Below, one piece after another: positions 1-64,000 of a DNA stretch of 64,000 bases. The notes under the pieces are model-generated. The model saw only the letters and a list, made by a program, of their open reading frames with translations. It was not told the origin of the DNA and made no database searches. Both the position numbers and the translations under genes were made by a program. The first letter of the stretch is position 1, and every line of letters starts with the position of its first letter. Where the stretch lies: assembly GCA_016235815.1 (NCBI GenBank), contig JACRIM010000023.1:62001-126000 (forward strand). Reading direction: 5' to 3'. This DNA comes from Planctomycetota bacterium (GTDB lineage: Bacteria > Planctomycetota > Phycisphaerae > UBA1845 > UTPLA1).

Positions 1-3
1 CTC

Positions 4-9
4 TATAAT
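4..9 (+). promoter_or_regulatory. -10-like element upstream of ftsH
   Basis: A TATAAT hexamer lies about 97 bases before the ftsH start. Its -35 partner would fall outside the window, so only half the promoter can be seen. It would give an ftsH leader of about 90 nt. Confidence 0.35.
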
Positions 10-105
10 CCGATGATGAAGGCGGCAGGCCGGACCTCGGCGTCGCCTCTTTGAACTCAGAACGGCGATGACCAGTACAAACGCCGGAAAGACCCAAGGT
101 AGTCA

Positions 106-2175
106 ATGGTAGATCAAGGTTTCGAGCCGGATGATCAGCAATCAGGGCGACCGCGCAAGCCGCAGGGCGGCAAAGGCGGGCCTACGCCACCACCGCGCAT
201 GAAGATGTCGCGCGGCGTCATGAGTTGGGTGGGCTTCGTGCTCATCGCACTGATGATCGCCCTGGTCGTATCGCAAGGCTACCAACCCGCTGAACCCCTT
301 TCGATTGATGCCTTCTGGAAAAACCTGGCGGCCGATCAATTCTCCGAAGTCGTCATCCTCGATGATGCCATCGCCGGCAAATATCGCGAAACAGCACAGG
401 GCCGCCCGCACGGGCCGCGCGCGACCAACACCTTCAAAGTGAACTATCGCGCCGACCGCGTAACGGAACTCGAGGAAAAGATTCGCAAGACCTCCCCTTC
501 CACAAAAGTGAACTATGAACAGAGCAGCGCACCCTATATCAACATGCTGCTCTCGATCATCCCGTGGATTCTGATTTTCGGATTCATCTGGTTCTTTGTC
601 TTCCGGCAGCTTCGCTCCTCAGCGGGCGGCGCGGGCATGCTCGGCAACTTCGGCCGCAGCCGTCACCGCGTCAGCAATAAGGAACTCGTCAGCATCACCT
701 TCAAGGATGTGGCCGGCGTCGAAGAAGCGAAGGAAGAAGTCACCGAGATCATCGAGTTCCTCAAGAACCCCAAAAAGTTCCAGCGCCTCGGCGGGCGCAT
801 CCCGCGCGGCGTGCTCCTCGTGGGTGAGCCGGGCTGCGGCAAAACGCTCCTCGCCAAGGCCATCGCCGGCGAGGCCGATGTGCCCTTCTTCAGCATCAGC
901 GGTGCCGACTTCGTAGAAATGTTCGTCGGCGTCGGCGCCAGCCGTGTGCGCGACCTCTTCAAGAGCGCCAAAGAGAACTCCCCCTGCATCATCTTCCTCG
1001 ATGAAATCGATGCCGTCGGCCGCAAGCGCGGCGCAGCCTACAACGGCGGCGGCCACGACGAACGCGAACAGACGCTCAACGCCATTCTCGTCGAGATGGA
1101 CGGCTTCGACACGTCGGACCAGGTCATCGTCATCGCCGCGACCAACCGCGACGACATCCTCGACCCCGCTCTCACGCGGCCCGGCCGATTCGACCGGCGC
1201 GTATTCGTCCCGTTGCCCGATGTAAAGGGCCGACTCGAAATCCTCAAAGTGCATGCCCGCAAGATCAAGCTTTCACCAAGCGTCGACCTCATGCGAGTGG
1301 CCCGCGCCACGCCCATGTTCAGCGGTGCAGAGTTGGCCGCCGTCATCAACGAAGCCGCCATTCTCGCAACCATGCAGAACAAGGACATGGTCGAATTGGA
1401 GGATCTGGAGGAAGGCCGCGATAAGGTGCGCTACGGCCGCTCCAACAAGAGCCGCCAGATCGAAGAGCGCGAGCGCGTAAACACCGCCTATCACGAGGCC
1501 GGCCACGCCGTCTTGCAGATGATGTTGCAGCCCGACTGCGACCCGCTGCACAAAGTCACGATCATCCCGCGCGGCCGTGCCATGGGATCGACCATGTCCC
1601 TGCCGGATAAGGATCGCTACGGCTTCGGCTCGAAGTGGCTCTTCGCCACCATGCGCGTCCTCTGCGGCGGACGAATCGCCGAGATGCGCCCCAGCGGCGA
1701 AGTCAGCAGCGGAGCGGCCATGGACATCGAACAGATGACCCGAATGGCCCGGACGATGGTCGTCGAGTGGGGCATGAGCGACAAGCTCGGTTTCGTGCGC
1801 TATTCACCCGATACCGGCCGCGAGTCTTTCTTCCCTGAGAAGTCCTACTCCGACGAAACGGCGAAGGTCATCGACGACGAGATCAAACGCTTCGCCGACG
1901 AGGCCTATCGTGATGCCGAGCGCATGTTGAACGAAAGCTGGCCAAAGGTTCAGGCCGTCGCCGAAGCGCTGCTCAAGTACGAGACGCTTGACGGCGACGA
2001 AGTGCGCCGACTCTGCCTCGGGGAAGTGCTCGACAAGCCAAGCCTGTCGGGGCTTCTCGCGGACCAGGGTGTGCCCCCCAAGCCGCCGGTCGCACGACCG
2101 GTGTCGCAACGTCCGAACACGGACATTCCGGGCGGCCTGTCAGGCGGATCCATGCCGCAGCCGGGAATTGGCTAA
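106..2175 (+). CDS. ftsH: ATP-dependent zinc metalloprotease FtsH
   Basis: Membrane-anchored AAA+ protease that degrades misfolded or regulatory membrane and cytosolic proteins. A first membrane segment lies at about residues 39-57, a short periplasmic domain follows, and a second segment at about 145-166. The AAA module has Walker A GEPGCGKT (240-247), pore loop FVGVGAS (273-279), Walker B IIFLDE (295-300) and a second region of homology with arginine fingers near 359-364. The protease has zinc motif HEAGH (463-467) and a third ligand at D540 within [10 protein letters not shown]. At 689 residues it is slightly longer than the usual 610-650 because of a Gly/Pro-rich N-terminal tail and a Pro-rich C-terminal tail. 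AAGG lies just before the ATG. A GNAT gene follows 18 nt downstream and is probably co-transcribed. Confidence 0.97.
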
Positions 2176-2193
2176 GGGTAACGGGGTAGACTC

Positions 2194-2646
2194 ATGGCCA
2201 ATGCAGAGGTGGTCGTTGTCGGTCCAGGCGAATTACCGCTTATCACCGAACTCTATAACGAGATGTTTCGCCCCGCGCGAGACGTCGAGTTTTTCCGCCG
2301 CCGATTCCTCGGGCGCTACAACGGTCTTATTCTCGTAGCCAACGTCGACCGACGCCCCGTTGGTTTTTCCTTGGGGTTCGAGCTGAAGCCTTCGGTCTTC
2401 TTTGCCTGGCTGACGGGCATCCATCCCGATTTCCGCCGCACCGGCGTCGGCTCGCAGTTGCACGAGGCCCAGGCGCAGTGGGCCATCGAGCACGGCTACC
2501 AATACCTCCGCATGGAATGCCACAACGGCCACCGGGCGATCCTGCACATGGCGATCCAGACGGGCTTCAACATCGTCGGCGTGCGCTGGGATCCGGATCG
2601 ATCCGAAAACCTGATCATCTTCGAGAAGGCACTGGTGGCGGATTAG
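2194..2646 (+). CDS. GNAT family N-acetyltransferase
   Basis: Predicted cytoplasmic acetyl-CoA-dependent N-acetyltransferase of 150 residues, the normal length of a single GNAT domain. The acetyl-CoA pyrophosphate-binding motif A is visible as HPDFRRTGVGSQLHE (about residues 72-86), preceded by the usual beta-4 strand. The C-terminal part (MAIQTGFNIVG) resembles the beta-6/beta-7 region. The substrate cannot be read from the sequence. It starts 18 nt after ftsH with GGGG upstream of the ATG, so it is likely in the ftsH transcript. Confidence 0.85.
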   Translation: MANAEVVVVGPGELPLITELYNEMFRPARDVEFFRRRFLGRYNGLILVANVDRRPVGFSLGFELKPSVFFAWLTGIHPDFRRTGVGSQLHEAQAQWAIEHGYQYLRMECHNGHRAILHMAIQTGFNIVGVRWDPDRSENLIIFEKALVAD

Positions 2647-2752
2647 AAGCGCCAAACAATACGTCTTTAAGCACGAAATCGTACATGCTGGTACCCGCCC
2701 CAAACTATTCTGTTCTTACCTGCTCCACGCTCGCATATTCACAAATGTCCAT

Positions 2753-2758
2753 TAGAAT
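2753..2758 (+). promoter_or_regulatory. -10-like element abutting the AAA ATPase start
   Basis: TAGAAT lies 6 nt before the GTG start at 2765, and no Shine-Dalgarno sequence is visible. This spacing would place transcription initiation at or beside the start codon, giving a leaderless mRNA. No convincing -35 was found. Confidence 0.4.
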
Positions 2759-2764
2759 GACCTC

Positions 2765-3925
2765 GTGAAGGCAAGCCAAGCACAGGTACTACGAATCACA
2801 TCCGTAAAAGTACGGAACTGGAAGAACTTCACGAATTTCTCTGCGCCACTTCAACGTCGAGTATTCTTGGTTGGCCCTAACGCATCAGGAAAGTCGAATC
2901 TACTCGATGTCTTTCGATTTCTAAGGGACATCGTAGCTGTAGGGGGTGGATTTCAAGATGCAGTGCAGAGGCGAGGCGGTGTGTCCGCCATCCGTTCCCT
3001 CGCCGCAAGACAAAACACGTCAATCGACCTCACTGTGACTCTTGGAACCGATGAATCGCCTGATACTTGGACCTACTCCCTGGTATTTCAAGGCAATTCT
3101 CGCGAGGTATTCATCGAGAAGGAGCGCGTGCTTCATCATGGCAGGGCGCAGCTCGATCGACCAGACGAAGAAGACACGAGCGATCGTGCCCGATTGACCC
3201 AAACGCACTTGGAACAAGTAAACGTAAACAGGTCATTTCGAGAGATAGCAACTTTTCTCAAGACTATCGACTACTTACATCTCGTCCCCCAATTGGTGCG
3301 CGAACCTGATCGCTCAGCAGGTAAGAAAGGAGATCCCTATGGTGGCGATTTTATTGAGCGAGTCGCCACAACAACTAAGCGAACGCAAGAAAGCAGACTC
3401 AGGAGTCTCGCGAAGGCTCTCCAGTTTGCCATCCCCCAACTAAAAGACCTTGAACTTTGGAAAGATGACGCTGGTCGCCCCCACCTCCGTGGAAAATACA
3501 CTCATTGGAGACCGCAGGGCGCATGGCAAACTGAGGACCAGTTTTCGGATGGATCGCTTCGCCTACTTGGCGTCCTTTGGTCCCTGATGGACGGAGACGG
3601 CCCACTCTTACTGGAAGAGCCGGAACTATCTCTTCATCCCGAGGTGATCCGGATTATTCCTCAGCTACTTGCCAGATTGCAGCGACGCGTTTCCCGTCAA
3701 GTCATAGTTAGTACACATTCTCCCGAATTGCTTTCGGACTCAGGAATCGGATTAGATGAAGTTCTACTCCTAGTCCCGGAAGGCGAAGGAACTGTTGTAA
3801 GGGTTGCCAGTGAGATTAAAGAAGTAAGCAACCTGTTGAAAGGAGGATTGACGATCGCCGAAGCGGTCCTTCCACACACAAAGCCTCGGAATATTGAGCA
3901 ACTAATGTTGTTCGATGCCGATTGA
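2765..3925 (+). CDS. AAA family ATPase (AAA_21/OLD-like), first gene of a pair with DUF4276
   Basis: An SMC/ABC-type ATPase of 386 residues. It opens with the typical 'VRNWKNF' strand followed by Walker A GPNASGKS (37-44). The signature-like helix starts at SDGSLRLL (261-268), Walker B is LLLEEPE (281-287), and the H-loop is STHSPE (316-321). This architecture is shared by ATPases of OLD, RloA and PARIS AriA type, which work with a nuclease or effector partner. The next gene, a DUF4276/TOPRIM-like protein, overlaps it by 11 nt, so the two are translationally coupled. The pair is visibly richer in A+T and rare codons than ftsH and hutI, which suggests acquisition. The GTG start is chosen because it follows the -10-like box and begins the domain. 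A defence role is inference. Confidence 0.85.
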   Translation: MKASQAQVLRITSVKVRNWKNFTNFSAPLQRRVFLVGPNASGKSNLLDVFRFLRDIVAVGGGFQDAVQRRGGVSAIRSLAARQNTSIDLTVTLGTDESPDTWTYSLVFQGNSREVFIEKERVLHHGRAQLDRPDEEDTSDRARLTQTHLEQVNVNRSFREIATFLKTIDYLHLVPQLVREPDRSAGKKGDPYGGDFIERVATTTKRTQESRLRSLAKALQFAIPQLKDLELWKDDAGRPHLRGKYTHWRPQGAWQTEDQFSDGSLRLLGVLWSLMDGDGPLLLEEPELSLHPEVIRIIPQLLARLQRRVSRQVIVSTHSPELLSDSGIGLDEVLLLVPEGEGTVVRVASEIKEVSNLLKGGLTIAEAVLPHTKPRNIEQLMLFDAD

Positions 3926-4562
3926 AGGTCATACAGAGTTGTTACCCCCTAAGCCAACCATAAATGCAGCTGTTGAAGGTATGGTCGATGGCGCTGTTGC
4001 ATCGCGCCTGATCGCGGACGCTGGAGCTATTCCAGGTTCCATTCATGGCCAGAAGGGGAAACCGCATCTACTTGGGAAGCTTGATGCATATACAAACGCC
4101 GCCATATTCGCTCCTTGGCTTATCCTCGTCGACATGGATCGGCAATTCCCTTGCGCCCCATCAGCGAAAGCCTATTGGCTCGCCCGATCATCGCCGAAAT
4201 TGTGCTTCAGAATCGTGGTTCAAGAGATTGAGGCTTGGCTCTTAGCTGACAGAGTTGGGTTATCTAAATTTTTATGTGTCAAAACTACATCCATACCTGT
4301 CAACCCAGAATCAATTGCCGATCCCAAAGATGCTCTTGTAAACCTTGCTCGTACTTCGAGATCCAGACATATCCGTGTCGATATGGTCCCAAGGCCTCAA
4401 TCGGGACGGGTCGAAGGACCGGCCTATGCATCAAGACTAATCGAGTTCATCCGCGACAAATGGTCTCCAGCCGAAGCTGCGACTAAGTCGCCGAGTCTGA
4501 ACCGCGCTATCAAATGCCTCGAACGGCTTATACAGTCATTCACAATGCGAGGATCGTCTTGA
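3915..4562 (+). CDS. DUF4276 family protein (TOPRIM-like), partner of the upstream ATPase
   Basis: A 215-residue protein with the DUF4276 pattern: VEG (E21), a GKP...L.KL segment, the acidic pair in LILVDMDRQ (D73, D75), then FRIVVQEIEAWLLAD (E104, E106). An N-terminal conserved Glu followed by a DxD motif is what TOPRIM nucleases such as OLD and RNase M5 use for metal binding, so a nuclease is plausible but unproven. It overlaps the ATPase by 11 nt at its start, and its last 49 nt overlap the start of hutI in another frame. Base composition matches the ATPase rather than the neighbours. Confidence 0.75.
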   Translation: MPIEGHTELLPPKPTINAAVEGMVDGAVASRLIADAGAIPGSIHGQKGKPHLLGKLDAYTNAAIFAPWLILVDMDRQFPCAPSAKAYWLARSSPKLCFRIVVQEIEAWLLADRVGLSKFLCVKTTSIPVNPESIADPKDALVNLARTSRSRHIRVDMVPRPQSGRVEGPAYASRLIEFIRDKWSPAEAATKSPSLNRAIKCLERLIQSFTMRGSS

Positions 4563-5794
4563 GGTCGTATATTCCTACGATCAGTCAACTCATCGCCATC
4601 CCGCCCGGACCTGTCGCGGGTTCGCGCATGCGCTCGGTGCCGATCATTGAGGGCGCAGCGATCGTTGTAAACGATGGGAAGATTGAGTGGTTCGGAAAAG
4701 AAGCAGACGCTCCCAAGGGCCCGTTTGATACGACGATCGATGCCGCAGGCGCCTGCGTCACGCCGGGGCTGGTCGACTGCCACACTCACGTCGTTTTCGC
4801 GGGCGACCGAGCCGGTGAATTCGTGCAGCGGATCGGCGGCGCGACCTACGCCGAAATCATGCAGGCCGGCGGCGGCATTCGAAGCAGCGTCCGCGCCCTC
4901 CGCGTCGCGAGCGAAGACGACCTCGTCGCGCAATCGCTTCCGCGGCTCAATCGTATGATCGCCGGCGGCGCCACCACCATCGAAATCAAAAGCGGCTACG
5001 GACTGTCTCCGGCGGATGAACTCAAAACGCTGCGGGCCATTCGCCGACTCGCGGGAATGGTATCAGCCGACCTCGTGCCGACCTTTCTCGGTGCCCACAC
5101 CGTCCCGCCCGAATTCGACGGCCGACCCGACGACTACCTCGTCGCCATCACCGATCCGGCATTGCTCGATGCCATTCGCGACGAGCGCCTCGCCGAATTC
5201 GCCGACGTCTTCTGCGAGCGCGGCGCATTCACCGTCGATCAGTCGCGGCGCTTTCTCTCCGCCTGCAAGTCGTTCGGCATGACGCCCAAGGTCCACGCCG
5301 ACCAACTCACGCGAAGCGGTGCAACCGCCCTGGCCGTCGAACTCGGCGCCGCCTCGGCCGATCATCTCGAATTCGCAAACGATGCCGACATCGCCGCGCT
5401 AAAAGCATCGCGAACGATTCCCGTCCTGCTGCCCGGCTGCAACTTCTTCATCGGCGGCGCGCCAGCCCCCGCGCGAAAGATGCTCGACGCCGACCTGCCC
5501 GTAGCACTCGCCACCGACTGCAACCCCGGCTCCTGCATGATCGAATCGCTCGGCATGATCATGAGCATCGCCGCGACGATGTTGAAAATGACGCCGCTCG
5601 AATCGCTCGTGGCCTGCACCGCCAACGCCGCCGCCGCCCTGCGCCGCGAAAAACGCATCGGCGCAATCGCCGTCGACCACGACGCCGACCTGCTCATCCT
5701 CGACATCCCGCGGATCGAGCTTTGGCCCTACCACGTCGGCGTGAATCCGGTGCGGACAATCGTAAAAGGCGGTGTACCCGTCTTGACTAATTGA
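4514..5794 (+). CDS. hutI: Imidazolonepropionase HutI
   Basis: Third step of histidine degradation: hydrolysis of 4-imidazolone-5-propanoate to N-formimino-L-glutamate in the cytoplasm. It is an amidohydrolase-fold metalloenzyme. Metal-binding HTH is at residues 90-92 in GLVDCHTHVVFAGDR. EIKSGYGL (157-164) and GAHTVPPE (193-200) line the substrate site, HADQL has H261, ADHLE has H284, and ATDCNPGS has D335. The length (426) is a little above the family norm. The start at 4514 keeps the usual N-terminal 'NARIV' strand but lies inside the DUF4276 gene. ATG at 4628 is a later, less likely start. FtcD, which uses the product, is encoded at 9182; hutH and hutU are not in the window. Confidence 0.95.
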   Translation: MPRTAYTVIHNARIVLRSYIPTISQLIAIPPGPVAGSRMRSVPIIEGAAIVVNDGKIEWFGKEADAPKGPFDTTIDAAGACVTPGLVDCHTHVVFAGDRAGEFVQRIGGATYAEIMQAGGGIRSSVRALRVASEDDLVAQSLPRLNRMIAGGATTIEIKSGYGLSPADELKTLRAIRRLAGMVSADLVPTFLGAHTVPPEFDGRPDDYLVAITDPALLDAIRDERLAEFADVFCERGAFTVDQSRRFLSACKSFGMTPKVHADQLTRSGATALAVELGAASADHLEFANDADIAALKASRTIPVLLPGCNFFIGGAPAPARKMLDADLPVALATDCNPGSCMIESLGMIMSIAATMLKMTPLESLVACTANAAAALRREKRIGAIAVDHDADLLILDIPRIELWPYHVGVNPVRTIVKGGVPVLTN

Positions 5795-5853
5795 CCATAC
5801 GTCTTCGTATTGAATTCTGTGCGCCACGTTGTGCGATGTCGTACGACTTACGA

Positions 5854-6576
5854 CTAAAGCGCTTCCAGGGCATTCCTGTGTGGCAGGATATCCATCAGAA
5901 ATCGATCTGCCGGGCTTCCATGCGTGATAAGTATGGGATCGCTAAGACTGCCATCGCTATACGCATCGACATATTTATTGGTGTCCGCCGCCGTAAGTTC
6001 TTTATGATAGCTGGGGTCATGCCAGTTAATAACGTAGCCGCTCGATCCTTCAATAAAGAAGAAACGATGCACCGTTCGCGGCACTTCATCCTCTGTGATC
6101 TGCATGACGATTTTGCTGCCGCTTGCACCGGCTGACACCCAACACGTCTGAACCTGCGGGCCGGTTCCCGTCAGATAAACCCATCCGCACTCGATTTGAA
6201 CCACCTGCATGGAGGCGGTCGATGAAACATTTCCGTTCGCAATTTCCACCTTTGCCGGATCACCAACCACTCCCGGAATCGGCCCAAACAAGATGCGATA
6301 GGTGTGGGACGGGTCGCCAAACGCTTGAAGCACCATGTACTCGAGCGTAGAAAACTTGGTGCCTCGACCATACGGCTTGGATTCGTTGGATCCATTGATA
6401 AGGACTCTATCCAGTCGCATCTTGCCGTTTGGCGCTCCGTTCGAACCCTCTCTGCCCAGATAGCCAAAGGTTCGGATCTGCGATGGTCCTTTGGTTCCAT
6501 TCATTCCGTTGTTTTCACTGCATCCAGTCGACAACATTGTCCCGACGATGGTCATGCCAAGCATTAGATTTCGCAT
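5854..6576 (-). CDS. Predicted lipoprotein, function unknown
   Basis: A 240-residue protein with a lipoprotein signal peptide: a hydrophobic stretch ending in LSTGC (cysteine at about residue 19). The rest has no family that I recognise; it is mostly beta-rich with a few cysteines. A strong AAGGAGA ribosome binding site lies about 8 nt before the ATG. It follows the CHASE2 kinase gene by 30 nt on the same strand, so the two are likely one transcript, and it may act at the envelope with that sensor kinase (inference). Confidence 0.7.
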   Translation of the reverse strand: MRNLMLGMTIVGTMLSTGCSENNGMNGTKGPSQIRTFGYLGREGSNGAPNGKMRLDRVLINGSNESKPYGRGTKFSTLEYMVLQAFGDPSHTYRILFGPIPGVVGDPAKVEIANGNVSSTASMQVVQIECGWVYLTGTGPQVQTCWVSAGASGSKIVMQITEDEVPRTVHRFFFIEGSSGYVINWHDPSYHKELTAADTNKYVDAYSDGSLSDPILITHGSPADRFLMDILPHRNALEAL

Positions 6577-6606
6577 TGGTGAGTCTCCTTCAAATCAAAT
6601 GGACCG

Positions 6607-8928
6607 CTACCGAACCGCGCCTCGGGGGCGTGTAACTCGGGAAACAAACACTGTCAATATCGCGCTGATAATCATGCCCAGGACCGGCACCAGCGGATTC
6701 CAAATCATGTGAAATCGAGCGGCCACCAGGATGCAAGAAGAAGCCGCCGCCGCCGTCAATCCGCATACCATGAGCCACCCCCAACGAGGCGCGGAGAGCA
6801 TGCAAACCATGCCGAGTAATGAGAAAAGTCCCGAGTCGAGAAAGCGATTGAATGTCAACGGCTGGACCAAGGATGCCTGAATTGCAGTTTCGTTCATCAG
6901 TTCTTCAATGACGGCTGCCTGTGCAAAGCTGCCGGAAATAATGCGATCCGGTGCGACCCGGTGGTCGTCAGCGCCTTTCCGGGCATCCGCCATGATCACA
7001 ATCTTACCGGTCAGGAAGTCGTTCGTAGCCGTAGTGTCGATGTCATAAAGCCGGGAATACGCAAGGGTGGATTGCTGAACGACCGAGTCTGAGCGCAATT
7101 GAAAGCAGTGAATCCCAATTCGATCCTCCGGGTGAATGCCAGGCGTCGATAGCAGGTCCTGCTCGCCGGAATTCGCCACACGAAGCCCTGCCAGTCGGAT
7201 TCGATCTTTCTGATTCAGCCACGATTTCATTTCCGGCATCTTCGGATCACGCTTGTAATAAAGGATGGTGACCGATCGTGTCAGGGCGTCCAGCAAGTAG
7301 GACGGTTCCCAGTTGGGTTGTCTGGCCGCGGCGACGGCCGACAAGGCCAGGGAAGGGAGCGCGTCGCGACCGCCGGACTGCATTACAAGTTGTACCTGCG
7401 GAGGCGAGGAATCAAACCCCGCAAAGATGGTCCCCCACCTCACCAAGTGTGCAAAACGCGATCCAAGGCGCGGAACCTGTCCGCCAGACCACCATCCATC
7501 CACGGCGCAGATAACAGGGATGTTGGCCTCACGAAGCGCGCCAAATCCCTCTGCCAGATCATTATCAAAGGGGCTGTCTCCAATGAATTTGATATCCCAT
7601 ACAACGACGAGCGGTCGCATTGCGGCAAGACGCTTCATCGTATGCCCATGCAATCGCCGCAGGCTTTGAGGGACCTTCGTCGAGACTCCCAGCAAACCCG
7701 CCGACGACGCGAGTGATTCGACATCAGTGGCGTCGGTCAATGCTACGATGGATACGTTTCTCAATTTGGCCGGCGTCGGCGGTGCCCCTGCGTTCGCCGT
7801 AATCCACTTCTCGATCCAGCGATTTGTTTCCAACCGACGATCCAAAACCGGATCAATCAGAATGAGCATTAAGAGCACCACCAACACCGTCACAGCAAGA
7901 TGGGCGGTAATCGTATGCCGTCGCGCCGCGCGCTCCACCTGCTTTCGCGCGATATACAGCGTGCTGTCCGCCTTGGCATGAATGGCCTCGCCACGAAGAT
8001 AGCGGCGCAGGTCCTCGGCAAGTTCCACAGCCGAGACATAGCGCCGCTCGGTCTCCTTGGCGAGGCACTTCAGAATGATCGTCTCAAGATCGCCGCGGAT
8101 TTCCTTGCGTACCGCGGAGGGGCGCAGCGGCGGATCATGGATGATGGCCTGGAGCAGAAGAAAGTCAGGCTTGTCCGTGGGAAAAGGAAGCGCGCCGGTC
8201 AGCGCCTGAAATAAAATCACCCCGATGGCATGGATGTCCGTGCATTCCGCCGTATTGGGGTGATCGCCGCGCGCCTGTTCCGGCGCCATGTAGGCCAGTG
8301 TTCCCATGATCTGGCGGCTCGTCGAAATCGCCTCCGCCGGATTCGGGTCGAGGCTGCGCGCCAGTCCAAAATCGAGAATTCGCGGGTGACCCCCGCGATC
8401 GACGAGTATGTTTCCGGGTTTCAGATCACGGTGAATCACCCCCGCACAATGCGCAGCATCCAGACCATCACACACCTCGGCCGCAAGCGCCACAATCTCA
8501 CGCGTCGTCAGCCCTCGGGTCTGAATGTGGGTGATCAGCGGGAGGCCATCCACATACTCCATCACGAAGAACGGCCGACCGTCGCTTGTTCTCCCCGGGT
8601 GAAAAACGGAAACCACATTTGTATGCCGAAGACGGGCCACCGATTCGATTTCGCGTTGAAACCTCGCCAGGCCGATCGTGCTGGCCAGCGCGTCACCAAG
8701 CGGAACCTTGATGGCGACATCGCGCAGCGTTCCATGCTGGCGCGCAAGATAGACGACGCCCTGTCCGCCGCGATTGAGTTCCGAGAGAACGTCATATCCG
8801 GGAAACGTTCCAGGAGCCGGAAGTGTGGAATCCGGAAACGTGCTGACGCCGCTGCTTCCGGCGTGCGTGCGCGTCGGCTGCGCATCCGACGAATGCGAAG
8901 CATCGTGATTCGGAATGTCGGACACCAC
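6607..8928 (-). CDS. Ser/Thr protein kinase with CHASE2 sensor domain
   Basis: A 773-residue membrane sensor kinase. The N-terminal Hanks-type kinase domain covers about residues 45-312: glycine loop NRGGQGVVY (52-60), ATP lysine K74, catalytic HRDLKPGN (166-173), DFG (187-189) and APEQ (215-218). A transmembrane helix follows at about 340-358. The next ~320 residues match CHASE2, an extracytoplasmic sensor domain, including VVWDIKFIGDSPFDNDL, and the C-terminal ~75 residues form two or three membrane helices, as in other CHASE2 proteins. The first codon is GTG with GGGAG upstream; a second GTG follows immediately. The lipoprotein gene at 5854 lies directly downstream. Targets and signal are unknown. 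Confidence 0.9.
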   Translation of the reverse strand: MVSDIPNHDASHSSDAQPTRTHAGSSGVSTFPDSTLPAPGTFPGYDVLSELNRGGQGVVYLARQHGTLRDVAIKVPLGDALASTIGLARFQREIESVARLRHTNVVSVFHPGRTSDGRPFFVMEYVDGLPLITHIQTRGLTTREIVALAAEVCDGLDAAHCAGVIHRDLKPGNILVDRGGHPRILDFGLARSLDPNPAEAISTSRQIMGTLAYMAPEQARGDHPNTAECTDIHAIGVILFQALTGALPFPTDKPDFLLLQAIIHDPPLRPSAVRKEIRGDLETIILKCLAKETERRYVSAVELAEDLRRYLRGEAIHAKADSTLYIARKQVERAARRHTITAHLAVTVLVVLLMLILIDPVLDRRLETNRWIEKWITANAGAPPTPAKLRNVSIVALTDATDVESLASSAGLLGVSTKVPQSLRRLHGHTMKRLAAMRPLVVVWDIKFIGDSPFDNDLAEGFGALREANIPVICAVDGWWSGGQVPRLGSRFAHLVRWGTIFAGFDSSPPQVQLVMQSGGRDALPSLALSAVAAARQPNWEPSYLLDALTRSVTILYYKRDPKMPEMKSWLNQKDRIRLAGLRVANSGEQDLLSTPGIHPEDRIGIHCFQLRSDSVVQQSTLAYSRLYDIDTTATNDFLTGKIVIMADARKGADDHRVAPDRIISGSFAQAAVIEELMNETAIQASLVQPLTFNRFLDSGLFSLLGMVCMLSAPRWGWLMVCGLTAAAASSCILVAARFHMIWNPLVPVLGMIISAILTVFVSRVTRPRGAVR

Positions 8929-8984
8929 AAGTCTCCCGTAGAGGTTCCCCGGGAGCTTCGAGCCGTCGATCGCAATTGAAGCTG

Positions 8985-8999
8985 TGGACTCGGCGAGTC
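8985..8999. promoter_or_regulatory. Palindrome in the kinase/ftcD divergent intergenic region
   Basis: A perfect palindrome, GACTCGnCGAGTC, lies between the divergently transcribed kinase and ftcD genes. It could be an operator for either promoter. No regulator is encoded beside it and no clear -35/-10 pair was identified here. Confidence 0.3.
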
Positions 9000-9181
9000 A
9001 ATTCAATTCTCGCGCGCTTCATGGTAACATTCGGACGCGGTAGGTGCAATTTACAACGAGGAAACAACACACTGGTCATGAGTGCCGTTGCCAATGGCCG
9101 CGACCCGGAGTGCCTCTCGGCATCCTGATTTGTCGCTAACACCGCACACGCTCATCACTCGGAAAAGAACGCGAGATCCCA

Positions 9182-10672
9182 ATGGCCCGAATCGTCGAAT
9201 GCGTACCCAATTTCAGTGAAGGCCGCCGGCCCGATGTTGTCGACAAGATCGTCGCCGAGATCACCGCCATCCCCGGCGCGACGCTGCTCAGCAAAGAACT
9301 GGACGCCGATCACAACCGCGCCGTGATCACCTTCATCGGCTCGCCCGAGGCCTGCGCCAAGGCGGCCGTCGCGGCCTGTGTGAAGGCAACCGAGCTGATC
9401 GACCTGAACACGCACAGCGGCGAACACCCGCGCATGGGCGCGACCGACGTCGTGCCGTTCGTACCGATCCAGGGCGTGACAATGGAGGAGTGCGTGGCGC
9501 TGGCCAAGCGCGTCGCGCAGGAAATAAGCGATCGACTCGCCATCCCCACGTTTCTCTACGAATACGCCGCGACGGACCCTTCGCGACAGAATCTCGCCAA
9601 GATTCGCGGCAAGGGCTTCGAAGAAATGCGCGACGTCATCGGCAAGTCCGCCGAAAAGTCGCCCGACTTCGGCCCCAAGCAGGTCCATCGCACCGCCGGT
9701 TCGACGGCCGTCGGAGCCCGAGACTTCCTCATTGCCTACAACATCTATCTGAACACGAACGACATCGAGATCGCCAAGACTATCGCCAAGGGCATCCGCG
9801 CCTCATCGGGCGGCTTTGCCTTCGTAAAGGCGGCGGGCTTCGAAATCAAGGATCGCGGCTGCGTGCAGGTCTCAATGAACCTCACCAGCCCGGCCAAGAC
9901 GCCCATGTTCCGCGTCTTTGAAACCGTCAAACGCGAAGCCGCCAGGTACGGCGTGAACGTCACCAGCAGCGAGGTCGTCGGCATGGCCCCGCTCTTCGCC
10001 GTCAGTGACGCGGCTGAGTATTTCCTGCAGATCGAACGATGGAAACCCAGTCAGATCATCGAGACCGCGCTGCTCGGCCAGGAAACGATGGCTGGCTTCC
10101 TCGAGAACCTCGCCTCACGCGAACCGACGCCCGGCGGCGGCAGCGCGAGTGCGTATGCGGGCGCGCTCGGCGCAGCGCTGTGCAGCATGGTCGGCCGACT
10201 CAACGACAAGAAGTCCGGCGATCATGGTCCGCTGCATGACAGCATTGCCCCCGCCGAAGCCCTTATGGGCCGTCTCAACTCACTCGTGCGCGAAGATGCG
10301 GAAAGTTTCAATGCCGTCGTGGCGAGTTGGAAACTGCCCGACACCGATCCAAACAAGGATTCCGCCAAGCAGGCGGCACAGCTCATCGCGACGCTCACGC
10401 CGCTCGAAACGATGGAACGAGCCGTCGAAGTAATGAAGATGGCCGTCGTGGGTCTGGAGAAGAGCAAAAAGAGTTGCCTCTCCGACGCCGGCGTGGCCGC
10501 CTTCATGGCCCACGCATGTCTCGAAGGCGCCCGGCTCAATGTCCTCATCAACCTGCCGGAGATCAAAGACGAGAAAAAACGCGCCGAGATCAAGACCAAA
10601 GCCGACGCCCTGCGCGAAGAGGCGAAACGAATCCGCGCATCAGTCGATAAGGCGCTCGATACAAGTTATTGA
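9182..10672 (+). CDS. ftcD: Bifunctional glutamate formimidoyltransferase / formimidoyl-THF cyclodeaminase
   Basis: Transfers the formimino group of N-formimino-L-glutamate (the HutI product) to tetrahydrofolate, then cyclodeaminates it to 5,10-methenyl-THF. Residues 1 to about 295 are the formiminotransferase N and C subdomains, opening with VECVPNFSEGR and containing DHNRAVITF and HPRMGATDVVPF. Residues about 305-496 are the cyclodeaminase, with its diagnostic TPGGGSASAY motif. The 496-residue length equals that of fused vertebrate-type FTCD. With hutI it supplies one-carbon units from histidine. The divergent kinase gene lies upstream, and a convergent gene ends 12 nt downstream. Confidence 0.95.
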   Translation: MARIVECVPNFSEGRRPDVVDKIVAEITAIPGATLLSKELDADHNRAVITFIGSPEACAKAAVAACVKATELIDLNTHSGEHPRMGATDVVPFVPIQGVTMEECVALAKRVAQEISDRLAIPTFLYEYAATDPSRQNLAKIRGKGFEEMRDVIGKSAEKSPDFGPKQVHRTAGSTAVGARDFLIAYNIYLNTNDIEIAKTIAKGIRASSGGFAFVKAAGFEIKDRGCVQVSMNLTSPAKTPMFRVFETVKREAARYGVNVTSSEVVGMAPLFAVSDAAEYFLQIERWKPSQIIETALLGQETMAGFLENLASREPTPGGGSASAYAGALGAALCSMVGRLNDKKSGDHGPLHDSIAPAEALMGRLNSLVREDAESFNAVVASWKLPDTDPNKDSAKQAAQLIATLTPLETMERAVEVMKMAVVGLEKSKKSCLSDAGVAAFMAHACLEGARLNVLINLPEIKDEKKRAEIKTKADALREEAKRIRASVDKALDTSY

Positions 10673-10685
10673 GGGAGACTCCCTC
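10671..10685. terminator. Short palindrome between convergent genes
   Basis: GAGGGAGACTCCCTC is a perfect 7-bp-arm palindrome overlapping the ftcD stop and the stop of the convergent gene. It has no T-tract, so a terminator function is only a guess. Confidence 0.25.
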
Positions 10686-11470
10686 TATCGAACCACAACA
10701 ATCGTCCCCGGCTCGGCCCGCAGGCTTTCCGCTGCGTCGCCCTGATTGATCGCCACCTCCAGCATCCCGGTCGAGCCGATGATCGCCACGATCTCGCCCA
10801 CCGCCACATCGCCATAGGTCCGTCGTAATGGGCCGACGCGCAACGGGCCGACGTGCACGTTCATCCGCGGGTCGGCGCCGCCGTGTCGGATGAGTTCTTC
10901 CTCGCTGATATTGCTGATCAAATTGCCGAAGTGATCGACGTACAGAACCTGCCCCTGCAGCGATCCATCCGCCAAGAGCCGCGGGGGATCAAGGTTCAGC
11001 AACTCCAACTGGTCGATCATCGGCCCGACATGGTCCAGGGTCAGTCCTCGCGCCAGATGCCCGGCGACCGGTGCGAGAATATCCCGACCATGAAACGTCG
11101 CACTGATCCGCGATCGAAACAGCGACTCATTCTGAATAACGCGCAACTCCGCGAGAACAAAATCCCGATGCACGAGCGTCACCAGCCCGTTGTCCGGCGC
11201 GAGAATCACCTGCCCACCATAGCGCGCCGCAATCAGCCGTCGCGTGGTGCCCACGCCCGGGTCCACCACGGCCACATGAATCGCCCCATCCGGGAAATAG
11301 TCGAACACCTGCCGAAGCACGAATGCCCCATGCACCACATCATGCGCACCGATCAGATGCGTCACGTCGATCAGCCGCGCGGCCGGCGCAAGCTGCAGCA
11401 CCACGCCCTTCATGCAGGCGATGTAATGGTCGGCCTCGCCGAAGTCAGTGGTGAAGGTGACGGTGGCCAT
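10685..11470 (-). CDS. SAM hydroxide adenosyltransferase (SAM hydrolase, DUF62)
   Basis: Predicted enzyme of the fluorinase/chlorinase-like superfamily. In ordinary bacteria this family hydrolyses S-adenosylmethionine to adenosine and methionine. Visible family motifs are TDFG near the N terminus, VDPGVGT, APDNGL and FHGRDILAP, with a smaller C-terminal beta-barrel domain ending in the usual GDAAESL region. The frame stays open upstream, but the ATG at 11470 places MATVTFTTDFG at the N terminus, as in homologues, and gives 261 residues, the family norm. True halogenases are rare; nothing here indicates halide specificity. Confidence 0.88.
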   Translation of the reverse strand: MATVTFTTDFGEADHYIACMKGVVLQLAPAARLIDVTHLIGAHDVVHGAFVLRQVFDYFPDGAIHVAVVDPGVGTTRRLIAARYGGQVILAPDNGLVTLVHRDFVLAELRVIQNESLFRSRISATFHGRDILAPVAGHLARGLTLDHVGPMIDQLELLNLDPPRLLADGSLQGQVLYVDHFGNLISNISEEELIRHGGADPRMNVHVGPLRVGPLRRTYGDVAVGEIVAIIGSTGMLEVAINQGDAAESLRAEPGTIVVVR

Positions 11471-11925
11471 CTGCGTTTGGCAATCTACCCTGCGACGAGC
11501 GTTCGCGGTAACCGAGCCGTCATGCGATCGCCTTCCCGGCGGTTCCCACACTCTGTCCTGCCGGACAAACGAAAGGCCCGCTTGCCAATCAATGAAATAT
11601 TCTCGGACGTTCCTCGATCCTTACAGAATGCCGCCTTGGATTCCCCCTCAATAACCCTTGTCTCCCCTCTCCGGACGAAGTCAGTGTACAACGGCCAGTA
11701 TCGTAAAGCATTGGAAATAAATAGCTTATGGTGAGTTTCGTGCCCCGCCGCCCGTGATTTTACCGGACACCGAATTTGGTCAGGTACCCTCCGTCACCGG
11801 GCGATCTGTCTACTTGCCGCGAACCAAGTCGGCTTATAATCCTGCCGACCGCGAGTGATTGGGAGTCGTCGTCCGGGTGGAGGACGGCTTCCCCGCGGCC
11901 GCGAGAGCGCGACGGCGCGAAATAC
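11471..11925. other. Divergent intergenic region with a promoter candidate
   Basis: This 455-base gap separates the SAM hydrolase gene (minus) from the HD hydrolase gene (plus). The only signal I can support is TTGCCG at 11814-11819 with TATAAT at 11835-11840 (15-nt spacer), oriented toward the HD gene. No conserved small ORF or RNA was recognised. Confidence 0.4.
11814..11840 (+). promoter_or_regulatory. Putative promoter of the HD hydrolase-ybeY-recO cluster
   Basis: TTGCCG (11814-11819) and a consensus TATAAT (11835-11840) with a short 15-nt spacer. Initiation near 11847 would exclude upstream start codons such as TTG at 11776 and supports the GTG at 11926. Confidence 0.4.
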
Positions 11926-14234
<2,309 letters not shown>

Positions 14235-14238
<4 letters not shown>

Positions 14239-14684
14239 GGCAACCTGCGGTGATTCAGATCGACGTGAATCGCGCGCCGCGCGGGTTGGCGGCCACGGTT
14301 CGTCGCGTTGCGCAGTTTGCATTGGCCTCGCAACGTGTTCATTGCGCGGCCGTCTCCGTTGCGTTTGTGAGCACGAAACAAATGTGCCGGCTGCATTCGG
14401 AGTGGTTCGACGACGACTCGCCGACCGATGTGATCACCTTTGATCTCGGCGGTCGCTCCCGAAAGGCACCCCGCGAGATCGACGGCGAGATCATCATCTG
14501 CCCCGCGATTGCAAAGAAACAAGCGGCCGCCTACGACGCGCCCCTGCGACACGAACTGCTCCGCTATGTCGTGCATGGCTGTCTGCATCTGTGCGGGTAC
14601 GATGACCGCCGCGCCGTCGCTGCAAAAAAAATGCACGCCGAGCAGGAGCGCGTGCTCGCCGCATTTCTGAGGCTGAAGCGGTAA
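14235..14684 (+). CDS. ybeY: Endoribonuclease YbeY (rRNA maturation)
   Basis: Single-domain metallo-endoribonuclease involved in 16S rRNA 3' maturation and ribosome quality control. The 149-residue protein has the family's DVITFDL segment and the zinc motif HGCLHLCGYDD. The third position, usually His (GYDH), is Asp here, so one zinc ligand appears replaced. The GTG start overlaps the TGA of the upstream HD gene (GTGA), which argues for coupled translation and is chosen over upstream extensions of the same frame that run through the HD gene. Confidence 0.9.
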
Positions 14685-14782
14685 CCACTCATGCTTCCGA
14701 TGTGTCTCCTGATTCACGGGTCAATGCTCTCGCATGTCGAGGGAGCCTCAGCGCCGAATGTCCACGCGGCGGCAGAATTACC

Positions 14783-15562
14783 ATGAGCATCGTCCGCGAT
14801 GAAGCCATCGTCCTGCGCCGACTGGACTACAGCGAGTCATCGCAAGTCCTCGCCCTCTTCACGCGCGACCACGGCCAGCAACGCATGATCGCCAAGGGAA
14901 TCAAGCGCGGCACAAAGACCCGCGCCGCCACCGGCATCGACCTGTTGGAACTCGGCGTGGTCATGTTCTCGTCGCGCCCCGGCAAGGAAGACGTCCTCGC
15001 CGCGCTCACCGAATGGCGACAGGAAGAAAACTTCCCCCACCTGCGACGCGATCTGCCTCGCTGCTATGCCGCGCAGTACGCCGCCGAAGCCACGTCGCAC
15101 CTCACCGAGGTCCACGACCCGCACCCCGCGCTCTTCGACGCGCTCAAGTCCCTCCTCGCCTTGCTCGACGCAGGAGACCCCCTCGCAATCCTCGATGCCT
15201 ATCTTTGGACACTTCTCACCGAGATCGGACTGCGCCCCGAGCTGGGCCGCTGCATGAACTGCACCCGATCGATTGCCGATGACACCGTGATCTACCTGAG
15301 CGCCCGTCAGGGAGGCGCGATTTGCCGAGACTGCGAACCCGCCGTAATTGAAAAGCGTCGCACGCGCGGCGACGTGCTGCGATGGCTGACATCGCAAACC
15401 GATGTCGTCCGTCGCGACGATGCGCCGCCCCGCGAAGTCAAGGAAGCCTTCGAACTCCTCGACTATTACATCACGGAAACAGTCGGCAAACCCCTTCGAC
15501 TCGCGGATCCGCTTCGATCGCTGACCGGCCTCCCACGCCGTCCCCAACCGCGACGACATTAA
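14783..15562 (+). CDS. recO: DNA repair protein RecO
   Basis: RecF-pathway mediator that binds single-stranded DNA and SSB and helps load RecA. The N-terminal OB fold begins at MSIVRDEAIVLRRLDYSES, the standard RecO start, so the ATG at 14783 is preferred over the longer open frame. A four-cysteine zinc finger lies in the C-terminal part (CMNC at 157-160, CRDC at 181-184), as in Deinococcus and many other RecO proteins. The 259-residue length is typical. It follows ybeY by about 100 nt. Confidence 0.93.
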   Translation: MSIVRDEAIVLRRLDYSESSQVLALFTRDHGQQRMIAKGIKRGTKTRAATGIDLLELGVVMFSSRPGKEDVLAALTEWRQEENFPHLRRDLPRCYAAQYAAEATSHLTEVHDPHPALFDALKSLLALLDAGDPLAILDAYLWTLLTEIGLRPELGRCMNCTRSIADDTVIYLSARQGGAICRDCEPAVIEKRRTRGDVLRWLTSQTDVVRRDDAPPREVKEAFELLDYYITETVGKPLRLADPLRSLTGLPRRPQPRRH

Positions 15563-15565
15563 CCA

Positions 15566-17476
15566 CTACGGCGTTACCGGTTCCAACACGATTCGTCGAA
15601 GCAGCGTCGCCTCCGGGCCGGCCGGCGCAAATTGAAACGTGTAAAACGTGCCAGCCGTCGCGGTGAAGGTCACCTCGCCGAGCCCGTCGATAATCGGATC
15701 ATCCTGATTCGGCACACGCACCGCGAGCAGCATCGGTTTGTCGCCCTCCGCCCGCGCCTTCCACTTTCCCGGCGGCGGGCCGAAGTCATCCATCGACGCC
15801 AATCGGCCGCGCGCGGTATAGACCCCAAGCCTGCCCTTGTCATCGAGAACGGCCGGCGTGAACTCATTGCTCGCCGCAAACATCGCCGGAATCACGATCC
15901 GCCCGTTCTCCACTTGAATGCCGACCTTCGGGCTGTCGATGCGCACCCAGATAACCGTGAGCAGGCTCTGCGGCGGCGGCGTGCGAAACATCACCAGCCG
16001 ATACGCTTGATGAAACGCGGGATCGGCGTTGAGTTGTTGCGCACTGGTGAAGAGCGGAATATTCGCCCCGGTCGGACGCGTCCAGAGAATGAAATCCGGC
16101 TTGCGTTCAAGAATATACTTCCCATCGCCGAGTTCGTGGCCGAGCACACCCTTGCCGAAGTCGGCCGTACGGGCCCGTGCAATGTGATAGTCGTTCAATC
16201 CCATCATGTCGATCGCATCGAGCCTGCTGAAATAGGGAATACACCCCGCCGGGTCGCACGCAATCAGCGGCTTCGACTCGCCGAACGCCGTGCGAAGCAT
16301 TTCGCCAACGTACTTACCGTCCCACTCCCATCGCTCCTCGCGGGCGCGTTGCACTTCCGGATCGCGGGCAACGCCGAGGTGCGTAACCAGAAGTATTGCG
16401 CCGACAACGTACCACGCGACGTGGGCGGCACGGCCCGATTGTTGAAGCAGCCACTGAACAAGGTTCGAAACGATGAACGCCGCACAAACGAGGGCCGGAA
16501 TCCAGTGCCGATGCGCGGGAAAAATGTCGCCGCCGACGAGCACCACGTAAATCAACCATGAAAGAAGCGGAATCCCAAGTAGCAGCGTGCGACGCCGCAA
16601 CTCCGGCAGGCCGCAACCGAAGATCATGGCGAACACCGTCGGAATGAGCAGCCCCGCGAGATACGGCGCGGCTTGTCGAACATAGATCCACCCGTCACGC
16701 ACCCGATCCATCGTGAACGCGACCTTCACATGCGCCGGGTTCGGCAGCCATTCGCCGTAATACGCAAGCCGAAAGACAATCTGCCCGCCGCCCAGCAGCA
16801 CCGGGAAAATCGCCAGCGCAAAAGTCAGCTTGATTCCGCGCGCCTCAAACCCACGCGCTGCGATCAATCCCAGCGCGACGCCGATACACAGCACGCCGCC
16901 GTCCGAGCGCGTCAGGCAAATCAGCCCCAGCAGGAAGCTCGCCGTAAGCGCATCACGCCACGTCGGCGACAGCGCATCCACAAGTCGAAGACAGCAAACC
17001 AGCGTCCATGCAAGCAGCGCCGCCACAAACGGCTGCTCAAGTCCACCAACCGCCCACACCGCTATGGGCGCGGCAAGCGCAAGGCCGACTGCGCCGGCAA
17101 TGGCGGGCAATGCGGTTCGCACATTGCGCGGTCGAAATGCAAACACAATCGCCGAAAGCGTCGCGCTCATCCCAACGAAGCCCAACACCCGCGCGGCGTC
17201 AACTAGATCAATGCCGATCGCCCCAAGCACCGCACACGCGAGCACCCACAGCAGATTCGTATAACCCTCGACGCGAACCCCGGAAGCCCACGTGAGGCCG
17301 TCGCCGTCGAGAAGTCGCTGCGAATAGCGAAGCGAGATCAACGCATCGTCGGAGATGAACGGCAGATGGCGCCACGCATGAACACCGAGCACGCCGATGG
17401 CCACCGCAAGCACACTCAGCGCCACGATGGACGACTCCGTGCCGCGCTGGCCTTTTGATGTCGGTACGTCGTTCAT
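15566..17476 (-). CDS. Membrane GT-C type glycosyltransferase
   Basis: A 636-residue polytopic membrane protein. After a first helix (about residues 18-35) comes a loop with FISDDALISLRYSQRLLDG (DD at 43-44), then VEGYTNLLW (69-77) and many hydrophobic helices. An acidic pair in the first extracytoplasmic loop is the hallmark of polyprenyl-phosphate-sugar-dependent GT-C enzymes, and this exact arrangement is seen in AftB-like and PMT-like proteins. A soluble C-terminal domain of about 200 residues follows. It probably adds a sugar to an envelope polymer or protein; donor and acceptor are unknown. It is divergent from manA and ends 3 nt from the convergent recO stop. Confidence 0.8.
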   Translation of the reverse strand: MNDVPTSKGQRGTESSIVALSVLAVAIGVLGVHAWRHLPFISDDALISLRYSQRLLDGDGLTWASGVRVEGYTNLLWVLACAVLGAIGIDLVDAARVLGFVGMSATLSAIVFAFRPRNVRTALPAIAGAVGLALAAPIAVWAVGGLEQPFVAALLAWTLVCCLRLVDALSPTWRDALTASFLLGLICLTRSDGGVLCIGVALGLIAARGFEARGIKLTFALAIFPVLLGGGQIVFRLAYYGEWLPNPAHVKVAFTMDRVRDGWIYVRQAAPYLAGLLIPTVFAMIFGCGLPELRRRTLLLGIPLLSWLIYVVLVGGDIFPAHRHWIPALVCAAFIVSNLVQWLLQQSGRAAHVAWYVVGAILLVTHLGVARDPEVQRAREERWEWDGKYVGEMLRTAFGESKPLIACDPAGCIPYFSRLDAIDMMGLNDYHIARARTADFGKGVLGHELGDGKYILERKPDFILWTRPTGANIPLFTSAQQLNADPAFHQAYRLVMFRTPPPQSLLTVIWVRIDSPKVGIQVENGRIVIPAMFAASNEFTPAVLDDKGRLGVYTARGRLASMDDFGPPPGKWKARAEGDKPMLLAVRVPNQDDPIIDGLGEVTFTATAGTFYTFQFAPAGPEATLLRRIVLEPVTP

Positions 17477-17661
17477 TCACGCTCGCGCAGACTTGTCAAA
17501 TCGCTCAAATCGAATTGTCAATTGCCCTCCGACAATTAGCAATCGCGGCATCCCTGCACGATTCGTCCGCGTCCACGCACCTTGGCGCCACCCCCCGCTG
17601 TTCCCCGTTCCCTCTTCCCTCAGGACCTCTGTACCTCAATTCGCGTTATCCTTCACCCTCG

Positions 17662-18759
17662 ATGAACCCCTGTCCGCTCATCTTCCAACCCCTCTATCGC
17701 CCAAAGGTCTGGGGCGGTCGCCGCCTCGCTGATCTCCTGGGCAAAACACTGCCCGGCACCGACGCCATCGGCGAATCATGGGAATGCGTCGACCTGCCCA
17801 CCGTCGCGTCCATCGTCGCCCGAGGACCGGCCGTCGGCAAAACTCTGCACCAACTAGTCGGTCAATGGGGTTCGGACATGCTCGGCCGCGCATCAACCGT
17901 TGACGGCCGCTTCCCACTGCTTCTGAAATTCCTCGATGCCGCACAGCCACTGAGTATACAGATTCATCCCAGCGCGGCAGCCGCGGAAAGAATGGGTCTT
18001 CCTCACGCCACGAAAAACGAGGCATGGTTCGTCATTCACGCCGAACCAAACGCGATCATTTACCGTGGACTCCGCCCCGGCGTCGACCTCGCCGCCATTC
18101 GAGACTGCTTGTCGCGCGAACCCGCGCAGCTCCCCAACTTGCTCCAACAAATCCACGTTAAGGCCGGCGATCACGTCTTCGTGCCCGGCGGAACGATCCA
18201 CGCCCTCGGCGCCGGCATCGTCGTAGCCGAGGTGCAAACGCCCTCCGACACCACCTTCCGCCTCTACGACTGGGGACGAGAGCGACCAGCCGCCGACGCC
18301 GGTCTACATATTGAACAATCCATCGCCTGCATCGAATCCTCGACCGACATCGCCATCACCGAGCGCAAGTCGCACACCACCAGCATCTTCACCACCGTCT
18401 CGCGCCTTATCACCTGCCCAAGCTTCGTGATCGAAAAGGTCCGCTTCGTCGAACAGTTCGAGCAGGACATCCCCTATGCCGAACTCGTCTGCTGGATCGT
18501 CCTCGATGGCAAAGGCGAAATCGCATACGGCACCGGCCAGCGCGAGACTTTCCAGAAAGGCGACGTCGTCCTGCTACCGGCCGCCCTGAAAAAAGGCCGC
18601 TTGAAAACGCTGACCCCCTGCACCTGGCTGGAGGTCACCATCCCCACCCGTTCGGACCTCTCCGAATTTGACCGCCCGACCACCCAATCATTGCGCAATA
18701 CAACACCCGAAGGCCCAAAGCCGATCCAATTGGGGATCGATCGACGGCCGCACCCGTGA
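17662..18759 (+). CDS. manA: Class I mannose-6-phosphate isomerase
   Basis: Zinc-dependent cupin enzyme interconverting mannose 6-phosphate and fructose 6-phosphate, feeding mannose into sugar nucleotides. Motifs are LSIQIHP (Q and H zinc ligands near residues 99-101), KNEAW (near 119-123, Glu ligand) and PGGTIHALGAGIVVAEVQ (His ligand near 180). Length is 365 residues. The frame is open upstream, but the ATG at 17662 precedes the conserved LIFQPLYRPKVWGG opening. Divergent from the GT-C glycosyltransferase gene, which could use mannose-derived donors (inference). Confidence 0.92.
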   Translation: MNPCPLIFQPLYRPKVWGGRRLADLLGKTLPGTDAIGESWECVDLPTVASIVARGPAVGKTLHQLVGQWGSDMLGRASTVDGRFPLLLKFLDAAQPLSIQIHPSAAAAERMGLPHATKNEAWFVIHAEPNAIIYRGLRPGVDLAAIRDCLSREPAQLPNLLQQIHVKAGDHVFVPGGTIHALGAGIVVAEVQTPSDTTFRLYDWGRERPAADAGLHIEQSIACIESSTDIAITERKSHTTSIFTTVSRLITCPSFVIEKVRFVEQFEQDIPYAELVCWIVLDGKGEIAYGTGQRETFQKGDVVLLPAALKKGRLKTLTPCTWLEVTIPTRSDLSEFDRPTTQSLRNTTPEGPKPIQLGIDRRPHP

Positions 18760-18950
18760 CAAACTTGGGGCGTCCCCAACCCGGATTCGGCAATCCCTGC
18801 CGCCTTAGTGTCGATTTGCACGATGGTTACAGCTCAAGAATGGACTTTCCACGAAAGAATGGTACACTTATAGGCGTGCTTTGGAGGATGGCGATCGTCA
18901 AGGATCGGTCCCCGCGGCACCTCCTCGCGCCAGATGGAAAAGGGTCCCTC

Positions 18951-20057
18951 ATGAACGCCACGCCTCGACGATGGATCGTCTCTGTCTGCGCCGCATCATT
19001 GTTTCTTGCCGCTGCCATTCCCGCATACGCCGAAGTGCTGAGCGTCAAAGGCAGCGCCAAGTCCAGCGTCGTCCAGTTCGCCGGCGTCTTCCCGATTCAG
19101 ACCGATCTCAATCAGGAACTCGTCCCCGGCACCAAAGCCCTCCCGCCGGCCATCGCCCGCGCCAAGCTCGATCGCCTGCTCACCGACGGCACCATCACCG
19201 CCTCCGGCCAGGCACTCGCCATCTTCGATCAACCAGCCGACCCGACGGCCGGCCCGCCCAACGATGCCGGCCTCGACCTCGGCGCATTCTCCGACGACGA
19301 ATTCACCGGTTGGTTTGTTGAAGGCAACGTGAACGAAGTCCGCACGTTGCGACTCACCCCCGGCGATATCAGTCCCGAAGCAATCAACGGCTCGGTCCAG
19401 AAAGTTCGCAACCGCATCCTTCTCTCCGGCGTCCTCCTCATTACGTCCGCCAAGACCGGTACCGATCTTTCCGGCGTCCGAACCAATTTCGCCTTCAGCG
19501 TCACGCTTCGACAGGAAGGCCGCGACGCCACCACGCCCATCGCAGGCGAAGTGACGCTGGTCGGCACCGCCAACGGCGACGCCCAGGTGCAAAACGCCGG
19601 CGGCGCGCTCGCCTCTATCTTTCTGCCGATCGTGGATTTCACCGATCAGCTTCCCGAACTCCCCGTGGTTCGCGCCCTGCCCTTTGCCGGCGTGAATCTT
19701 CCTTTTGACTACGAAATCATCGTCGGCCAGCCCTTCGAGTTGGAACTCACCGTCCGCAGCCAGGTCTTCACCACGCCCGGCGGCGTCGGTGCGGCCGCCG
19801 TCTTCGGCACTCCACAAGAAGGCCTCGGCTCGGTGCTTACGCGCGTGAAGGGCGACGACCGCGGCGTGCAGCTCGCCGACATGGTTTCGAAAAAAGTCGA
19901 CACCACCGGCAAGGCCTACGCCAACACACCGGTCGATGCCCCATCGTTCACGACCTATTTCCCCGCGTGCGGTCTGCTCGGCTTCGAGTCAACGGGCCTG
20001 CTGACGGCGGTGATGCTGGTCAGTGCATCACGCCGACGCCGCAACCGCCGCCGATGA
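18951..20057 (+). CDS. Secreted protein with C-terminal membrane anchor, function unknown
   Basis: A 368-residue protein with a clear signal peptide (RRWIVSVCAASLFLAAAIPAYA) and a beta-rich body that I cannot assign. The C terminus has a hydrophobic segment (GLLTAVMLVSA) ending in an Arg-rich tail, RRRRNRRR. This layout resembles PEP-CTERM-type surface sorting tails, but no PEP motif is present. The ATG at 18951 is chosen because the signal peptide starts there; the frame is open upstream into the manA end. The gap after manA is 191 nt. Confidence 0.7.
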   Translation: MNATPRRWIVSVCAASLFLAAAIPAYAEVLSVKGSAKSSVVQFAGVFPIQTDLNQELVPGTKALPPAIARAKLDRLLTDGTITASGQALAIFDQPADPTAGPPNDAGLDLGAFSDDEFTGWFVEGNVNEVRTLRLTPGDISPEAINGSVQKVRNRILLSGVLLITSAKTGTDLSGVRTNFAFSVTLRQEGRDATTPIAGEVTLVGTANGDAQVQNAGGALASIFLPIVDFTDQLPELPVVRALPFAGVNLPFDYEIIVGQPFELELTVRSQVFTTPGGVGAAAVFGTPQEGLGSVLTRVKGDDRGVQLADMVSKKVDTTGKAYANTPVDAPSFTTYFPACGLLGFESTGLLTAVMLVSASRRRRNRRR

Positions 20058-20074
20058 ATGAGGACTGAACTCCA

Positions 20075-20401
20075 TTGATCGCGTCGGGTCTCAAATCCTC
20101 GGCCGACGCCGTTGTCTGGAGCCTCGTGCTGATCGGCGGCATCGCCTTTCTCGGGGTTCTGGTCTTCTACATTCGACGCCGATTGTTCACCGACCGGCAA
20201 CAGTCGCCGGAAGCGGTTCTTTCGTTGCAGCAATTGCGCGATATGCTCGCCGCCGGCCAGATAACCGAGGCCGAATTCGCCCGGCTCAAGGCCGCTTTGC
20301 TCGGCATCCCCGAAAGTCCTGCGCCGCGCAAAGATCGCCCGGTTGCATCGGCGCCCGCCGGAAAAGCCCGTCAACACGAAACAGGTCAAGACCCTATGTA
20401 A
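20075..20401 (+). CDS. Small membrane protein with SHOCT-like C terminus
   Basis: A 108-residue protein with one transmembrane helix (about residues 14-32) and a cytoplasmic tail containing LQQLRDMLAAGQITEAEFARL. That tail matches the SHOCT (short C-terminal) pattern, a short helical module often found at protein ends. The apparent start is TTG at 20075 with an AGGA about 10 nt upstream. It follows the secreted-protein gene by 17 nt. Confidence 0.65.
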   Translation: MIASGLKSSADAVVWSLVLIGGIAFLGVLVFYIRRRLFTDRQQSPEAVLSLQQLRDMLAAGQITEAEFARLKAALLGIPESPAPRKDRPVASAPAGKARQHETGQDPM

Positions 20402-20430
20402 GCCGAGTCGATAACTTGGCAGCCATCGCC

Positions 20431-20436
20431 TAGAAT
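20431..20436 (+). promoter_or_regulatory. -10-like element before clpX
   Basis: TAGAAT in the gap between the SHOCT gene and clpX, about 60 nt before the clpX start. No well-spaced -35 is apparent. Confidence 0.3.
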
Positions 20437-20495
20437 GTCCGCGGTGGTCCAATCCTCCACGATTGGAATCGCCGACAGCCAGCAGGAACCACGCC

Positions 20496-21842
<1,347 letters not shown>

Positions 21843-21865
21843 CAACACGCGCTCGACATTCATTC

Positions 21866-21871
21866 TAGAAT
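21866..21871 (+). promoter_or_regulatory. -10-like element, leaderless arrangement
   Basis: TAGAAT ends 7 nt before the ATG at 21879, and no ribosome binding site lies between. Transcription would begin at or next to the start codon. Confidence 0.4.
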
Positions 21872-21878
21872 CCCCCGC

Positions 21879-22157
21879 ATGGCGACCTGCCCCGTCTGCC
21901 GCTGCCACACGCGCACATGGCTGCGCGTGATTCGCTCGTGGCCGTGCGAAACGTGCGGCTCGATCCTGCGACTGCGCCTCGAAGCCCCGCATCCCGTACT
22001 CATCGCCCTCTATTCGTTGATCCCGTTCCTGCGCCGCGTGGATGTCGTCATGCGGGCACCGGCGTACTGCGAAGGTTGCGGATACAATCTGGCCGGCATC
22101 ACCAGCCATCGATGCCCCGAATGCGGCCTCGCAACGGAAACCGAAACCGCCCATTGA
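21879..22157 (+). CDS. Small double zinc-ribbon protein
   Basis: A 92-residue protein with two zinc ribbons: CPVC...CETC at the N terminus and CEGCGYNLAG...CPECG at the C terminus, separated by a hydrophobic segment that may be one membrane helix (HPVLIALYSLIPFL). The CxxCGYxLxG...CPxCG signature is common in planctomycete proteins of unknown role and is one of the better lineage markers here. gatB starts 11 nt downstream. Confidence 0.75.
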   Translation: MATCPVCRCHTRTWLRVIRSWPCETCGSILRLRLEAPHPVLIALYSLIPFLRRVDVVMRAPAYCEGCGYNLAGITSHRCPECGLATETETAH

Positions 22158-22168
22158 CTCGCGCCTCG

Positions 22169-23641
22169 ATGCAAATCAAACCGATCATCGGCCTTGAGAT
22201 TCACGTCCAGCTTGCCACGCGCACGAAAATGTTCTGCGCCTGCCCGCTCGAATTTGCCGCCGAGCCCAACAGCCGCACCTGCCCCGTCTGCCTCGGCATG
22301 CCCGGCACCCTCCCGGTGATGAATCGCACCGCGCTGGAGTATTCCATCAAGGCCGGCATCGCCCTCGGCGGCCGCATCGCCCGCTTCAGCAAGTGGGATC
22401 GCAAGAGCTACTACTACCCCGACATGCCCAAGAACTACCAGATCAGCCAGTACGACCTGCCGATCTGCTCCGAAGGCTCCTTCGAGATTCCAAAACCCGA
22501 CGGCAGCACGCGCCCCGTCGGCATCATTCGCGCACACCTGGAAGAAGACGCCGGAAAAAACCTGCACGAAGGACTGGACCACACCCGCGTCGACCTCAAC
22601 CGCGCCGGCACGCCGCTCCTGGAGATCGTGACCAAGCCGGACATCCAGGACGCCGACGAGGCCTATTCCTTCTGCGTCGAGTTGCAGCGCCTCGTGCAGT
22701 GGCTCGGCATCTCCGAGGCCAACATGCAGAAAGGCCAGATGCGTTTCGAGCCAAATGTGAACGTCGCCATCACCGACGGCGGCGTCGAATACCGCACACC
22801 CATCAGCGAGGTAAAAAACCTTAACAGCTTCCGCTCCGTCCGGCTCGCCATCGCCTACGAGATCAACCGCCAGGTCGAAGCATGGAAGGCCGACCACGAC
22901 TACACGCTCGCCAAGAAGGGCAAGATGAACTTCGGCTGGAACGACGCCAAGGAAGCCACCGAATTCCAGCGCGGCAAGGAGGAGTCGCACGACTATCGCT
23001 ACTTCCCCGACCCCGACCTCGTGCCCGTGACCGTCGACGACGCCACACTCGCCCGCCTCGGTGCCGAAGTCGGCGAACTGCCCCTCGCCCGCCAACGCCG
23101 GTTCATCGACACCTACGGCATGACCGCGAAAGACTGCGAAGTCATCCTCGCCGACCGCGCGACCAGCGAGTTGTACGACGACGCGATCGCCCAGGTCGCG
23201 GACGCCAAGTTGCTCACCAAACAATTCGTCGGCATCTGGAACCACCTCGCCTCCGCGCGCCAATCCACCATCGCGGGCCTCGGCGTGCCGCAAGTCTCGG
23301 TCGTCGAACTCGCAAAGATCGTCGCCGACGGCACCATCAGCGCCTCCGCCGCGATGCAGGTCGCCGAAAAACTCTGCGAGAAGGGCGGCAGCGCCCTCGA
23401 AATCGCCCAATCCGCCGGCCTCATCCAGGAGCGCGACGAATCGGCCATGCAGGCATGGATCGATCAGGCCTTCACCGAAAACCCGCAGGCCGTCGCCGAC
23501 GCCCTCAGCGACAACCCCAAAAAATCAAAAGCCGCCCCCGGCTTCCTCCGCGGACAAGTCATGAAAATCTCGCAGGGCAAAGCGGATCCAAAGCTGACGG
23601 GGGAGCTTATAGAGAAAAAGATACTGTCGCTGAAATGCTGA
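22169..23641 (+). CDS. gatB: Aspartyl/glutamyl-tRNA amidotransferase subunit B
   Basis: Subunit of the GatCAB complex that converts Glu-tRNA(Gln) and Asp-tRNA(Asn) to their amidated forms. It starts with the canonical IGLEIHVQLATRTKMFC. The kinase-like GatB domain has the zinc-site cysteines (CACP, CPVCLGMPG) and YYYPDMPKNYQISQYD. A C-terminal YqeY/tRNA-binding domain ends in GFLRGQVMK. Its 490 residues are typical. The ATG at 22169 places the conserved segment at the N terminus, although the frame is open from 21917. gatA and gatC are not in the window. Confidence 0.96.
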   Translation: MQIKPIIGLEIHVQLATRTKMFCACPLEFAAEPNSRTCPVCLGMPGTLPVMNRTALEYSIKAGIALGGRIARFSKWDRKSYYYPDMPKNYQISQYDLPICSEGSFEIPKPDGSTRPVGIIRAHLEEDAGKNLHEGLDHTRVDLNRAGTPLLEIVTKPDIQDADEAYSFCVELQRLVQWLGISEANMQKGQMRFEPNVNVAITDGGVEYRTPISEVKNLNSFRSVRLAIAYEINRQVEAWKADHDYTLAKKGKMNFGWNDAKEATEFQRGKEESHDYRYFPDPDLVPVTVDDATLARLGAEVGELPLARQRRFIDTYGMTAKDCEVILADRATSELYDDAIAQVADAKLLTKQFVGIWNHLASARQSTIAGLGVPQVSVVELAKIVADGTISASAAMQVAEKLCEKGGSALEIAQSAGLIQERDESAMQAWIDQAFTENPQAVADALSDNPKKSKAAPGFLRGQVMKISQGKADPKLTGELIEKKILSLKC

Positions 23642-23680
23642 TGAGGGCCTAAACGAAGCGACCAATCGTTGTATGTTCAG

Positions 23681-24217
23681 TCATGCTTCCGAATGAAAGC
23701 CAATTGGAGGACGATCTGGTTCATCCTGGGGCACCATTAATTCCCGAATCGCTTCGAACACCACTCGGAACTTGGCGTCGTATTTTCGTTCGAGTGTCTT
23801 GAGTTTTCGCGCCAGTTCGGCGTTGCTTGAGAGCAATTGGCGGAGACGAACAAATGCTCGCATGATCTCGATGTTTACGCGCACGGCTCGTTGGCTTCGA
23901 AGAACACTGGAGAGCATGGCTACCCCTTGCTCGGTAAACACATGAGGCAGATATTTGCTGTGACTGCCACGACCTCGTTTTATGATCACAGAATGTGATC
24001 TTAATGAGGCAGCTTCCGCTCTCGTCAGTTGGAACATAAAGTCCTCAGGGAAACGAGTGCGGTTGCGTTTCACAGCCTGTATCAGAGCGCGTACTTCGAC
24101 CTGGTAAAGCGAAGCCAAATCCCTGTCGAGCATGACTTTGTGACCGCGAATAAGCAATATCGAATGATCAATCCGTTCCACGGGAATTATCGAAGTTGGC
24201 TTTCTTTGTCTTGCCAT
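23681..24217 (-). CDS. ORF6N domain-containing protein
   Basis: A 178-residue protein whose N-terminal ~90 residues match the ORF6N domain (ILLIRGHKVMLDRDLASLY, then FPEDFMFQLT). This putative DNA-binding module is found in phages and mobile regions and often in scattered chromosomal copies. The segment after it (FTEQGVAMLSSVLRS, then a helix-rich tail) is the usual companion. The ATG at 24217 is chosen because upstream in-frame residues look non-coding. Its A+T content is higher than that of gatB, consistent with horizontal acquisition. Role unknown. Confidence 0.8.
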   Translation of the reverse strand: MARQRKPTSIIPVERIDHSILLIRGHKVMLDRDLASLYQVEVRALIQAVKRNRTRFPEDFMFQLTRAEAASLRSHSVIIKRGRGSHSKYLPHVFTEQGVAMLSSVLRSQRAVRVNIEIMRAFVRLRQLLSSNAELARKLKTLERKYDAKFRVVFEAIRELMVPQDEPDRPPIGFHSEA

Positions 24218-24300
24218 AGTCTTGGAACTCAACAACACGTATTTCGTTTGCCCGAAAATCCGTACAATCCGCACGACAAAAATATCGGAGTTCGAGCAGT

Positions 24301-24837
24301 ATGGCAAAGACTACGATCCGCCGCCCCCAAGTCTCCATCATCGGCTCCAGCGAAGCCGATGCCGCCATGCTGACACTCGCTGCACAGGCCGGCGCCGTCG
24401 TCGCCAAGCTCGGCTTCGCCCTCGTCACCGGCGGGCGCGACGGCATCATGCAGGCCGCCTCCAAAGGCTGCGCCGACGCCGGCGGCATCGTCCTCGCCGT
24501 CGTCCCCGGCACCAGCATGAACGAAGCCAACGAATACTGTCACTATGTCATCCCCACCGGCCTCGGCTGGGCCCGCAACGTCATCACCGCCATCGCCGGC
24601 GACATCATCGTCGTCATCGGCGGCGCGGCCGGCACACTCAGCGAGATCGCCTTCGCCTGGATGTACGAACGCCCCATCATCGCCCTTTCCTCCAGCGGCG
24701 GCTGGGCCAAACAAGTCGCCGGCAAGACCCTCGACCATCGCCAGACCCAGCCGGTCATTGACTGTCCGACCATTCACGAGTTCGAGGCCGCCCTGCGACG
24801 CCTCCTGCCCACGCTTCCGACCACATTCGCACGATAG
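24301..24837 (+). CDS. TIGR00725/LOG-like Rossmann-fold protein
   Basis: A 178-residue nucleotide-binding protein related to the LOG (lysine decarboxylase-like) and DprA superfamily. Motifs are VSIIGSSEAD at the first strand-turn, VTGGRDGIMQAASKG and VVIGGAAGTLSEIAFAW, which equals the GGxGTxxE active-site loop. Full LOG enzymes release free cytokinin or nucleobases with a PGGxGTxxE loop; here the Pro is replaced by Ile, so the activity is uncertain. Divergent from the ORF6N gene. Confidence 0.82.
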   Translation: MAKTTIRRPQVSIIGSSEADAAMLTLAAQAGAVVAKLGFALVTGGRDGIMQAASKGCADAGGIVLAVVPGTSMNEANEYCHYVIPTGLGWARNVITAIAGDIIVVIGGAAGTLSEIAFAWMYERPIIALSSSGGWAKQVAGKTLDHRQTQPVIDCPTIHEFEAALRRLLPTLPTTFAR

Positions 24838-24848
24838 CCACCGCTTGC

Positions 24849-24854
24849 TACCAT
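24849..24854 (+). promoter_or_regulatory. -10-like element, possible leaderless start
   Basis: TACCAT ends 7 nt before the ATG at 24862, with TTCGCA 16 nt upstream at 24827-24832. No Shine-Dalgarno sequence lies between. A weak match, noted because it repeats the spacing seen at other genes. Confidence 0.25.
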
Positions 24855-24861
24855 TCCACCG

Positions 24862-26205
24862 ATGAATCGCACACTGCCAATCGCCCTCCTCGCGCTCTGC
24901 GCGGGCTGTTTCTCCGAACATGCTCACCCCATGCGTCGCGGCGACATCGTTCGCACCGAAAAGCCCGTCACCGGCACCACCCGCGAACGGCTGCGGCATA
25001 CCCACGACCAGATCAAACATCTGCTCCCCACACAATCCCCCACGTCGCTCACCACCGAAGATCTCACCGACAAAGACGGCAAGCCCGTCGACGTCTGCAA
25101 GCACTTCAACGTAAACCCCACCAAGCCCGACAGTCTCTTTACCAATTTCTTTGGACTCTCCTATTCCGCCCAGCTCACCGGCCCCGACTACACCGGCCAG
25201 CCGGCGCGCTTCAAATGGGACAACTACGAAGACGTCTGGATTCCCGTCCGCGACGGCCTTTCCCTGCACGGCAGCCTCGGCCTCGCAACAAAAGACGGCG
25301 CAGTGCTCGATGCACCGTGCGTCGTGGTGCTGCCCGGCCTCCTCGGCTGGAACGACACCTTCCGCACGCGCGACCTGTGCAGCGCCCTGCGCGCAAATGG
25401 AATTCACGCCCTCGCCCTGGAAACACGCTCCCACGGACAAACCGTCATGCGCTACCCCGACGAGTCTTACGCATTCGGCTCACTGGAAGCCGCCGATCTG
25501 ATGCGCGTGTCCGATTGGCTCACCGCCAAACCGCACATCACCACCACAGGCCTCATCGGCTTCTGTTGGGGCGCGAACGAAGCCATCATCGCCGCGTGGT
25601 ATCACTCCGTGCAGGGCCGCCATCCCTGCATCTCCGAACGAATCGCCGCAAAGATGCCGGGCCTGCCGAATTCGCCACGCTTCACCGCCGGCGTCATGGC
25701 GTTTTCACCGGTCCTGAAATGGGACGACGTCGTCGACGCACTGGACACACCGCACACCATCTTGATGCATCCCGTGTACGCGAGCCTGCAGGGCACCGTG
25801 CACAATCGAATGGTCTTCAAGAAACACGCCAACCCCAACCACAGCCTGCGCTCGCTGATCGCAAAGGAACTCGCCCGCTCACCGCTCGATTACCCCGAGG
25901 CGTCGGACGACGTTTTCGACTTCCATCGCCTGCTGCCCTACAAAGGAAAAGACGACGGCAACAAACTCGCCGACATGAAGGTGCCGGTGCTCATCATTCA
26001 GGCCGCCGACGACCCGCTCGCCTCGCCACAAGCAATGGCCGAACTATTCGCCAGAATCAAAAATCCAAACGTCGCCGGCCTCGTCCTCCCCAGCGGCGGC
26101 CACGTCGGCTTCGCCGCCTGGGCACGAGCGTATTACTTCAGCCTGATCGTCAATTTCTTCTCAACAGGAAGTGCCCCTCTCGAAACCGGTTCGGCGGACC
26201 GATGA
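24862..26205 (+). CDS. Alpha/beta hydrolase with Cys in the nucleophile elbow
   Basis: A 447-residue alpha/beta hydrolase with an N-terminal signal peptide and a possible lipidated cysteine (ALCAGC, residues 11-16). The core fold starts near residue 130: VVLPGLLG (oxyanion strand), ETRSHGQT, then the nucleophile elbow GFCWGANEA, where Cys replaces the usual Ser. Candidate acid and base are D in QAADDPLAS and H in SGGHVGF. It resembles YheT-type hydrolases in size and order. A Cys nucleophile is known in dienelactone hydrolases. Substrate unknown. Confidence 0.78.
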   Translation: MNRTLPIALLALCAGCFSEHAHPMRRGDIVRTEKPVTGTTRERLRHTHDQIKHLLPTQSPTSLTTEDLTDKDGKPVDVCKHFNVNPTKPDSLFTNFFGLSYSAQLTGPDYTGQPARFKWDNYEDVWIPVRDGLSLHGSLGLATKDGAVLDAPCVVVLPGLLGWNDTFRTRDLCSALRANGIHALALETRSHGQTVMRYPDESYAFGSLEAADLMRVSDWLTAKPHITTTGLIGFCWGANEAIIAAWYHSVQGRHPCISERIAAKMPGLPNSPRFTAGVMAFSPVLKWDDVVDALDTPHTILMHPVYASLQGTVHNRMVFKKHANPNHSLRSLIAKELARSPLDYPEASDDVFDFHRLLPYKGKDDGNKLADMKVPVLIIQAADDPLASPQAMAELFARIKNPNVAGLVLPSGGHVGFAAWARAYYFSLIVNFFSTGSAPLETGSADR

Positions 26206-26238
26206 CGATACTGAATCCTCCACCATCGCTCGGCCCTG

Positions 26239-27408
26239 TCAATTGTCCGACGGCGTGCGAGGTCGCTTGATCACGCGCGGACCTCTCGGCCCGCTCGTAT
26301 CACCAGCCTCAACGTCCGGCACCACAGCCGCCCTTACCGCGCCTGCCATTTCAGTGCACAGGTCATCCGAGTCACCTTGATTACAAGCCACGGCAATGGC
26401 GACTCCGTCCTTGGGCCACGTCGCAAACGCCGCCGTGTATTGCCCGTCGCCACCGAAGAACATCGCGCCGCCACGATTCGCCGGCCCCATGTCCGCGGGA
26501 CGCAACTCCGGCAGGGAGCTCAACGTCTTCTTGGTCAATCCCGCAACCGGATGACCGGCCTCCAGCTCAGCCTCGACAAAGGCAAACGCAGCAAAGTCCG
26601 CAATGCTGAGGCTTACTCCACCAGCAGGAATCATTACCGCAAGTCGCGGGAACGGCCGCGCGGCTTGAAGTCCGCCATTCGGCCCCTTCATGTGTCCGGC
26701 AAGTTGCACTCCCTCACCGCCCTCGGTCGCCGACTCCAGTCCAAGCGGGCCGAAGACTTCTTCCGCCACCAGCGTTTCCCACGGCTTTCCGGTTGCCCGC
26801 TCTGCCACCACGGCCAGTATGCAGAATCCGGCGTTGGAATACACGAATCGCTTTTTGGGAGGCGCTGCGGGAGCCTCATTGAGAACGTGTTTGGTAAAAC
26901 GCTCGCGCTGCTCAATGGCCGTACCCTTGCGATCGAAGATGATCGGTGTGATCTTGGGTCCGATCTCGGTGTACGGCTGAATACCGGCTCGATGCGACAT
27001 CAAGTCCGCGAGGGTGACAGTGTTGTACACATCGCGCATGTCGATGCCTTTGAGCAGCTCCGACAATTGCGAATCAGACTTGATAACGCCACGCTCCATT
27101 AACCGCGCGAAAACAAGGCGCGCCATCGGCTTGCTGCACGACCCGATCGGCCAGCGATCAGCGGGCGTCACCGATTCCCTCGTCTCGATCGAGCGAACCC
27201 CGCACACCCCCATCGCCACCAGTGACCCCTTCCGATAGACCGCAGCGGCAACCGCCGGAGCACCCGACCGCTTCAGGATCGGCCGAAGCACCGGATTGAG
27301 ATCTATCACGTCCGGCGGCTCGTCGGCCTGCGCCTTAAAACAAAGCGCACTGATGAATAATGCAACCAACGTTCCAGCCCTCATCCCCTGATTGTGAGTC
27401 TTTTTCAC
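26239..27408 (-). CDS. Secreted serine hydrolase of the beta-lactamase/penicillin-binding fold
   Basis: A 389-residue exported protein. The GTG at 27408 is chosen because a perfect AGGAGG lies 5 nt upstream and the resulting N terminus (KKTHNQGMRAGTLVALF...AQA) is a proper signal peptide; an ATG at 27384 would also work. The SxxK motif is SCSK within IGSCSKPM, and YSN is the second motif (VYSNAGF). The third motif, normally HxG or KTG, reads FFGGDGQ, so the His or Lys is missing. Members range from esterases to peptidases, so function cannot be named. Confidence 0.82.
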   Translation of the reverse strand: MKKTHNQGMRAGTLVALFISALCFKAQADEPPDVIDLNPVLRPILKRSGAPAVAAAVYRKGSLVAMGVCGVRSIETRESVTPADRWPIGSCSKPMARLVFARLMERGVIKSDSQLSELLKGIDMRDVYNTVTLADLMSHRAGIQPYTEIGPKITPIIFDRKGTAIEQRERFTKHVLNEAPAAPPKKRFVYSNAGFCILAVVAERATGKPWETLVAEEVFGPLGLESATEGGEGVQLAGHMKGPNGGLQAARPFPRLAVMIPAGGVSLSIADFAAFAFVEAELEAGHPVAGLTKKTLSSLPELRPADMGPANRGGAMFFGGDGQYTAAFATWPKDGVAIAVACNQGDSDDLCTEMAGAVRAAVVPDVEAGDTSGPRGPRVIKRPRTPSDN

Positions 27409-27646
27409 AAAACCCTCCTGAACATTGTTAATTTCGCCACGGGGGACGACCAGAGAACAGTTCACTAGGGTAAAGCCAAATGCCGCACGGCAGGTTCCAT
27501 GAATCGTTCGACCACCGCTGCCCACCGCCTTGTCATCCCGCGGCGAGGACCAGTCGGAAGCCACGCTGACAAGCGGACAATGGCTGCGACTCGTGCGGCG
27601 ATTGGTTGAATGGGTGGCCCTCGTCTACCATTGCAGCGGGTTTGCT

Positions 27647-28777
27647 ATGCGCCGAACCATCGCACTTGCCATCCTCGCCGCCGCCGTCCTGATCTCCTTC
27701 ATCTATTACAAGAAGAGCCGCGTCGAACCCTTCGTCGTCTCCGGCTTCATCGAGGCCGATGAAATCCGCGTCGGCTCGCGCGTCGGCGGCCGCGTCGCCG
27801 AAGTCCTCGTCGTCGAAGGCCAGCGCGTCACGCCCGGCCAGCCGCTCTTTCGCATCGACCCCTTCGACCTGCAGGAACAAGCCGCTCAGGCCCGCGCGAC
27901 GCTCGCCGCCGCCAGAGCCACCCACGAACGCCTCAAAGCCGGTTATCGCATCGAGGAAATCGAACAAGCCCGTGCCAAGCGCGACCAGATTCGCTCCACG
28001 CTCGAACGCCTCACCTCCGGGCCGCGCCCGCAGGAAATCGAAATCGCCCGCGAGCAGCTAAAGGTCGCACAGGCCTCCCTCGAACTCGCCGAATCGGAGT
28101 ACGCCCGCCTCGAACGCCTCAAGCAGGAATCGCAGGCCGCCCCCAAGGAATTCGACGAAGCGATTCGCTCGTTGAAGGCCGGCCGCGCCAACGTCGCCGC
28201 CGCACAAGGTCAACTCGCCCTGCTGGTCGAAGGCACGCGCAAGGAAGACCTCGCCCAGGCCAAGGCCGCCCTCGCCGAAGCCGATCAAGTCGTGAAGTTG
28301 CAGGAGCAAGGCAATCGCAAAGAAGACATCGCCAAGGCCGCCGCCGAAGAGGACGCCGCCGCCGCCCGCGTCGCCGCGATGGAAAAACAATTGACGGAAC
28401 TGACCGTCGCCTCGCCCGCCGAATGCATTGTGGAGACGATCGACCTCCGCCCCGGCGACATCGTCGCCCCGAACGCACCGGCACTCTCGCTTCTCGAACT
28501 CACCAAGCTCTGGGTTCGGGCCTACGTCCCCGAATCGCGCCTCGGCGAAGTGCGGCTCGACCAATCCGTACCCATCCGCGTCGACAGCTTCCCCGGCCGC
28601 ACTTTCAACTCCCGCGTCAGCTTCATCTCCCGCGAAGCCGAGTTCACCCCGAAGAATATCCAGACGCCCGAAGAACGCAGCAAACAAGTATTCCGCATCA
28701 AGGCAACGCTCGAAGACGGCCGCGACATCCTCCGCGTCGGCATGGCCGCCGATGTCCTGCTGGGCGATAAGCCATGA
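27647..28777 (+). CDS. HlyD/YbhG-like membrane fusion protein
   Basis: Periplasmic adaptor of an ABC exporter. One N-terminal membrane helix (RRTIALAILAAAVLISFIYY) is followed by SGFIEADEIRVGSRVGGRV and EGQRVTPGQPLFRID, the lipoyl/biotinyl half motif. A long Ala/Glu/Arg-rich coiled coil spans about residues 75-255, and then the second lipoyl half and beta-barrel (LWVRAYVPESRLGEV). Its 376 residues fit the family. The stop overlaps the ATPase start (ATGA). With the two following genes it matches the YbhGFSR organisation, except that only one permease gene is present. Confidence 0.88.
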   Translation: MRRTIALAILAAAVLISFIYYKKSRVEPFVVSGFIEADEIRVGSRVGGRVAEVLVVEGQRVTPGQPLFRIDPFDLQEQAAQARATLAAARATHERLKAGYRIEEIEQARAKRDQIRSTLERLTSGPRPQEIEIAREQLKVAQASLELAESEYARLERLKQESQAAPKEFDEAIRSLKAGRANVAAAQGQLALLVEGTRKEDLAQAKAALAEADQVVKLQEQGNRKEDIAKAAAEEDAAAARVAAMEKQLTELTVASPAECIVETIDLRPGDIVAPNAPALSLLELTKLWVRAYVPESRLGEVRLDQSVPIRVDSFPGRTFNSRVSFISREAEFTPKNIQTPEERSKQVFRIKATLEDGRDILRVGMAADVLLGDKP

Positions 28778-29721
28778 CGCAATCCGTCATCCAAACCGAC
28801 CGCATCACCCGTCGCTTCGGTTCCTTCGTCGCCGTCCGCGATGTCTCCCTTTCCGTCGAACGCGGCAGCATCTTCGGCCTCCTCGGTCCAAACGGCTCCG
28901 GCAAATCCACGCTGATACGAATGCTTTGCGGCGTCCTTCGCCCCAGCGACGGCTCCGGCTCCGTCCTCGGCGTCGACATTCGCAAAGACCCCGAAGCGAT
29001 CAAGCGCCGCATCGGTTACATGTCGCAAAAGTTCAGCCTCTATGCCGACCTCTCCGTCCTTGAAAACCTCCGCTTCTACGGCCGCATCTACGGCCTCTCG
29101 CCCGCGCGACAATCCGAGCGCGAAGCCGCCGTCATACAGCTCACCGGAATACAACCCTACACCGAGCGACTCGCCGGCCAACTCTCCGGCGGATGGAAAC
29201 AGCGCCTCGCCCTCGCCTGCGCCTTTATTCACGAGCCAGAGGTGATCTTCCTCGACGAACCGACGGCCGGCATCGACCCGGTCGCCCGCCGCGATCTGTG
29301 GGACCTGCTCTTCGAACTCTCCCATCGCGGCGTCACCATGTTCGTCACGACGCACTACATGGACGAAGCCGAGCGTTGCACGCACGTCGGTTACATCTAC
29401 ATGGCGCGCCTGATCGCCCTCGGCAAACCGGCCGACCTCAAGGCCGCACCCGACGTTACGCCCACCGGCACGCGACGGTACGAAGTCTCCTGCACCAACC
29501 CCACCGCCGCCCTCGCACGTGCAAGAACAATCCCCTCCGTGCGCGACGCCACCATGTTCGGCGACACGCTGCACATCCTGCTGGATGACACGGTTTCAAC
29601 CGACGCACTACTCGCGCAAATTGCCGCTGGCGATCCATCCGCCTCGGCCCGCCCCATTGCCCCAACGCTCGAAGACGCCTTCGTCATCCTCAGTCGACGA
29701 CATGCGAGGGACGCGGCATGA
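28774..29721 (+). CDS. ABC transporter ATP-binding protein (YbhF-like)
   Basis: A single ABC ATPase domain of 315 residues: Walker A GPNGSGKS (38-45), signature LSGGWKQR (about 136-143), Walker B FLDEPTAGID (about 159-168) and H-loop TTHYMDEAE. The C-terminal ~90 residues are the regulatory extension typical of ABC-2 type exporters. It overlaps the membrane fusion protein gene and the permease gene by 4 nt each (ATGA), so the three subunits are translationally coupled. The exported substrate is unknown; drugs or lipids are possible by analogy. Confidence 0.93.
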   Translation: MTQSVIQTDRITRRFGSFVAVRDVSLSVERGSIFGLLGPNGSGKSTLIRMLCGVLRPSDGSGSVLGVDIRKDPEAIKRRIGYMSQKFSLYADLSVLENLRFYGRIYGLSPARQSEREAAVIQLTGIQPYTERLAGQLSGGWKQRLALACAFIHEPEVIFLDEPTAGIDPVARRDLWDLLFELSHRGVTMFVTTHYMDEAERCTHVGYIYMARLIALGKPADLKAAPDVTPTGTRRYEVSCTNPTAALARARTIPSVRDATMFGDTLHILLDDTVSTDALLAQIAAGDPSASARPIAPTLEDAFVILSRRHARDAA

Positions 29722-30863
29722 ACGGCTTCCTCGCCATCCTGCTCAAAGAGTTCTCGCACATCCGCCGTGATCGTTCCACCATCCTCTTCGCCTTCGTCGT
29801 CCCCGCTCTGCAACTCACCATCTTCGGCTTCGCCATCAAGACCACCATCGAGAACATCCCGCTTGTCGTCTTCGATCTCGACGGCAAGCAAGAGAGCCGC
29901 CGCATCGTCGAAGCATTGACCGCGTCCCGAACCTTCCGCGTGCAAGACCGTGTCCACAACGCCGACGCCTTTCGACGCGCCCTATCCAGCGGACGCGCCA
30001 AGGCCGGCCTGCTCATTCCCGCCGACTATTCCGAACGGCTGCTTCGCCGCGAACAGGCCCAGGTGCAGATGCTCATCGACGGCAGCGATTCACAAGTCGC
30101 CACCACCGCCCTTAACACCACCAGTCTCGTCGTTACGCGATTATCCATGGGACGCGCGCGCATGGTCGGCGAAGCAGCGCAGGTCGGTCCTGCACGCGAT
30201 CAACACGGCGACTTCGCACCGCCGATGGATGCTCGCGTCCGCCTGCTCTTCAACCCCGACCTCGAAAGTTCGCACTTTTTCGTGCCCGGCCTCATCGCCA
30301 TCATCCTGCAACTCGTACTCGTCTTCCTCACCAGCTTCTCCATCGTCAAGGAACGCGAACTCGGCACGCTCGAACAACTCTTCGTCACGCCCGTCGGCCG
30401 CGCCGGACTCATGTTCGGCAAACTCATCCCCTATGCCCTCATGGCCTTCGGCGAATTGCTCATCGTGCTTACCGTGATGATGGTCGTGTTCGACGTGCCG
30501 ATTCACGGCAGCCTCGCCGCGCTGCTCACCTGGTCCACGCTCTTCATTGTGACAGCGCTCGGCCTCGGGCTGCTCATCTCCACCATCGCCAAAAGCCAGT
30601 TGCAGGCGATGCAGTTTTCATTCCTCGTCATGCTCCCCTCCGTGCTCCTCTCCGGCTTCATGTTCCCGCGCGAGGAAATGCCGACCATCCTCTACCTCGT
30701 CGGGTTCCTCCTGCCGGTCACGTACTTCATCGAAATCCTCCGCGCCGTCATCCTTCGCGCTGCGGACGCAATCGACGTGCTCCCCGCCGTCATCGGCCTG
30801 GCAACCTGCTGCATCGCGATTCTCGCGCTCAGTCTCACACGCTTCCGCAAGCAACTGGACTAA
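29718..30863 (+). CDS. ABC-2 type permease (YbhR/YbhS-like)
   Basis: Membrane subunit of the exporter. One N-terminal helix (about residues 22-40) is followed by a large extracytoplasmic domain with VVFDLDGKQESR. After that come five or six helices from about residue 190, including the ABC-2 signature segment ERELGTLEQLFVTP and LSGFMFPREEMP. Its 381 residues match the family. Because only one permease gene is present, the transporter is predicted to act with a homodimeric membrane unit. Confidence 0.9.
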   Translation: MNGFLAILLKEFSHIRRDRSTILFAFVVPALQLTIFGFAIKTTIENIPLVVFDLDGKQESRRIVEALTASRTFRVQDRVHNADAFRRALSSGRAKAGLLIPADYSERLLRREQAQVQMLIDGSDSQVATTALNTTSLVVTRLSMGRARMVGEAAQVGPARDQHGDFAPPMDARVRLLFNPDLESSHFFVPGLIAIILQLVLVFLTSFSIVKERELGTLEQLFVTPVGRAGLMFGKLIPYALMAFGELLIVLTVMMVVFDVPIHGSLAALLTWSTLFIVTALGLGLLISTIAKSQLQAMQFSFLVMLPSVLLSGFMFPREEMPTILYLVGFLLPVTYFIEILRAVILRAADAIDVLPAVIGLATCCIAILALSLTRFRKQLD

Positions 30864-30874
30864 GCCCCGCTCGC

Positions 30875-30904
30875 CTTGTCCCCACCCGCCGCGCCCCCCT
30901 AGAA
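30875..30904 (+). promoter_or_regulatory. Putative sdhA promoter
   Basis: TTGTCC (30875-30880) and TAGAAT (30899-30904) with an 18-nt spacer, 46 nt before the sdhA ATG. An AAGGA ribosome binding site lies between. This is one of the better sigma-70-like matches in the window. Confidence 0.5.
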
Positions 30905-30950
30905 TCCGTCTCTCCGGGGAACACCTCCCCCCTCAAGGAAAGACCCTCGA

Positions 30951-32945
30951 ATGGCAAAACAACGCGTAGCGATGATCGGCGGCGGACTGGCGGGACTCGC
31001 CGGCGCCATGAAACTGGCGGAAATCGGCATCGACGTGGACCTCGTCAGCATGGTCCCCGTCAAACGCTCCCACAGCGTCTGCGCTCAGGGCGGCATCAAC
31101 AGCGTCAACGACACCACCCGCGCCCAGGGCGACGACGAACACAAGCACTTCGACGACTCCGTCTACGGCGGCGACTTCCTCAACCACCAGCCCCCCGTCA
31201 AGGAAATGTGCGACTGGGGACCGGATGTCATCGACCTGCTCGACCGCCTCGGCGTCACCTTCAACCGCACACCCGAAGGCAAGCTCGATCGCCGTCGCTT
31301 CGGCGGCACCCTCTACAAGCGCACCGCCTTCGCCGGCGCGACCACCGGCCAGCAACTCCTCTACGCCCTCGACGAACAATGCCGCCGCTGGGAATCCGAA
31401 GGCAAGATCAAACTCCACGAATACTGGGAGTTCCTCGGCCTCGTCCTCGATGACAACGGCATCTGCCGCGGCTGCGTCATTCAGGACATGTTCTCGATGG
31501 AGTTCCGCACGCTCCGCGCCGATGCCGTCGTTCTCGCCACTGGCGGGTGCGGACTCATCTTCGGCAAGAGCACCATGTCCATGATCTGCACCGGCGGCGC
31601 AAACAGCCGCGTCTATCAGGAAGGCGTGAAGTACGCCAACGGCGAGTTCATCCAGGTCCACCCCACCGCCATCCCCGGCGCCGACAAGCTGCGCCTCATG
31701 AGCGAGAGCGCCCGCGGCGAAGGCGGCCGCGTCTGGGTGCCGCGCACCCCACAAGACCCGCGCGACCCGCTCACCATCCCCGAAACCGAGCGCTACTACT
31801 TCCTCGAAGAGCGCTATCCCAAGTATGGCAACCTCGTCCCGCGCGACATTGCGACCCGCGAAATCTTCGACGTCTGCGTCAACGGCGGCCTTTCCGTCGA
31901 AAAAGAAAACCTCTGCGTTTATCTCGACGTGACCCATCTGCCCAGCTCCACCCATCACAAGCTCGACGGCATCCTCGAGATCTACGAAAAGTTCCAGGGC
32001 GCCGACCCGCGCAAGGTGCCCATGAAGATCTTCCCCGCCGTGCATTACTCGATGGGCGGCCTCTGGGTCGACTACGACAAGAACCCGCAGACCGGCGGTC
32101 TTGTCCAAGGCTCGCCGAAAAATCAGATGACCAACGTCAAGGGCGTCTACGCCATCGGAGAGGCCGACTACCAGTACCACGGCGCCAATCGTCTCGGCGC
32201 GAATTCACTGCTCTCGTGCATCTTTGCCGGCCTCGTGGCCGCGCCCGGTATTGCGAACTATTTGGAATCAACCAAGAAGTCGAGTGCGGCCGACATGCCC
32301 GCGAGTCTGTTCGACGGCGTGCAGCGAAAGCACAAAGATCGCTACGACGCCCTCATCGCCCGCACCGGTGAGGAAAATCCCTATCACATCCACGCCGAAC
32401 TCGGCCGCACCATGACGGAAAACGTCACCGTCGTGCGCTACAACGACAAGATCAAGCAGACGCTGACCAAGATCGACGAACTCAGCGAGCGATTCAAGAA
32501 GGCCCCGCTCTCCGACAAGGGCCACTGGACGAATCAGAACCTCTCCTTCACCCGCGCCCTCGGCGACATGCTCATCCTCGCCAAAGTCATCGCTCAAGGC
32601 GCACTGCAACGCGACGAATGCCGCGGCGCACATTACAAACCCGACTTCGACATCGAAGGCCTCGACCCCGCCGCCGGCGACCTCACCGGCCAGGCCCGCA
32701 AGTGGTGCGAACAATTCAAAGTTCGCAACGACACATGGCTTAAGACCACCATCGCCGAACACACGCCAAGCGGCCCCAAGATGTCTTACGAAGAAGTGGA
32801 CACCACCCTCATCCCGCCGCGCCCGCGCACCTACGGCCTCAAGGGCGCCGAAGAAATCGAACGCCTCTGGAAAACCGAATTCAGCGGCAGCGCCGGCGTC
32901 CCCTCCGCCTCACGCCCCAAACAAGCCGCCGCGGCGGGTGTCTGA
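30951..32945 (+). CDS. sdhA: Succinate dehydrogenase/fumarate reductase flavoprotein subunit
   Basis: FAD-containing catalytic subunit that oxidises succinate (or reduces fumarate). The dinucleotide motif is GGGLAGLAGA (10-19). The covalent-FAD histidine is H41 in KRSHSVCAQGGIN. Substrate-site segments include HPTAIPGADKL, SESARGEGG and HYSMGGLWVDYD, and the C-terminal helical domain carries FTRALGDMLILAK. At 664 residues it is of the longer type seen with cytochrome b type B complexes. No sdhB or sdhC flanks it: an ABC permease lies before and a toxin-antitoxin pair after. The C-terminal Ala-rich tail is extra. Confidence 0.94.
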   Translation: MAKQRVAMIGGGLAGLAGAMKLAEIGIDVDLVSMVPVKRSHSVCAQGGINSVNDTTRAQGDDEHKHFDDSVYGGDFLNHQPPVKEMCDWGPDVIDLLDRLGVTFNRTPEGKLDRRRFGGTLYKRTAFAGATTGQQLLYALDEQCRRWESEGKIKLHEYWEFLGLVLDDNGICRGCVIQDMFSMEFRTLRADAVVLATGGCGLIFGKSTMSMICTGGANSRVYQEGVKYANGEFIQVHPTAIPGADKLRLMSESARGEGGRVWVPRTPQDPRDPLTIPETERYYFLEERYPKYGNLVPRDIATREIFDVCVNGGLSVEKENLCVYLDVTHLPSSTHHKLDGILEIYEKFQGADPRKVPMKIFPAVHYSMGGLWVDYDKNPQTGGLVQGSPKNQMTNVKGVYAIGEADYQYHGANRLGANSLLSCIFAGLVAAPGIANYLESTKKSSAADMPASLFDGVQRKHKDRYDALIARTGEENPYHIHAELGRTMTENVTVVRYNDKIKQTLTKIDELSERFKKAPLSDKGHWTNQNLSFTRALGDMLILAKVIAQGALQRDECRGAHYKPDFDIEGLDPAAGDLTGQARKWCEQFKVRNDTWLKTTIAEHTPSGPKMSYEEVDTTLIPPRPRTYGLKGAEEIERLWKTEFSGSAGVPSASRPKQAAAAGV

Positions 32946-33010
32946 TAATAGGATGTCAGAATACAGGGTGTTGTTTGCCCTCGCTGCGCACCGGACGACT
33001 GGCAATACGC

Positions 33011-33016
33011 TATAAT
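33011..33016 (+). promoter_or_regulatory. -10-like element upstream of the AF2212-like antitoxin
   Basis: Consensus TATAAT, 28 nt before the antitoxin ATG, with a TTGAGG ribosome binding site in between. No clear -35. It would give the toxin-antitoxin pair its own promoter, separate from sdhA. Confidence 0.4.
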
Positions 33017-33044
33017 TGGCAGTGGTACATTGAGGTGAATTGAA

Positions 33045-33272
33045 ATGACACGCAGGCTTGAGGCAATTTTTGAAAACGGCGTGTTGCGACCCGTGACACC
33101 CTTGGAAGGTGTGGCGGAGTCCTCGCGCGTCGTGATCAACCTGGAACCATGTCAGGGGGCGGGCCACCCATTTGTCAATTCGTTCGGCATCATGCCCGAC
33201 GAGGACGCCGCTGAAATGCAACGGATTATCGAAGAGGAATTCGAACAGGTAGACCCGCGTGACTGGCGATGA
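33045..33272 (+). CDS. AF2212-like (DUF104) antitoxin
   Basis: A 75-residue protein that opens with the DUF104 signature RLEAIFENGVLRPVTPLEGVAESSRVVINLE, a small beta-barrel. The acidic C-terminal half (EEEFEQVDPRD) is likely the toxin-binding tail. The PIN-domain toxin gene overlaps its end by 14 nt, the classic order antitoxin then toxin. Confidence 0.85.
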   Translation: MTRRLEAIFENGVLRPVTPLEGVAESSRVVINLEPCQGAGHPFVNSFGIMPDEDAAEMQRIIEEEFEQVDPRDWR

Positions 33273-33681
33273 GTTTGCAATTGACACCAATCAGGCAATC
33301 GCCGTTCTGAACAAAAGAATTCCGTCGGGTGCCCTAGTATCCGAAAATTCGGTTTGCTATCTCCCGATACCCGTGATTGGCGAACTTCGATTCGGCGCGC
33401 TAAATTCGGATCGAGTCGAAGAGAATCTCGAACGAATTGATAAGCTCATCATGGACTGTCGCGTGTTGCCGGTCGATCTCGAAACGACCGAGTATTACGC
33501 GAGAATTCGCCGAGATCTGCGACAACAAGGCACGCCGATTCCTGCGAATGACCTCTGGATCGCCGCGATCTGTGTTCAACACAACATCCCCATTGTTACC
33601 GCCGACGGACACTTTGATCTTGTCCCGGGATTGGTCATTCGTCGCGACGACAAGCCCGACCGTTCGCAGCCAAATTCTTAG
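33259..33681 (+). CDS. PIN-domain toxin (VapC family)
   Basis: A 140-residue RNase of the VapC type. The four acidic PIN residues can be placed: D9 in FAIDTN, E42 in VIGELRFG, D98 in PANDLWIAA and D116 in VTADGHFD. The GTG start overlaps the antitoxin gene by 14 nt. VapC toxins cleave specific tRNAs or rRNA when freed of antitoxin; the target here is unknown. Confidence 0.88.
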   Translation: MTGDEFAIDTNQAIAVLNKRIPSGALVSENSVCYLPIPVIGELRFGALNSDRVEENLERIDKLIMDCRVLPVDLETTEYYARIRRDLRQQGTPIPANDLWIAAICVQHNIPIVTADGHFDLVPGLVIRRDDKPDRSQPNS

Positions 33682-33698
33682 CCGCGATCACAATCTCT

Positions 33699-33723
33699 GG
33701 ATATACTCCCGCGGGAGATATCC
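33699..33723. promoter_or_regulatory. Palindrome overlapping a -10-like element
   Basis: An imperfect palindrome with arms GGATAT/ATATCC around a CTCCCGCGGGAG core covers TATACT at 33702-33707, just before the lipoprotein ATG at 33727. It could be an operator or part of a short 5' hairpin. Confidence 0.3.
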
Positions 33724-33726
33724 TTC

Positions 33727-34662
33727 ATGAGTAACCGCACCGCAAACCGCCGCTGTTCTCCTGCAAGGGTATCTGCAACCTTGATGACTGTCGTACTGCT
33801 CGCGACCCTCACCGGCTGCCCCCCCCAATCCGGCATCAATCAAAACGCTTCCCCGCTTCCCCCGCGAACCACCGCCGCCATCGTCTCCACCATCAACGAC
33901 AACGCCGCAAAACTCGACCGCGCCCTCTGGGCCGGCCACATCAACGTCAACGCTCGAATCCGCGACGACCGCAAAAAACCGCACGAATACAACCTCGAAG
34001 GCACGCTGCTTTTCCGCGCCCCGCGCGATCTGCGCATCGACCTTCGCCATGCCCTCAGTGAGCGCGTCATGGGCATCGGCTCCAACGAGAGCGAGTATTG
34101 GGTCTGGATCGAACCCGACCTCGGACTGCTCCGCTGGGGACGCCACGTTTATGCCGACAAACCCTGCGCCGAAAAAATCCCCGTCCGCCCCGATCAACTC
34201 GCCGCCATCCTCGGCTTCGGCGGACTTCCAGGCCCCGGCAGCGATCTCGTCGGCCCCACGCGAAAATCAGGCCGCGAGTTCGACATCCTTGCCTATTCCA
34301 AACGCATGCCTGCCAATGCAGGGCAGCTCAATCGCAAGTACTTCATCGACCGCAAGCCGCCCCACCTCGTCCGCCTCGTCGCCTTCTACGACGAATTCGG
34401 CCGGCGCGTGATGAGCGCGATGCTCGACGACCACCGCCCCGCATGGAAAGACGGCCCGCTCGTGCCGCATCAGATCAACATCAGTTGGCCCGCCGACGAC
34501 GGCAACTTCAATCTCTCCGCACTCGCCATCGAAGGCCGCACCACCGTCAGCCCGCGCGCCTTCAATCGCCCGACGCCCGCCGAGCTTCCATCAGGCGTTC
34601 GCGACGTCATCCAGGTCGACGCTGCCTGCGACACTCAGACGCCCACCGCGCCCGCAAATTGA
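33727..34662 (+). CDS. Predicted outer-membrane lipoprotein, LolA/DUF4292-like
   Basis: A 311-residue lipoprotein with signal sequence ending TLTGC (cysteine at about residue 31). The body contains beta-strand patterns such as HINVNARIRDD, EGTLLFRAPRDLRID and VRLVAFYDEFG, resembling LolA/LppX-type half-barrel proteins that bind lipids. I place it only loosely in that fold. The RDD protein gene follows by 23 nt and the HEAT-like gene after that, suggesting a small envelope operon. Confidence 0.65.
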   Translation: MSNRTANRRCSPARVSATLMTVVLLATLTGCPPQSGINQNASPLPPRTTAAIVSTINDNAAKLDRALWAGHINVNARIRDDRKKPHEYNLEGTLLFRAPRDLRIDLRHALSERVMGIGSNESEYWVWIEPDLGLLRWGRHVYADKPCAEKIPVRPDQLAAILGFGGLPGPGSDLVGPTRKSGREFDILAYSKRMPANAGQLNRKYFIDRKPPHLVRLVAFYDEFGRRVMSAMLDDHRPAWKDGPLVPHQINISWPADDGNFNLSALAIEGRTTVSPRAFNRPTPAELPSGVRDVIQVDAACDTQTPTAPAN

Positions 34663-34685
34663 CCCGAACCCCCCGTGCACGAATA

Positions 34686-36329
34686 ATGCAACCAATGCCC
34701 TCCCAACTAAGAACCGCTCTCCTCATTTTCCTTGGATCAATCACCGCGCCCGTCATTGGTGAAGAATCGTGGAAGCCCGCGAAGCTCTGGGTCGCCGGGA
34801 CCGACAACTCCACCTGGGTCGCCGCTCGAAACGCCGGCTCATCGGGCCTGCCCATCGTGCAACTCTGGTACTCCGCCAAAGAGAACACCACGCCTTCCCA
34901 ATCCCTCTACCTTCCACCCGTCTCCGGCGACCCGTTGCAAATCGTCGCTGACACGCAAGCCCTTCGCGTCCTTTATGGCAACCTCACCGCCTGCGACTAT
35001 TTCGGAGACCGACCCTACAGTCCCGGCGCGCTCTGGCGCGGCGAATGCCGCGGCCGCCCGCTCGCATGGGGCGGCGATGCCACCATGCCCATCATCTGGG
35101 CCATGGTCGCGACCGAACAACTCGAAAAGCCCGCCGCCACCGACGACGGCAACGACGACCTCGTCGTTCGCCCGATTCCAAGAACGCGGCTCACCCTCCT
35201 CAAGCTTCAATCCGGCCAGTGGACGCGCCACGACGGCCCCGACATTCCCGCCGGCGCATCGGCTCACTGGATCACATCCCGCGCCGGCTCACCGCGCGCG
35301 TTTTGGATCGCCGATGGAAAGCTTTTCACCGCCCGCCGCGCCGATGACGACTGGTCCAAACCGCAGGAAATCCCCACCGACTCCGCCGATCTGCGCTACG
35401 GCTGGGCCGGCACCTCCGCCGACGGCGCAGCGTTCATCGTTGGCAAGCGGCTGGACGCCAATCGATATGAGCTTCACCTGTTGCTCGAAAAGTCGGGCAC
35501 TTGGTCCGACGCCGGCGCCCTGCGCGAAGGCAACGAGTCGCTCGTCATCGACCCCGAAACCGCCGGCATCGGCATCGCCCGCGGCCAGCTCGCCGTGGCC
35601 CGACCGACCACGACCGGCGAAGTCGAATTTGGCACCGCCGCCCTCGGCGTTTCGCCGGCAATGCGATTCAATACCCTTTCACTCAGCCGCGCTGATTTTC
35701 AACCGCAATCGCAGTGGGGCGAAGCGTTCACGCTCACCCTGTGCCTCGTCGTCATGACCATCGCCATGTGGACGCGCCGCGACTTGGCCGTGCAGGTGCT
35801 TCCACTGCCGAAGGGTCTGCGCCTCGCCATGGTCTGGAAGCGCGTGATCGCAGGGCTGATCGACATGGTCCCCGCCATCGTGCTCACCCTTCCGTGGTGG
35901 TATCCAAAAATCGTCGCCCTCGGTCTCGAAGGCCGCACCTCCTTCACGTCCGAAGAGCTGATCCTCATCGATAACCAGACAACCCTTGAGCGTTACGCCA
36001 CCTACGCCGCCTACGGCCTCTGGTGTTTCATCTGGGAACTTTTCCTCGCCAGAACACCGGGCAAGCTCTTGCTCGGCATTCGCGTCATCAGCGTCGACGG
36101 AGCGCCTCCCGGCCCGCGCCAGTGCCTCCTCCGCAACGCCGTGCGCACGCTCATGGTCGCTCTCGGCGCAACAGGCTTCCTCGTCACCATCATGTCCATC
36201 GTCATCGTCACGCGCAATCGCCAGCGCACCGGTGATCTACTCGCCCGAACACTCGTCGTCGAATCGGGTGAGCCTCCACCGCCAGTGCCCGAGCCAATTG
36301 AAGACGACCGCATGGGCCCGTTCGACTGA
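34686..36329 (+). CDS. RDD family membrane protein with large extracytoplasmic domain
   Basis: A 547-residue protein with a signal peptide, then about 330 residues of beta-rich extracytoplasmic sequence that may be a propeller. A membrane helix follows (FTLTLCLVVMTIAMW), then a C-terminal RDD-like domain (KRVIAGLIDMVPAIVLTL, TPGKLLLGIRVISVDG, QCLLRNAVRTLM). The 'RDD' positions read R..AG.ID. The function of RDD proteins is generally unknown; some are ion transporters. The ATG at 34686 is chosen at the signal peptide, although the frame is open through the upstream gene. Confidence 0.75.
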   Translation: MQPMPSQLRTALLIFLGSITAPVIGEESWKPAKLWVAGTDNSTWVAARNAGSSGLPIVQLWYSAKENTTPSQSLYLPPVSGDPLQIVADTQALRVLYGNLTACDYFGDRPYSPGALWRGECRGRPLAWGGDATMPIIWAMVATEQLEKPAATDDGNDDLVVRPIPRTRLTLLKLQSGQWTRHDGPDIPAGASAHWITSRAGSPRAFWIADGKLFTARRADDDWSKPQEIPTDSADLRYGWAGTSADGAAFIVGKRLDANRYELHLLLEKSGTWSDAGALREGNESLVIDPETAGIGIARGQLAVARPTTTGEVEFGTAALGVSPAMRFNTLSLSRADFQPQSQWGEAFTLTLCLVVMTIAMWTRRDLAVQVLPLPKGLRLAMVWKRVIAGLIDMVPAIVLTLPWWYPKIVALGLEGRTSFTSEELILIDNQTTLERYATYAAYGLWCFIWELFLARTPGKLLLGIRVISVDGAPPGPRQCLLRNAVRTLMVALGATGFLVTIMSIVIVTRNRQRTGDLLARTLVVESGEPPPPVPEPIEDDRMGPFD

Positions 36330-36335
36330 TATAAT
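36330..36335 (+). promoter_or_regulatory. Consensus -10 element, leaderless arrangement
   Basis: TATAAT ends 7 nt before the ATG at 36343. It overlaps the stop codon region of the RDD gene. No ribosome binding site is present. Confidence 0.4.
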
Positions 36336-36342
36336 CAGCACC

Positions 36343-37032
36343 ATGCATGAACGCGCGTTCACATGGATTGCGGTCCTCCTCTGCACCGCCGCCATGGCCG
36401 ACGGACCGACCACCACCACCTCCGCGCCGACCTCGCGCCCCGCCCCGCCCGAAATCGCCGCCCAGCTCGTCGCCCTGCGCTCCAAGAGCTTCAAGACGCG
36501 CGAGCTGGCCCAGGAAAAACTCCGCCGCGCCGGCAACGAAGCCCTGCCCTTCGTCATTCCACTTATCGCCGACACCGATGACGAAGTCGCCTCCCGCGCC
36601 GTAGAGATCGTCGGCAAACCCGCCGACCCCGCCCTTCGCGTCGAAGCGGCCATTCAACTCCTCGCCACCGCCGACCCCGACCTGATGGAACGCGCCGTCC
36701 ACATGCTCTACGAAAACCCCATCGCCGTCGGCGACCTGTTTGCCGCCCGTACCAAGAATGACAAGGGCGTGCAGCGCATCATCACTGAGCCGATCGCCCG
36801 GCATCTCAGCGCATCGATCAAGCGCATCCGAAACTTCCAAACCCATTACGACAAAATCGCCGACGAAAAACCCGAGGCCGCCGAGAAGCAAAAGAAAATG
36901 AGCGAAGAAACCAACGGCTACGAGGCCGAGGCCGCCTACTGGACCGCCTACGAAGCCCTCCTCGAATACCGTCGCCAACTCATCTCGGAACCAAAAGACC
37001 CGCCGGCCCCCGCATCACAGCCCGGCGAATAA
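36343..37032 (+). CDS. Secreted HEAT-repeat-like protein
   Basis: A 229-residue protein with a short signal peptide (FTWIAVLLCTAAMADG), a Thr/Pro-rich linker, then helical segments (FKTRELAQEKLRRAGNEALP, DTDDEVASRAVEIV) typical of HEAT-like repeats. A charged coiled-coil-like C terminus follows. It probably acts as a binding scaffold in the envelope. The stop abuts exactly the stop of the convergent GT4 gene. The preceding -10 element suggests a promoter of its own in addition to read-through. Confidence 0.65.
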   Translation: MHERAFTWIAVLLCTAAMADGPTTTTSAPTSRPAPPEIAAQLVALRSKSFKTRELAQEKLRRAGNEALPFVIPLIADTDDEVASRAVEIVGKPADPALRVEAAIQLLATADPDLMERAVHMLYENPIAVGDLFAARTKNDKGVQRIITEPIARHLSASIKRIRNFQTHYDKIADEKPEAAEKQKKMSEETNGYEAEAAYWTAYEALLEYRRQLISEPKDPPAPASQPGE

Positions 37033-38262
37033 TCAAAACTTCATCGGCCGTCCGAGCATCTCCCCATACCCCTTCAACAACTTCCTCGCCTCCACGTCCC
37101 AGTTCAACTCCTCCGCCGCCTTCGCGCACGCCGCCCGCATCCGCGCAAGCGTTTCCTTATCCGCTGCGAGCTTGTTAATCGCCTTCGCCATCCCCTCGGG
37201 CGTCGACAAATCCCCAACCACCACGACGCCGTACCGCTCACCCATCTCGCGAAAGAAAACGAGATCATGCGCCACGATCGGCACCCCCGACTGCACATAC
37301 TCAAAAAACTTGTTCGGCGAGCACAGCGTGTGATTCAGATCGATCGGCTGATACGGAATTACGCCCACATCCGCGCCCGCCGTCAGCGCAAGAATCCGAT
37401 CCGGCTCCACCCGCCCCAGGAACTTCACCTTGTCCGCCCACGGCCTGCCCTCAACAATCGCCCGCAGGTCCGCCTCATGCACGCCGTATCCGATCATCAA
37501 GAGATACGTGTTCGCCGGAAGAAACTCTGCCGCACGAACCAGCGTCGTCAGATTCCGCTCCGCGCTGATCCACCCCTGATACAAAATCACCTGCGCATCC
37601 GCCGGCACACCCGCCATCGCCCGCAAATCCGCCCGACTCGTCGCATCAAACCCAATCGGCGGCGGATCGGCGCAGTTCATCAGCACCAGCGGCCGCTTGC
37701 CATACAGCGTCTTGTAATGATCGGCGATAGCCCCGTTCACCGTCATGAACAGCGACGTGGCGGGCACATGCCGCGCCTCCTCCCGCGCCAGTCTCCGTCG
37801 CACCCGCGGCGGCAGCGTCTCCTGCTCGTAGTAAATCTCATGCGCATCAAACACCAGCGGCACGCTCCACCGCCTCGCCAAGATCGCCCCGTGCTTGAGC
37901 AGCGGCAGATCATGCACATGCACCACATCCGCCGGAAACCGCTCGGCCTGCGCCAGGACAAACGTGTCATACGGCTTGATCGAAAGCCCGCGAATGATGA
38001 ACTTCATCCAGATCCGATTCACCACCATCTTCAAGGTGTCGTTGTCCGGCAGCCTCGCCCGGATTCGCCGAAGCCGCGTGTCGTCCCAGTCGAACTGTGT
38101 GCGAACGATCCGCACGCCCTCCCAGTCATACTCCTCCGCCTTGGCGCATTCGAACCCCGCCAACAGCGTCACCCGCACCCCCGCCCCGACCAATGTGCGC
38201 GCCTGCTGCAACACCCGTCGATCGATCATCTGACAATCGGGGACCAGCATCAGGACGTGCAT
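37033..38262 (-). CDS. Family 4 glycosyltransferase
   Basis: A 409-residue GT-B fold enzyme. The N-terminal domain begins MHVLMLVPDCQMIDRRV and contains ADVVHVHDLPLL. The C-terminal nucleotide-sugar half has QGWISAERNLTTLVRAA and the donor-binding SPNKFFEYVQSGVPIVA, with the conserved Glu of GT4. It likely transfers a sugar to an exopolysaccharide or lipid carrier; donor and acceptor cannot be told. It stands alone on the minus strand. Confidence 0.9.
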   Translation of the reverse strand: MHVLMLVPDCQMIDRRVLQQARTLVGAGVRVTLLAGFECAKAEEYDWEGVRIVRTQFDWDDTRLRRIRARLPDNDTLKMVVNRIWMKFIIRGLSIKPYDTFVLAQAERFPADVVHVHDLPLLKHGAILARRWSVPLVFDAHEIYYEQETLPPRVRRRLAREEARHVPATSLFMTVNGAIADHYKTLYGKRPLVLMNCADPPPIGFDATSRADLRAMAGVPADAQVILYQGWISAERNLTTLVRAAEFLPANTYLLMIGYGVHEADLRAIVEGRPWADKVKFLGRVEPDRILALTAGADVGVIPYQPIDLNHTLCSPNKFFEYVQSGVPIVAHDLVFFREMGERYGVVVVGDLSTPEGMAKAINKLAADKETLARMRAACAKAAEELNWDVEARKLLKGYGEMLGRPMKF

Positions 38263-38308
38263 ACGCTATTCCTATGGGAGCGTCGGTTGCGGGCAACTCC
38301 CAATGTGG

Positions 38309-38379
38309 CACCGGTTTGCAACCGGTGTTCAGGCACCGGTTTACAACCGGTGATCTGTACGACAGGTTTTCAACCTGTC
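38309..38379. repeat. Three tandem 19-bp palindromes with core GGTTTnCAACC
   Basis: Palindromes at 38309-38327 and 38334-38352 share ACCGGTTTnCAACCGGT. A third at 38361-38379 changes the outer bases to GACAGG/CCTGTC but keeps the core. Compensatory changes in both arms mean the hairpin is conserved rather than the sequence. Start-to-start spacing is 25 and 27 bp. Confidence 0.75.
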
Positions 38380-38436
38380 GATAGGTGGTCCGTGCGAAAC
38401 CCTTTCCTGCACCCCACTTCCCTGCAAATGCGGGCT

Positions 38437-38460
38437 GGTACGAGAATCCCTTCTCGTACC
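38437..38460. repeat. Perfect hairpin, 10-bp stem and 4-nt loop
   Basis: GGTACGAGAA and its exact complement TTCTCGTACC flank TCCC. It lies between two copies of the 13-bp direct repeat CTTCCCTGCAAAT. No T-tract follows, so it is unlikely to be a terminator. Confidence 0.6.
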
Positions 38461-38728
38461 CCTACTTCCCTGCAAATCTAAGCGATTTTTTCTTGGCCCG
38501 CTCCGAAAACGAATGGTATGCTTGGGGTGTCCTACTCCCGCCGTGGGTTGGCGTGCACCGGGCAAGCCGAGCGTTACGTCAACCCACGCGATGTTATCAA
38601 TTCCCCGAGCCGGCATATCGCATACATCTCCGGCATTTTCCCAACCTATGATGGGTCGCCTTGTCCCACCGTATCGCTCGCGTAAAATGCGCTGGTTGCA
38701 CGATACACATCAACAGACTTTCAACGTC

Positions 38729-40867
38729 ATGCGAACTCGGATACCCGCACGCCTTGCATTCATTCTCGCCGCGCTGATCCTCTGCCTCGCAAGCGAACCC
38801 GCCCACGCCTACATCGGCCCCGGCGCCGGCTTTGCCATCGTTTCGTCCCTCGGCGTCATCCTCTGGACGATGTTCCTCGCCTTTCTCACGCTTCTCATCT
38901 GGCCCATCCGCTGGGTGATTCGCAGCATCCGCGGACGCCGCGCCTTCGCCCGCGCCAAGGTCCGCCGACTCGTCATCCTCGGTTTGGACGGCATGGAGCC
39001 AAGCCTCGTCGATCGCTTCATGGCCGCCGGCAAAATGCCAAACCTCAAACGCCTGAAAGAGAAAGGCTGCTACCGCCTGCTCGGCACCACCACGCCGCCG
39101 CTTTCGCCCGTCGCCTGGTCCAGCTTCCTCACCGGCGTCAACCCCGGCAAGCACAACATCTACGACTTCCTTAACAGCGACCGCCGAACCTATCTGCCGA
39201 ACCTCTCCTCCGTCTCCATCCACGCCCCGACGAAATCATTCCGCCTCGGCAAATACACCATCCCGCTCAACAAACCGGAGATCCGCCTGCTTCGCAAAGG
39301 CAAACCCTTCTGGAACACCCTCGGCGAGCACGGCATCTTCACCTCCGTCATTCGCGTGCCGATCACCTTTCCGCCGGAGAAATGCCGCGGCGTCGTCCTC
39401 TCCGCCATGTGCGTCCCCGACCTGCGCGGCACACAGGGCCTCTTTGCCTTTTACAGCACCCGAACCGACGCCGGCCACGAACGCACCGGCGGCGAGCAGA
39501 TCCGCGTTCGCCGCGAGGGTGACACCATCCGCGCCGAACTCATCGGCCCCGACAACAGCATGAAAGAAGGCGCAGGCAACGCCCGCGTTCCCTTCGTCGT
39601 GCGCATAGCAAAAGACAATCGCTCCGCCACGCTCGAAATCGCCGGCGAAAAACACGCCCTTCGCCCCAGCGCCTACACCGACTGGATCACCATCCGTTTC
39701 AAGATGGGCCCCGGCGCGACCGTCACCGGAATCTGTCGCTTCATGCTCGTGCGCCTCGAACCCGAATTCGAACTGTACGCGACGCCGATCAACCTCGACC
39801 CCGAAAAGCCCGCCCTGCCCATCTCCTTCCCCGCGGCCTACAGCCCCTATCTCGCCAAGCGTTTCGGCCCCTACGCCACCCTCGGCCTCGCGGAAGACAC
39901 CTGGGCGCTCAACGAACAACTCATCGACGACGACGCCTTCCTCGAACAATGCAACTCCATCGACGCCGAGCGCGAGAAACAATTCTTCGACGCCCTCGAC
40001 AACACGCCGCAGGGACTCGTCGTCTGCGTCTTCGACGGCACCGATCGCATCCAGCACATGTACTGGCGCTATCTCGAAGACAAACACCCGGCCCACCCGC
40101 GCAACCTTCTCGGCGCCGCCTACAAAACATCCCCGCACGAAAAGACCATCGAGGAGCACTACGCCCGAATGGACGCCCTCGTCGGCGAGACCATGCGTCG
40201 CGTGGAAAAAGACAAAAACACCATGCTCATGGTCATCTCCGACCACGGCTTCTCCCCCTTCCGCCGCGGCCTCGACCTCAACGCATGGCTCCTCGAAAAC
40301 GGCTACATGAAACTCAAGGCCCCCGCCGAGCGCGGCGACGCCCCCAACAAGTTTCTCGCCCAAGTCGACTGGGCCAACACCAAGGCCTACGCCCTCGGAC
40401 TCGCCGGCATGTTCATCAATCAGAAAGGCCGCGAATCGCAGGGCATCGTGGAGAAAGGCGACGAGACAGCGCGGCTCAAGCGCGAAATCATCGGCAAGCT
40501 CACCCGCCTCGTCGATCCGAAGTCGCAAGAGATCGCTATCGTCCGCGTGCAGGACAAAGACGTTGCCTACCAAGGCCCATTCACCGAGACGGCACCCGAC
40601 CTCGTCATCGGCTACAACCGCGGCTATCGCGTCTCATGGGAAACCGCCATCGGCACCATCACCGATGCTGTCTTCCACGACAACACCAAGGCCTGGAGCG
40701 GCGACCACTGCATCGACCCCGACCTCATCCCCGGCGTACTGTTCTGCACGCATAAGGTCACCAGCGAATCCCCCCGCCTCATGGACCTCGGCCCCACCGC
40801 GCTGTCCCTCTTTGGCGTCGACGTACCAAAAAACATGGACGGCAAACCGCTGGAGGTGACGGTGTGA
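38729..40867 (+). CDS. Membrane-anchored alkaline-phosphatase-superfamily phosphodiesterase
   Basis: A 712-residue protein with a signal peptide (LAFILAALILCLASEPAHA), a second membrane helix, then a type I phosphodiesterase/nucleotide pyrophosphatase domain. Metal and catalytic positions are GLDGMEPS (first Asp), a Thr/Ser-rich nucleophile region near TTTPPLSPVAW, CVFDGTDRIQH (D, H), ISDHGFSPF (DH) and GDHC. The insert in mid-sequence is beta-rich. Substrate unknown. The last 93 codons are duplicated at 43573-43851 with almost only synonymous changes. The ATG at 38729 is chosen at the signal peptide. Confidence 0.85.
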   Translation: MRTRIPARLAFILAALILCLASEPAHAYIGPGAGFAIVSSLGVILWTMFLAFLTLLIWPIRWVIRSIRGRRAFARAKVRRLVILGLDGMEPSLVDRFMAAGKMPNLKRLKEKGCYRLLGTTTPPLSPVAWSSFLTGVNPGKHNIYDFLNSDRRTYLPNLSSVSIHAPTKSFRLGKYTIPLNKPEIRLLRKGKPFWNTLGEHGIFTSVIRVPITFPPEKCRGVVLSAMCVPDLRGTQGLFAFYSTRTDAGHERTGGEQIRVRREGDTIRAELIGPDNSMKEGAGNARVPFVVRIAKDNRSATLEIAGEKHALRPSAYTDWITIRFKMGPGATVTGICRFMLVRLEPEFELYATPINLDPEKPALPISFPAAYSPYLAKRFGPYATLGLAEDTWALNEQLIDDDAFLEQCNSIDAEREKQFFDALDNTPQGLVVCVFDGTDRIQHMYWRYLEDKHPAHPRNLLGAAYKTSPHEKTIEEHYARMDALVGETMRRVEKDKNTMLMVISDHGFSPFRRGLDLNAWLLENGYMKLKAPAERGDAPNKFLAQVDWANTKAYALGLAGMFINQKGRESQGIVEKGDETARLKREIIGKLTRLVDPKSQEIAIVRVQDKDVAYQGPFTETAPDLVIGYNRGYRVSWETAIGTITDAVFHDNTKAWSGDHCIDPDLIPGVLFCTHKVTSESPRLMDLGPTALSLFGVDVPKNMDGKPLEVTV

Positions 40868-40935
40868 GGGGAATGATGATGTCGGATTACGAATGACAAA
40901 TGACCACGAATGGCGGGCGATGAACCGCAGAAGGT

Positions 40936-42513
40936 TTACTTGAGCTTCTCGGGATCGGTGAGGGCGAGCTTGAGCCACTGCACATAGCGAAGTGTGTACG
41001 GGTCATTTTCGTCCTTCAAACGACGCTCCGCGAATTCGAGCAACTGTTTCTTGTCCAGGTGATCGATGCCGGTGCTGGCGAGCCCGTTCAATGCACTTTG
41101 CCGCAGGTCGGGTTCAGAATCACACCCCTTTAGGATGTCGAATAGAACTTCTTGCCGTGTTGCAAGCGTTGGGCCCGGTTCGAGTGAATAGTCATCATTC
41201 TTAATGCCAAGTTCATACAGAATCTGACTGCGAATGAGCAGATCGCTCGGAGATTCGCTTGAGTGCGATCGATAGTCGGCGAGGAGGAGTCGAATGAACT
41301 CTTCAGAATGAGGACCATTCGCGCGGCCGTCTTTCGGGTTATATAGCCACTTCAAGTATCTATCGTGCTCCTTGAGGTCCGAAGGAAGACCGATCCACTT
41401 GGTTCGTAGGCTCTCGGCCATGCGGTTTTTGTATTCATGGGCATGGTCCAACTTGCCTTTTGGCTTCGGCGTACGATTGGAATCCAGTTCGTCCAAAGCG
41501 GACTCGATCATCAAGATAACGATGGGATGCTGTTCGCGGGCCAACTGGTCATTCAACAATCGGACAATAACAGCATCGCCCTTTCGGCAAAGCTTTCGTG
41601 AACAACCGTAGAGATACCTGCGTTCCTTGTAGGGAAGGCCGCTAAGGGGAATCCGTTTGTGTTGTTCGCCTTCGATCGCCGCACATAGCGATTGATTCTT
41701 GGCCTTGGTCGCCAAAATGTAGAGTCGAACCAATTGCTGCATGGCGGTCATGCGAAGCCTGTCATCACCGGGCCAATCGGTAGAGGGGAGATTCTTCCAA
41801 TAGAAGTCAAAGAAGCGTTTGCAGTCGGCCTCCGAGGCCGTGGCTACTTTTTTCTCCAGGGCCTCGGACTCCAGTTGAAGGTTTCCAGCGTCGAAACCTT
41901 TCGCAAAACTCGGGCGTTGAGATAGTTTTCCAGTTGAATTGCCCAGCGCAATCACTTTTTTCAATGGGCGGCTGGGAGGTGGACAGATGACCTTGCCAAC
42001 TTCATCGCCGAGGTTCTGGGGATGGCCCTGCCAGACGATTCGGCCGCCGGGAGCTACTAGCACTGCGTAGGGAATGCTAGTGACACCGGCATTACAATCG
42101 CGCGGCTGGCCGGCACAGATGGCGTAGTCCATCTGACGTCGCTTGACGTAAGCCTCGACCTTGCCTGCGTCTTCATGTGTCACCCCAATGACGACCAGTC
42201 CGTGGGATTCGTACTGCTTTTGCAGCGTGCGGAGGCTCTCCACGTTCGCCATGCAAGGGGCACACCACGTCGCCCAGAACTCCACCACTACGAATCGGTC
42301 ACGCAGCAAGTCCCATGTCAAGGGCGAGGCAACGTTGAACCAAGTCTCACCCGTAAGGCTGGGAAGCGATTTGAACACGTCCGCTGGAAGGGTCGTGGCT
42401 CCGTCGGCGATCGCATTGCGGTTGGTCAATACCCAATATCCAGTAACGGTAAACGCGGTTGCTAATACGACAATCCCCGTACGCGCAATACGTTTTCGCA
42501 TAGTTGCATCCAC
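40936..42513 (-). CDS. TlpA-like thioredoxin-fold protein with long helical C terminus
   Basis: A 525-residue protein with an N-terminal membrane anchor or signal (about residues 11-30). Its extracytoplasmic thioredoxin domain has active site FWATWCAPC (C84, C87) and cis-Pro loop TSIPYAVLV near residue 146. The remaining ~340 residues are helical, contain several Cys and have no family that I recognise. It is a predicted thiol-disulfide oxidoreductase of the envelope. It lies 22 nt downstream of the Cys-rich protein gene, so the two are probably one operon and that protein may be its client (inference). The region has lower G+C than the chromosome around it. Confidence 0.8.
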   Translation of the reverse strand: MDATMRKRIARTGIVVLATAFTVTGYWVLTNRNAIADGATTLPADVFKSLPSLTGETWFNVASPLTWDLLRDRFVVVEFWATWCAPCMANVESLRTLQKQYESHGLVVIGVTHEDAGKVEAYVKRRQMDYAICAGQPRDCNAGVTSIPYAVLVAPGGRIVWQGHPQNLGDEVGKVICPPPSRPLKKVIALGNSTGKLSQRPSFAKGFDAGNLQLESEALEKKVATASEADCKRFFDFYWKNLPSTDWPGDDRLRMTAMQQLVRLYILATKAKNQSLCAAIEGEQHKRIPLSGLPYKERRYLYGCSRKLCRKGDAVIVRLLNDQLAREQHPIVILMIESALDELDSNRTPKPKGKLDHAHEYKNRMAESLRTKWIGLPSDLKEHDRYLKWLYNPKDGRANGPHSEEFIRLLLADYRSHSSESPSDLLIRSQILYELGIKNDDYSLEPGPTLATRQEVLFDILKGCDSEPDLRQSALNGLASTGIDHLDKKQLLEFAERRLKDENDPYTLRYVQWLKLALTDPEKLK

Positions 42514-42535
42514 ACATCGTGATTAAAGCAATCGC

Positions 42536-43378
42536 TTACTCGATTATCGCGGCGTAATTCGGATTCTGACTCACGACTTTGCGATACCAGTATTCTGTTG
42601 CGTATTTGTTGAACTCCTGCCGGATGCTCTCCGGGTCCGTTTGGCCGTTGGCCAGTGCTCTGGCAATGGCCCATGCATCAAACGAAGCCTTGTACTTTTC
42701 AAAAAGCTCCTGATCGACTTGGGATAGTTCGGACTGATGAGCGGTCACATCATTCAGCACCGCACACCGTTCGCAGGGCGTCATCGACGCCAATACTCCA
42801 CGGGTATCTATCGTATCCATGAAGGTAGGAAGCATTTGAAAAATCTCGTTTGCAGCACTGGGCTGTGCGTCTTCGGCGGCAATGATCGCTGCTCCAGCGA
42901 CACATCCTCCGTCTGCATAGCTGTTGGATGCAGACTGTGAATAGGTGTCGCCGCCGGACGCTGGTTGACCATCAATAACTGCTGAATACGCGTCGGAACC
43001 GAGGCGTAGCCTAATTATGGCAACTGGATGATGGGAATTACAAATTGTCTTACAATTCTGAACAGACCCGCTGCCTGGATGGTTCTGAGCTTTCGTATCG
43101 CAACAGTTATGACAATCAACGTTGTTGTCGCATACTAACGCACACGATGTGTTTGCACCTGGGCTTTGACACGCATGTTCATTTTCCCCCTGCGGCTCGG
43201 CCTCTTCCTGACAAATGGCTCCGATTGTAATAAACGGAGTGACCAAGATCAATGCGACTACTTTCAGCCGATTAAAACGAGTGGGGGGGGGGGGATAGAC
43301 ATGACGAACACTCCTTTTTCGAATAGTAACCCGGGTACAAATCGGCTGGTCGGAAGTGACGGACGAACTGCCATTCAT
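42536..43378 (-). CDS. Exported Cys-rich protein with a 12-C tract at its start
   Basis: Unknown protein with a hydrophobic export segment (LKVVALILVTPFITIG), then a Cys-rich stretch with about ten cysteines in some 50 residues (CALVCDNNVDCHNCC...CKTIC). A low-complexity linker and a helical C terminus follow. The frame as given opens at ATG 43378, with no ribosome binding site. The better start is ATG 43302, preceded by AAGGAG at 8 nt, but it leads into a run of 12 C and meets a stop after about a dozen codons. Ten or 13 C would join that start to the main frame. Candidate promoter TTGATT-18-TATACT lies at 43394-43423. The TlpA-like gene follows. Confidence 0.6.
   Translation of the reverse strand: MNGSSSVTSDQPICTRVTIRKRSVRHVYPPPPTRFNRLKVVALILVTPFITIGAICQEEAEPQGENEHACQSPGANTSCALVCDNNVDCHNCCDTKAQNHPGSGSVQNCKTICNSHHPVAIIRLRLGSDAYSAVIDGQPASGGDTYSQSASNSYADGGCVAGAAIIAAEDAQPSAANEIFQMLPTFMDTIDTRGVLASMTPCERCAVLNDVTAHQSELSQVDQELFEKYKASFDAWAIARALANGQTDPESIRQEFNKYATEYWYRKVVSQNPNYAAIIE
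43283..43294 (-). repeat. Homopolymeric C12 tract (G12 on the + strand)
   Basis: Twelve consecutive G on the given strand, three codons into the better-supported start of the Cys-rich gene. Tracts of this length are prone to slipped-strand mispairing and also to sequencing error. Confidence 0.85.
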
Positions 43379-43572
43379 ACCCTACACGAATGAAGTATAT
43401 CAATTGGTCTGGTTTCGAATCAAGAAAAATTGAAACAAAAATATAAAAACTTACTGCTCACGCAAATGTACAGATACCTATTTAGAATTAACAGCAATGT
43501 CGGGCCAATGATTAGCCGATTATCCACCATAACCCCATCAATGTAACTGCAGTACTGAAGCACAGTTACACC
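43379..43572. other. A+T-rich intergenic region, end of the inserted segment
   Basis: About 190 bases of strikingly A+T-rich sequence between the Cys-rich gene and the duplicated phosphodiesterase fragment. Apart from the promoter above I see no gene, tRNA or integrase site. Confidence 0.6.
43394..43423 (-). promoter_or_regulatory. Putative promoter of the Cys-rich/TlpA-like operon
   Basis: On the minus strand, TTGATT and TATACT are separated by 18 nt. Initiation near 43387 would leave about 8 nt before ATG 43378, or about 85 nt before ATG 43302. Confidence 0.5.
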
Positions 43573-43851
43573 ACGGCCCCCGACCTCGTCATTGGCTACA
43601 ACCGCGGCTATCGCGTCTCATGGGAAACCGCCATCGGCACCATCACCGACGCCGTCTTTCACGACAACACCAAGGCCTGGAGCGGCGACCACTGCATCGA
43701 CCCGGACCTGATCCCCGGCGTACTGTTCTGCACGCACAAAGTCACCAGCGAATCCCCCCGCCTCATGGACCTCGGCCCCACCGCGCTGTCCCTCTTTGGC
43801 GTCGACGTGCCAAAAAATATGGACGGCAAACCGCTGGAGGTGAAAGTTTGA
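43573..43851 (+). pseudogene. 3'-end duplicate of the phosphodiesterase gene (93 codons)
   Basis: The 279 bases match 40589-40867 almost throughout. The reading frame and stop are kept, and about 14 base differences are visible; all but one are synonymous (the exception is Thr to Lys in the second-last codon). There is no start codon or upstream domain, so it cannot make a working enzyme. The synonymous pattern shows that both copies evolved as coding sequence before truncation, so this is a paralogue or allele remnant rather than a fresh copy. It forms a direct repeat around a foreign-looking 2.7-kb segment. Confidence 0.88.
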
Positions 43852-43960
43852 TTCGCAAGTAATCGCAGTTACGCGCGCCGCGCATTCCCTCCCCTTACAA
43901 AGGGGAAGGCCAGGGTGGGGTTATTGAATGTGACATTCTCGCTTGATTTCCCGAAGAATT

Positions 43961-44995
43961 CTACGACCCCGCCTGAATCGGCCCCTCAAGCTGCACAACC
44001 TTCTTCCGCGTGAACTTCTTCCCGCCCTTCAACGCCACGTTCACCACCACCTCATATCGCCCCGGCTGCTTGTACTCATGCAGCGGTGATTCATCGCGCG
44101 ATTCGCCGCCGTCCCCGAAGAACCACTTCTGCTTCGTCGCCTCCGGAATCGCCCGCAACTCAAACTGCACCGCCAGCGGATTCTCCCCCGTCGCCGATCG
44201 CGCCCGAATCCGAATCCACGGCCGCTCCTTCGTCACTGTCGCGAAGAACCGCCACACAAACTTCGGCTCGATTCGCCGATGCTGGCCGGGCAATTCCTGT
44301 TCCTCCACAAACATCTTTTCATCACGCAGCCACTTGATGCACTCCTTCGTCTGGTCGCGCAGAAAATCCGTCGAGCCGTAGATCACCTTCACCGGCTGCC
44401 AGCGATCCAGCCGATCCGTCGGCACATCCATGTAGCGCTTGTCAAACGACCCCTGCCGAATGGCGATGGCCCGAAACACATCCGGATTCCGCAGACCCGT
44501 GTGCAGGATCGCATAAGAACCCGCCGACCACCCCGTCATGAAGACCTGCTCCTCCGCAATCTTGTAGCGCCCCTTCACCTCCGCCACCATCGCAAGGATC
44601 GTCTGTTCATCCTGCTGTTGCAACGCAATCTGCTTGGCAGGCTCGGGCGTCATGTCTCCCTTTGCGCCCGACAGCGTCGGCGCGGCCACCACGATCCCCT
44701 GATTCTCCGCGAACAGCGCCCACTCCCGCATCTGCAACTGCGCCGTGTCATACGGCCACGTCCCATGGCAGAGCACCAGCAGCGGCCACGTCCGCGCGGG
44801 CGTGTAACGACTCGGCACGTAAAGCAAATAAGGCTTCTGCGTCCGCCCCTCCACGGCCTCAAGGATCGGCGCCTGCGTCGGCAGCGATTCCATGGATGGG
44901 CAACCGCACAGGGCCAGCAAACCCAATACCGTCCACGCACGCACGATCCGCCAGGAGCGAACCGTCCTTTGCTTTCCAGAACCGAATGTCGTCAT
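43961..44995 (-). CDS. Lipoprotein-type esterase with C-terminal PKD domain
   Basis: A 344-residue exported protein with N-terminal hydrophobic segment and possible lipidation Cys (ALCGC, near residue 32). The esterase core has VLCHGTW (oxyanion), the nucleophile elbow GWSAGS (S157) and GSTDFL (acid). The likely catalytic His is in PGQHRRIEP. The last ~75 residues are PKD-like (WFFGDGGES...SPLHEYKQPGRYEVVV), a surface-binding beta-sandwich. The fold resembles PHB-depolymerase-type esterases. Substrate unknown. Confidence 0.8.
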   Translation of the reverse strand: MTTFGSGKQRTVRSWRIVRAWTVLGLLALCGCPSMESLPTQAPILEAVEGRTQKPYLLYVPSRYTPARTWPLLVLCHGTWPYDTAQLQMREWALFAENQGIVVAAPTLSGAKGDMTPEPAKQIALQQQDEQTILAMVAEVKGRYKIAEEQVFMTGWSAGSYAILHTGLRNPDVFRAIAIRQGSFDKRYMDVPTDRLDRWQPVKVIYGSTDFLRDQTKECIKWLRDEKMFVEEQELPGQHRRIEPKFVWRFFATVTKERPWIRIRARSATGENPLAVQFELRAIPEATKQKWFFGDGGESRDESPLHEYKQPGRYEVVVNVALKGGKKFTRKKVVQLEGPIQAGS

Positions 44996-45000
44996 GCCGG

Positions 45001-45006
45001 ACTATA
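45001..45006 (-). promoter_or_regulatory. -10-like element, leaderless arrangement
   Basis: TATAGT on the minus strand, 5 nt before the ATG at 44995, with no ribosome binding site. No clear -35. Confidence 0.35.
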
Positions 45007-45235
45007 GTACGCGATCAACCCTCCCGCACTGCATCGCACGCAGCCCCGCGCGTGAGAGATGCCTTCTCGGTGTTGAAAAACCGCTTGCGAACGTCCGGCG
45101 CGGAAGTAAGTCATGAGTCCCGCCGCCCGATGTCGGCGACGTGGCCTCCGGCGACTGAATCCGCATCCCGGGTTTCGCGCGGATGACTCCGGTGTTCAGT
45201 CATTGATAGGTGCAGATGATCTTGTTCAAGAGGCG

Positions 45236-45292
45236 AAAAAAAGAACCTCTCGATTCCGGCCGGCGTGTGAACGCGCCGGAATCGAAAGGTTC
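45236..45292 (-). terminator. Rho-independent terminator of the prepilin-like gene
   Basis: On the minus strand a long stem (arms 45270-45292 and 45243-45265, few mismatches, 4-nt loop) is followed by seven T (45242-45236). It lies about 20 nt after the stop codon at 45315. Confidence 0.8.
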
Positions 45293-45314
45293 CATGACCA
45301 TTGTCGTAGCGGAG

Positions 45315-46391
45315 CTATTCCGCGCTGCCGCCACCGGCGAGCGACTTGGGCCGTAAGCGGCCGAACCAGATGTCCTGCATCTCATCAAAGGAAGCCTGGT
45401 TGATCTCAAACGAGCTTCCGCCGCTCATCTTGTACGGTCCGATGTAGCCGTCGGCCTGCGCACCGGTCGCACCGGCCCGATCCTGGATCGCCGCAACATG
45501 GCCGTCGGCGAAGAGCATATTCGCAAACCCGCCGACGTAGTCGCCGTTACGGGGCTTGTGCAGCGGAGCAATGTCGTTGTACTCATGCCCCTTCTGGCCT
45601 GCATTCCCGGTGACCCCGCTGTAATCCACGGTCATCCCATCCGTAAAGGACTCCACCGTAAAGTCGCCCGTCTTCAACACGTCGGAGCCTGCGAACTGGT
45701 TGACCGTCTGCGCATAGGCAGCCGTCACCGTGGCCTCGGCGGCATCACCCACGCGCGAATCACCAAGGATCGGAATCTTGTCAACCGGCGCAGCCGTGCT
45801 GCCCAGATGTCGGGAGTTCAATGGTCCATCGCCGTCGTTCGGAGATTTCGGTGGATCGCTGGGATCGCCATCAATGCCATAGCCGTCCGCGGCCGTCGGA
45901 TCGCCGCGAACAAATTGCCATGTTGCGGCATAGTTGGTGTTGTACCCCTTTTGCCACATCTCTTTGGATTTGATGCCGACGACCGCGGCCGGAACCGGGC
46001 CGGCCCGGCCGGGATTCGCAACGCCCGTCGTCGAGGCGCCGGTGTAATCGCCGACCTTCTCATTGATCTGGTACTTGTTGGCGGGGCAGAGCATCTTGCC
46101 GGGCGTACCAACCTTGAGGTTGATCACATCCGCCACCCATCCGACCTCGCGCACGTCACCATCGCGCAGATGATCGAAGGCTCCGGAGGTCCGTTGGCCG
46201 TTGGGGTCGTTCGACGCCCGCATTTCAAACGCCGTCCCAAAGGTGCGCAGGTACATCCCGCAGGTGGCCGCTTTGGAACTCTCCCGCGCGCCGGACAGTG
46301 CGGGAAGGAGTATCGCCACGAGAACGAGAATGATCGAAATCACCACCAGCAATTCGATCAGGGTGAACGCTCGCACGTGTCTCTTCTTCAT
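45315..46391 (-). CDS. Prepilin-like protein with N-terminal methylation motif (DUF1559-like)
   Basis: A 358-residue type II/IV-pilin-like protein. The N terminus carries the cleavage/methylation motif RAFTLIELLVVISIILVLVAI followed by LLPALSGARE, and the C-terminal third has FADGHVAAI, the H-x-DG type signature widespread in planctomycete prepilin-like families. These proteins are processed by prepilin peptidase and are thought to form surface pseudopili; planctomycetes carry many paralogues. The ATG at 46391 has GGAGATGAC upstream. A terminator follows directly. Confidence 0.88.
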   Translation of the reverse strand: MKKRHVRAFTLIELLVVISIILVLVAILLPALSGARESSKAATCGMYLRTFGTAFEMRASNDPNGQRTSGAFDHLRDGDVREVGWVADVINLKVGTPGKMLCPANKYQINEKVGDYTGASTTGVANPGRAGPVPAAVVGIKSKEMWQKGYNTNYAATWQFVRGDPTAADGYGIDGDPSDPPKSPNDGDGPLNSRHLGSTAAPVDKIPILGDSRVGDAAEATVTAAYAQTVNQFAGSDVLKTGDFTVESFTDGMTVDYSGVTGNAGQKGHEYNDIAPLHKPRNGDYVGGFANMLFADGHVAAIQDRAGATGAQADGYIGPYKMSGGSSFEINQASFDEMQDIWFGRLRPKSLAGGGSAE

Positions 46392-46565
46392 GTCATCTCC
46401 TGCAGAAATGGGGCCAACGAGTTCCCCCCGGGAAAGGGGGGCCACACGCAAGACCGAATGTAGAGGTGAATTCACCGATTACCAGTCAAGATTACATGAA
46501 GTCTGTGTGACCATGTCTTAACAATCGCCCGTCTTCGTGCCGATCGGTGGACCCCGCCCGCCTGG

Positions 46566-46594
46566 TTCATTTCCGGTTCCCATGATGCTATAAT
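46566..46594 (+). promoter_or_regulatory. Putative promoter of the TPR-esterase gene
   Basis: TTCATT (46566-46571), 17-nt spacer and TATAAT (46589-46594) with an extended TG one base before. The gene starts at 46657 with an AGGGAGA ribosome binding site, giving a leader of about 55 nt. Confidence 0.5.
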
Positions 46595-46656
46595 GCCCCC
46601 GGCGAATCGCCCGATCCGCCCCATGCCGAACGACGGTTTCATTTAGGGAGAGCACC

Positions 46657-48228
46657 ATGAACACCTCACCATTTCAATCCAAGAACCCGATCCGACTCCT
46701 GGCGATGGCCGCGCTGCTCGCAGGCCTGGTCGCACTTCCGGTGCAGGCCGGCGACGATCCAGACCCGCAAAAGCTCGCCCAGGAAATGGAAGCCGCCTAC
46801 CGCGCCGGCCAGTATGACAAGGCCCTCACCCTCGGCGAGAAACTGCACAAGCTCGACGACGACAACCCCACCCACATGTACAACCTTGCCTGCCTCAACT
46901 GCCTCGTCGGCAAGAAGGACAAGGCCTACGAGTGGCTCGACAAGGCCGTCGACGCCGGTTGGAAGGAAGCCGACCAACTCGCCAACGACGCCGACTTCAA
47001 GACCATCCGCGGCGAAGACCGCTTCCGCGCCATCGTCAGCAAGGTCCGCAACGCCAATTCATCGAAAGCCGACAAGAAAATCGAGAAGAAGAAGCCCAAG
47101 AAGGATGACGACGACGAAGATGACGACGGCGACGACGATGATGACGATGATGACGCCGACAAGAAACCCGCCAAGGTCGAAAAGAAGTCACCCAAAAAAG
47201 AAGCCAAGGATGATGACGAGGACGACGAGGATGACGACAAAGGCGATCAGGCGGAAAAGAGCGAGCAGGTCCAGGAACTGACTCAGCAGCTCATCGCCGC
47301 GGCCGAAGCTAAGGAATACGACAAAGCCCTGAAGCTCGCGCTGAAGGCCCAGAAGATCGCCGACGTCGGTCTCACCAACTACAACGTGGCATGCATGTAC
47401 TCGCTCAAGGGCGACAAAGACAAGGCCTTTGAGTATCTCGAACGCGCCATCAAGAAGGGCGACTTCCCGCGGAGCATCACCGATCAAATGGAAGGCGACT
47501 CCGACCTCGACAACATCCGCAAGGATGCCCGCTACGAAAAGATGGTCGCCCTCGCCAAAAGCGGCAAGGCCAAAGGCGGCGACCGACGCACCGGCGGCAA
47601 CATGCAAAAGGCCGAATTCAAGTGGAAAGTCACCCTCCCCAAGAAGCACGACGCCGATGAGAAAACCCCGCTGATCGTCGTGCTCCACGGCGCAGGCGGC
47701 AACATGAACGAGGCCGCCGCGACCTGGAAGAAGGCCGCCGACAAAGCTGGTGCCATCCTATTGACACCGCAGGGCACCATGAAGCAGGGCGACGGCTTCA
47801 ACTGGGGCCAGGACATGGACACCGTCGAAGAAAACGTGTTGATGGCCATCGACAAGGTCGCAAACGAGCACAAGATCGACAAGTCGAAGATCGTGCTCGC
47901 CGGTTTCAGCCAGGGCGCGATGATGACCTGGAGCCTGGCCCTGCGAAACCCCGACACCTTCTGCGGCATCATCCCGGTCTCGGGCCCGTGCAATGCCAAG
48001 TCGGATTCCGCCTTCGACGACGCCGATCTCGCGAAGCTGAAGATCTACACCATCCTCGGCGGCGAGGACAAGGCCGAGATGCTCAAGTCCGCGAAAGATG
48101 CCGCCAAGAAACTGGAAAAGAAGGGCGCGAAGGTCAAGGTCGCCGAGTTCGAAGACCTCGGCCACGCCTACCCCGAAAACACCGATGCCGAACTGGGCAA
48201 GGCCCTCAAGTTCGTTATGGCCGACTGA
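46657..48228 (+). CDS. Exported TPR-like protein fused to an esterase, with poly-Asp linker
   Basis: A 523-residue protein with a signal peptide (to about AGA at residue 31). Two TPR-like blocks, residues 36-132 and 207-302, are similar to each other (HMYNLACLNCLVGKKDKAYE versus NYNVACMYSLKGDKDKAFE, each ending in a D-DF/L...R..RF/Y motif), so they arose by internal duplication. Between them is a Lys/Asp linker with a run of acidic residues (150-195). The C-terminal domain is a carboxylesterase/PHB-depolymerase-like hydrolase: LHGAGGN (344-349), GFSQG (S418), D471 and H503. It is predicted to be periplasmic or secreted. A terminator follows. Confidence 0.85.
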   Translation: MNTSPFQSKNPIRLLAMAALLAGLVALPVQAGDDPDPQKLAQEMEAAYRAGQYDKALTLGEKLHKLDDDNPTHMYNLACLNCLVGKKDKAYEWLDKAVDAGWKEADQLANDADFKTIRGEDRFRAIVSKVRNANSSKADKKIEKKKPKKDDDDEDDDGDDDDDDDDADKKPAKVEKKSPKKEAKDDDEDDEDDDKGDQAEKSEQVQELTQQLIAAAEAKEYDKALKLALKAQKIADVGLTNYNVACMYSLKGDKDKAFEYLERAIKKGDFPRSITDQMEGDSDLDNIRKDARYEKMVALAKSGKAKGGDRRTGGNMQKAEFKWKVTLPKKHDADEKTPLIVVLHGAGGNMNEAAATWKKAADKAGAILLTPQGTMKQGDGFNWGQDMDTVEENVLMAIDKVANEHKIDKSKIVLAGFSQGAMMTWSLALRNPDTFCGIIPVSGPCNAKSDSAFDDADLAKLKIYTILGGEDKAEMLKSAKDAAKKLEKKGAKVKVAEFEDLGHAYPENTDAELGKALKFVMAD

Positions 48229-48352
48229 TGCGCCTCCCGAACCGGGCATTGGATATTTCAGTGGGGCGGGCCTCCGTGCCCGCCACGGCATGCTGGGACG
48301 CCTGCACCACTCAACCATTCAGGCTCTGACAGCCAGTGTGATCGGCAACACC

Positions 48353-48385
48353 AAGCCCGCCGAGGAAACTCGACGGGCTTTTTTT
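48353..48385 (+). terminator. Rho-independent terminator
   Basis: AAGCCCGCCGAG, a GAAA loop and CTCGACGGGCTT form a 12-bp stem followed by a run of seven T. It closes the TPR-esterase transcript about 125 nt after its stop. Confidence 0.85.
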
Positions 48386-48465
48386 GTCCCAGTCCCACGG
48401 CCACCCCAGCCAACGCCTCGGCACATCGCTATTACAGGGCCTTCCATGATTACCCCATTACCCAT

Positions 48466-48494
48466 TTGCCCACATAGGGAACATGGGCTATACT
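48466..48494 (+). promoter_or_regulatory. Promoter of the second toxin-antitoxin pair
   Basis: TTGCCC (48466-48471) and TATACT (48489-48494) with an ideal 17-nt spacer. The antitoxin ATG at 48501 lies 6 nt after the -10, so the transcript would be leaderless. This excludes an upstream in-frame ATG at 48483. Confidence 0.6.
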
Positions 48495-48500
48495 GACATC

Positions 48501-48782
48501 ATGGCCACAGCTCCCGAAACCAGACAAGCCGATGAACGCGGCCGAATCTCCCTCGGCGCCGAGTTCGCCCATTGCACGTTCCTCGTCGAGAACGACGGCG
48601 GCACGATCATCATCCACCCGGCCCGCGTGATTCCCGAGCGCGAGGCATGGCTGTACGAAAACGAAACAGCCCTCGCCCGTGTTCGAACAGGGTTGGCACA
48701 GGCACGCGACAAAAAATTCGCCAAGCCGCCGTCACTCGACGCCGCGCGACGCCTTGCCCGGCGAATGGGCGACGATGAGTAG
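48501..48782 (+). CDS. Putative antitoxin, possibly AbrB-like
   Basis: A 93-residue protein with a short beta-rich N-terminal half (DERGRISLGAEFAHCTFLVE) that faintly resembles an AbrB/SpoVT strand pattern. The basic/helical tail (ARDKKFAKPPSLDAARRLARR) could bind a toxin. Assignment rests mainly on the next gene, a RelE/ParE-like toxin 15 nt downstream. The start follows from the promoter position. Confidence 0.6.
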   Translation: MATAPETRQADERGRISLGAEFAHCTFLVENDGGTIIIHPARVIPEREAWLYENETALARVRTGLAQARDKKFAKPPSLDAARRLARRMGDDE

Positions 48783-48797
48783 GTACACGGCATCGAC

Positions 48798-49154
48798 ATG
48801 AGCCAACGCTTCACGCTGATTTGGACCGACGAAGCCGCCGCGACGTTTCACGATTTGCAGAAAGCCGCCCTTCGCAGTCTTGCGACCCGCGGCAAGACCG
48901 ACAAGAAGAAATCCTCGAAACAAGAGGGGCTGTTCAAACAGATCGTCAAGTGTCTCAGCCTCCTGGAGGCCAACCCACGACACCCCGGTCTCAAGACCCA
49001 CGAGTTCACGTCGATCGAGCATCCCTTTAAGAAAGGCGAGAAAGTCTTCGAGGCCTACATTCAAAACAGAACACCCGGCGCGTACCGCGTGTTCTGGTGC
49101 TACGGACCGGACAAGGGCCAAGTCTCGATCATCGCCATCACCCCGCACCCGTGA
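48798..49154 (+). CDS. RelE/ParE-like toxin
   Basis: A 118-residue basic protein. The C-terminal strands (YRVFWCYGPDKGQVSIIAITPHP) and the middle KTHEFTSI segment match the RelE/ParE superfamily pattern in which a beta-sheet carries the RNA- or gyrase-binding residues. It follows the small putative antitoxin gene by 15 nt. The target (mRNA or gyrase) cannot be decided. Confidence 0.65.
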   Translation: MSQRFTLIWTDEAAATFHDLQKAALRSLATRGKTDKKKSSKQEGLFKQIVKCLSLLEANPRHPGLKTHEFTSIEHPFKKGEKVFEAYIQNRTPGAYRVFWCYGPDKGQVSIIAITPHP

Positions 49155-49193
49155 TGGCCACGCATTCCGCACACCTCGGAACGTCGCGGTCCA

Positions 49194-50345
49194 TCACTTC
49201 TCCCCCATCGCCGTCTGCAACGTAAGAATCGTCAACCCCGTCACATAATTCGCATCCCCCTCCAACCACCGATCCTTCTCATTCAACCAACTCCCATCCG
49301 GCCGTTGCAGCGAGATGATCTTGCGGCAAAGCTCCATCCGCCAGTTGTGCGGCGTGCCGCCTGCGTCGGTGATCACCGGCTGCCCCCACGCATACAAGGC
49401 GCGGGCGAAGACGTGGTAATAGTAGTACAGCCCCTCGTGGCTGCGCTTGCCGGGCAGGTTCGGGTTCTCATTCAGCGTGTAGTGATTTCTGATCCACTCG
49501 ATGCACGCCAGGATACGCGGGTCATCCTTCGTCAGCCCCGCGTACAACATGCTCTTGAAGCCGGCATAGGTCATCGACCCATACGACCGCGGCGGACCCA
49601 TGGATTCGAACAACCCCTCGTTCGCCTTGGATACGCCGCCGTCGGTGGGCGTGTAGATGAAGCCGCCATCGGTCGCGCCGCGGGCGAACTTCTGATCGTT
49701 CGTCTTCTCCAGCATCTGCGAGCGCGACACAAACACCAGCGCCTTCTGATAAACCGGATCATCCTTCGACAGCCCGCTCTGGTGCAACGCCTCCAGCATC
49801 ATCTGCGTGTTGGACAGGTCGGGCCGCTTCTTGCTGTTGTAACCAGCACCGCCATACCAGGTGTCGCTCGTCTTGATCTTCTCGGCGTCGTCGTATTGCA
49901 ACTTCGTGAGAAAGGCCTGCGCCTTGGCGACGCGCTGGCCGGCCGCATCCTTCGGCAGCGACGCGAGGAACATCAACACCACGGACGTCTGATAGTTCGC
50001 CAGGTTTTGCTTGCGGTCATAGATGCCGCCGTCGGATTGCTCGTGGCGGAGGATCGACGCGAGGGCACGTTGCACAATCGGGTGCTGCGGGCCATACGCC
50101 ACGTCCTGCGCGAACGCCTGCCCCACAATCGCCGACACCGCCGGGCCATAGTTGGCCGTCCACCCGCCATCCTTCTCCTGAGTGCGAGCAAGATAGGCAA
50201 GCCCCTTGTCGATGGCCTTCTGCGTCTCAGCGCGAAGCTCGGGCGGAAGTTTGGCGGCGTTACTGGGTGCCTGGGCGAGCGATGCACCGGCAAACGCGAG
50301 CACGATCAGACATGCGATGGAGCACGTTTGTCGATTTGCATTCAT
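49194..50345 (-). CDS. Secreted prenyltransferase/squalene-oxidase-repeat protein
   Basis: A 383-residue exported protein with signal peptide (CSIACLIVLAFAGASLAQA). It is built of alpha/alpha-barrel repeats of the squalene cyclase/terpenoid-cyclase type, visible as QEKDGGW, QSDGGIYD, TDGGFIYT and QRPDGSW motifs about 50-90 residues apart. The DXDD catalytic motif of true cyclases is absent, so it is more likely a binding or complement-like fold than a cyclase. The ATG at 50345 places the signal peptide correctly. Such proteins are common in planctomycete genomes. Confidence 0.8.
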   Translation of the reverse strand: MNANRQTCSIACLIVLAFAGASLAQAPSNAAKLPPELRAETQKAIDKGLAYLARTQEKDGGWTANYGPAVSAIVGQAFAQDVAYGPQHPIVQRALASILRHEQSDGGIYDRKQNLANYQTSVVLMFLASLPKDAAGQRVAKAQAFLTKLQYDDAEKIKTSDTWYGGAGYNSKKRPDLSNTQMMLEALHQSGLSKDDPVYQKALVFVSRSQMLEKTNDQKFARGATDGGFIYTPTDGGVSKANEGLFESMGPPRSYGSMTYAGFKSMLYAGLTKDDPRILACIEWIRNHYTLNENPNLPGKRSHEGLYYYYHVFARALYAWGQPVITDAGGTPHNWRMELCRKIISLQRPDGSWLNEKDRWLEGDANYVTGLTILTLQTAMGEK

Positions 50346-50591
50346 GTAGACGGATTCCCTTCTCTGCACGCCGAAGTGTAGCCTCTCACCTCCCCTGAAA
50401 CTCGGCGATCTTGGCGACTGGTTGGATACAGGCAGTTTGAGTCGCCGGGTTATCGCAACTCGTTAGCACTATGAGTAAGACAGGTAAGTCGGCATGAATC
50501 GTAGCGCCTTCTGCGCAGACCAACGCCTCGCAGGAATATAGTCGGCCATTTCAGATGTTCCTTTGCGAGTTAATTTTCACGTGATTGGGAG

Positions 50592-51002
50592 TCACGTCAA
50601 AAGCCTGCTAGTCGAGGTCGTACCGAGCAGCGAGGTTTGTAACGCTGGGATTGTCGCAGGGAAGTATCGTTGGAGCTCGCCGACAAACAGCCCAAGCTCC
50701 TCGCGGTCCATCGCACCAAAGATACCCACCCACTTGGTATGCATCTCTTCAATCTTGGCTTTTTTGTATTCGCGTGAGACTTCTCCAGCTATCGCGCCGA
50801 CAACGGCGACACCTAAGCCGATGAGCCAATGTCCTCCGATGGCTGCTGCCGCACCAGCACCAAGCCCAGCTCCCTCCGCAAGTGTCGCACCCTTCTCGAT
50901 GCGAACGCCAAGCTTAACGAGTTGCTGAACATCGTTTGAAAACTGAATAGTGATGGCCGATGGGCCGGGTCCGGTTCGACCTGTGGCAAGATAATTACTC
51001 AT
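50592..51002 (-). CDS. Small Gly-zipper membrane protein, unknown
   Basis: A 136-residue protein. Its middle is a Gly/Ala-rich hydrophobic stretch (GAGLGAGAAAAIGGHWLIGLG) able to span the membrane once or twice as a glycine zipper, flanked by a beta-like N terminus and a helical charged C terminus. GGAG lies upstream of the ATG. No family is recognised. It is the last of three small same-strand genes with lower G+C than their surroundings. Confidence 0.55.
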   Translation of the reverse strand: MSNYLATGRTGPGPSAITIQFSNDVQQLVKLGVRIEKGATLAEGAGLGAGAAAAIGGHWLIGLGVAVVGAIAGEVSREYKKAKIEEMHTKWVGIFGAMDREELGLFVGELQRYFPATIPALQTSLLGTTSTSRLLT

Positions 51003-51051
51003 CTGCTCTATTCTCCTGGGCTCTGCTTGGCCCTCCTTGGCGCGTTCGACT

Positions 51052-51384
51052 TTAACGACGCGATCCGCGCGCGCCTGTGTAAGGATTCACATTCGGGTAA
51101 TTCGACCAATTGTTTTGTGAAATTCCGTCGGGGTAGGAGCGATTGTGCCCGGGCACGTATGTGCCGTCGGACCGCTGGTATGGACTTACCGTCACATCGC
51201 GGTTAACGCCTGTGGGAAAACCCGCGCCTGTTGCGTATGGGTAGTACGAAACCTCTCCAGGCTTAGCGGAGAAATTCGGGCTGGAGCTCGACGACGATCC
51301 CAGCTTCATCAAACCTCGCGTGACGATTAAGGCGAGAAAGATCACGATCCATCGCCCGGATTTGCCCGATTCATTATCGCTCAT
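51052..51384 (-). CDS. Small membrane-anchored protein with NPYTG-type tail
   Basis: A 110-residue protein with one N-terminal helix (WIVIFLALIVTRGLM), a Ser-rich linker and a Tyr/Asn/Pro-rich tail (DGTYVPGHNRSYPDG and NPYTGARG). Tails with the DGTYV...NPYTG pattern occur in scattered small hypothetical proteins. The ATG at 51384 has GGAG 6 nt upstream. Function unknown. Confidence 0.55.
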   Translation of the reverse strand: MSDNESGKSGRWIVIFLALIVTRGLMKLGSSSSSSPNFSAKPGEVSYYPYATGAGFPTGVNRDVTVSPYQRSDGTYVPGHNRSYPDGISQNNWSNYPNVNPYTGARGSRR

Positions 51385-51489
51385 AGAATTCTCCAATCTT
51401 TCACCCTCAACGTCGTACTGTCTGTTTCACGCCACGGGCCGGTTAACCCCAGCGGCTGAGCTTTTGTGCCAAGTAGTACTGTTGCCGTA

Positions 51490-51885
51490 TCACAATAGCG
51501 AAAGCCACGCCACGCCGTTGATTTCAGCCACCGCTTTCAGGGTTTCTTGTTCCTCCTGTGGAAGCAGTGACCAGCCTTTACGAACTTGACTGGTGAGGGT
51601 CGCCACCCTTGCCTCGGTAGGCATTTCCTTGTAGACAACATACTCAGCCAATGCGTTCACCGCATCGTTGGATGGCAATCTCATGAACGGTGCTATCTCC
51701 AGCCAGACGACGACCTCGGCTTTTGGCTTTAGACTTACAATGTATCGCGTTGCGAGAGCTCCGTAGAGCGCTGCTTGGTGTAATGACGTCCCGTCGGGAA
51801 TTTTTTTTGGATCAAGATCGGAGATGTGCTTGTGATAGGACTTGGTCATTGCGTCTCGGATTCCCTGTGAACCAAAGATTGCCAT
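51490..51885 (-). CDS. Small cytoplasmic protein, unknown
   Basis: A 131-residue mostly helical protein without signal peptide (MAIFGSQGIRDAMTKSYHK...). It contains a hydrophobic beta-like centre (AEVVVWLEIAPFMRLPS). AAGGAT lies upstream of the ATG at 51885. It is the first gene of the three-gene minus-strand set ending at 50592, behind the promoter at 52024-52051. No homology recognised. Confidence 0.5.
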   Translation of the reverse strand: MAIFGSQGIRDAMTKSYHKHISDLDPKKIPDGTSLHQAALYGALATRYIVSLKPKAEVVVWLEIAPFMRLPSNDAVNALAEYVVYKEMPTEARVATLTSQVRKGWSLLPQEEQETLKAVAEINGVAWLSLL

Positions 51886-52023
51886 TATTAAGATCCTTTC
51901 AGTCGCCACTTGTTCGCCTAGGCCCTAACCGTCGCTCTCGCCGTTTCGCTCCAGGGGGTCGCTGCAGCGACCGATTCAGCCATAGTACCATGTAGTGGGC
52001 CGTCTTTCCTGCCTCATTGCCTA

Positions 52024-52051
52024 AATATACTACAACCTCCTACCCTTGCAA
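52024..52051 (-). promoter_or_regulatory. Putative promoter of the three-small-gene set
   Basis: On the minus strand TTGCAA (52051-52046) and TATATT (52029-52024) are 16 nt apart, about 140 nt before the first gene's ATG at 51885. Confidence 0.45.
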
Positions 52052-52073
52052 AGCAAAACATCGACCGCATTAC

Positions 52074-52136
52074 AAGCCGGTTTACCGGCCTTTCCCGGGA
52101 GGGCCACTAGGCCAGTCCATGAGGTCTGGTCAATGA
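52074..52136. repeat. Dispersed repeat module A, copy 1
   Basis: About 63 bases starting near CGGTTTACCGGCC and running to CTGGTCAA. It is closely similar, in the same orientation, to 53211-53275, so the two copies flank the dockerin gene. It contains short hairpins (CCGGTTTACCGG). Confidence 0.65.
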
Positions 52137-52198
52137 GGTGATTCGACCAGATGGAGGAGGAAGGGGGCGCGGAGCGGTTCGCAACCCCGGCCCTCGAA

Positions 52199-52244
52199 GG
52201 GCCGGGCTGGCAGCCCTTCGGGAAAGCACCGTGAACGGGGCTGG
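52199..52244. repeat. Dispersed repeat module B, copy 1
   Basis: About 46 bases (GGGCCGGGCT...GTGAACGGGGCTG) with a near-copy at 53456-53500 in the same orientation. Confidence 0.65.
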
Positions 52245-52256
52245 ACGCTGCCATCG

Positions 52257-53021
52257 TCACGGGCAGGGCACGCCGTTCAGAAGGTCGCTCACGAACATGT
52301 CGAGATCGTTCGAATCAATGCCGCCCACACCGTCCATGTTTGCGCAGGCGCACGCGCCCGGCGCGAGGAAGCAGTTGACGAACGGTTGAATGTCGCCGCC
52401 GTCCTTGAGTCCATCGGCGTTCATATCCCCCGGGCATTGGCAGAGGACCTCCGTGATCGACACGTTGTCGAGCGCACACAGGAAGTTGTTCGCCGCGCTC
52501 CCGTTGAAGAACGTGATCGTGGTCGTGGTGCTCGTCGCCGTGAAGGGCACCGTAAACAACTTCCAATTCAGCATGTTCGTCGGGCCGATGGGGTTGGTGT
52601 AACCCACGCGGGCGCCGCCGTTGATGCTGAGATCCACGGTAGCGGGGAAGAAGGGGCCGCCGGTGGCCGAGCCGACGTAGAAGCTGAGTTGATAGACCCC
52701 GCCGATCATCGTCGCGACGTTTTGCGTCACCCCACTGGTACTCGAATTCGACGTGACGCCCGCGAGGTCGGTCCATTGGTTCCCGCTTTGGGCCTGGAAC
52801 ACGATGCCGCTCTGCGTGAAGGTTCCGCTGACCACCGATGAGTCGACGCCCACCACGGTCCACCCCGTGATGCCCGTTGACCCGCCCGCAAAATTGGTGA
52901 ATCCGCCGGAGGGGACGATCGGAACCTCGAACGAACCGTTTACGATTGGAAATGCCTTAGCCGGCGCGGCCGCCAGCGTCAGCACCGCTACGCACGCCAC
53001 GGTCAGTCGAATTGCCCGCAT
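52257..53021 (-). CDS. Secreted dockerin-type protein
   Basis: A 254-residue exported protein: signal peptide (AIRLTVACVAVLTLAAAPAKA), then a beta-sandwich of about 160 residues opening with VNGSFEVP, similar to DUF642/carbohydrate-binding-like modules. The C-terminal dockerin-like pair has GDMNADGLKDGGD and MDGVGGIDSNDL. The calcium-loop asparagine/aspartate pattern is clear in the first repeat and degenerate in the second. Such proteins may attach to cohesin-like partners at the surface. GGAGGGG precedes the ATG at 53021. Confidence 0.82.
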   Translation of the reverse strand: MRAIRLTVACVAVLTLAAAPAKAFPIVNGSFEVPIVPSGGFTNFAGGSTGITGWTVVGVDSSVVSGTFTQSGIVFQAQSGNQWTDLAGVTSNSSTSGVTQNVATMIGGVYQLSFYVGSATGGPFFPATVDLSINGGARVGYTNPIGPTNMLNWKLFTVPFTATSTTTTITFFNGSAANNFLCALDNVSITEVLCQCPGDMNADGLKDGGDIQPFVNCFLAPGACACANMDGVGGIDSNDLDMFVSDLLNGVPCP

Positions 53022-53210
53022 GGTATTCCCCTCCAGATGTGTCGGCCCCAAGGCCGACGGACGCCGAACTCCGTCACCGTTAGCCGGCGGCACTGAGACG
53101 TTCTCGCTGAGGTAGCTCGCCACCGTCAGATAAGGCCGGAAACCGGGCATGATACCATGAATAAACTACAACGACTTACTTAACACTGGCTCTAAAGAAA
53201 GGCCCGAGCC

Positions 53211-53275
53211 ACAGGCCGGTTCACCGGCCTTTCCCGAAGGGCTAATAGGCCAATCCTTCAGGACTGGTCAACAAC
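53211..53275. repeat. Dispersed repeat module A, copy 2
   Basis: Near-copy of 52074-52136, differing mainly at paired positions within its hairpins. Confidence 0.65.
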
Positions 53276-53340
53276 GCAACCCCTCTAATTTTTCCTTCCT
53301 CCCCCTCCGGTCGGCGTTGGCGACCGGACGGGGAAGCATC

Positions 53341-53446
53341 GTAGGGTCCGCTGTGCGGACCATGAAGGGGAGGTTAGCGTTTGTTTTGAACCGTCCGTGA
53401 ATGGGCACGTTCGCTCGGCCAACGTGGTCCGCACAGCGGACCCTAC
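53341..53446. repeat. Inverted pair of a 22-bp hairpin repeat (GGTCCGC family)
   Basis: The unit with core GGTCCGCTGTGCGGACC lies at 53341-53362, and its reverse complement at 53424-53446. A third copy, in the second orientation, lies at 55049-55072 inside the phage-like island. Confidence 0.75.
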
Positions 53447-53455
53447 CTGTTCGAC

Positions 53456-53500
53456 GGGCCGGGCTAACAGCCCTTGGGGAAATCCCCGTGAACGGGGCTG
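53456..53500. repeat. Dispersed repeat module B, copy 2
   Basis: Near-copy of 52199-52244, here adjacent to the GGTCCGC repeat. Confidence 0.65.
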
Positions 53501-53581
53501 AAAAACTCTGCAGCCATCCGATTGCGCCGCGAGGAACGATTGCACCACTTAATGTGCCACCCCTGCCTCGTTCGGTTGATA

Positions 53582-53664
53582 CCACGGGTCAACCGAGTTG
53601 ACCCATGCCACCCAATGCAGTTCTCATGCGATCCCACGGGTCAACTACGTTGACCCATGCCACC
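53582..53664. repeat. Two direct copies of a 32-bp repeat with GGGTCAAC palindrome
   Basis: Copies at 53582-53613 and 53633-53664 read GGGTCAACnnnGTTGACCC followed by ATGCCACCC. The arms are identical and only the 3-base centre differs. Confidence 0.75.
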
Positions 53665-53696
53665 CTTTCGAAAACAACGATTCGCCGCACGCACCA

Positions 53697-54443
53697 TCAC
53701 GTCTCCACCGTCAGCGTATTACTCGCCGCGCTTTCACCACCCACGTTCACCGCCGTGACGTAATACTGCACCGTCGTGTCGAAGGCCTGCGACGCAAAGA
53801 GTTTACTGGTCGGCGTCTTCACGCCCGTCTCAAAGAGTTTGAACGACGAGTCGCCCGGCGCCTTGCGATAGAGGCGGTAGAAATCGGCGACGCCGGTCGT
53901 GGCCGATGGAACCGGCGGCGTCCACACCAGTTTCATCATGTTTGACACTCCCGACGCCGTCTCGGCGAGATTCGTCGGCGCGGCCGGCGCGGCGAGGGCG
54001 AAGATCGGCCAGGCCCGGTAGTGCACCTCGTAGATGGCGGCGCGATCGTCGGCATCGCGAAAGGTGATGTTGAGGTTGATCAGCTCGATGCCCGTGACGA
54101 TCGCGTAGTTATCCAGGCGCGTTTTGACCGTGTCGATGAGCGTGAACGCACCATGCGCGGAGGAATCTCCGAGCCGCGGGTTCGATGTCTGTCGCAGCGC
54201 GCGGGCGACGACCAAGATGGTGAACCGCGCGCCCAGCCGGTCGGGCCACGTCTCCGGCGCGGTCGGCTCTTCAACAAATGCGACGAAGGCCGACGGCGTC
54301 CGCTCGCGAAGCATCGCATCGCGCAGCGCCGCGCGGTAGTCGCCCGACACGCCCTTGACGACGGCGAATGCGGGCGAGCCGCTGATGGTCGCGCCGGCGA
54401 GGCGCGTGATGATGGCGGATTCGAGATCACCGAGGCGGGACAT
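53697..54443 (-). CDS. Mu gp37-like protein fused to a fibronectin III domain
   Basis: A 248-residue protein. Residues 1 to about 155 resemble the DUF1834/Mu gp37 family of phage proteins (MSRLGDLESAIITRLA...; RDADDRAAIYEVHYRA), which are encoded between head and tail genes. Residues about 158-248 form a fibronectin type III domain (PTNLAETASGVSNMMKLVW, FYRLYRKAPG, YYVTAVNVGGES). Mu gp37 itself is about 190 residues and lacks FN3, so this is a fusion. ATG 54443 with AAGGA 6 nt upstream is preferred. Last gene of the capsid island. Confidence 0.7.
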   Translation of the reverse strand: MSRLGDLESAIITRLAGATISGSPAFAVVKGVSGDYRAALRDAMLRERTPSAFVAFVEEPTAPETWPDRLGARFTILVVARALRQTSNPRLGDSSAHGAFTLIDTVKTRLDNYAIVTGIELINLNITFRDADDRAAIYEVHYRAWPIFALAAPAAPTNLAETASGVSNMMKLVWTPPVPSATTGVADFYRLYRKAPGDSSFKLFETGVKTPTSKLFASQAFDTTVQYYVTAVNVGGESAASNTLTVET

Positions 54444-54511
54444 GGGGATTCCTTGAAAAGTCAAAACGTCGAAAAATCGAAAAGTCGAAATGGAGCGGCC
54501 GAGGGGGTTTT

Positions 54512-54579
54512 AGAGCCGCGACCGCGAGGAAGCGGGTGTTCTCGATTCGGAGAACCCGCTTCCTCACGGGCGCGGCTCT
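54512..54579. repeat. Long inverted repeat between capsid genes
   Basis: Arms 54512-54543 and 54550-54579 pair over about 30 bases around a 6-base loop, with the GAGGAAGCGGGT/CCCGCTTCCTC core. A related sequence with the same CCGCTTCCT...CGGGCGCGGCTC end is seen at about 55180-55257. Confidence 0.75.
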
Positions 54580-54584
54580 GACTG

Positions 54585-55028
54585 TCACAAATCCTCCAAC
54601 TCATCGCGGGTCATGCTGCGCGGATTCGTCCGAACATCCGCAATCACGCCAAGCGACGTCGGCTCGGCCCGCGCAATCGTCGCGGGCAACTGCACCTGCC
54701 CTGCCGCCACGCGGGCCAGCCACTCGACGGCCTCGCTTCGACGGCGCACCACGTCCGTCGGCACCGGCGGCCGCCTGCTGTGCAAGCGATACGACACCAG
54801 ATCGAGCACGAAGGTGCGCAACACATTCTGCAATTCGCTTTCGCCGGACAAATCGACCGGCACGCGATACCGCGCGGCGAGATAACTGTTCACCTCGCCC
54901 TCGGCGCCGAGCAGGGCCTGATTCACCTTGTTCACGTCGGCCGAGCCGCTGCCTGCGTCATCGGTGAGCTGCACATAGGTCGGAGTGCCGAGGAAGAGTT
55001 CGATGTCGGTGTTCGTGATATATGCCAT
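54585..55028 (-). CDS. Mu gp36-like protein (DUF1320)
   Basis: A 147-residue phage protein opening MAYITNTDIELFLG and containing VNQALLGAEGEVNSYLAARYRVPVD, the DUF1320 pattern of Mu gp36, whose length (about 140) it matches. In Mu it is encoded just after the major head protein and is thought to act at the head-tail junction. GGAG lies 6 nt before the ATG. Confidence 0.82.
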   Translation of the reverse strand: MAYITNTDIELFLGTPTYVQLTDDAGSGSADVNKVNQALLGAEGEVNSYLAARYRVPVDLSGESELQNVLRTFVLDLVSYRLHSRRPPVPTDVVRRRSEAVEWLARVAAGQVQLPATIARAEPTSLGVIADVRTNPRSMTRDELEDL

Positions 55029-55048
55029 GAGACGCTCCGATGTAAGAC

Positions 55049-55259
55049 ATGGTCCGCACAGCGGACCCTACGTAATTCAACGAATTTCGAATGACGAATT
55101 ACCAATTACAAAAGTGCTGCTCCTCACGCGGGAGCCTTTGGTAATTCGTCATTGGACATTGGTAATTCAGCAGCGCGGCCGAGCTTTCGCCCGACCGCGC
55201 CGCGCTTCCTTACTCTCCGGCCAAAGAACCCGCTTCCTGACGGGCGCGGCTCGGATTGT
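55049..55259. repeat. Repeat cluster between gp36-like and head-protein genes
   Basis: Contains a GGTCCGC hairpin (55049-55072), a perfect 14-bp inverted repeat AATGACGAATTACC (55090-55103) with its complement (55140-55153), and a GC-rich element like that at 54512-54579 (about 55180-55257). None is phage coding sequence; they match the host intergenic repeat style. Confidence 0.7.
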
Positions 55260-56174
55260 TTACGTGAAGTCCGTCAACACGGCATATTGCCAGTAGCCAT
55301 AGGCCATGCGATACCGGGCGCGGACGCCGTAGAGAAACTTCTCGCGGCGGAAGCCCTCGTCCGATTCATCCGTCAGCGCGTTGAACTCCACCGGCTCGCG
55401 ATCCTGAAAGATGAACGGCCGCACCACGCCATCCGTCTTCAGCAGGTACCACTTGCTCTTGTCGGTGAGCCACGGCATCGAGATGACGCGAGCGATGCCC
55501 TTGAGGACATTCGTGCTGTCGCCGAGCACCGTCGCGTTGATCGCCTGCGACGCCGTGAAGAGCATCGTCGGCGGCACCACGCAGACCAGCCCGCTCGCCG
55601 AGACCAGCATCGGCTCGCCCTGATCGTCCTTGAAGGTCAGCATCTGGGCGATGGCGACCTTCAGCGCCTCCTGAAATTCGGCGACGGTCGGGGCGTTCTC
55701 ATTCGACGCATCAAAGGTGAGCGCGTTGTTCTGATTGCCCGACGCCCCGGAGACGTGCGCCGCGTTGAAGAAGCTGACGCCGTCATAGGCGTTGTTGCCC
55801 GCCGTCTCCCCGGCGATGAGCAGTTGCGAGACGAGATAATCCTTGTGCGTCGCGGCGCGTTGGGCCAATTCGGCCACGCGCAGACGAATCTGCCCGGTCT
55901 GGTCGTCGCTGATCTCGTCGCGGTCGACTTCGATTGTCGCCTCGTACTTGAGATTCCGCAGCGAATAGCTCTCGGTGCGCAGACCCGCGGCAAGACGGCC
56001 CGTGCCCCATTCGCGGATGCGCGGCACGGTGCCGAGCCAACGATAGGTCTCGCGGTCGGTCGTCGAGATGACACGCGTGCTGAGTTCGCCGAAGTGCGTC
56101 GGCGTGGCGTCGAAACGATTGAAGAACTCGCTTCGCAGGCCCTTGGTGAGTAACCCGGTATTGATGACGGCCAT
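55260..56174 (-). CDS. Major head (capsid) protein, Mu gpT-like
   Basis: A 304-residue protein, the same length as Mu gpT (about 305). It shows the Mu-like head pattern: N-terminal INTGLLTKGLRSEFFNRFDA, then STTDRETYRWLGTVPRIREW, YEATIEVDRDEISDD and a C-terminal KFLYGVRARYRMAYGYWQ. It would form the HK97-fold capsid shell. A strong AAAGGAGG lies 7 nt before the ATG. The decoration-like gene lies 52 nt upstream. Confidence 0.88.
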   Translation of the reverse strand: MAVINTGLLTKGLRSEFFNRFDATPTHFGELSTRVISTTDRETYRWLGTVPRIREWGTGRLAAGLRTESYSLRNLKYEATIEVDRDEISDDQTGQIRLRVAELAQRAATHKDYLVSQLLIAGETAGNNAYDGVSFFNAAHVSGASGNQNNALTFDASNENAPTVAEFQEALKVAIAQMLTFKDDQGEPMLVSASGLVCVVPPTMLFTASQAINATVLGDSTNVLKGIARVISMPWLTDKSKWYLLKTDGVVRPFIFQDREPVEFNALTDESDEGFRREKFLYGVRARYRMAYGYWQYAVLTDFT

Positions 56175-56226
56175 GAGAAATCCTCCTTTGGAGTGTGTCG
56201 TTTCCAGTTCGTGGTCTTAAGACGAG

Positions 56227-56985
56227 TTACGGCAGTTCGAAGAAACGGATGGTGAGCAGCCCGCCGACGCCGGCGCTGGACGAGGCCGAGCCGACCTTGG
56301 CCCAGATGCGCAGGTTCTTGGCGACATCGCGCCCGAAGAGCGAGAGATTCGCCGGGACGTGCGCCGACAACGTCGCGAGATTGAAGGCGCTGACGATTTG
56401 CGTCGGATTCGTGTTGTCGGTGCCGACATCGAGGTTGCCGGAGTTCGGGACGGTGTTAAAGCTGACCTGGGCGCTGACCACTTTGATCGCCCGCTGCGTG
56501 ATCATCACCGGGTTGGTCGTCGCGGAACCGACGGCACTGGCCAACGGCACGGCCACGACTTGCTCGTTCTGCGGCATCGCCAGCGGCAGGATGCGCACGA
56601 TCCCCTGATTGCTGCCAATGTGGGCGATCAGGATTCCGCAGTAGCTGCCGCCGAGTTGATTCGATGCACTGGTGGTTTCGTTGTCAGCGGCATAGACCGG
56701 CGCGCCGGCCCAGGCCTGCGTGGCCCCGGCGACGGGCAGGACGAAATCGCCCTGCGTATAGAGGCGGACGAACTGCTCGCCGCCCGCGCCACCGGCGGTG
56801 TTGTCGATCTCCTCGTAGGCAATGCCCGCAAAGAGATCGCCGGCAACGAGGTTGCGGGCGAAGCCGCTGGTGCGCTCGATGCCGACGAGCGCGCCTTTGT
56901 AGATGCGCGCCGACGCGGCAACGGGAAACGTTCGCAGTTCCTGATCGACGTAGCGGGACAGTTCACGATTGGCGGTGATGGCCAT
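56227..56985 (-). CDS. Phage head protein, decoration-like (DUF2190-related)
   Basis: A 252-residue protein starting MAITANRELSRYVDQELRTFPVAASARIYKGALVGI. The pattern of a short helix followed by an 'ARIYKGALVG...GYARN/LVAGD.FAGIA' beta-barrel is typical of DUF2190-like capsid decoration proteins that sit on the shell. The C-terminal part is a second beta domain. Its place between protease and major head protein fits. AAAGGAG lies about 9 nt before the ATG. Confidence 0.75.
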   Translation of the reverse strand: MAITANRELSRYVDQELRTFPVAASARIYKGALVGIERTSGFARNLVAGDLFAGIAYEEIDNTAGGAGGEQFVRLYTQGDFVLPVAGATQAWAGAPVYAADNETTSASNQLGGSYCGILIAHIGSNQGIVRILPLAMPQNEQVVAVPLASAVGSATTNPVMITQRAIKVVSAQVSFNTVPNSGNLDVGTDNTNPTQIVSAFNLATLSAHVPANLSLFGRDVAKNLRIWAKVGSASSSAGVGGLLTIRFFELP

Positions 56986-57113
56986 GATGGATGCTCCTTT
57001 CAGTTTTTAGTTCAAGAGAGAATGAATTTCGTCTCATGTCATTGCGTTTATTCAACATGCCACCGGGGTCTCCGGGGCGACTCTTCGACTCGCGCTTCCG
57101 TGCTCGGATTACG

Positions 57114-58061
57114 TTATGACGCCGCGTCGCGCACGGCGGCGTGAACAAATGCCTCTTCCGTGCAGATTCGCTCGAGGATGGATTTGTTTGCCCGCCACTC
57201 GGAGCGGGCCGATTGCTCAACGGCGCGGCGACGGGCATCTCCGGACGGCGCGGTCGCGGGACCGGTGAGTCGCCCCAGCGGCACGATCAACGGCGCGGAG
57301 GCCTCCCAGCGGTCGAACTCGGCCGGGTCGCGCTCGGCAAGAGTCAGCGCCCATTCGCGCTGAGCGGCCGTCAGCTTGCCGGCGAACATGGCCCTCTCGA
57401 CGCGCGCCGATGCATCACGAAGCGATTCACTGCGCTGCAACGAGCGGATGCGCTGCGCCGCGGCGACAAGCACAAAGTCCTCCGTCGCCGATTCATCCAG
57501 CGAAAGCAGCCGGCGCAACTCCACCGATGGGTCTTCGTTCGTCGGCGTAACTCGGTTGATGACCGGCTTCATCCCGACGATGGCGGGCTTGTTGGTCAGC
57601 GCGATCGAGTGCAGCGCGACGACGCGGCGATCCTCGCGGCGAATCAACGCGACCGGCGACAAGTAGCGATAGTGCCGCGCGGCGAGCTTCTCGGCAGCCT
57701 CGGCCGTCCACTCCACCTCGGCCCAGAGACCCGGCGTGGTGTTGGCCTGCGCCGCCTCTTCAGGCGAAACGATGACAAGTTTTTTCACCCAGCCCGCCGC
57801 CGGTGCGAGGCCGGTGGGCGAGCTGTATGCGCCGCCGAGGGTTTGGTGTTCGTAGTCGATGGGCAGATCGGTGCCGTGCTCGCGAAAAGCGGCGATGGTC
57901 GCGGCGGCCGATTGCTCGTCAACGACGAACGAGCCGGCCGTGCTTTTCACATCGCCCCAGGGGACGACGAGGATTCGCCCGGGCACCAGCGGATCGGACA
58001 GCGCGGCCGATTCCATGACGACTTGTTCGAGGTCGGTGTCGAACGTGGATTCGATGGACAT
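57114..58061 (-). CDS. Mu gpI-like head maturation protease/scaffold
   Basis: A 315-residue protein with the phage I-like signature LPIDYEHQT (67-74) after VPWGDVKSTAGSFVVDEQ, and HSIALTNKPAI further on, which is where serine/His catalysis is placed in this family. The C-terminal third is helical and would be the scaffold part. Mu gpI is somewhat longer. It precedes the decoration-like and major head genes in transcription order, as in Mu. AAAGGAG lies 9 nt before the ATG. Confidence 0.85.
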   Translation of the reverse strand: MSIESTFDTDLEQVVMESAALSDPLVPGRILVVPWGDVKSTAGSFVVDEQSAAATIAAFREHGTDLPIDYEHQTLGGAYSSPTGLAPAAGWVKKLVIVSPEEAAQANTTPGLWAEVEWTAEAAEKLAARHYRYLSPVALIRREDRRVVALHSIALTNKPAIVGMKPVINRVTPTNEDPSVELRRLLSLDESATEDFVLVAAAQRIRSLQRSESLRDASARVERAMFAGKLTAAQREWALTLAERDPAEFDRWEASAPLIVPLGRLTGPATAPSGDARRRAVEQSARSEWRANKSILERICTEEAFVHAAVRDAAS

Positions 58062-58155
58062 GAGAGTCTCCTTTCAAATTGGACGATTGCCTTGAGTCTC
58101 GTGATCGATGAAGTTCAAATTACCAATTCCCAATTACAAAATCCGTGCGGGCGAG

Positions 58156-59463
58156 TTACGGTTTTCCTCCACCGGCGTCGGTTCTGCCCGCAAGCGTTGG
58201 TTCGCGCTCATTCGCCTCTGGGATGCCGAGCGATGCGTGCGCCCAGCGGCTCGGCACGCGCGCGCCGAGTTGGTTCACGGCCACATCGAGAACGCGGGCG
58301 AGCTTCTCGGTGTCCTCGCGCGGATCGAGAATCCGCTGAAAGTGCGGCACCGGCGCATCGGGCCCGAAGCGCAGTCGCACCAGCGGTGTGAGCAGATCGC
58401 GGCGAAGTGTCTGCGCCTCCTTGCGCAGATCGTCGTCGCGGATGTCCATGCGGACGTGATCGTGGACCTTGGCCGCGCCCGCGCTGGCCAGCATTCGCGC
58501 TGTGTCGGTGGTCAGCGTCTGGCCGAGCCAGGCCTTGCTGATCTCGCGGTCGAAGTAGAGGCACAGGTTCTCATACAGATTCACTTCGCCCGGCGTGCGC
58601 GACTGAATGATCTCGAGCTCGACAGCCTTTGAGAAAATTCCCGTCGCATCGGCCCCCAGGTTCTTGAGCATGTCCAGCAGTTCGCGCTTCTCCTCGGGCG
58701 AAGCGGTCGGGCCATAGCGGGCGATGCGCACCGGCATCCCGAAGATCTCCGCGAAGATCAGCCAGTCCTTCAGGGCGAAGTGTTTGCCCAGATAGGCAAG
58801 GGCCGTCGCGCGCAGCAGCCCGCCGCGGGCCGGGTGCTGGTTCCGCGCGTGCGGCGTGTGCACGATGAATTTGTCGGGCGGAAGCGGAATGCCGTCGAAC
58901 TTCGATTCGTCGGTCAGGATGCGAATCTCACCGAGTTCGCCGAGCGCGATGCGGGCAAAGTCGACGGGCACGAGTTCGGCAAGAGCGACGCCACCTGCAT
59001 CGCCGCGCCAGACAAGCTCCACCAATGCAAGATTTCGCCCCACCGCCAGCGACAAGTGCGCGAGCGATTCCTCCACGCCCGGCGTGCGCCGCAGCACATC
59101 ATCGCAATAGCCGGCCACATCGTCGGCAAGCCTGCGGTCCGCGCTTCGGCCGGCGCGCCAGCCGGGCAGTTCGGCCGCCGAGACGATCTGCCAGCGCAGA
59201 CCGGTCACGGCGAGTCGCCGGGTGTTGGCGACACTGAAAAGATGCGCGTCCTTTTCTTCCATCTGCTCGAACAGCGCGAGCTGAGCGCCGAGATCACCCG
59301 CGTCGGCCTGTTTGAAGAGCGACACAAGCCGCGACGGCGTGAGTCCGTCGGCCGGGTAATCACGAAAGGTGTCTTCCTTTCGACGGTGCGTGATGAGGCC
59401 CGGGCGCGGCATTCGTGCAGGAGCGCGACGTACGGCAAGGGCGAGTCGTTCGATGAGTTTCAT
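58156..59463 (-). CDS. Portal protein, Mu gp29-like (DUF935)
   Basis: A 435-residue portal: ...LFEQMEEKDAHLFSVANTRRLAVTGLRWQIV is the DUF935 hallmark, followed by ALVELVW, the conserved helix-rich middle (GLLRATALAYLGKHFALKDWLIFAEIFGMPVRIARY) and SKAWLGQTLTTD. Portals form the dodecameric DNA gate at one capsid vertex. Slightly shorter than Mu gp29 (about 510). ATG 59463 has GGAG 7 nt upstream; the longer open frame upstream runs through the terminase gene and is not used. Confidence 0.9.
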   Translation of the reverse strand: MKLIERLALAVRRAPARMPRPGLITHRRKEDTFRDYPADGLTPSRLVSLFKQADAGDLGAQLALFEQMEEKDAHLFSVANTRRLAVTGLRWQIVSAAELPGWRAGRSADRRLADDVAGYCDDVLRRTPGVEESLAHLSLAVGRNLALVELVWRGDAGGVALAELVPVDFARIALGELGEIRILTDESKFDGIPLPPDKFIVHTPHARNQHPARGGLLRATALAYLGKHFALKDWLIFAEIFGMPVRIARYGPTASPEEKRELLDMLKNLGADATGIFSKAVELEIIQSRTPGEVNLYENLCLYFDREISKAWLGQTLTTDTARMLASAGAAKVHDHVRMDIRDDDLRKEAQTLRRDLLTPLVRLRFGPDAPVPHFQRILDPREDTEKLARVLDVAVNQLGARVPSRWAHASLGIPEANEREPTLAGRTDAGGGKP

Positions 59464-59494
59464 CTTCGGTCTCCGTGATTCGTTGATTGACACG

Positions 59495-60790
59495 TCACCA
59501 GGCTCCTTCGCGGGCAAAGGCCGACGGCTCGACGGTCGTGAACTCGATGGGGCCGGTGTCGCATTCCGCGGCGTGCAGGCCGAGCGCCGCCGCCCAGAAT
59601 CGGTCGGCGTGCCCGTCGCCCGCGCGATCGGCGTCGTAGCGAATGTGGCCGGTCGCCGTGGTGATGCGGCTGACCGAGTGCCAGTCGCGTGCGATGGCAT
59701 CGTCGACCGGAATGCGAAGGAGCCCGCGCTCGGCGCAGACGCGGAGTCGGCCGGCGAGCTGCGCCTTGAGCGCGGGTGTGAAGGAAAGCCCTTCGACGCG
59801 ATGCTCGCCGAAGCGAGTGGTAAGAGTCTCCGCAAGTTGCATCCCCAGCCCGCTTGCATCGATGCAGCAGCGGCGGACGCAGGCGCGGCCGAGCAGTCCG
59901 TTGAGTATCTCTTCCTGTTGCGCGAACGGTGCGTTGTCGAATGTCAGCACACCGCGCGTGGTGAAGGTGTCACCCGTCTTCTCCCAAATCCAGATGGCCG
60001 TGAGATCACGGCGGCGGCCGATATCGACGCCGAGAAAAATGTCAGCGCGTTTGCGATTGAGGGCGCGGTCGTCCTGCAACGTGCCGAGGTTCACATCGTG
60101 GCAGCGGCGGATGATCTCATAGGGCATGAAACTGGTGGATTCATCCACGAACTCGCAGCAGAACTCCTGTCGCCATGCAACGTCGCCATCGATGCCCTTG
60201 CGGAGCGATTCGCGGTCGACCTCCAGCCCCTGGCCAATCGCTTCGTCGAGCGTGAGCGTGCTCGTCGTGAACGCCGGATTCTCGGCGAGGCGGTGAAACA
60301 TGTTCTTGCAGCCGCGCGGCGTCGATGCGATGTCGAGCTGTCCGTCGCCGCGAAGAAGCGTGGGAAAAAGCGACGCCCAGATGCCCTCGTCGTCGGCGTG
60401 CATGGCGAATTCATCGAGAAAGACATCGCCGGTATAACCGCGGGCCGTCAGCGGATTCGCGGGCAAACCGATGACGCGCACGCCGTTGGGAAGCGCGATT
60501 TCAAGTTGGCGAAGCGACGTGTCCTTGAAGAAGGAGGATTGAATCGTGTCGGTGTACACCCGCAGTGCATGGCAATGCTGTCGAACTTTTCGCATGGCCT
60601 CGCGGCTTTGGCGCTGGCCCGCGGAGAGGATGATCTGATTACGATGATGCGTGAGCGCCCGAACAAGGCGGCGCAGCGTGAAGGTAAAACTCTTGCCCGT
60701 CTGCCGCGCCCAACAATTCCACGTGAACCGCGCCCGGCGCAGCACGGCATCGCGCTGATAGGCCAACAGATTGATGCACGAACCATCCAT
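59495..60790 (-). CDS. Terminase large subunit, Mu gp28-like
   Basis: A 431-residue DNA-packaging motor: ATPase with Walker A ARQTGKS (28-34) after the adenine-binding AYQRDAVL, and Walker B VFLDEF (123-128). The C-terminal RNase H-like nuclease has D255 in FLGVDIGRRRDLT and a second Asp in CIDASGLG. All key residues are intact. First gene of the seven-gene island; nothing resembling a small terminase or regulator precedes it. GGGAG lies upstream of the ATG. Confidence 0.9.
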   Translation of the reverse strand: MDGSCINLLAYQRDAVLRRARFTWNCWARQTGKSFTFTLRRLVRALTHHRNQIILSAGQRQSREAMRKVRQHCHALRVYTDTIQSSFFKDTSLRQLEIALPNGVRVIGLPANPLTARGYTGDVFLDEFAMHADDEGIWASLFPTLLRGDGQLDIASTPRGCKNMFHRLAENPAFTTSTLTLDEAIGQGLEVDRESLRKGIDGDVAWRQEFCCEFVDESTSFMPYEIIRRCHDVNLGTLQDDRALNRKRADIFLGVDIGRRRDLTAIWIWEKTGDTFTTRGVLTFDNAPFAQQEEILNGLLGRACVRRCCIDASGLGMQLAETLTTRFGEHRVEGLSFTPALKAQLAGRLRVCAERGLLRIPVDDAIARDWHSVSRITTATGHIRYDADRAGDGHADRFWAAALGLHAAECDTGPIEFTTVEPSAFAREGAW

Positions 60791-60938
60791 CCCTTTTTCT
60801 CCCTACGACACCTATCAATCTTGCTCAGTGTTTCATCGCGGCTGTGATTTTCTGTAAGTGGTTGAGTGGACGCGGGTTGGCGTGAACCCGATGGCTGCGT
60901 CGGCGAACTGACATGCCGCGCGTTAAACTGATCAATTC

Positions 60939-62075
60939 ATGGCTATTCAATCGATCATCAGCGTTACACTGTTTTTCGCGTCGGCGGCAACGGCGCAGTC
61001 GCCCACCGTCTTCCTCGCCCGCCCCGGGCAGGTCGTGGCGCTGGTCGATTCCAACGCCGATGGCGACTTTCTCGACTTTGCCGAAACACGCACCTACGCC
61101 GCCGCCTTGCCCGCGGGGATCGGCGCGATCGCTGCACGTCCGAACCGGCTGTTGGTCGTCGACGGCTCGACGGGCGGCCTGCGTTCGCTGGTCGATCTCA
61201 ACGGCGACGGCGATGCACTCGATTTCGCCGAGGTATCGCAATACGGCATTGCCCCGGCCGCGCCGCCGGGACTCGTCGCCATTGCGTGCCAATCCGATGA
61301 CACTTGCTATTGCGTGGACACCGCGTCGGGCAATCTGATCCGCTTCGTCGATCTCAATCACGATGGCGACACCCTCGATTTCGCCGAGGCAACGGCCGTC
61401 GCGAGCGGGCTAGGGGCAACGGTCGCGCTGTCGGTGCGGCCCGACGGCGTCATCCTCGCGGCGCTGTCGCTCACCACGACCCCGGTGATGATCCTGCAGG
61501 ATCGAAATGCGGACGGCGACTTCTTCGATTTCGCCGAGTCGATCAGCTATGTGGAAAACGCAGCCGCCGGCGCAAGCCTCGCAGCGGTCACCGACACACT
61601 CGCATTTCTCGCCCGGCTCGCAGACCAGCGCGTGCTCGCCCTCCGCGACCTGACCGGCGACGACGACGCACTCGACTTCGGCGAAGTGACAACGTGGGCC
61701 GAGGGGATCGCCGGCGCAAGTCGCGTGGCGGTCGAATCCGATGGCGGCGTGCTCGTCGCATGCACCGATGCCGGCGGAAGTGTTTGGCGTTTGCGCGATC
61801 GTAATAACGACGGCGACGCGCTGGACTTCGGCGAAGCGCTGATCGTCGCAACGGGCTTCACGTCGCCAAGTGGAATCGCCGTGCAACCGACAACGACGAC
61901 TTGCATTGCGGGCGACATGAACAACGACGGCGCGGTGGACCATGCAGACGCACCACTGCTCGCCGCGGAACTTCTCGCCCCGGGCAATTCGCCGTTGTGC
62001 CGAAGCGACGTCAACGGCGACGGCGGGCTGGACGGTCGGGACATTCGGGCCTACCTGCTCGCGGGATTTCCTTGA
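60939..62075 (+). CDS. Secreted propeller-like protein with six EF-hand-like loops and a dockerin
   Basis: A 378-residue protein with signal peptide (MAIQSIISVTLFFASAATA). Six near-repeats of about 50 residues each carry a loop of the form DxNxDGDxxDFxE, at residues 37-49, 86-98, 138-150, 188-200, 237-249 and 287-299. Between them lie beta strands such as RLLVVDGSTGGLRSL and VILAALSLTT, suggesting a six-bladed propeller with a calcium loop on each blade. The fifth loop is degenerate (DLTGDDDALDF). A C-terminal dockerin follows (GDMNNDGAVDHAD and SDVNGDGGLDGRD). Divergent from the terminase. Confidence 0.85.
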   Translation: MAIQSIISVTLFFASAATAQSPTVFLARPGQVVALVDSNADGDFLDFAETRTYAAALPAGIGAIAARPNRLLVVDGSTGGLRSLVDLNGDGDALDFAEVSQYGIAPAAPPGLVAIACQSDDTCYCVDTASGNLIRFVDLNHDGDTLDFAEATAVASGLGATVALSVRPDGVILAALSLTTTPVMILQDRNADGDFFDFAESISYVENAAAGASLAAVTDTLAFLARLADQRVLALRDLTGDDDALDFGEVTTWAEGIAGASRVAVESDGGVLVACTDAGGSVWRLRDRNNDGDALDFGEALIVATGFTSPSGIAVQPTTTTCIAGDMNNDGAVDHADAPLLAAELLAPGNSPLCRSDVNGDGGLDGRDIRAYLLAGFP

Positions 62076-62304
62076 ACGGCCATTTTCCCGCCGTAAATCC
62101 AAAGTGGACAACAAGTTAGGTCACTCCGTCATCTTGGGCCTCCGAGCGGGTAGCATTACGTAAAGCTAGGATGTTCCCGTAATAACAGCCGCCGCATAAC
62201 GAACGCGCGGTGTGGGGATTTACACGACCTTCGTTTTTTGAGAACATCCCCCGTTTCGCCAAACCCCATCGGCCAAGTGGCCGGGGCGATCCAAGCGAGT
62301 TGGA

Positions 62305-63495
62305 ATGAGTCACACAACACCGACCACACTCCTGACCGGCGCGACCGGTTTCCTGGGGCATTTCATTTTGCGCGAATTGCTCACCCGCGGCCGACGCGTC
62401 GTGACTGTGCTTCGCGCGCCGCTCGATGAAACGCGTCAACGCCTCTGGACGATGATGAATCGCATCGGCGTGGATTGCGACCACTACGAGCAATTGGGGC
62501 TGTTGGTCACGCGCGAAGGTGCCCTGCCGGATGATTTGCCCGAAAGCAACTGGGGCGCGACCGACGACATTCTCTCCTGCGCGGCGAGTCTTCAGCTTCA
62601 CTCGAACGGAAACGGCGAACCCTTCCGCACCAATGTGAACGGCATCGAGATGCTGCTCGACTGGGCCCGCCGACATCAGGTCCACAGGTTCCACGCCGTG
62701 AGCACCGCCTACGTCTGCGGTGGCCACAAGGATGGCATTCGCGAAACGCTTCACCCCGAGCCGCCGACCTTTCAAACCGACTACGAGCGATCGAAGTGGA
62801 CGGCCGAGCAGTTGGTCACCGAGTGGGGCAGGCAGCCGGGCCACATCGTCACGCTTCTGCGGCCGAGCTTCCTGATCGGCCATTCCGAGACGGGCTACAC
62901 CACGCAGTTCGGCGGGTTCTATCAATTCGCCCGCATCGTCGCCATGATGACGGAACACTTCCGCCACGAGCACAAGCCGACAAACGGCGACGCGACGTGC
63001 ATCCCTCACCGAATTCCGGGGCGCAAGACGGACCCCGTGCAAAATCTCGTGCCGGTGGATTTCGCCGCACGAATCGCGGCGGAGGTCGTGCTGGATCCTT
63101 CGCTGCACGGTCGAATCTATCACCTCACCGACCCGAACCCGCCGACCTGGGACGACTTCCGCGTGTGGCTGGAGAAGTACTTCAACATCTACGGCGGCGA
63201 ATTCATCGATTCAGGCGAGTTGTCAAACGGCCGTTCGCGGGCCGAGTCCCTGCTCTGGGAGAAGTACGACCTGCTCCTTCCCCGACTGCATCACCATGTG
63301 CTCTTTGACCAGCGCAACACGCGCGACGTGATGGACCGGCGCGGCATCGAATTCCCGCGACTCGATCAATCGCGCTTCAATCGGCTGCTCGACTACGCGG
63401 CAACCCAAAAGTGGGGCCAAAAAAACGGCCGCGACCACAACGGCACGCAACGGAAATCGAAAGATCGCAAGCCCGCAAGCGTGGCCTCGCTCTAA
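62305..63495 (+). CDS. Extended SDR family NAD(P)-dependent reductase (thioester reductase-like)
   Basis: A 396-residue Rossmann enzyme. TGATGFLG (11-18) binds the cofactor, and catalytic YxxxK is Y160 and K164 in DYERSKW. The NAD_binding_4 pattern, with LLTGATGFLGHFILRELLTRG and VHRFHAVSTAYVCG, resembles thioester reductase and fatty-acyl-CoA reductase proteins that release aldehydes or alcohols from CoA or carrier thioesters. The extended substrate-binding part contains FGGFYQFARIVAMM. A Lys-rich tail ends it. Its stop overlaps the convergent transporter stop (CTAA). A 229-nt gap precedes it with no gene. Confidence 0.85.
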   Translation: MSHTTPTTLLTGATGFLGHFILRELLTRGRRVVTVLRAPLDETRQRLWTMMNRIGVDCDHYEQLGLLVTREGALPDDLPESNWGATDDILSCAASLQLHSNGNGEPFRTNVNGIEMLLDWARRHQVHRFHAVSTAYVCGGHKDGIRETLHPEPPTFQTDYERSKWTAEQLVTEWGRQPGHIVTLLRPSFLIGHSETGYTTQFGGFYQFARIVAMMTEHFRHEHKPTNGDATCIPHRIPGRKTDPVQNLVPVDFAARIAAEVVLDPSLHGRIYHLTDPNPPTWDDFRVWLEKYFNIYGGEFIDSGELSNGRSRAESLLWEKYDLLLPRLHHHVLFDQRNTRDVMDRRGIEFPRLDQSRFNRLLDYAATQKWGQKNGRDHNGTQRKSKDRKPASVASL

Positions 63496-64000
63496 TCCCC
63501 AAACCACTTCACGCACAGCACCAGCCAGATCGTCGCCAAGATATCAATGACAATCCCCGTCGCCGCCATCTTGCGCAGCGGGACCATTCGCGTGCCATAG
63601 ACCAGCGCGTTCGGCGGCGTCGACACCGGCAGGGCGAATCCAAGGCTCGCGGCAAGCGCGACCAGCCAGATGGCCTGCGCCGCCGACATGCCAAGCCCTT
63701 CGGCGAGCGAGCCTGCGATCGGCACCATGAGCGAGGCCGTCGCCGTGTTGCTGGTGAGTTCACTGAGCAGCACCGTCACCCCCGCGAGCGCCAGCATCAT
63801 CGTGAAGGAGCCGATCTTCATTCCGGCAACGGCGTGCGCCAGCGAATCCGCCGCGCCGCTCGTTTCCAGAATCTTGCCGAGGCTCATGCCGCCTGCGATC
63901 AGAAAGAGCGTGTCCCAGTCGAGCATCTGGAAATCGTGGCGATCCAGAAGCGTTCGCCGCGCCGCGCCGACCGGCAACACGAACATCACCCACGCCAGCC
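63492..64000 (-). CDS. DASS/SLC13 family anion symporter, 5' end cut by window
   Basis: The last 169 or so residues of a sodium-coupled carboxylate/sulfate transporter. ELTSNTATASLMVPI carries the SNT sodium/substrate motif, and LGFALPVSTPPNALVYGT is the SLC13 family signature. At least four membrane helices are visible. The frame runs off the window at 64000, so the true start is not seen; an internal ATG at 63989 is not the start. The product would import di- or tricarboxylates or sulfate. Confidence 0.9.
   Translation of the reverse strand, partial: LAWVMFVLPVGAARRTLLDRHDFQMLDWDTLFLIAGGMSLGKILETSGAADSLAHAVAGMKIGSFTMMLALAGVTVLLSELTSNTATASLMVPIAGSLAEGLGMSAAQAIWLVALAASLGFALPVSTPPNALVYGTRMVPLRKMAATGIVIDILATIWLVLCVKWFGD

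Follow-up and report, generated by a model that had tools for sequence, protein, structure and literature searches.

What keeps a phage head and its packaging machinery in a bacterial chromosome when the rest of the phage is gone? The window analysed here, a stretch of 64,000 nucleotides from a Planctomycetota bacterium of the class Phycisphaerae (GCA_016235815.1, contig JACRIM010000023.1), raises this question with seven open ORFs at 53697–60790, all on the minus strand, in the order TerL, portal, protease, decoration, gpT capsid, gp36, gp37, which is the Mu order (Table 1). The explanation we prefer, with moderate confidence, is that an uncultured order of the Phycisphaerae carries a viriform, domesticated by its hosts and passed on vertically, that resembles gene transfer agents (GTAs) and derives from a Mu-headed siphophage.

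The head module and its surroundings

Six of the seven genes are assigned strongly by Pfam and the decoration gene has a solid PHROG match, so that ORFs, Pfam and PHROGs agree with the original prediction of seven intact Mu-like head and packaging genes. The catalytic residues, also expected to be intact, are kept: the Walker A motif (R-Q-[TV]-G-K-S), the DE box and the nuclease Asp residues of TerL (N and C domains, Pfam 1e-14 each) show no variation in an alignment of 14 homologues. The most probable start codons are ATG 59463 for the portal, whose reading frame stays open further upstream, and ATG 54443, not TTG 54464, for gp37. The C-terminal part of the protease is presumably the scaffold, the decoration protein bears an additional C-terminal domain of about 120 aa, and the gpT capsid protein is expected from family membership to be HK97-type. 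The AlphaFold2 model of gp37 matches the Mu tail terminator (Z 13.2–13.4) and chain 6tba_4A of RcGTA (Z 11.0), and its N-terminal domain is predicted to have a tail-terminator fold. The gp37 C-terminus has a weak Pfam match to FN3 (E 0.02, below cut-off) and pLDDT values < 50 (residues 149–248).

Table 1. Features of the module and its flanks (positions in the window).
Feature	Position	Strand	Evidence or remark
Downstream host gene, DUF642 secreted protein	52257..53021	-	PF04862 1.7e-8
gp37, N-terminal tail-terminator fold (1-148, predicted) + lineage-specific C-terminus	53697..54443	-	PF08873 (Gp37) 1e-6; AlphaFold2 fold match
gp36-like head-tail adaptor	54585..55028	-	PF07030 (Gp36) 5.5e-23; phrog_195
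Palindromic dispersed host repeat (GTAGGGTCCGCTGTGCGGACCAT), between MCP and gp36	55048..55072		Exact copies elsewhere
Major capsid protein (MCP), gpT family	55260..56174	-	PF10124 1.3e-56
Decoration/cement protein	56227..56985	-	phrog_1731 ('virion structural') 3.6e-20; PF09956 (Phage_cement_2) just below cut-off
Mu I-like head maturation protease	57114..58061	-	PF10123 (Mu-like_Pro) 8e-51
Mu-type portal protein	58156..59463	-	PF06074 (Portal_Mu) 1.3e-85; phrog_113
TerL (terminase large subunit)	59495..60790	-	PF03237/PF17289
Divergent upstream host gene, dockerin/Ca-binding	60939..62075	+	PF00404 5.8e-7

Genome-wide searches of the window genome (4.58 Mb) found one copy each of the module-type TerL, the portal and the gpT capsid gene. 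The Mu F gene, which marks a Mu-like prophage, was absent from the whole genome, as were matches to the T1 (hub-like) and T3 profiles of the tail-tip genes found in relatives (T1–T7, see below). This extends the earlier observation that neither F nor tail genes flank the module: tail tube, tape measure and T1–T7 are all missing beside it, no transposase, repressor or integrase was called there, and no dedicated small terminase gene, lysis gene or regulator was found with it. GC3 of the module genes is 0.77–0.85 against a window mean of 0.78, and their codon frequencies correlate with those of the host at 0.92; composition and codon use thus match the host.

Both neighbours had been described as dockerin proteins. 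This holds for the upstream gene, which also lies near the module in three other genomes of host family f1 (G008, G015 and G001, neighbour clustering); in the downstream DUF642 protein, a C-terminal dockerin-like motif was recognized by eye only. A QueD-like pterin synthase lies downstream of the module in eight f1 genomes. QueD of the window genome sits on contig C12, apart from the module, indicating that the downstream flank of the window has changed. ParB lies downstream of the module in four f8 genomes, as does ParA in the f7 genome G056; host neighbours of the module recur across genera. The repeat within the module (22–25 bp) has exact copies at 53340–53364 and 53425–53446 and is also found near the TerL–portal locus of another genus (L052). 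Elsewhere in the window, two small adjacent genes (48483–49154) resemble by eye a toxin–antitoxin pair, the second being RelE-like, and about 3 kb of lower GC (0.51–0.55) at 40868–43960 contain no gene according to a simple gene caller.

Distribution, inheritance and selection

The search of relatives suggested by the original prediction located the portal family in 16/17 genomes (11/12 genera) of the window's family and in 95/114 genomes of the order, all qualities included. Among the good order genomes (≥ 90% complete with low contamination), portal and gpT capsid gene are each present in 62 of 65. In a completeness-filtered sample the portal occurs in 70/73 order members versus 11/323 other members of the class; elsewhere in the phylum, 16 of about 383 genomes carry it. 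TerL was found in 76/87 genomes outside family f3, and the module is mostly single-copy across the order. F, which Mu-like head modules normally include, is present in just 10 of the 65 good genomes, largely alongside second-copy prophages. Common prophages therefore do not explain the near-universal portal and capsid pattern. An order-type portal (54% identity) is also encoded on L079 (JADFTG010000028.1), titled 'Chloroflexi bacterium', which is likely a mislabelled or misbinned MAG.

In the portal tree the host families f1, f3, f7 and f8 each form one clade, and nine label changes are needed versus 47.6 with shuffled labels. The TerL tree, with f1 and f7 each a clade, agrees with it; f1 and f3 are each a clade in the MCP tree. 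Between congeners, dN/dS (NG86) of the head and packaging genes ranges from 0.04 to 0.19, lowest towards the capsid protein, and resembles that of adjacent host genes (0.12–0.14); the gp36 pair in L118/L119 was left out because the wrong stretch had been matched. The values are not elevated and indicate purifying selection. The trees show a module that has mostly been inherited vertically and has co-diversified with its hosts.

Two readings can be judged at this point. That the locus is a decaying Mu-like prophage remnant would fit its being phage only in part, as well as losses in two relatives (G001, G012, see below). We consider it very improbable and have dropped it, since the module is near-universal in the order and co-diversified with its hosts, its frames are intact, its catalytic sites conserved and its dN/dS low. 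Complete prophages in close relatives, which had been named as a sign of decay, do exist, but they are separate second copies that belong to none of the host-family clades in the portal tree. A phage satellite or capsid-carrying mobile island, which the original prediction had also entertained, would explain a compact packaging set without replication genes. The fixed host neighbours across genera, the mostly single copy, the vertical tree and the lack of a called integrase beside the module make it the least probable reading of all; presence in 62/65 genomes together with the vertical tree contradicts a mobile, patchy element, and this reading was dropped as well.

In some relatives the module is split. 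TerL–portal and protease-to-T6 lie on separate contigs amid host genes in G012, and the module of G056 is likewise divided between contigs. In G059, a single contig carries both TerL–portal and capsid, with about 20 kb between them. G051, whose genome is one contig, has TerL–portal at around 48 kb and gp36-to-T6 at around 3.80 Mb; these loci are about 530 kb or more apart, which likely rules out packaging of the system's own whole genome there. The frames in split modules are open, except for an interrupted T1 in G012. Such scattering could hardly be survived by a phage and would be tolerable for a host-run system, so the split loci favour host ownership. Loss does occur, as judged from the broken T1 of G012 and from G001, where TerL and portal are kept (G001:C7, L055) and the gpT capsid gene was undetected in a 96% complete genome.

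Family f3 stands apart. Its modules keep portal, protease, decoration, capsid and gp36 and lack the module-type TerL; in G037 an unrelated TerL (phrog_38 type) adjoins the portal. The window capsid protein is 65–82% identical to module homologues in f1, f5, f7 and f8 and 37–40% identical to those in f3, which group with viral contigs in the MCP tree. In the f3 modules (L111, L113, L114, L116, L068) a GNAT acetyltransferase also separates portal from protease, and there is a run of small genes, some for one-TM proteins that resemble one of prophage L126. Family f3 may represent a separate capture or independent domestication, in which case order-wide numbers may mix two events; without f3, the count for the portal is 50/52 good genomes. 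Extending this to every family, so that the same phage heads were captured repeatedly rather than domesticated once in an ancestor, seems unlikely to us. It would account for the f3 capsid, the different TerL, the acetyltransferase and the small membrane genes of f3, and for the mixing of prophage capsid proteins with those of f8 in the MCP tree. However, the portal tree unites f1, f2, f5, f7 and f8 (support 92), the TerL tree has f1 and f7 clades, and the gp37 fusion is shared by f1, f7 and f8.

Tail genes of relatives and reduction of the module

The module runs on into T1, T2, T3 and other genes in genomes of f1 (G002, G008), f5, f7 and f8. T1 is about 700 aa long. T1–T7 have no Pfam or PHROG match, lectin-domain (Laminin_G_3) proteins apart, and the AlphaFold model of T1 (six sequences, pLDDT 43) is too poor for use; their 'hub/tip' label derives from position and from homology to phage genes in L125/L126. 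Where the modules of relatives end in tail-tip genes, lectin-like (Laminin_G_3) proteins are encoded (L109, L063, L161, L065), which are surface-binding candidates. Distant relatives of T1 and relatives of the MCP are present in IMG/VR.

Second, phage-like loci with tail genes were seen in four genomes (L122, L123, L125 and L126 in G005:C9, G014:C2, G086:C7 and G084:C16) and are probably Mu-headed siphoviral prophages of the order; F is also present in L125/L126. L126 reads TerL, portal, F, protease, decoration, capsid, gp36 and terminator, followed by a putative tube, a putative tape measure, the distal tail protein, T1, T2 and T3; tube and tape measure were assigned only from where they lie and how long they are. 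Tube and tape-measure genes thus lie between terminator and distal-tail genes in the related full prophages. The N-terminal half of the gp37 profile matches the prophage terminator (L125) and the C-terminal half the distal-tail gene (L125, L126), a fusion found in many relatives (f1, f7, f8). We infer that a deletion took out tube and tape measure and fused their neighbours; neither gene was found in any domesticated copy examined. Among f1 genomes without T1–T3, the gp37 C-terminus is absent in G010 and G011 and T4-like in G014–G016; that of the window differs from all of these and is FN3-like (weak match). The seven genes are what remains of a once larger module whose tail-tip and fibre-like genes (T1–T7, lectin-domain) persist in other relatives. 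Phage capsid proteins are up to 68% identical to that of the window (IMG/VR contig L143), suggesting that the source lineage still circulates. Stepwise loss is visible in living relatives, from full prophage through module with tail tip to head only, and this series makes the purpose of keeping a domesticated capsid testable.

Such reduction also suits a domesticated capsid with a role other than transfer, either a tailless compartment filled with DNA or protein or a factor that keeps incoming Mu-headed phages from assembling properly (superinfection interference). No domesticated copy examined has tube or tape measure, the window module has no T1–T7 beside it, T1 and T3 are absent genome-wide, and interference would have a target in the related full phages that circulate (L143; second prophages L122–L126). 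Yet an empty shell or decoy would not need the invariant catalytic residues of TerL, and the lectin-domain and hub-like proteins of relatives suggest an outside target; we regard a non-transfer role as rather unlikely. Slightly less so, though still only a tentative proposal, is an ancient tailless viriform present across the order, in which a Mu-type head packs host DNA without an injection machine and the neck displays host-evolved domains (FN3-like, lectin). If true, this would be a GTA or DNA-carrying organelle without known parallel.

A candidate viriform and its relation to known systems

GTAs are defined by particle proteins derived from caudoviricetes, encapsidation of mostly random host DNA, full endogenisation (often in several loci), inability to package their whole own genome, mostly vertical inheritance with co-diversification with hosts, and DNA delivery to other cells (Kogay et al., 2022, PMC9662315). 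For the module, the seven head and packaging families establish a caudoviricete origin of the encoded particle proteins, order-wide presence together with the split loci of G012, G051, G056 and G059 shows full endogenisation, and the portal (f1, f3, f7, f8) and TerL (f1, f7) trees show mostly vertical inheritance; these are the three criteria that sequence data can address. The intact TerL motifs are only consistent with host DNA encapsidation. That the module is domesticated is very probable, and the suggestion of a domesticated or GTA-like system in the original prediction has held up on near-universal and mostly single-copy presence, vertical inheritance, purifying selection and split loci in some relatives; its satellite alternative has not, there being neither mobility nor patchiness. 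A DNA-filled particle is a reasonable expectation, whereas DNA transfer in the window's own lineage is possible but doubtful. With the tail genes missing from this lineage, we refrain from calling the module a GTA outright and allow for the role of a tailless container.

For the preferred GTA-like viriform we propose the following scheme, in which particle formation and DNA packaging are deduced from the gene set and release and transfer to other cells are speculative. The operon would be expressed under some host cue and gpT would assemble around scaffold and portal. The I protease would then mature the shell, which the decoration protein would coat, and TerL would load chromosomal DNA. The neck would bear no long tail and would instead be sealed by gp36 and by gp37 with its terminator fold. 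In relatives, T1–T7 and lectin-domain proteins could serve as a short tail tip or as a device for adhesion; the window lineage would have lost these genes and given gp37 a different C-terminal domain. The module genes can serve as markers for virome and proteome searches.

Encapsulins are likewise host-owned HK97-fold shells (PMC8346489), but the window locus has a portal, a terminase and a maturation protease, and gpT is not of the encapsulin family. An encapsulin identity was rejected on the Pfam assignment of a gpT-family shell with portal and TerL. Gene families and gene order are shared with Mu-headed siphophages (FP_Mushu, Rhodovulum RhkS_P1, Pseudomonas B3-like phages, L143), and the window portal is 34–36% identical to those of the named Mu-headed siphophages. 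However, L143 has genes assigned to tail tube and tape measure, which are missing beside the window module, the related prophages also carry F, and the transposition genes expected in Mu-headed siphophages are not found next to the window module.

The Rhodobacterales GTAs (RcGTA, Rhodogtaviriformidae) resemble the module in being host-owned caudoviricete head and packaging genes that are order-wide, vertical, under purifying selection and spread over several loci, and an RcGTA chain is among the fold matches of gp37. RcGTA differs in having a tail, a small terminase and demonstrated DNA transfer, whereas the window module encodes a predicted Mu/gpT head, has dispensed with tube and tape measure and resides in a planctomycete. 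Bartonella BaGTA and Brachyspira BhGTA (VSH-1) are also independent domestications of tailed phages (PMC9662315). BhGTA is tailed; accounts of BaGTA tails disagree. Literature searches, which were not exhaustive, found no report of a planctomycete or Mu-type GTA, and GTAs with an established genetic basis are known from three clades, two alphaproteobacterial and one spirochaete (PMC9662315). BaGTA and BhGTA differ from the window module in ancestor, in host phylum and in having a demonstrated function; a conserved candidate of Mu-headed ancestry in the Planctomycetota would add a further independent domestication.
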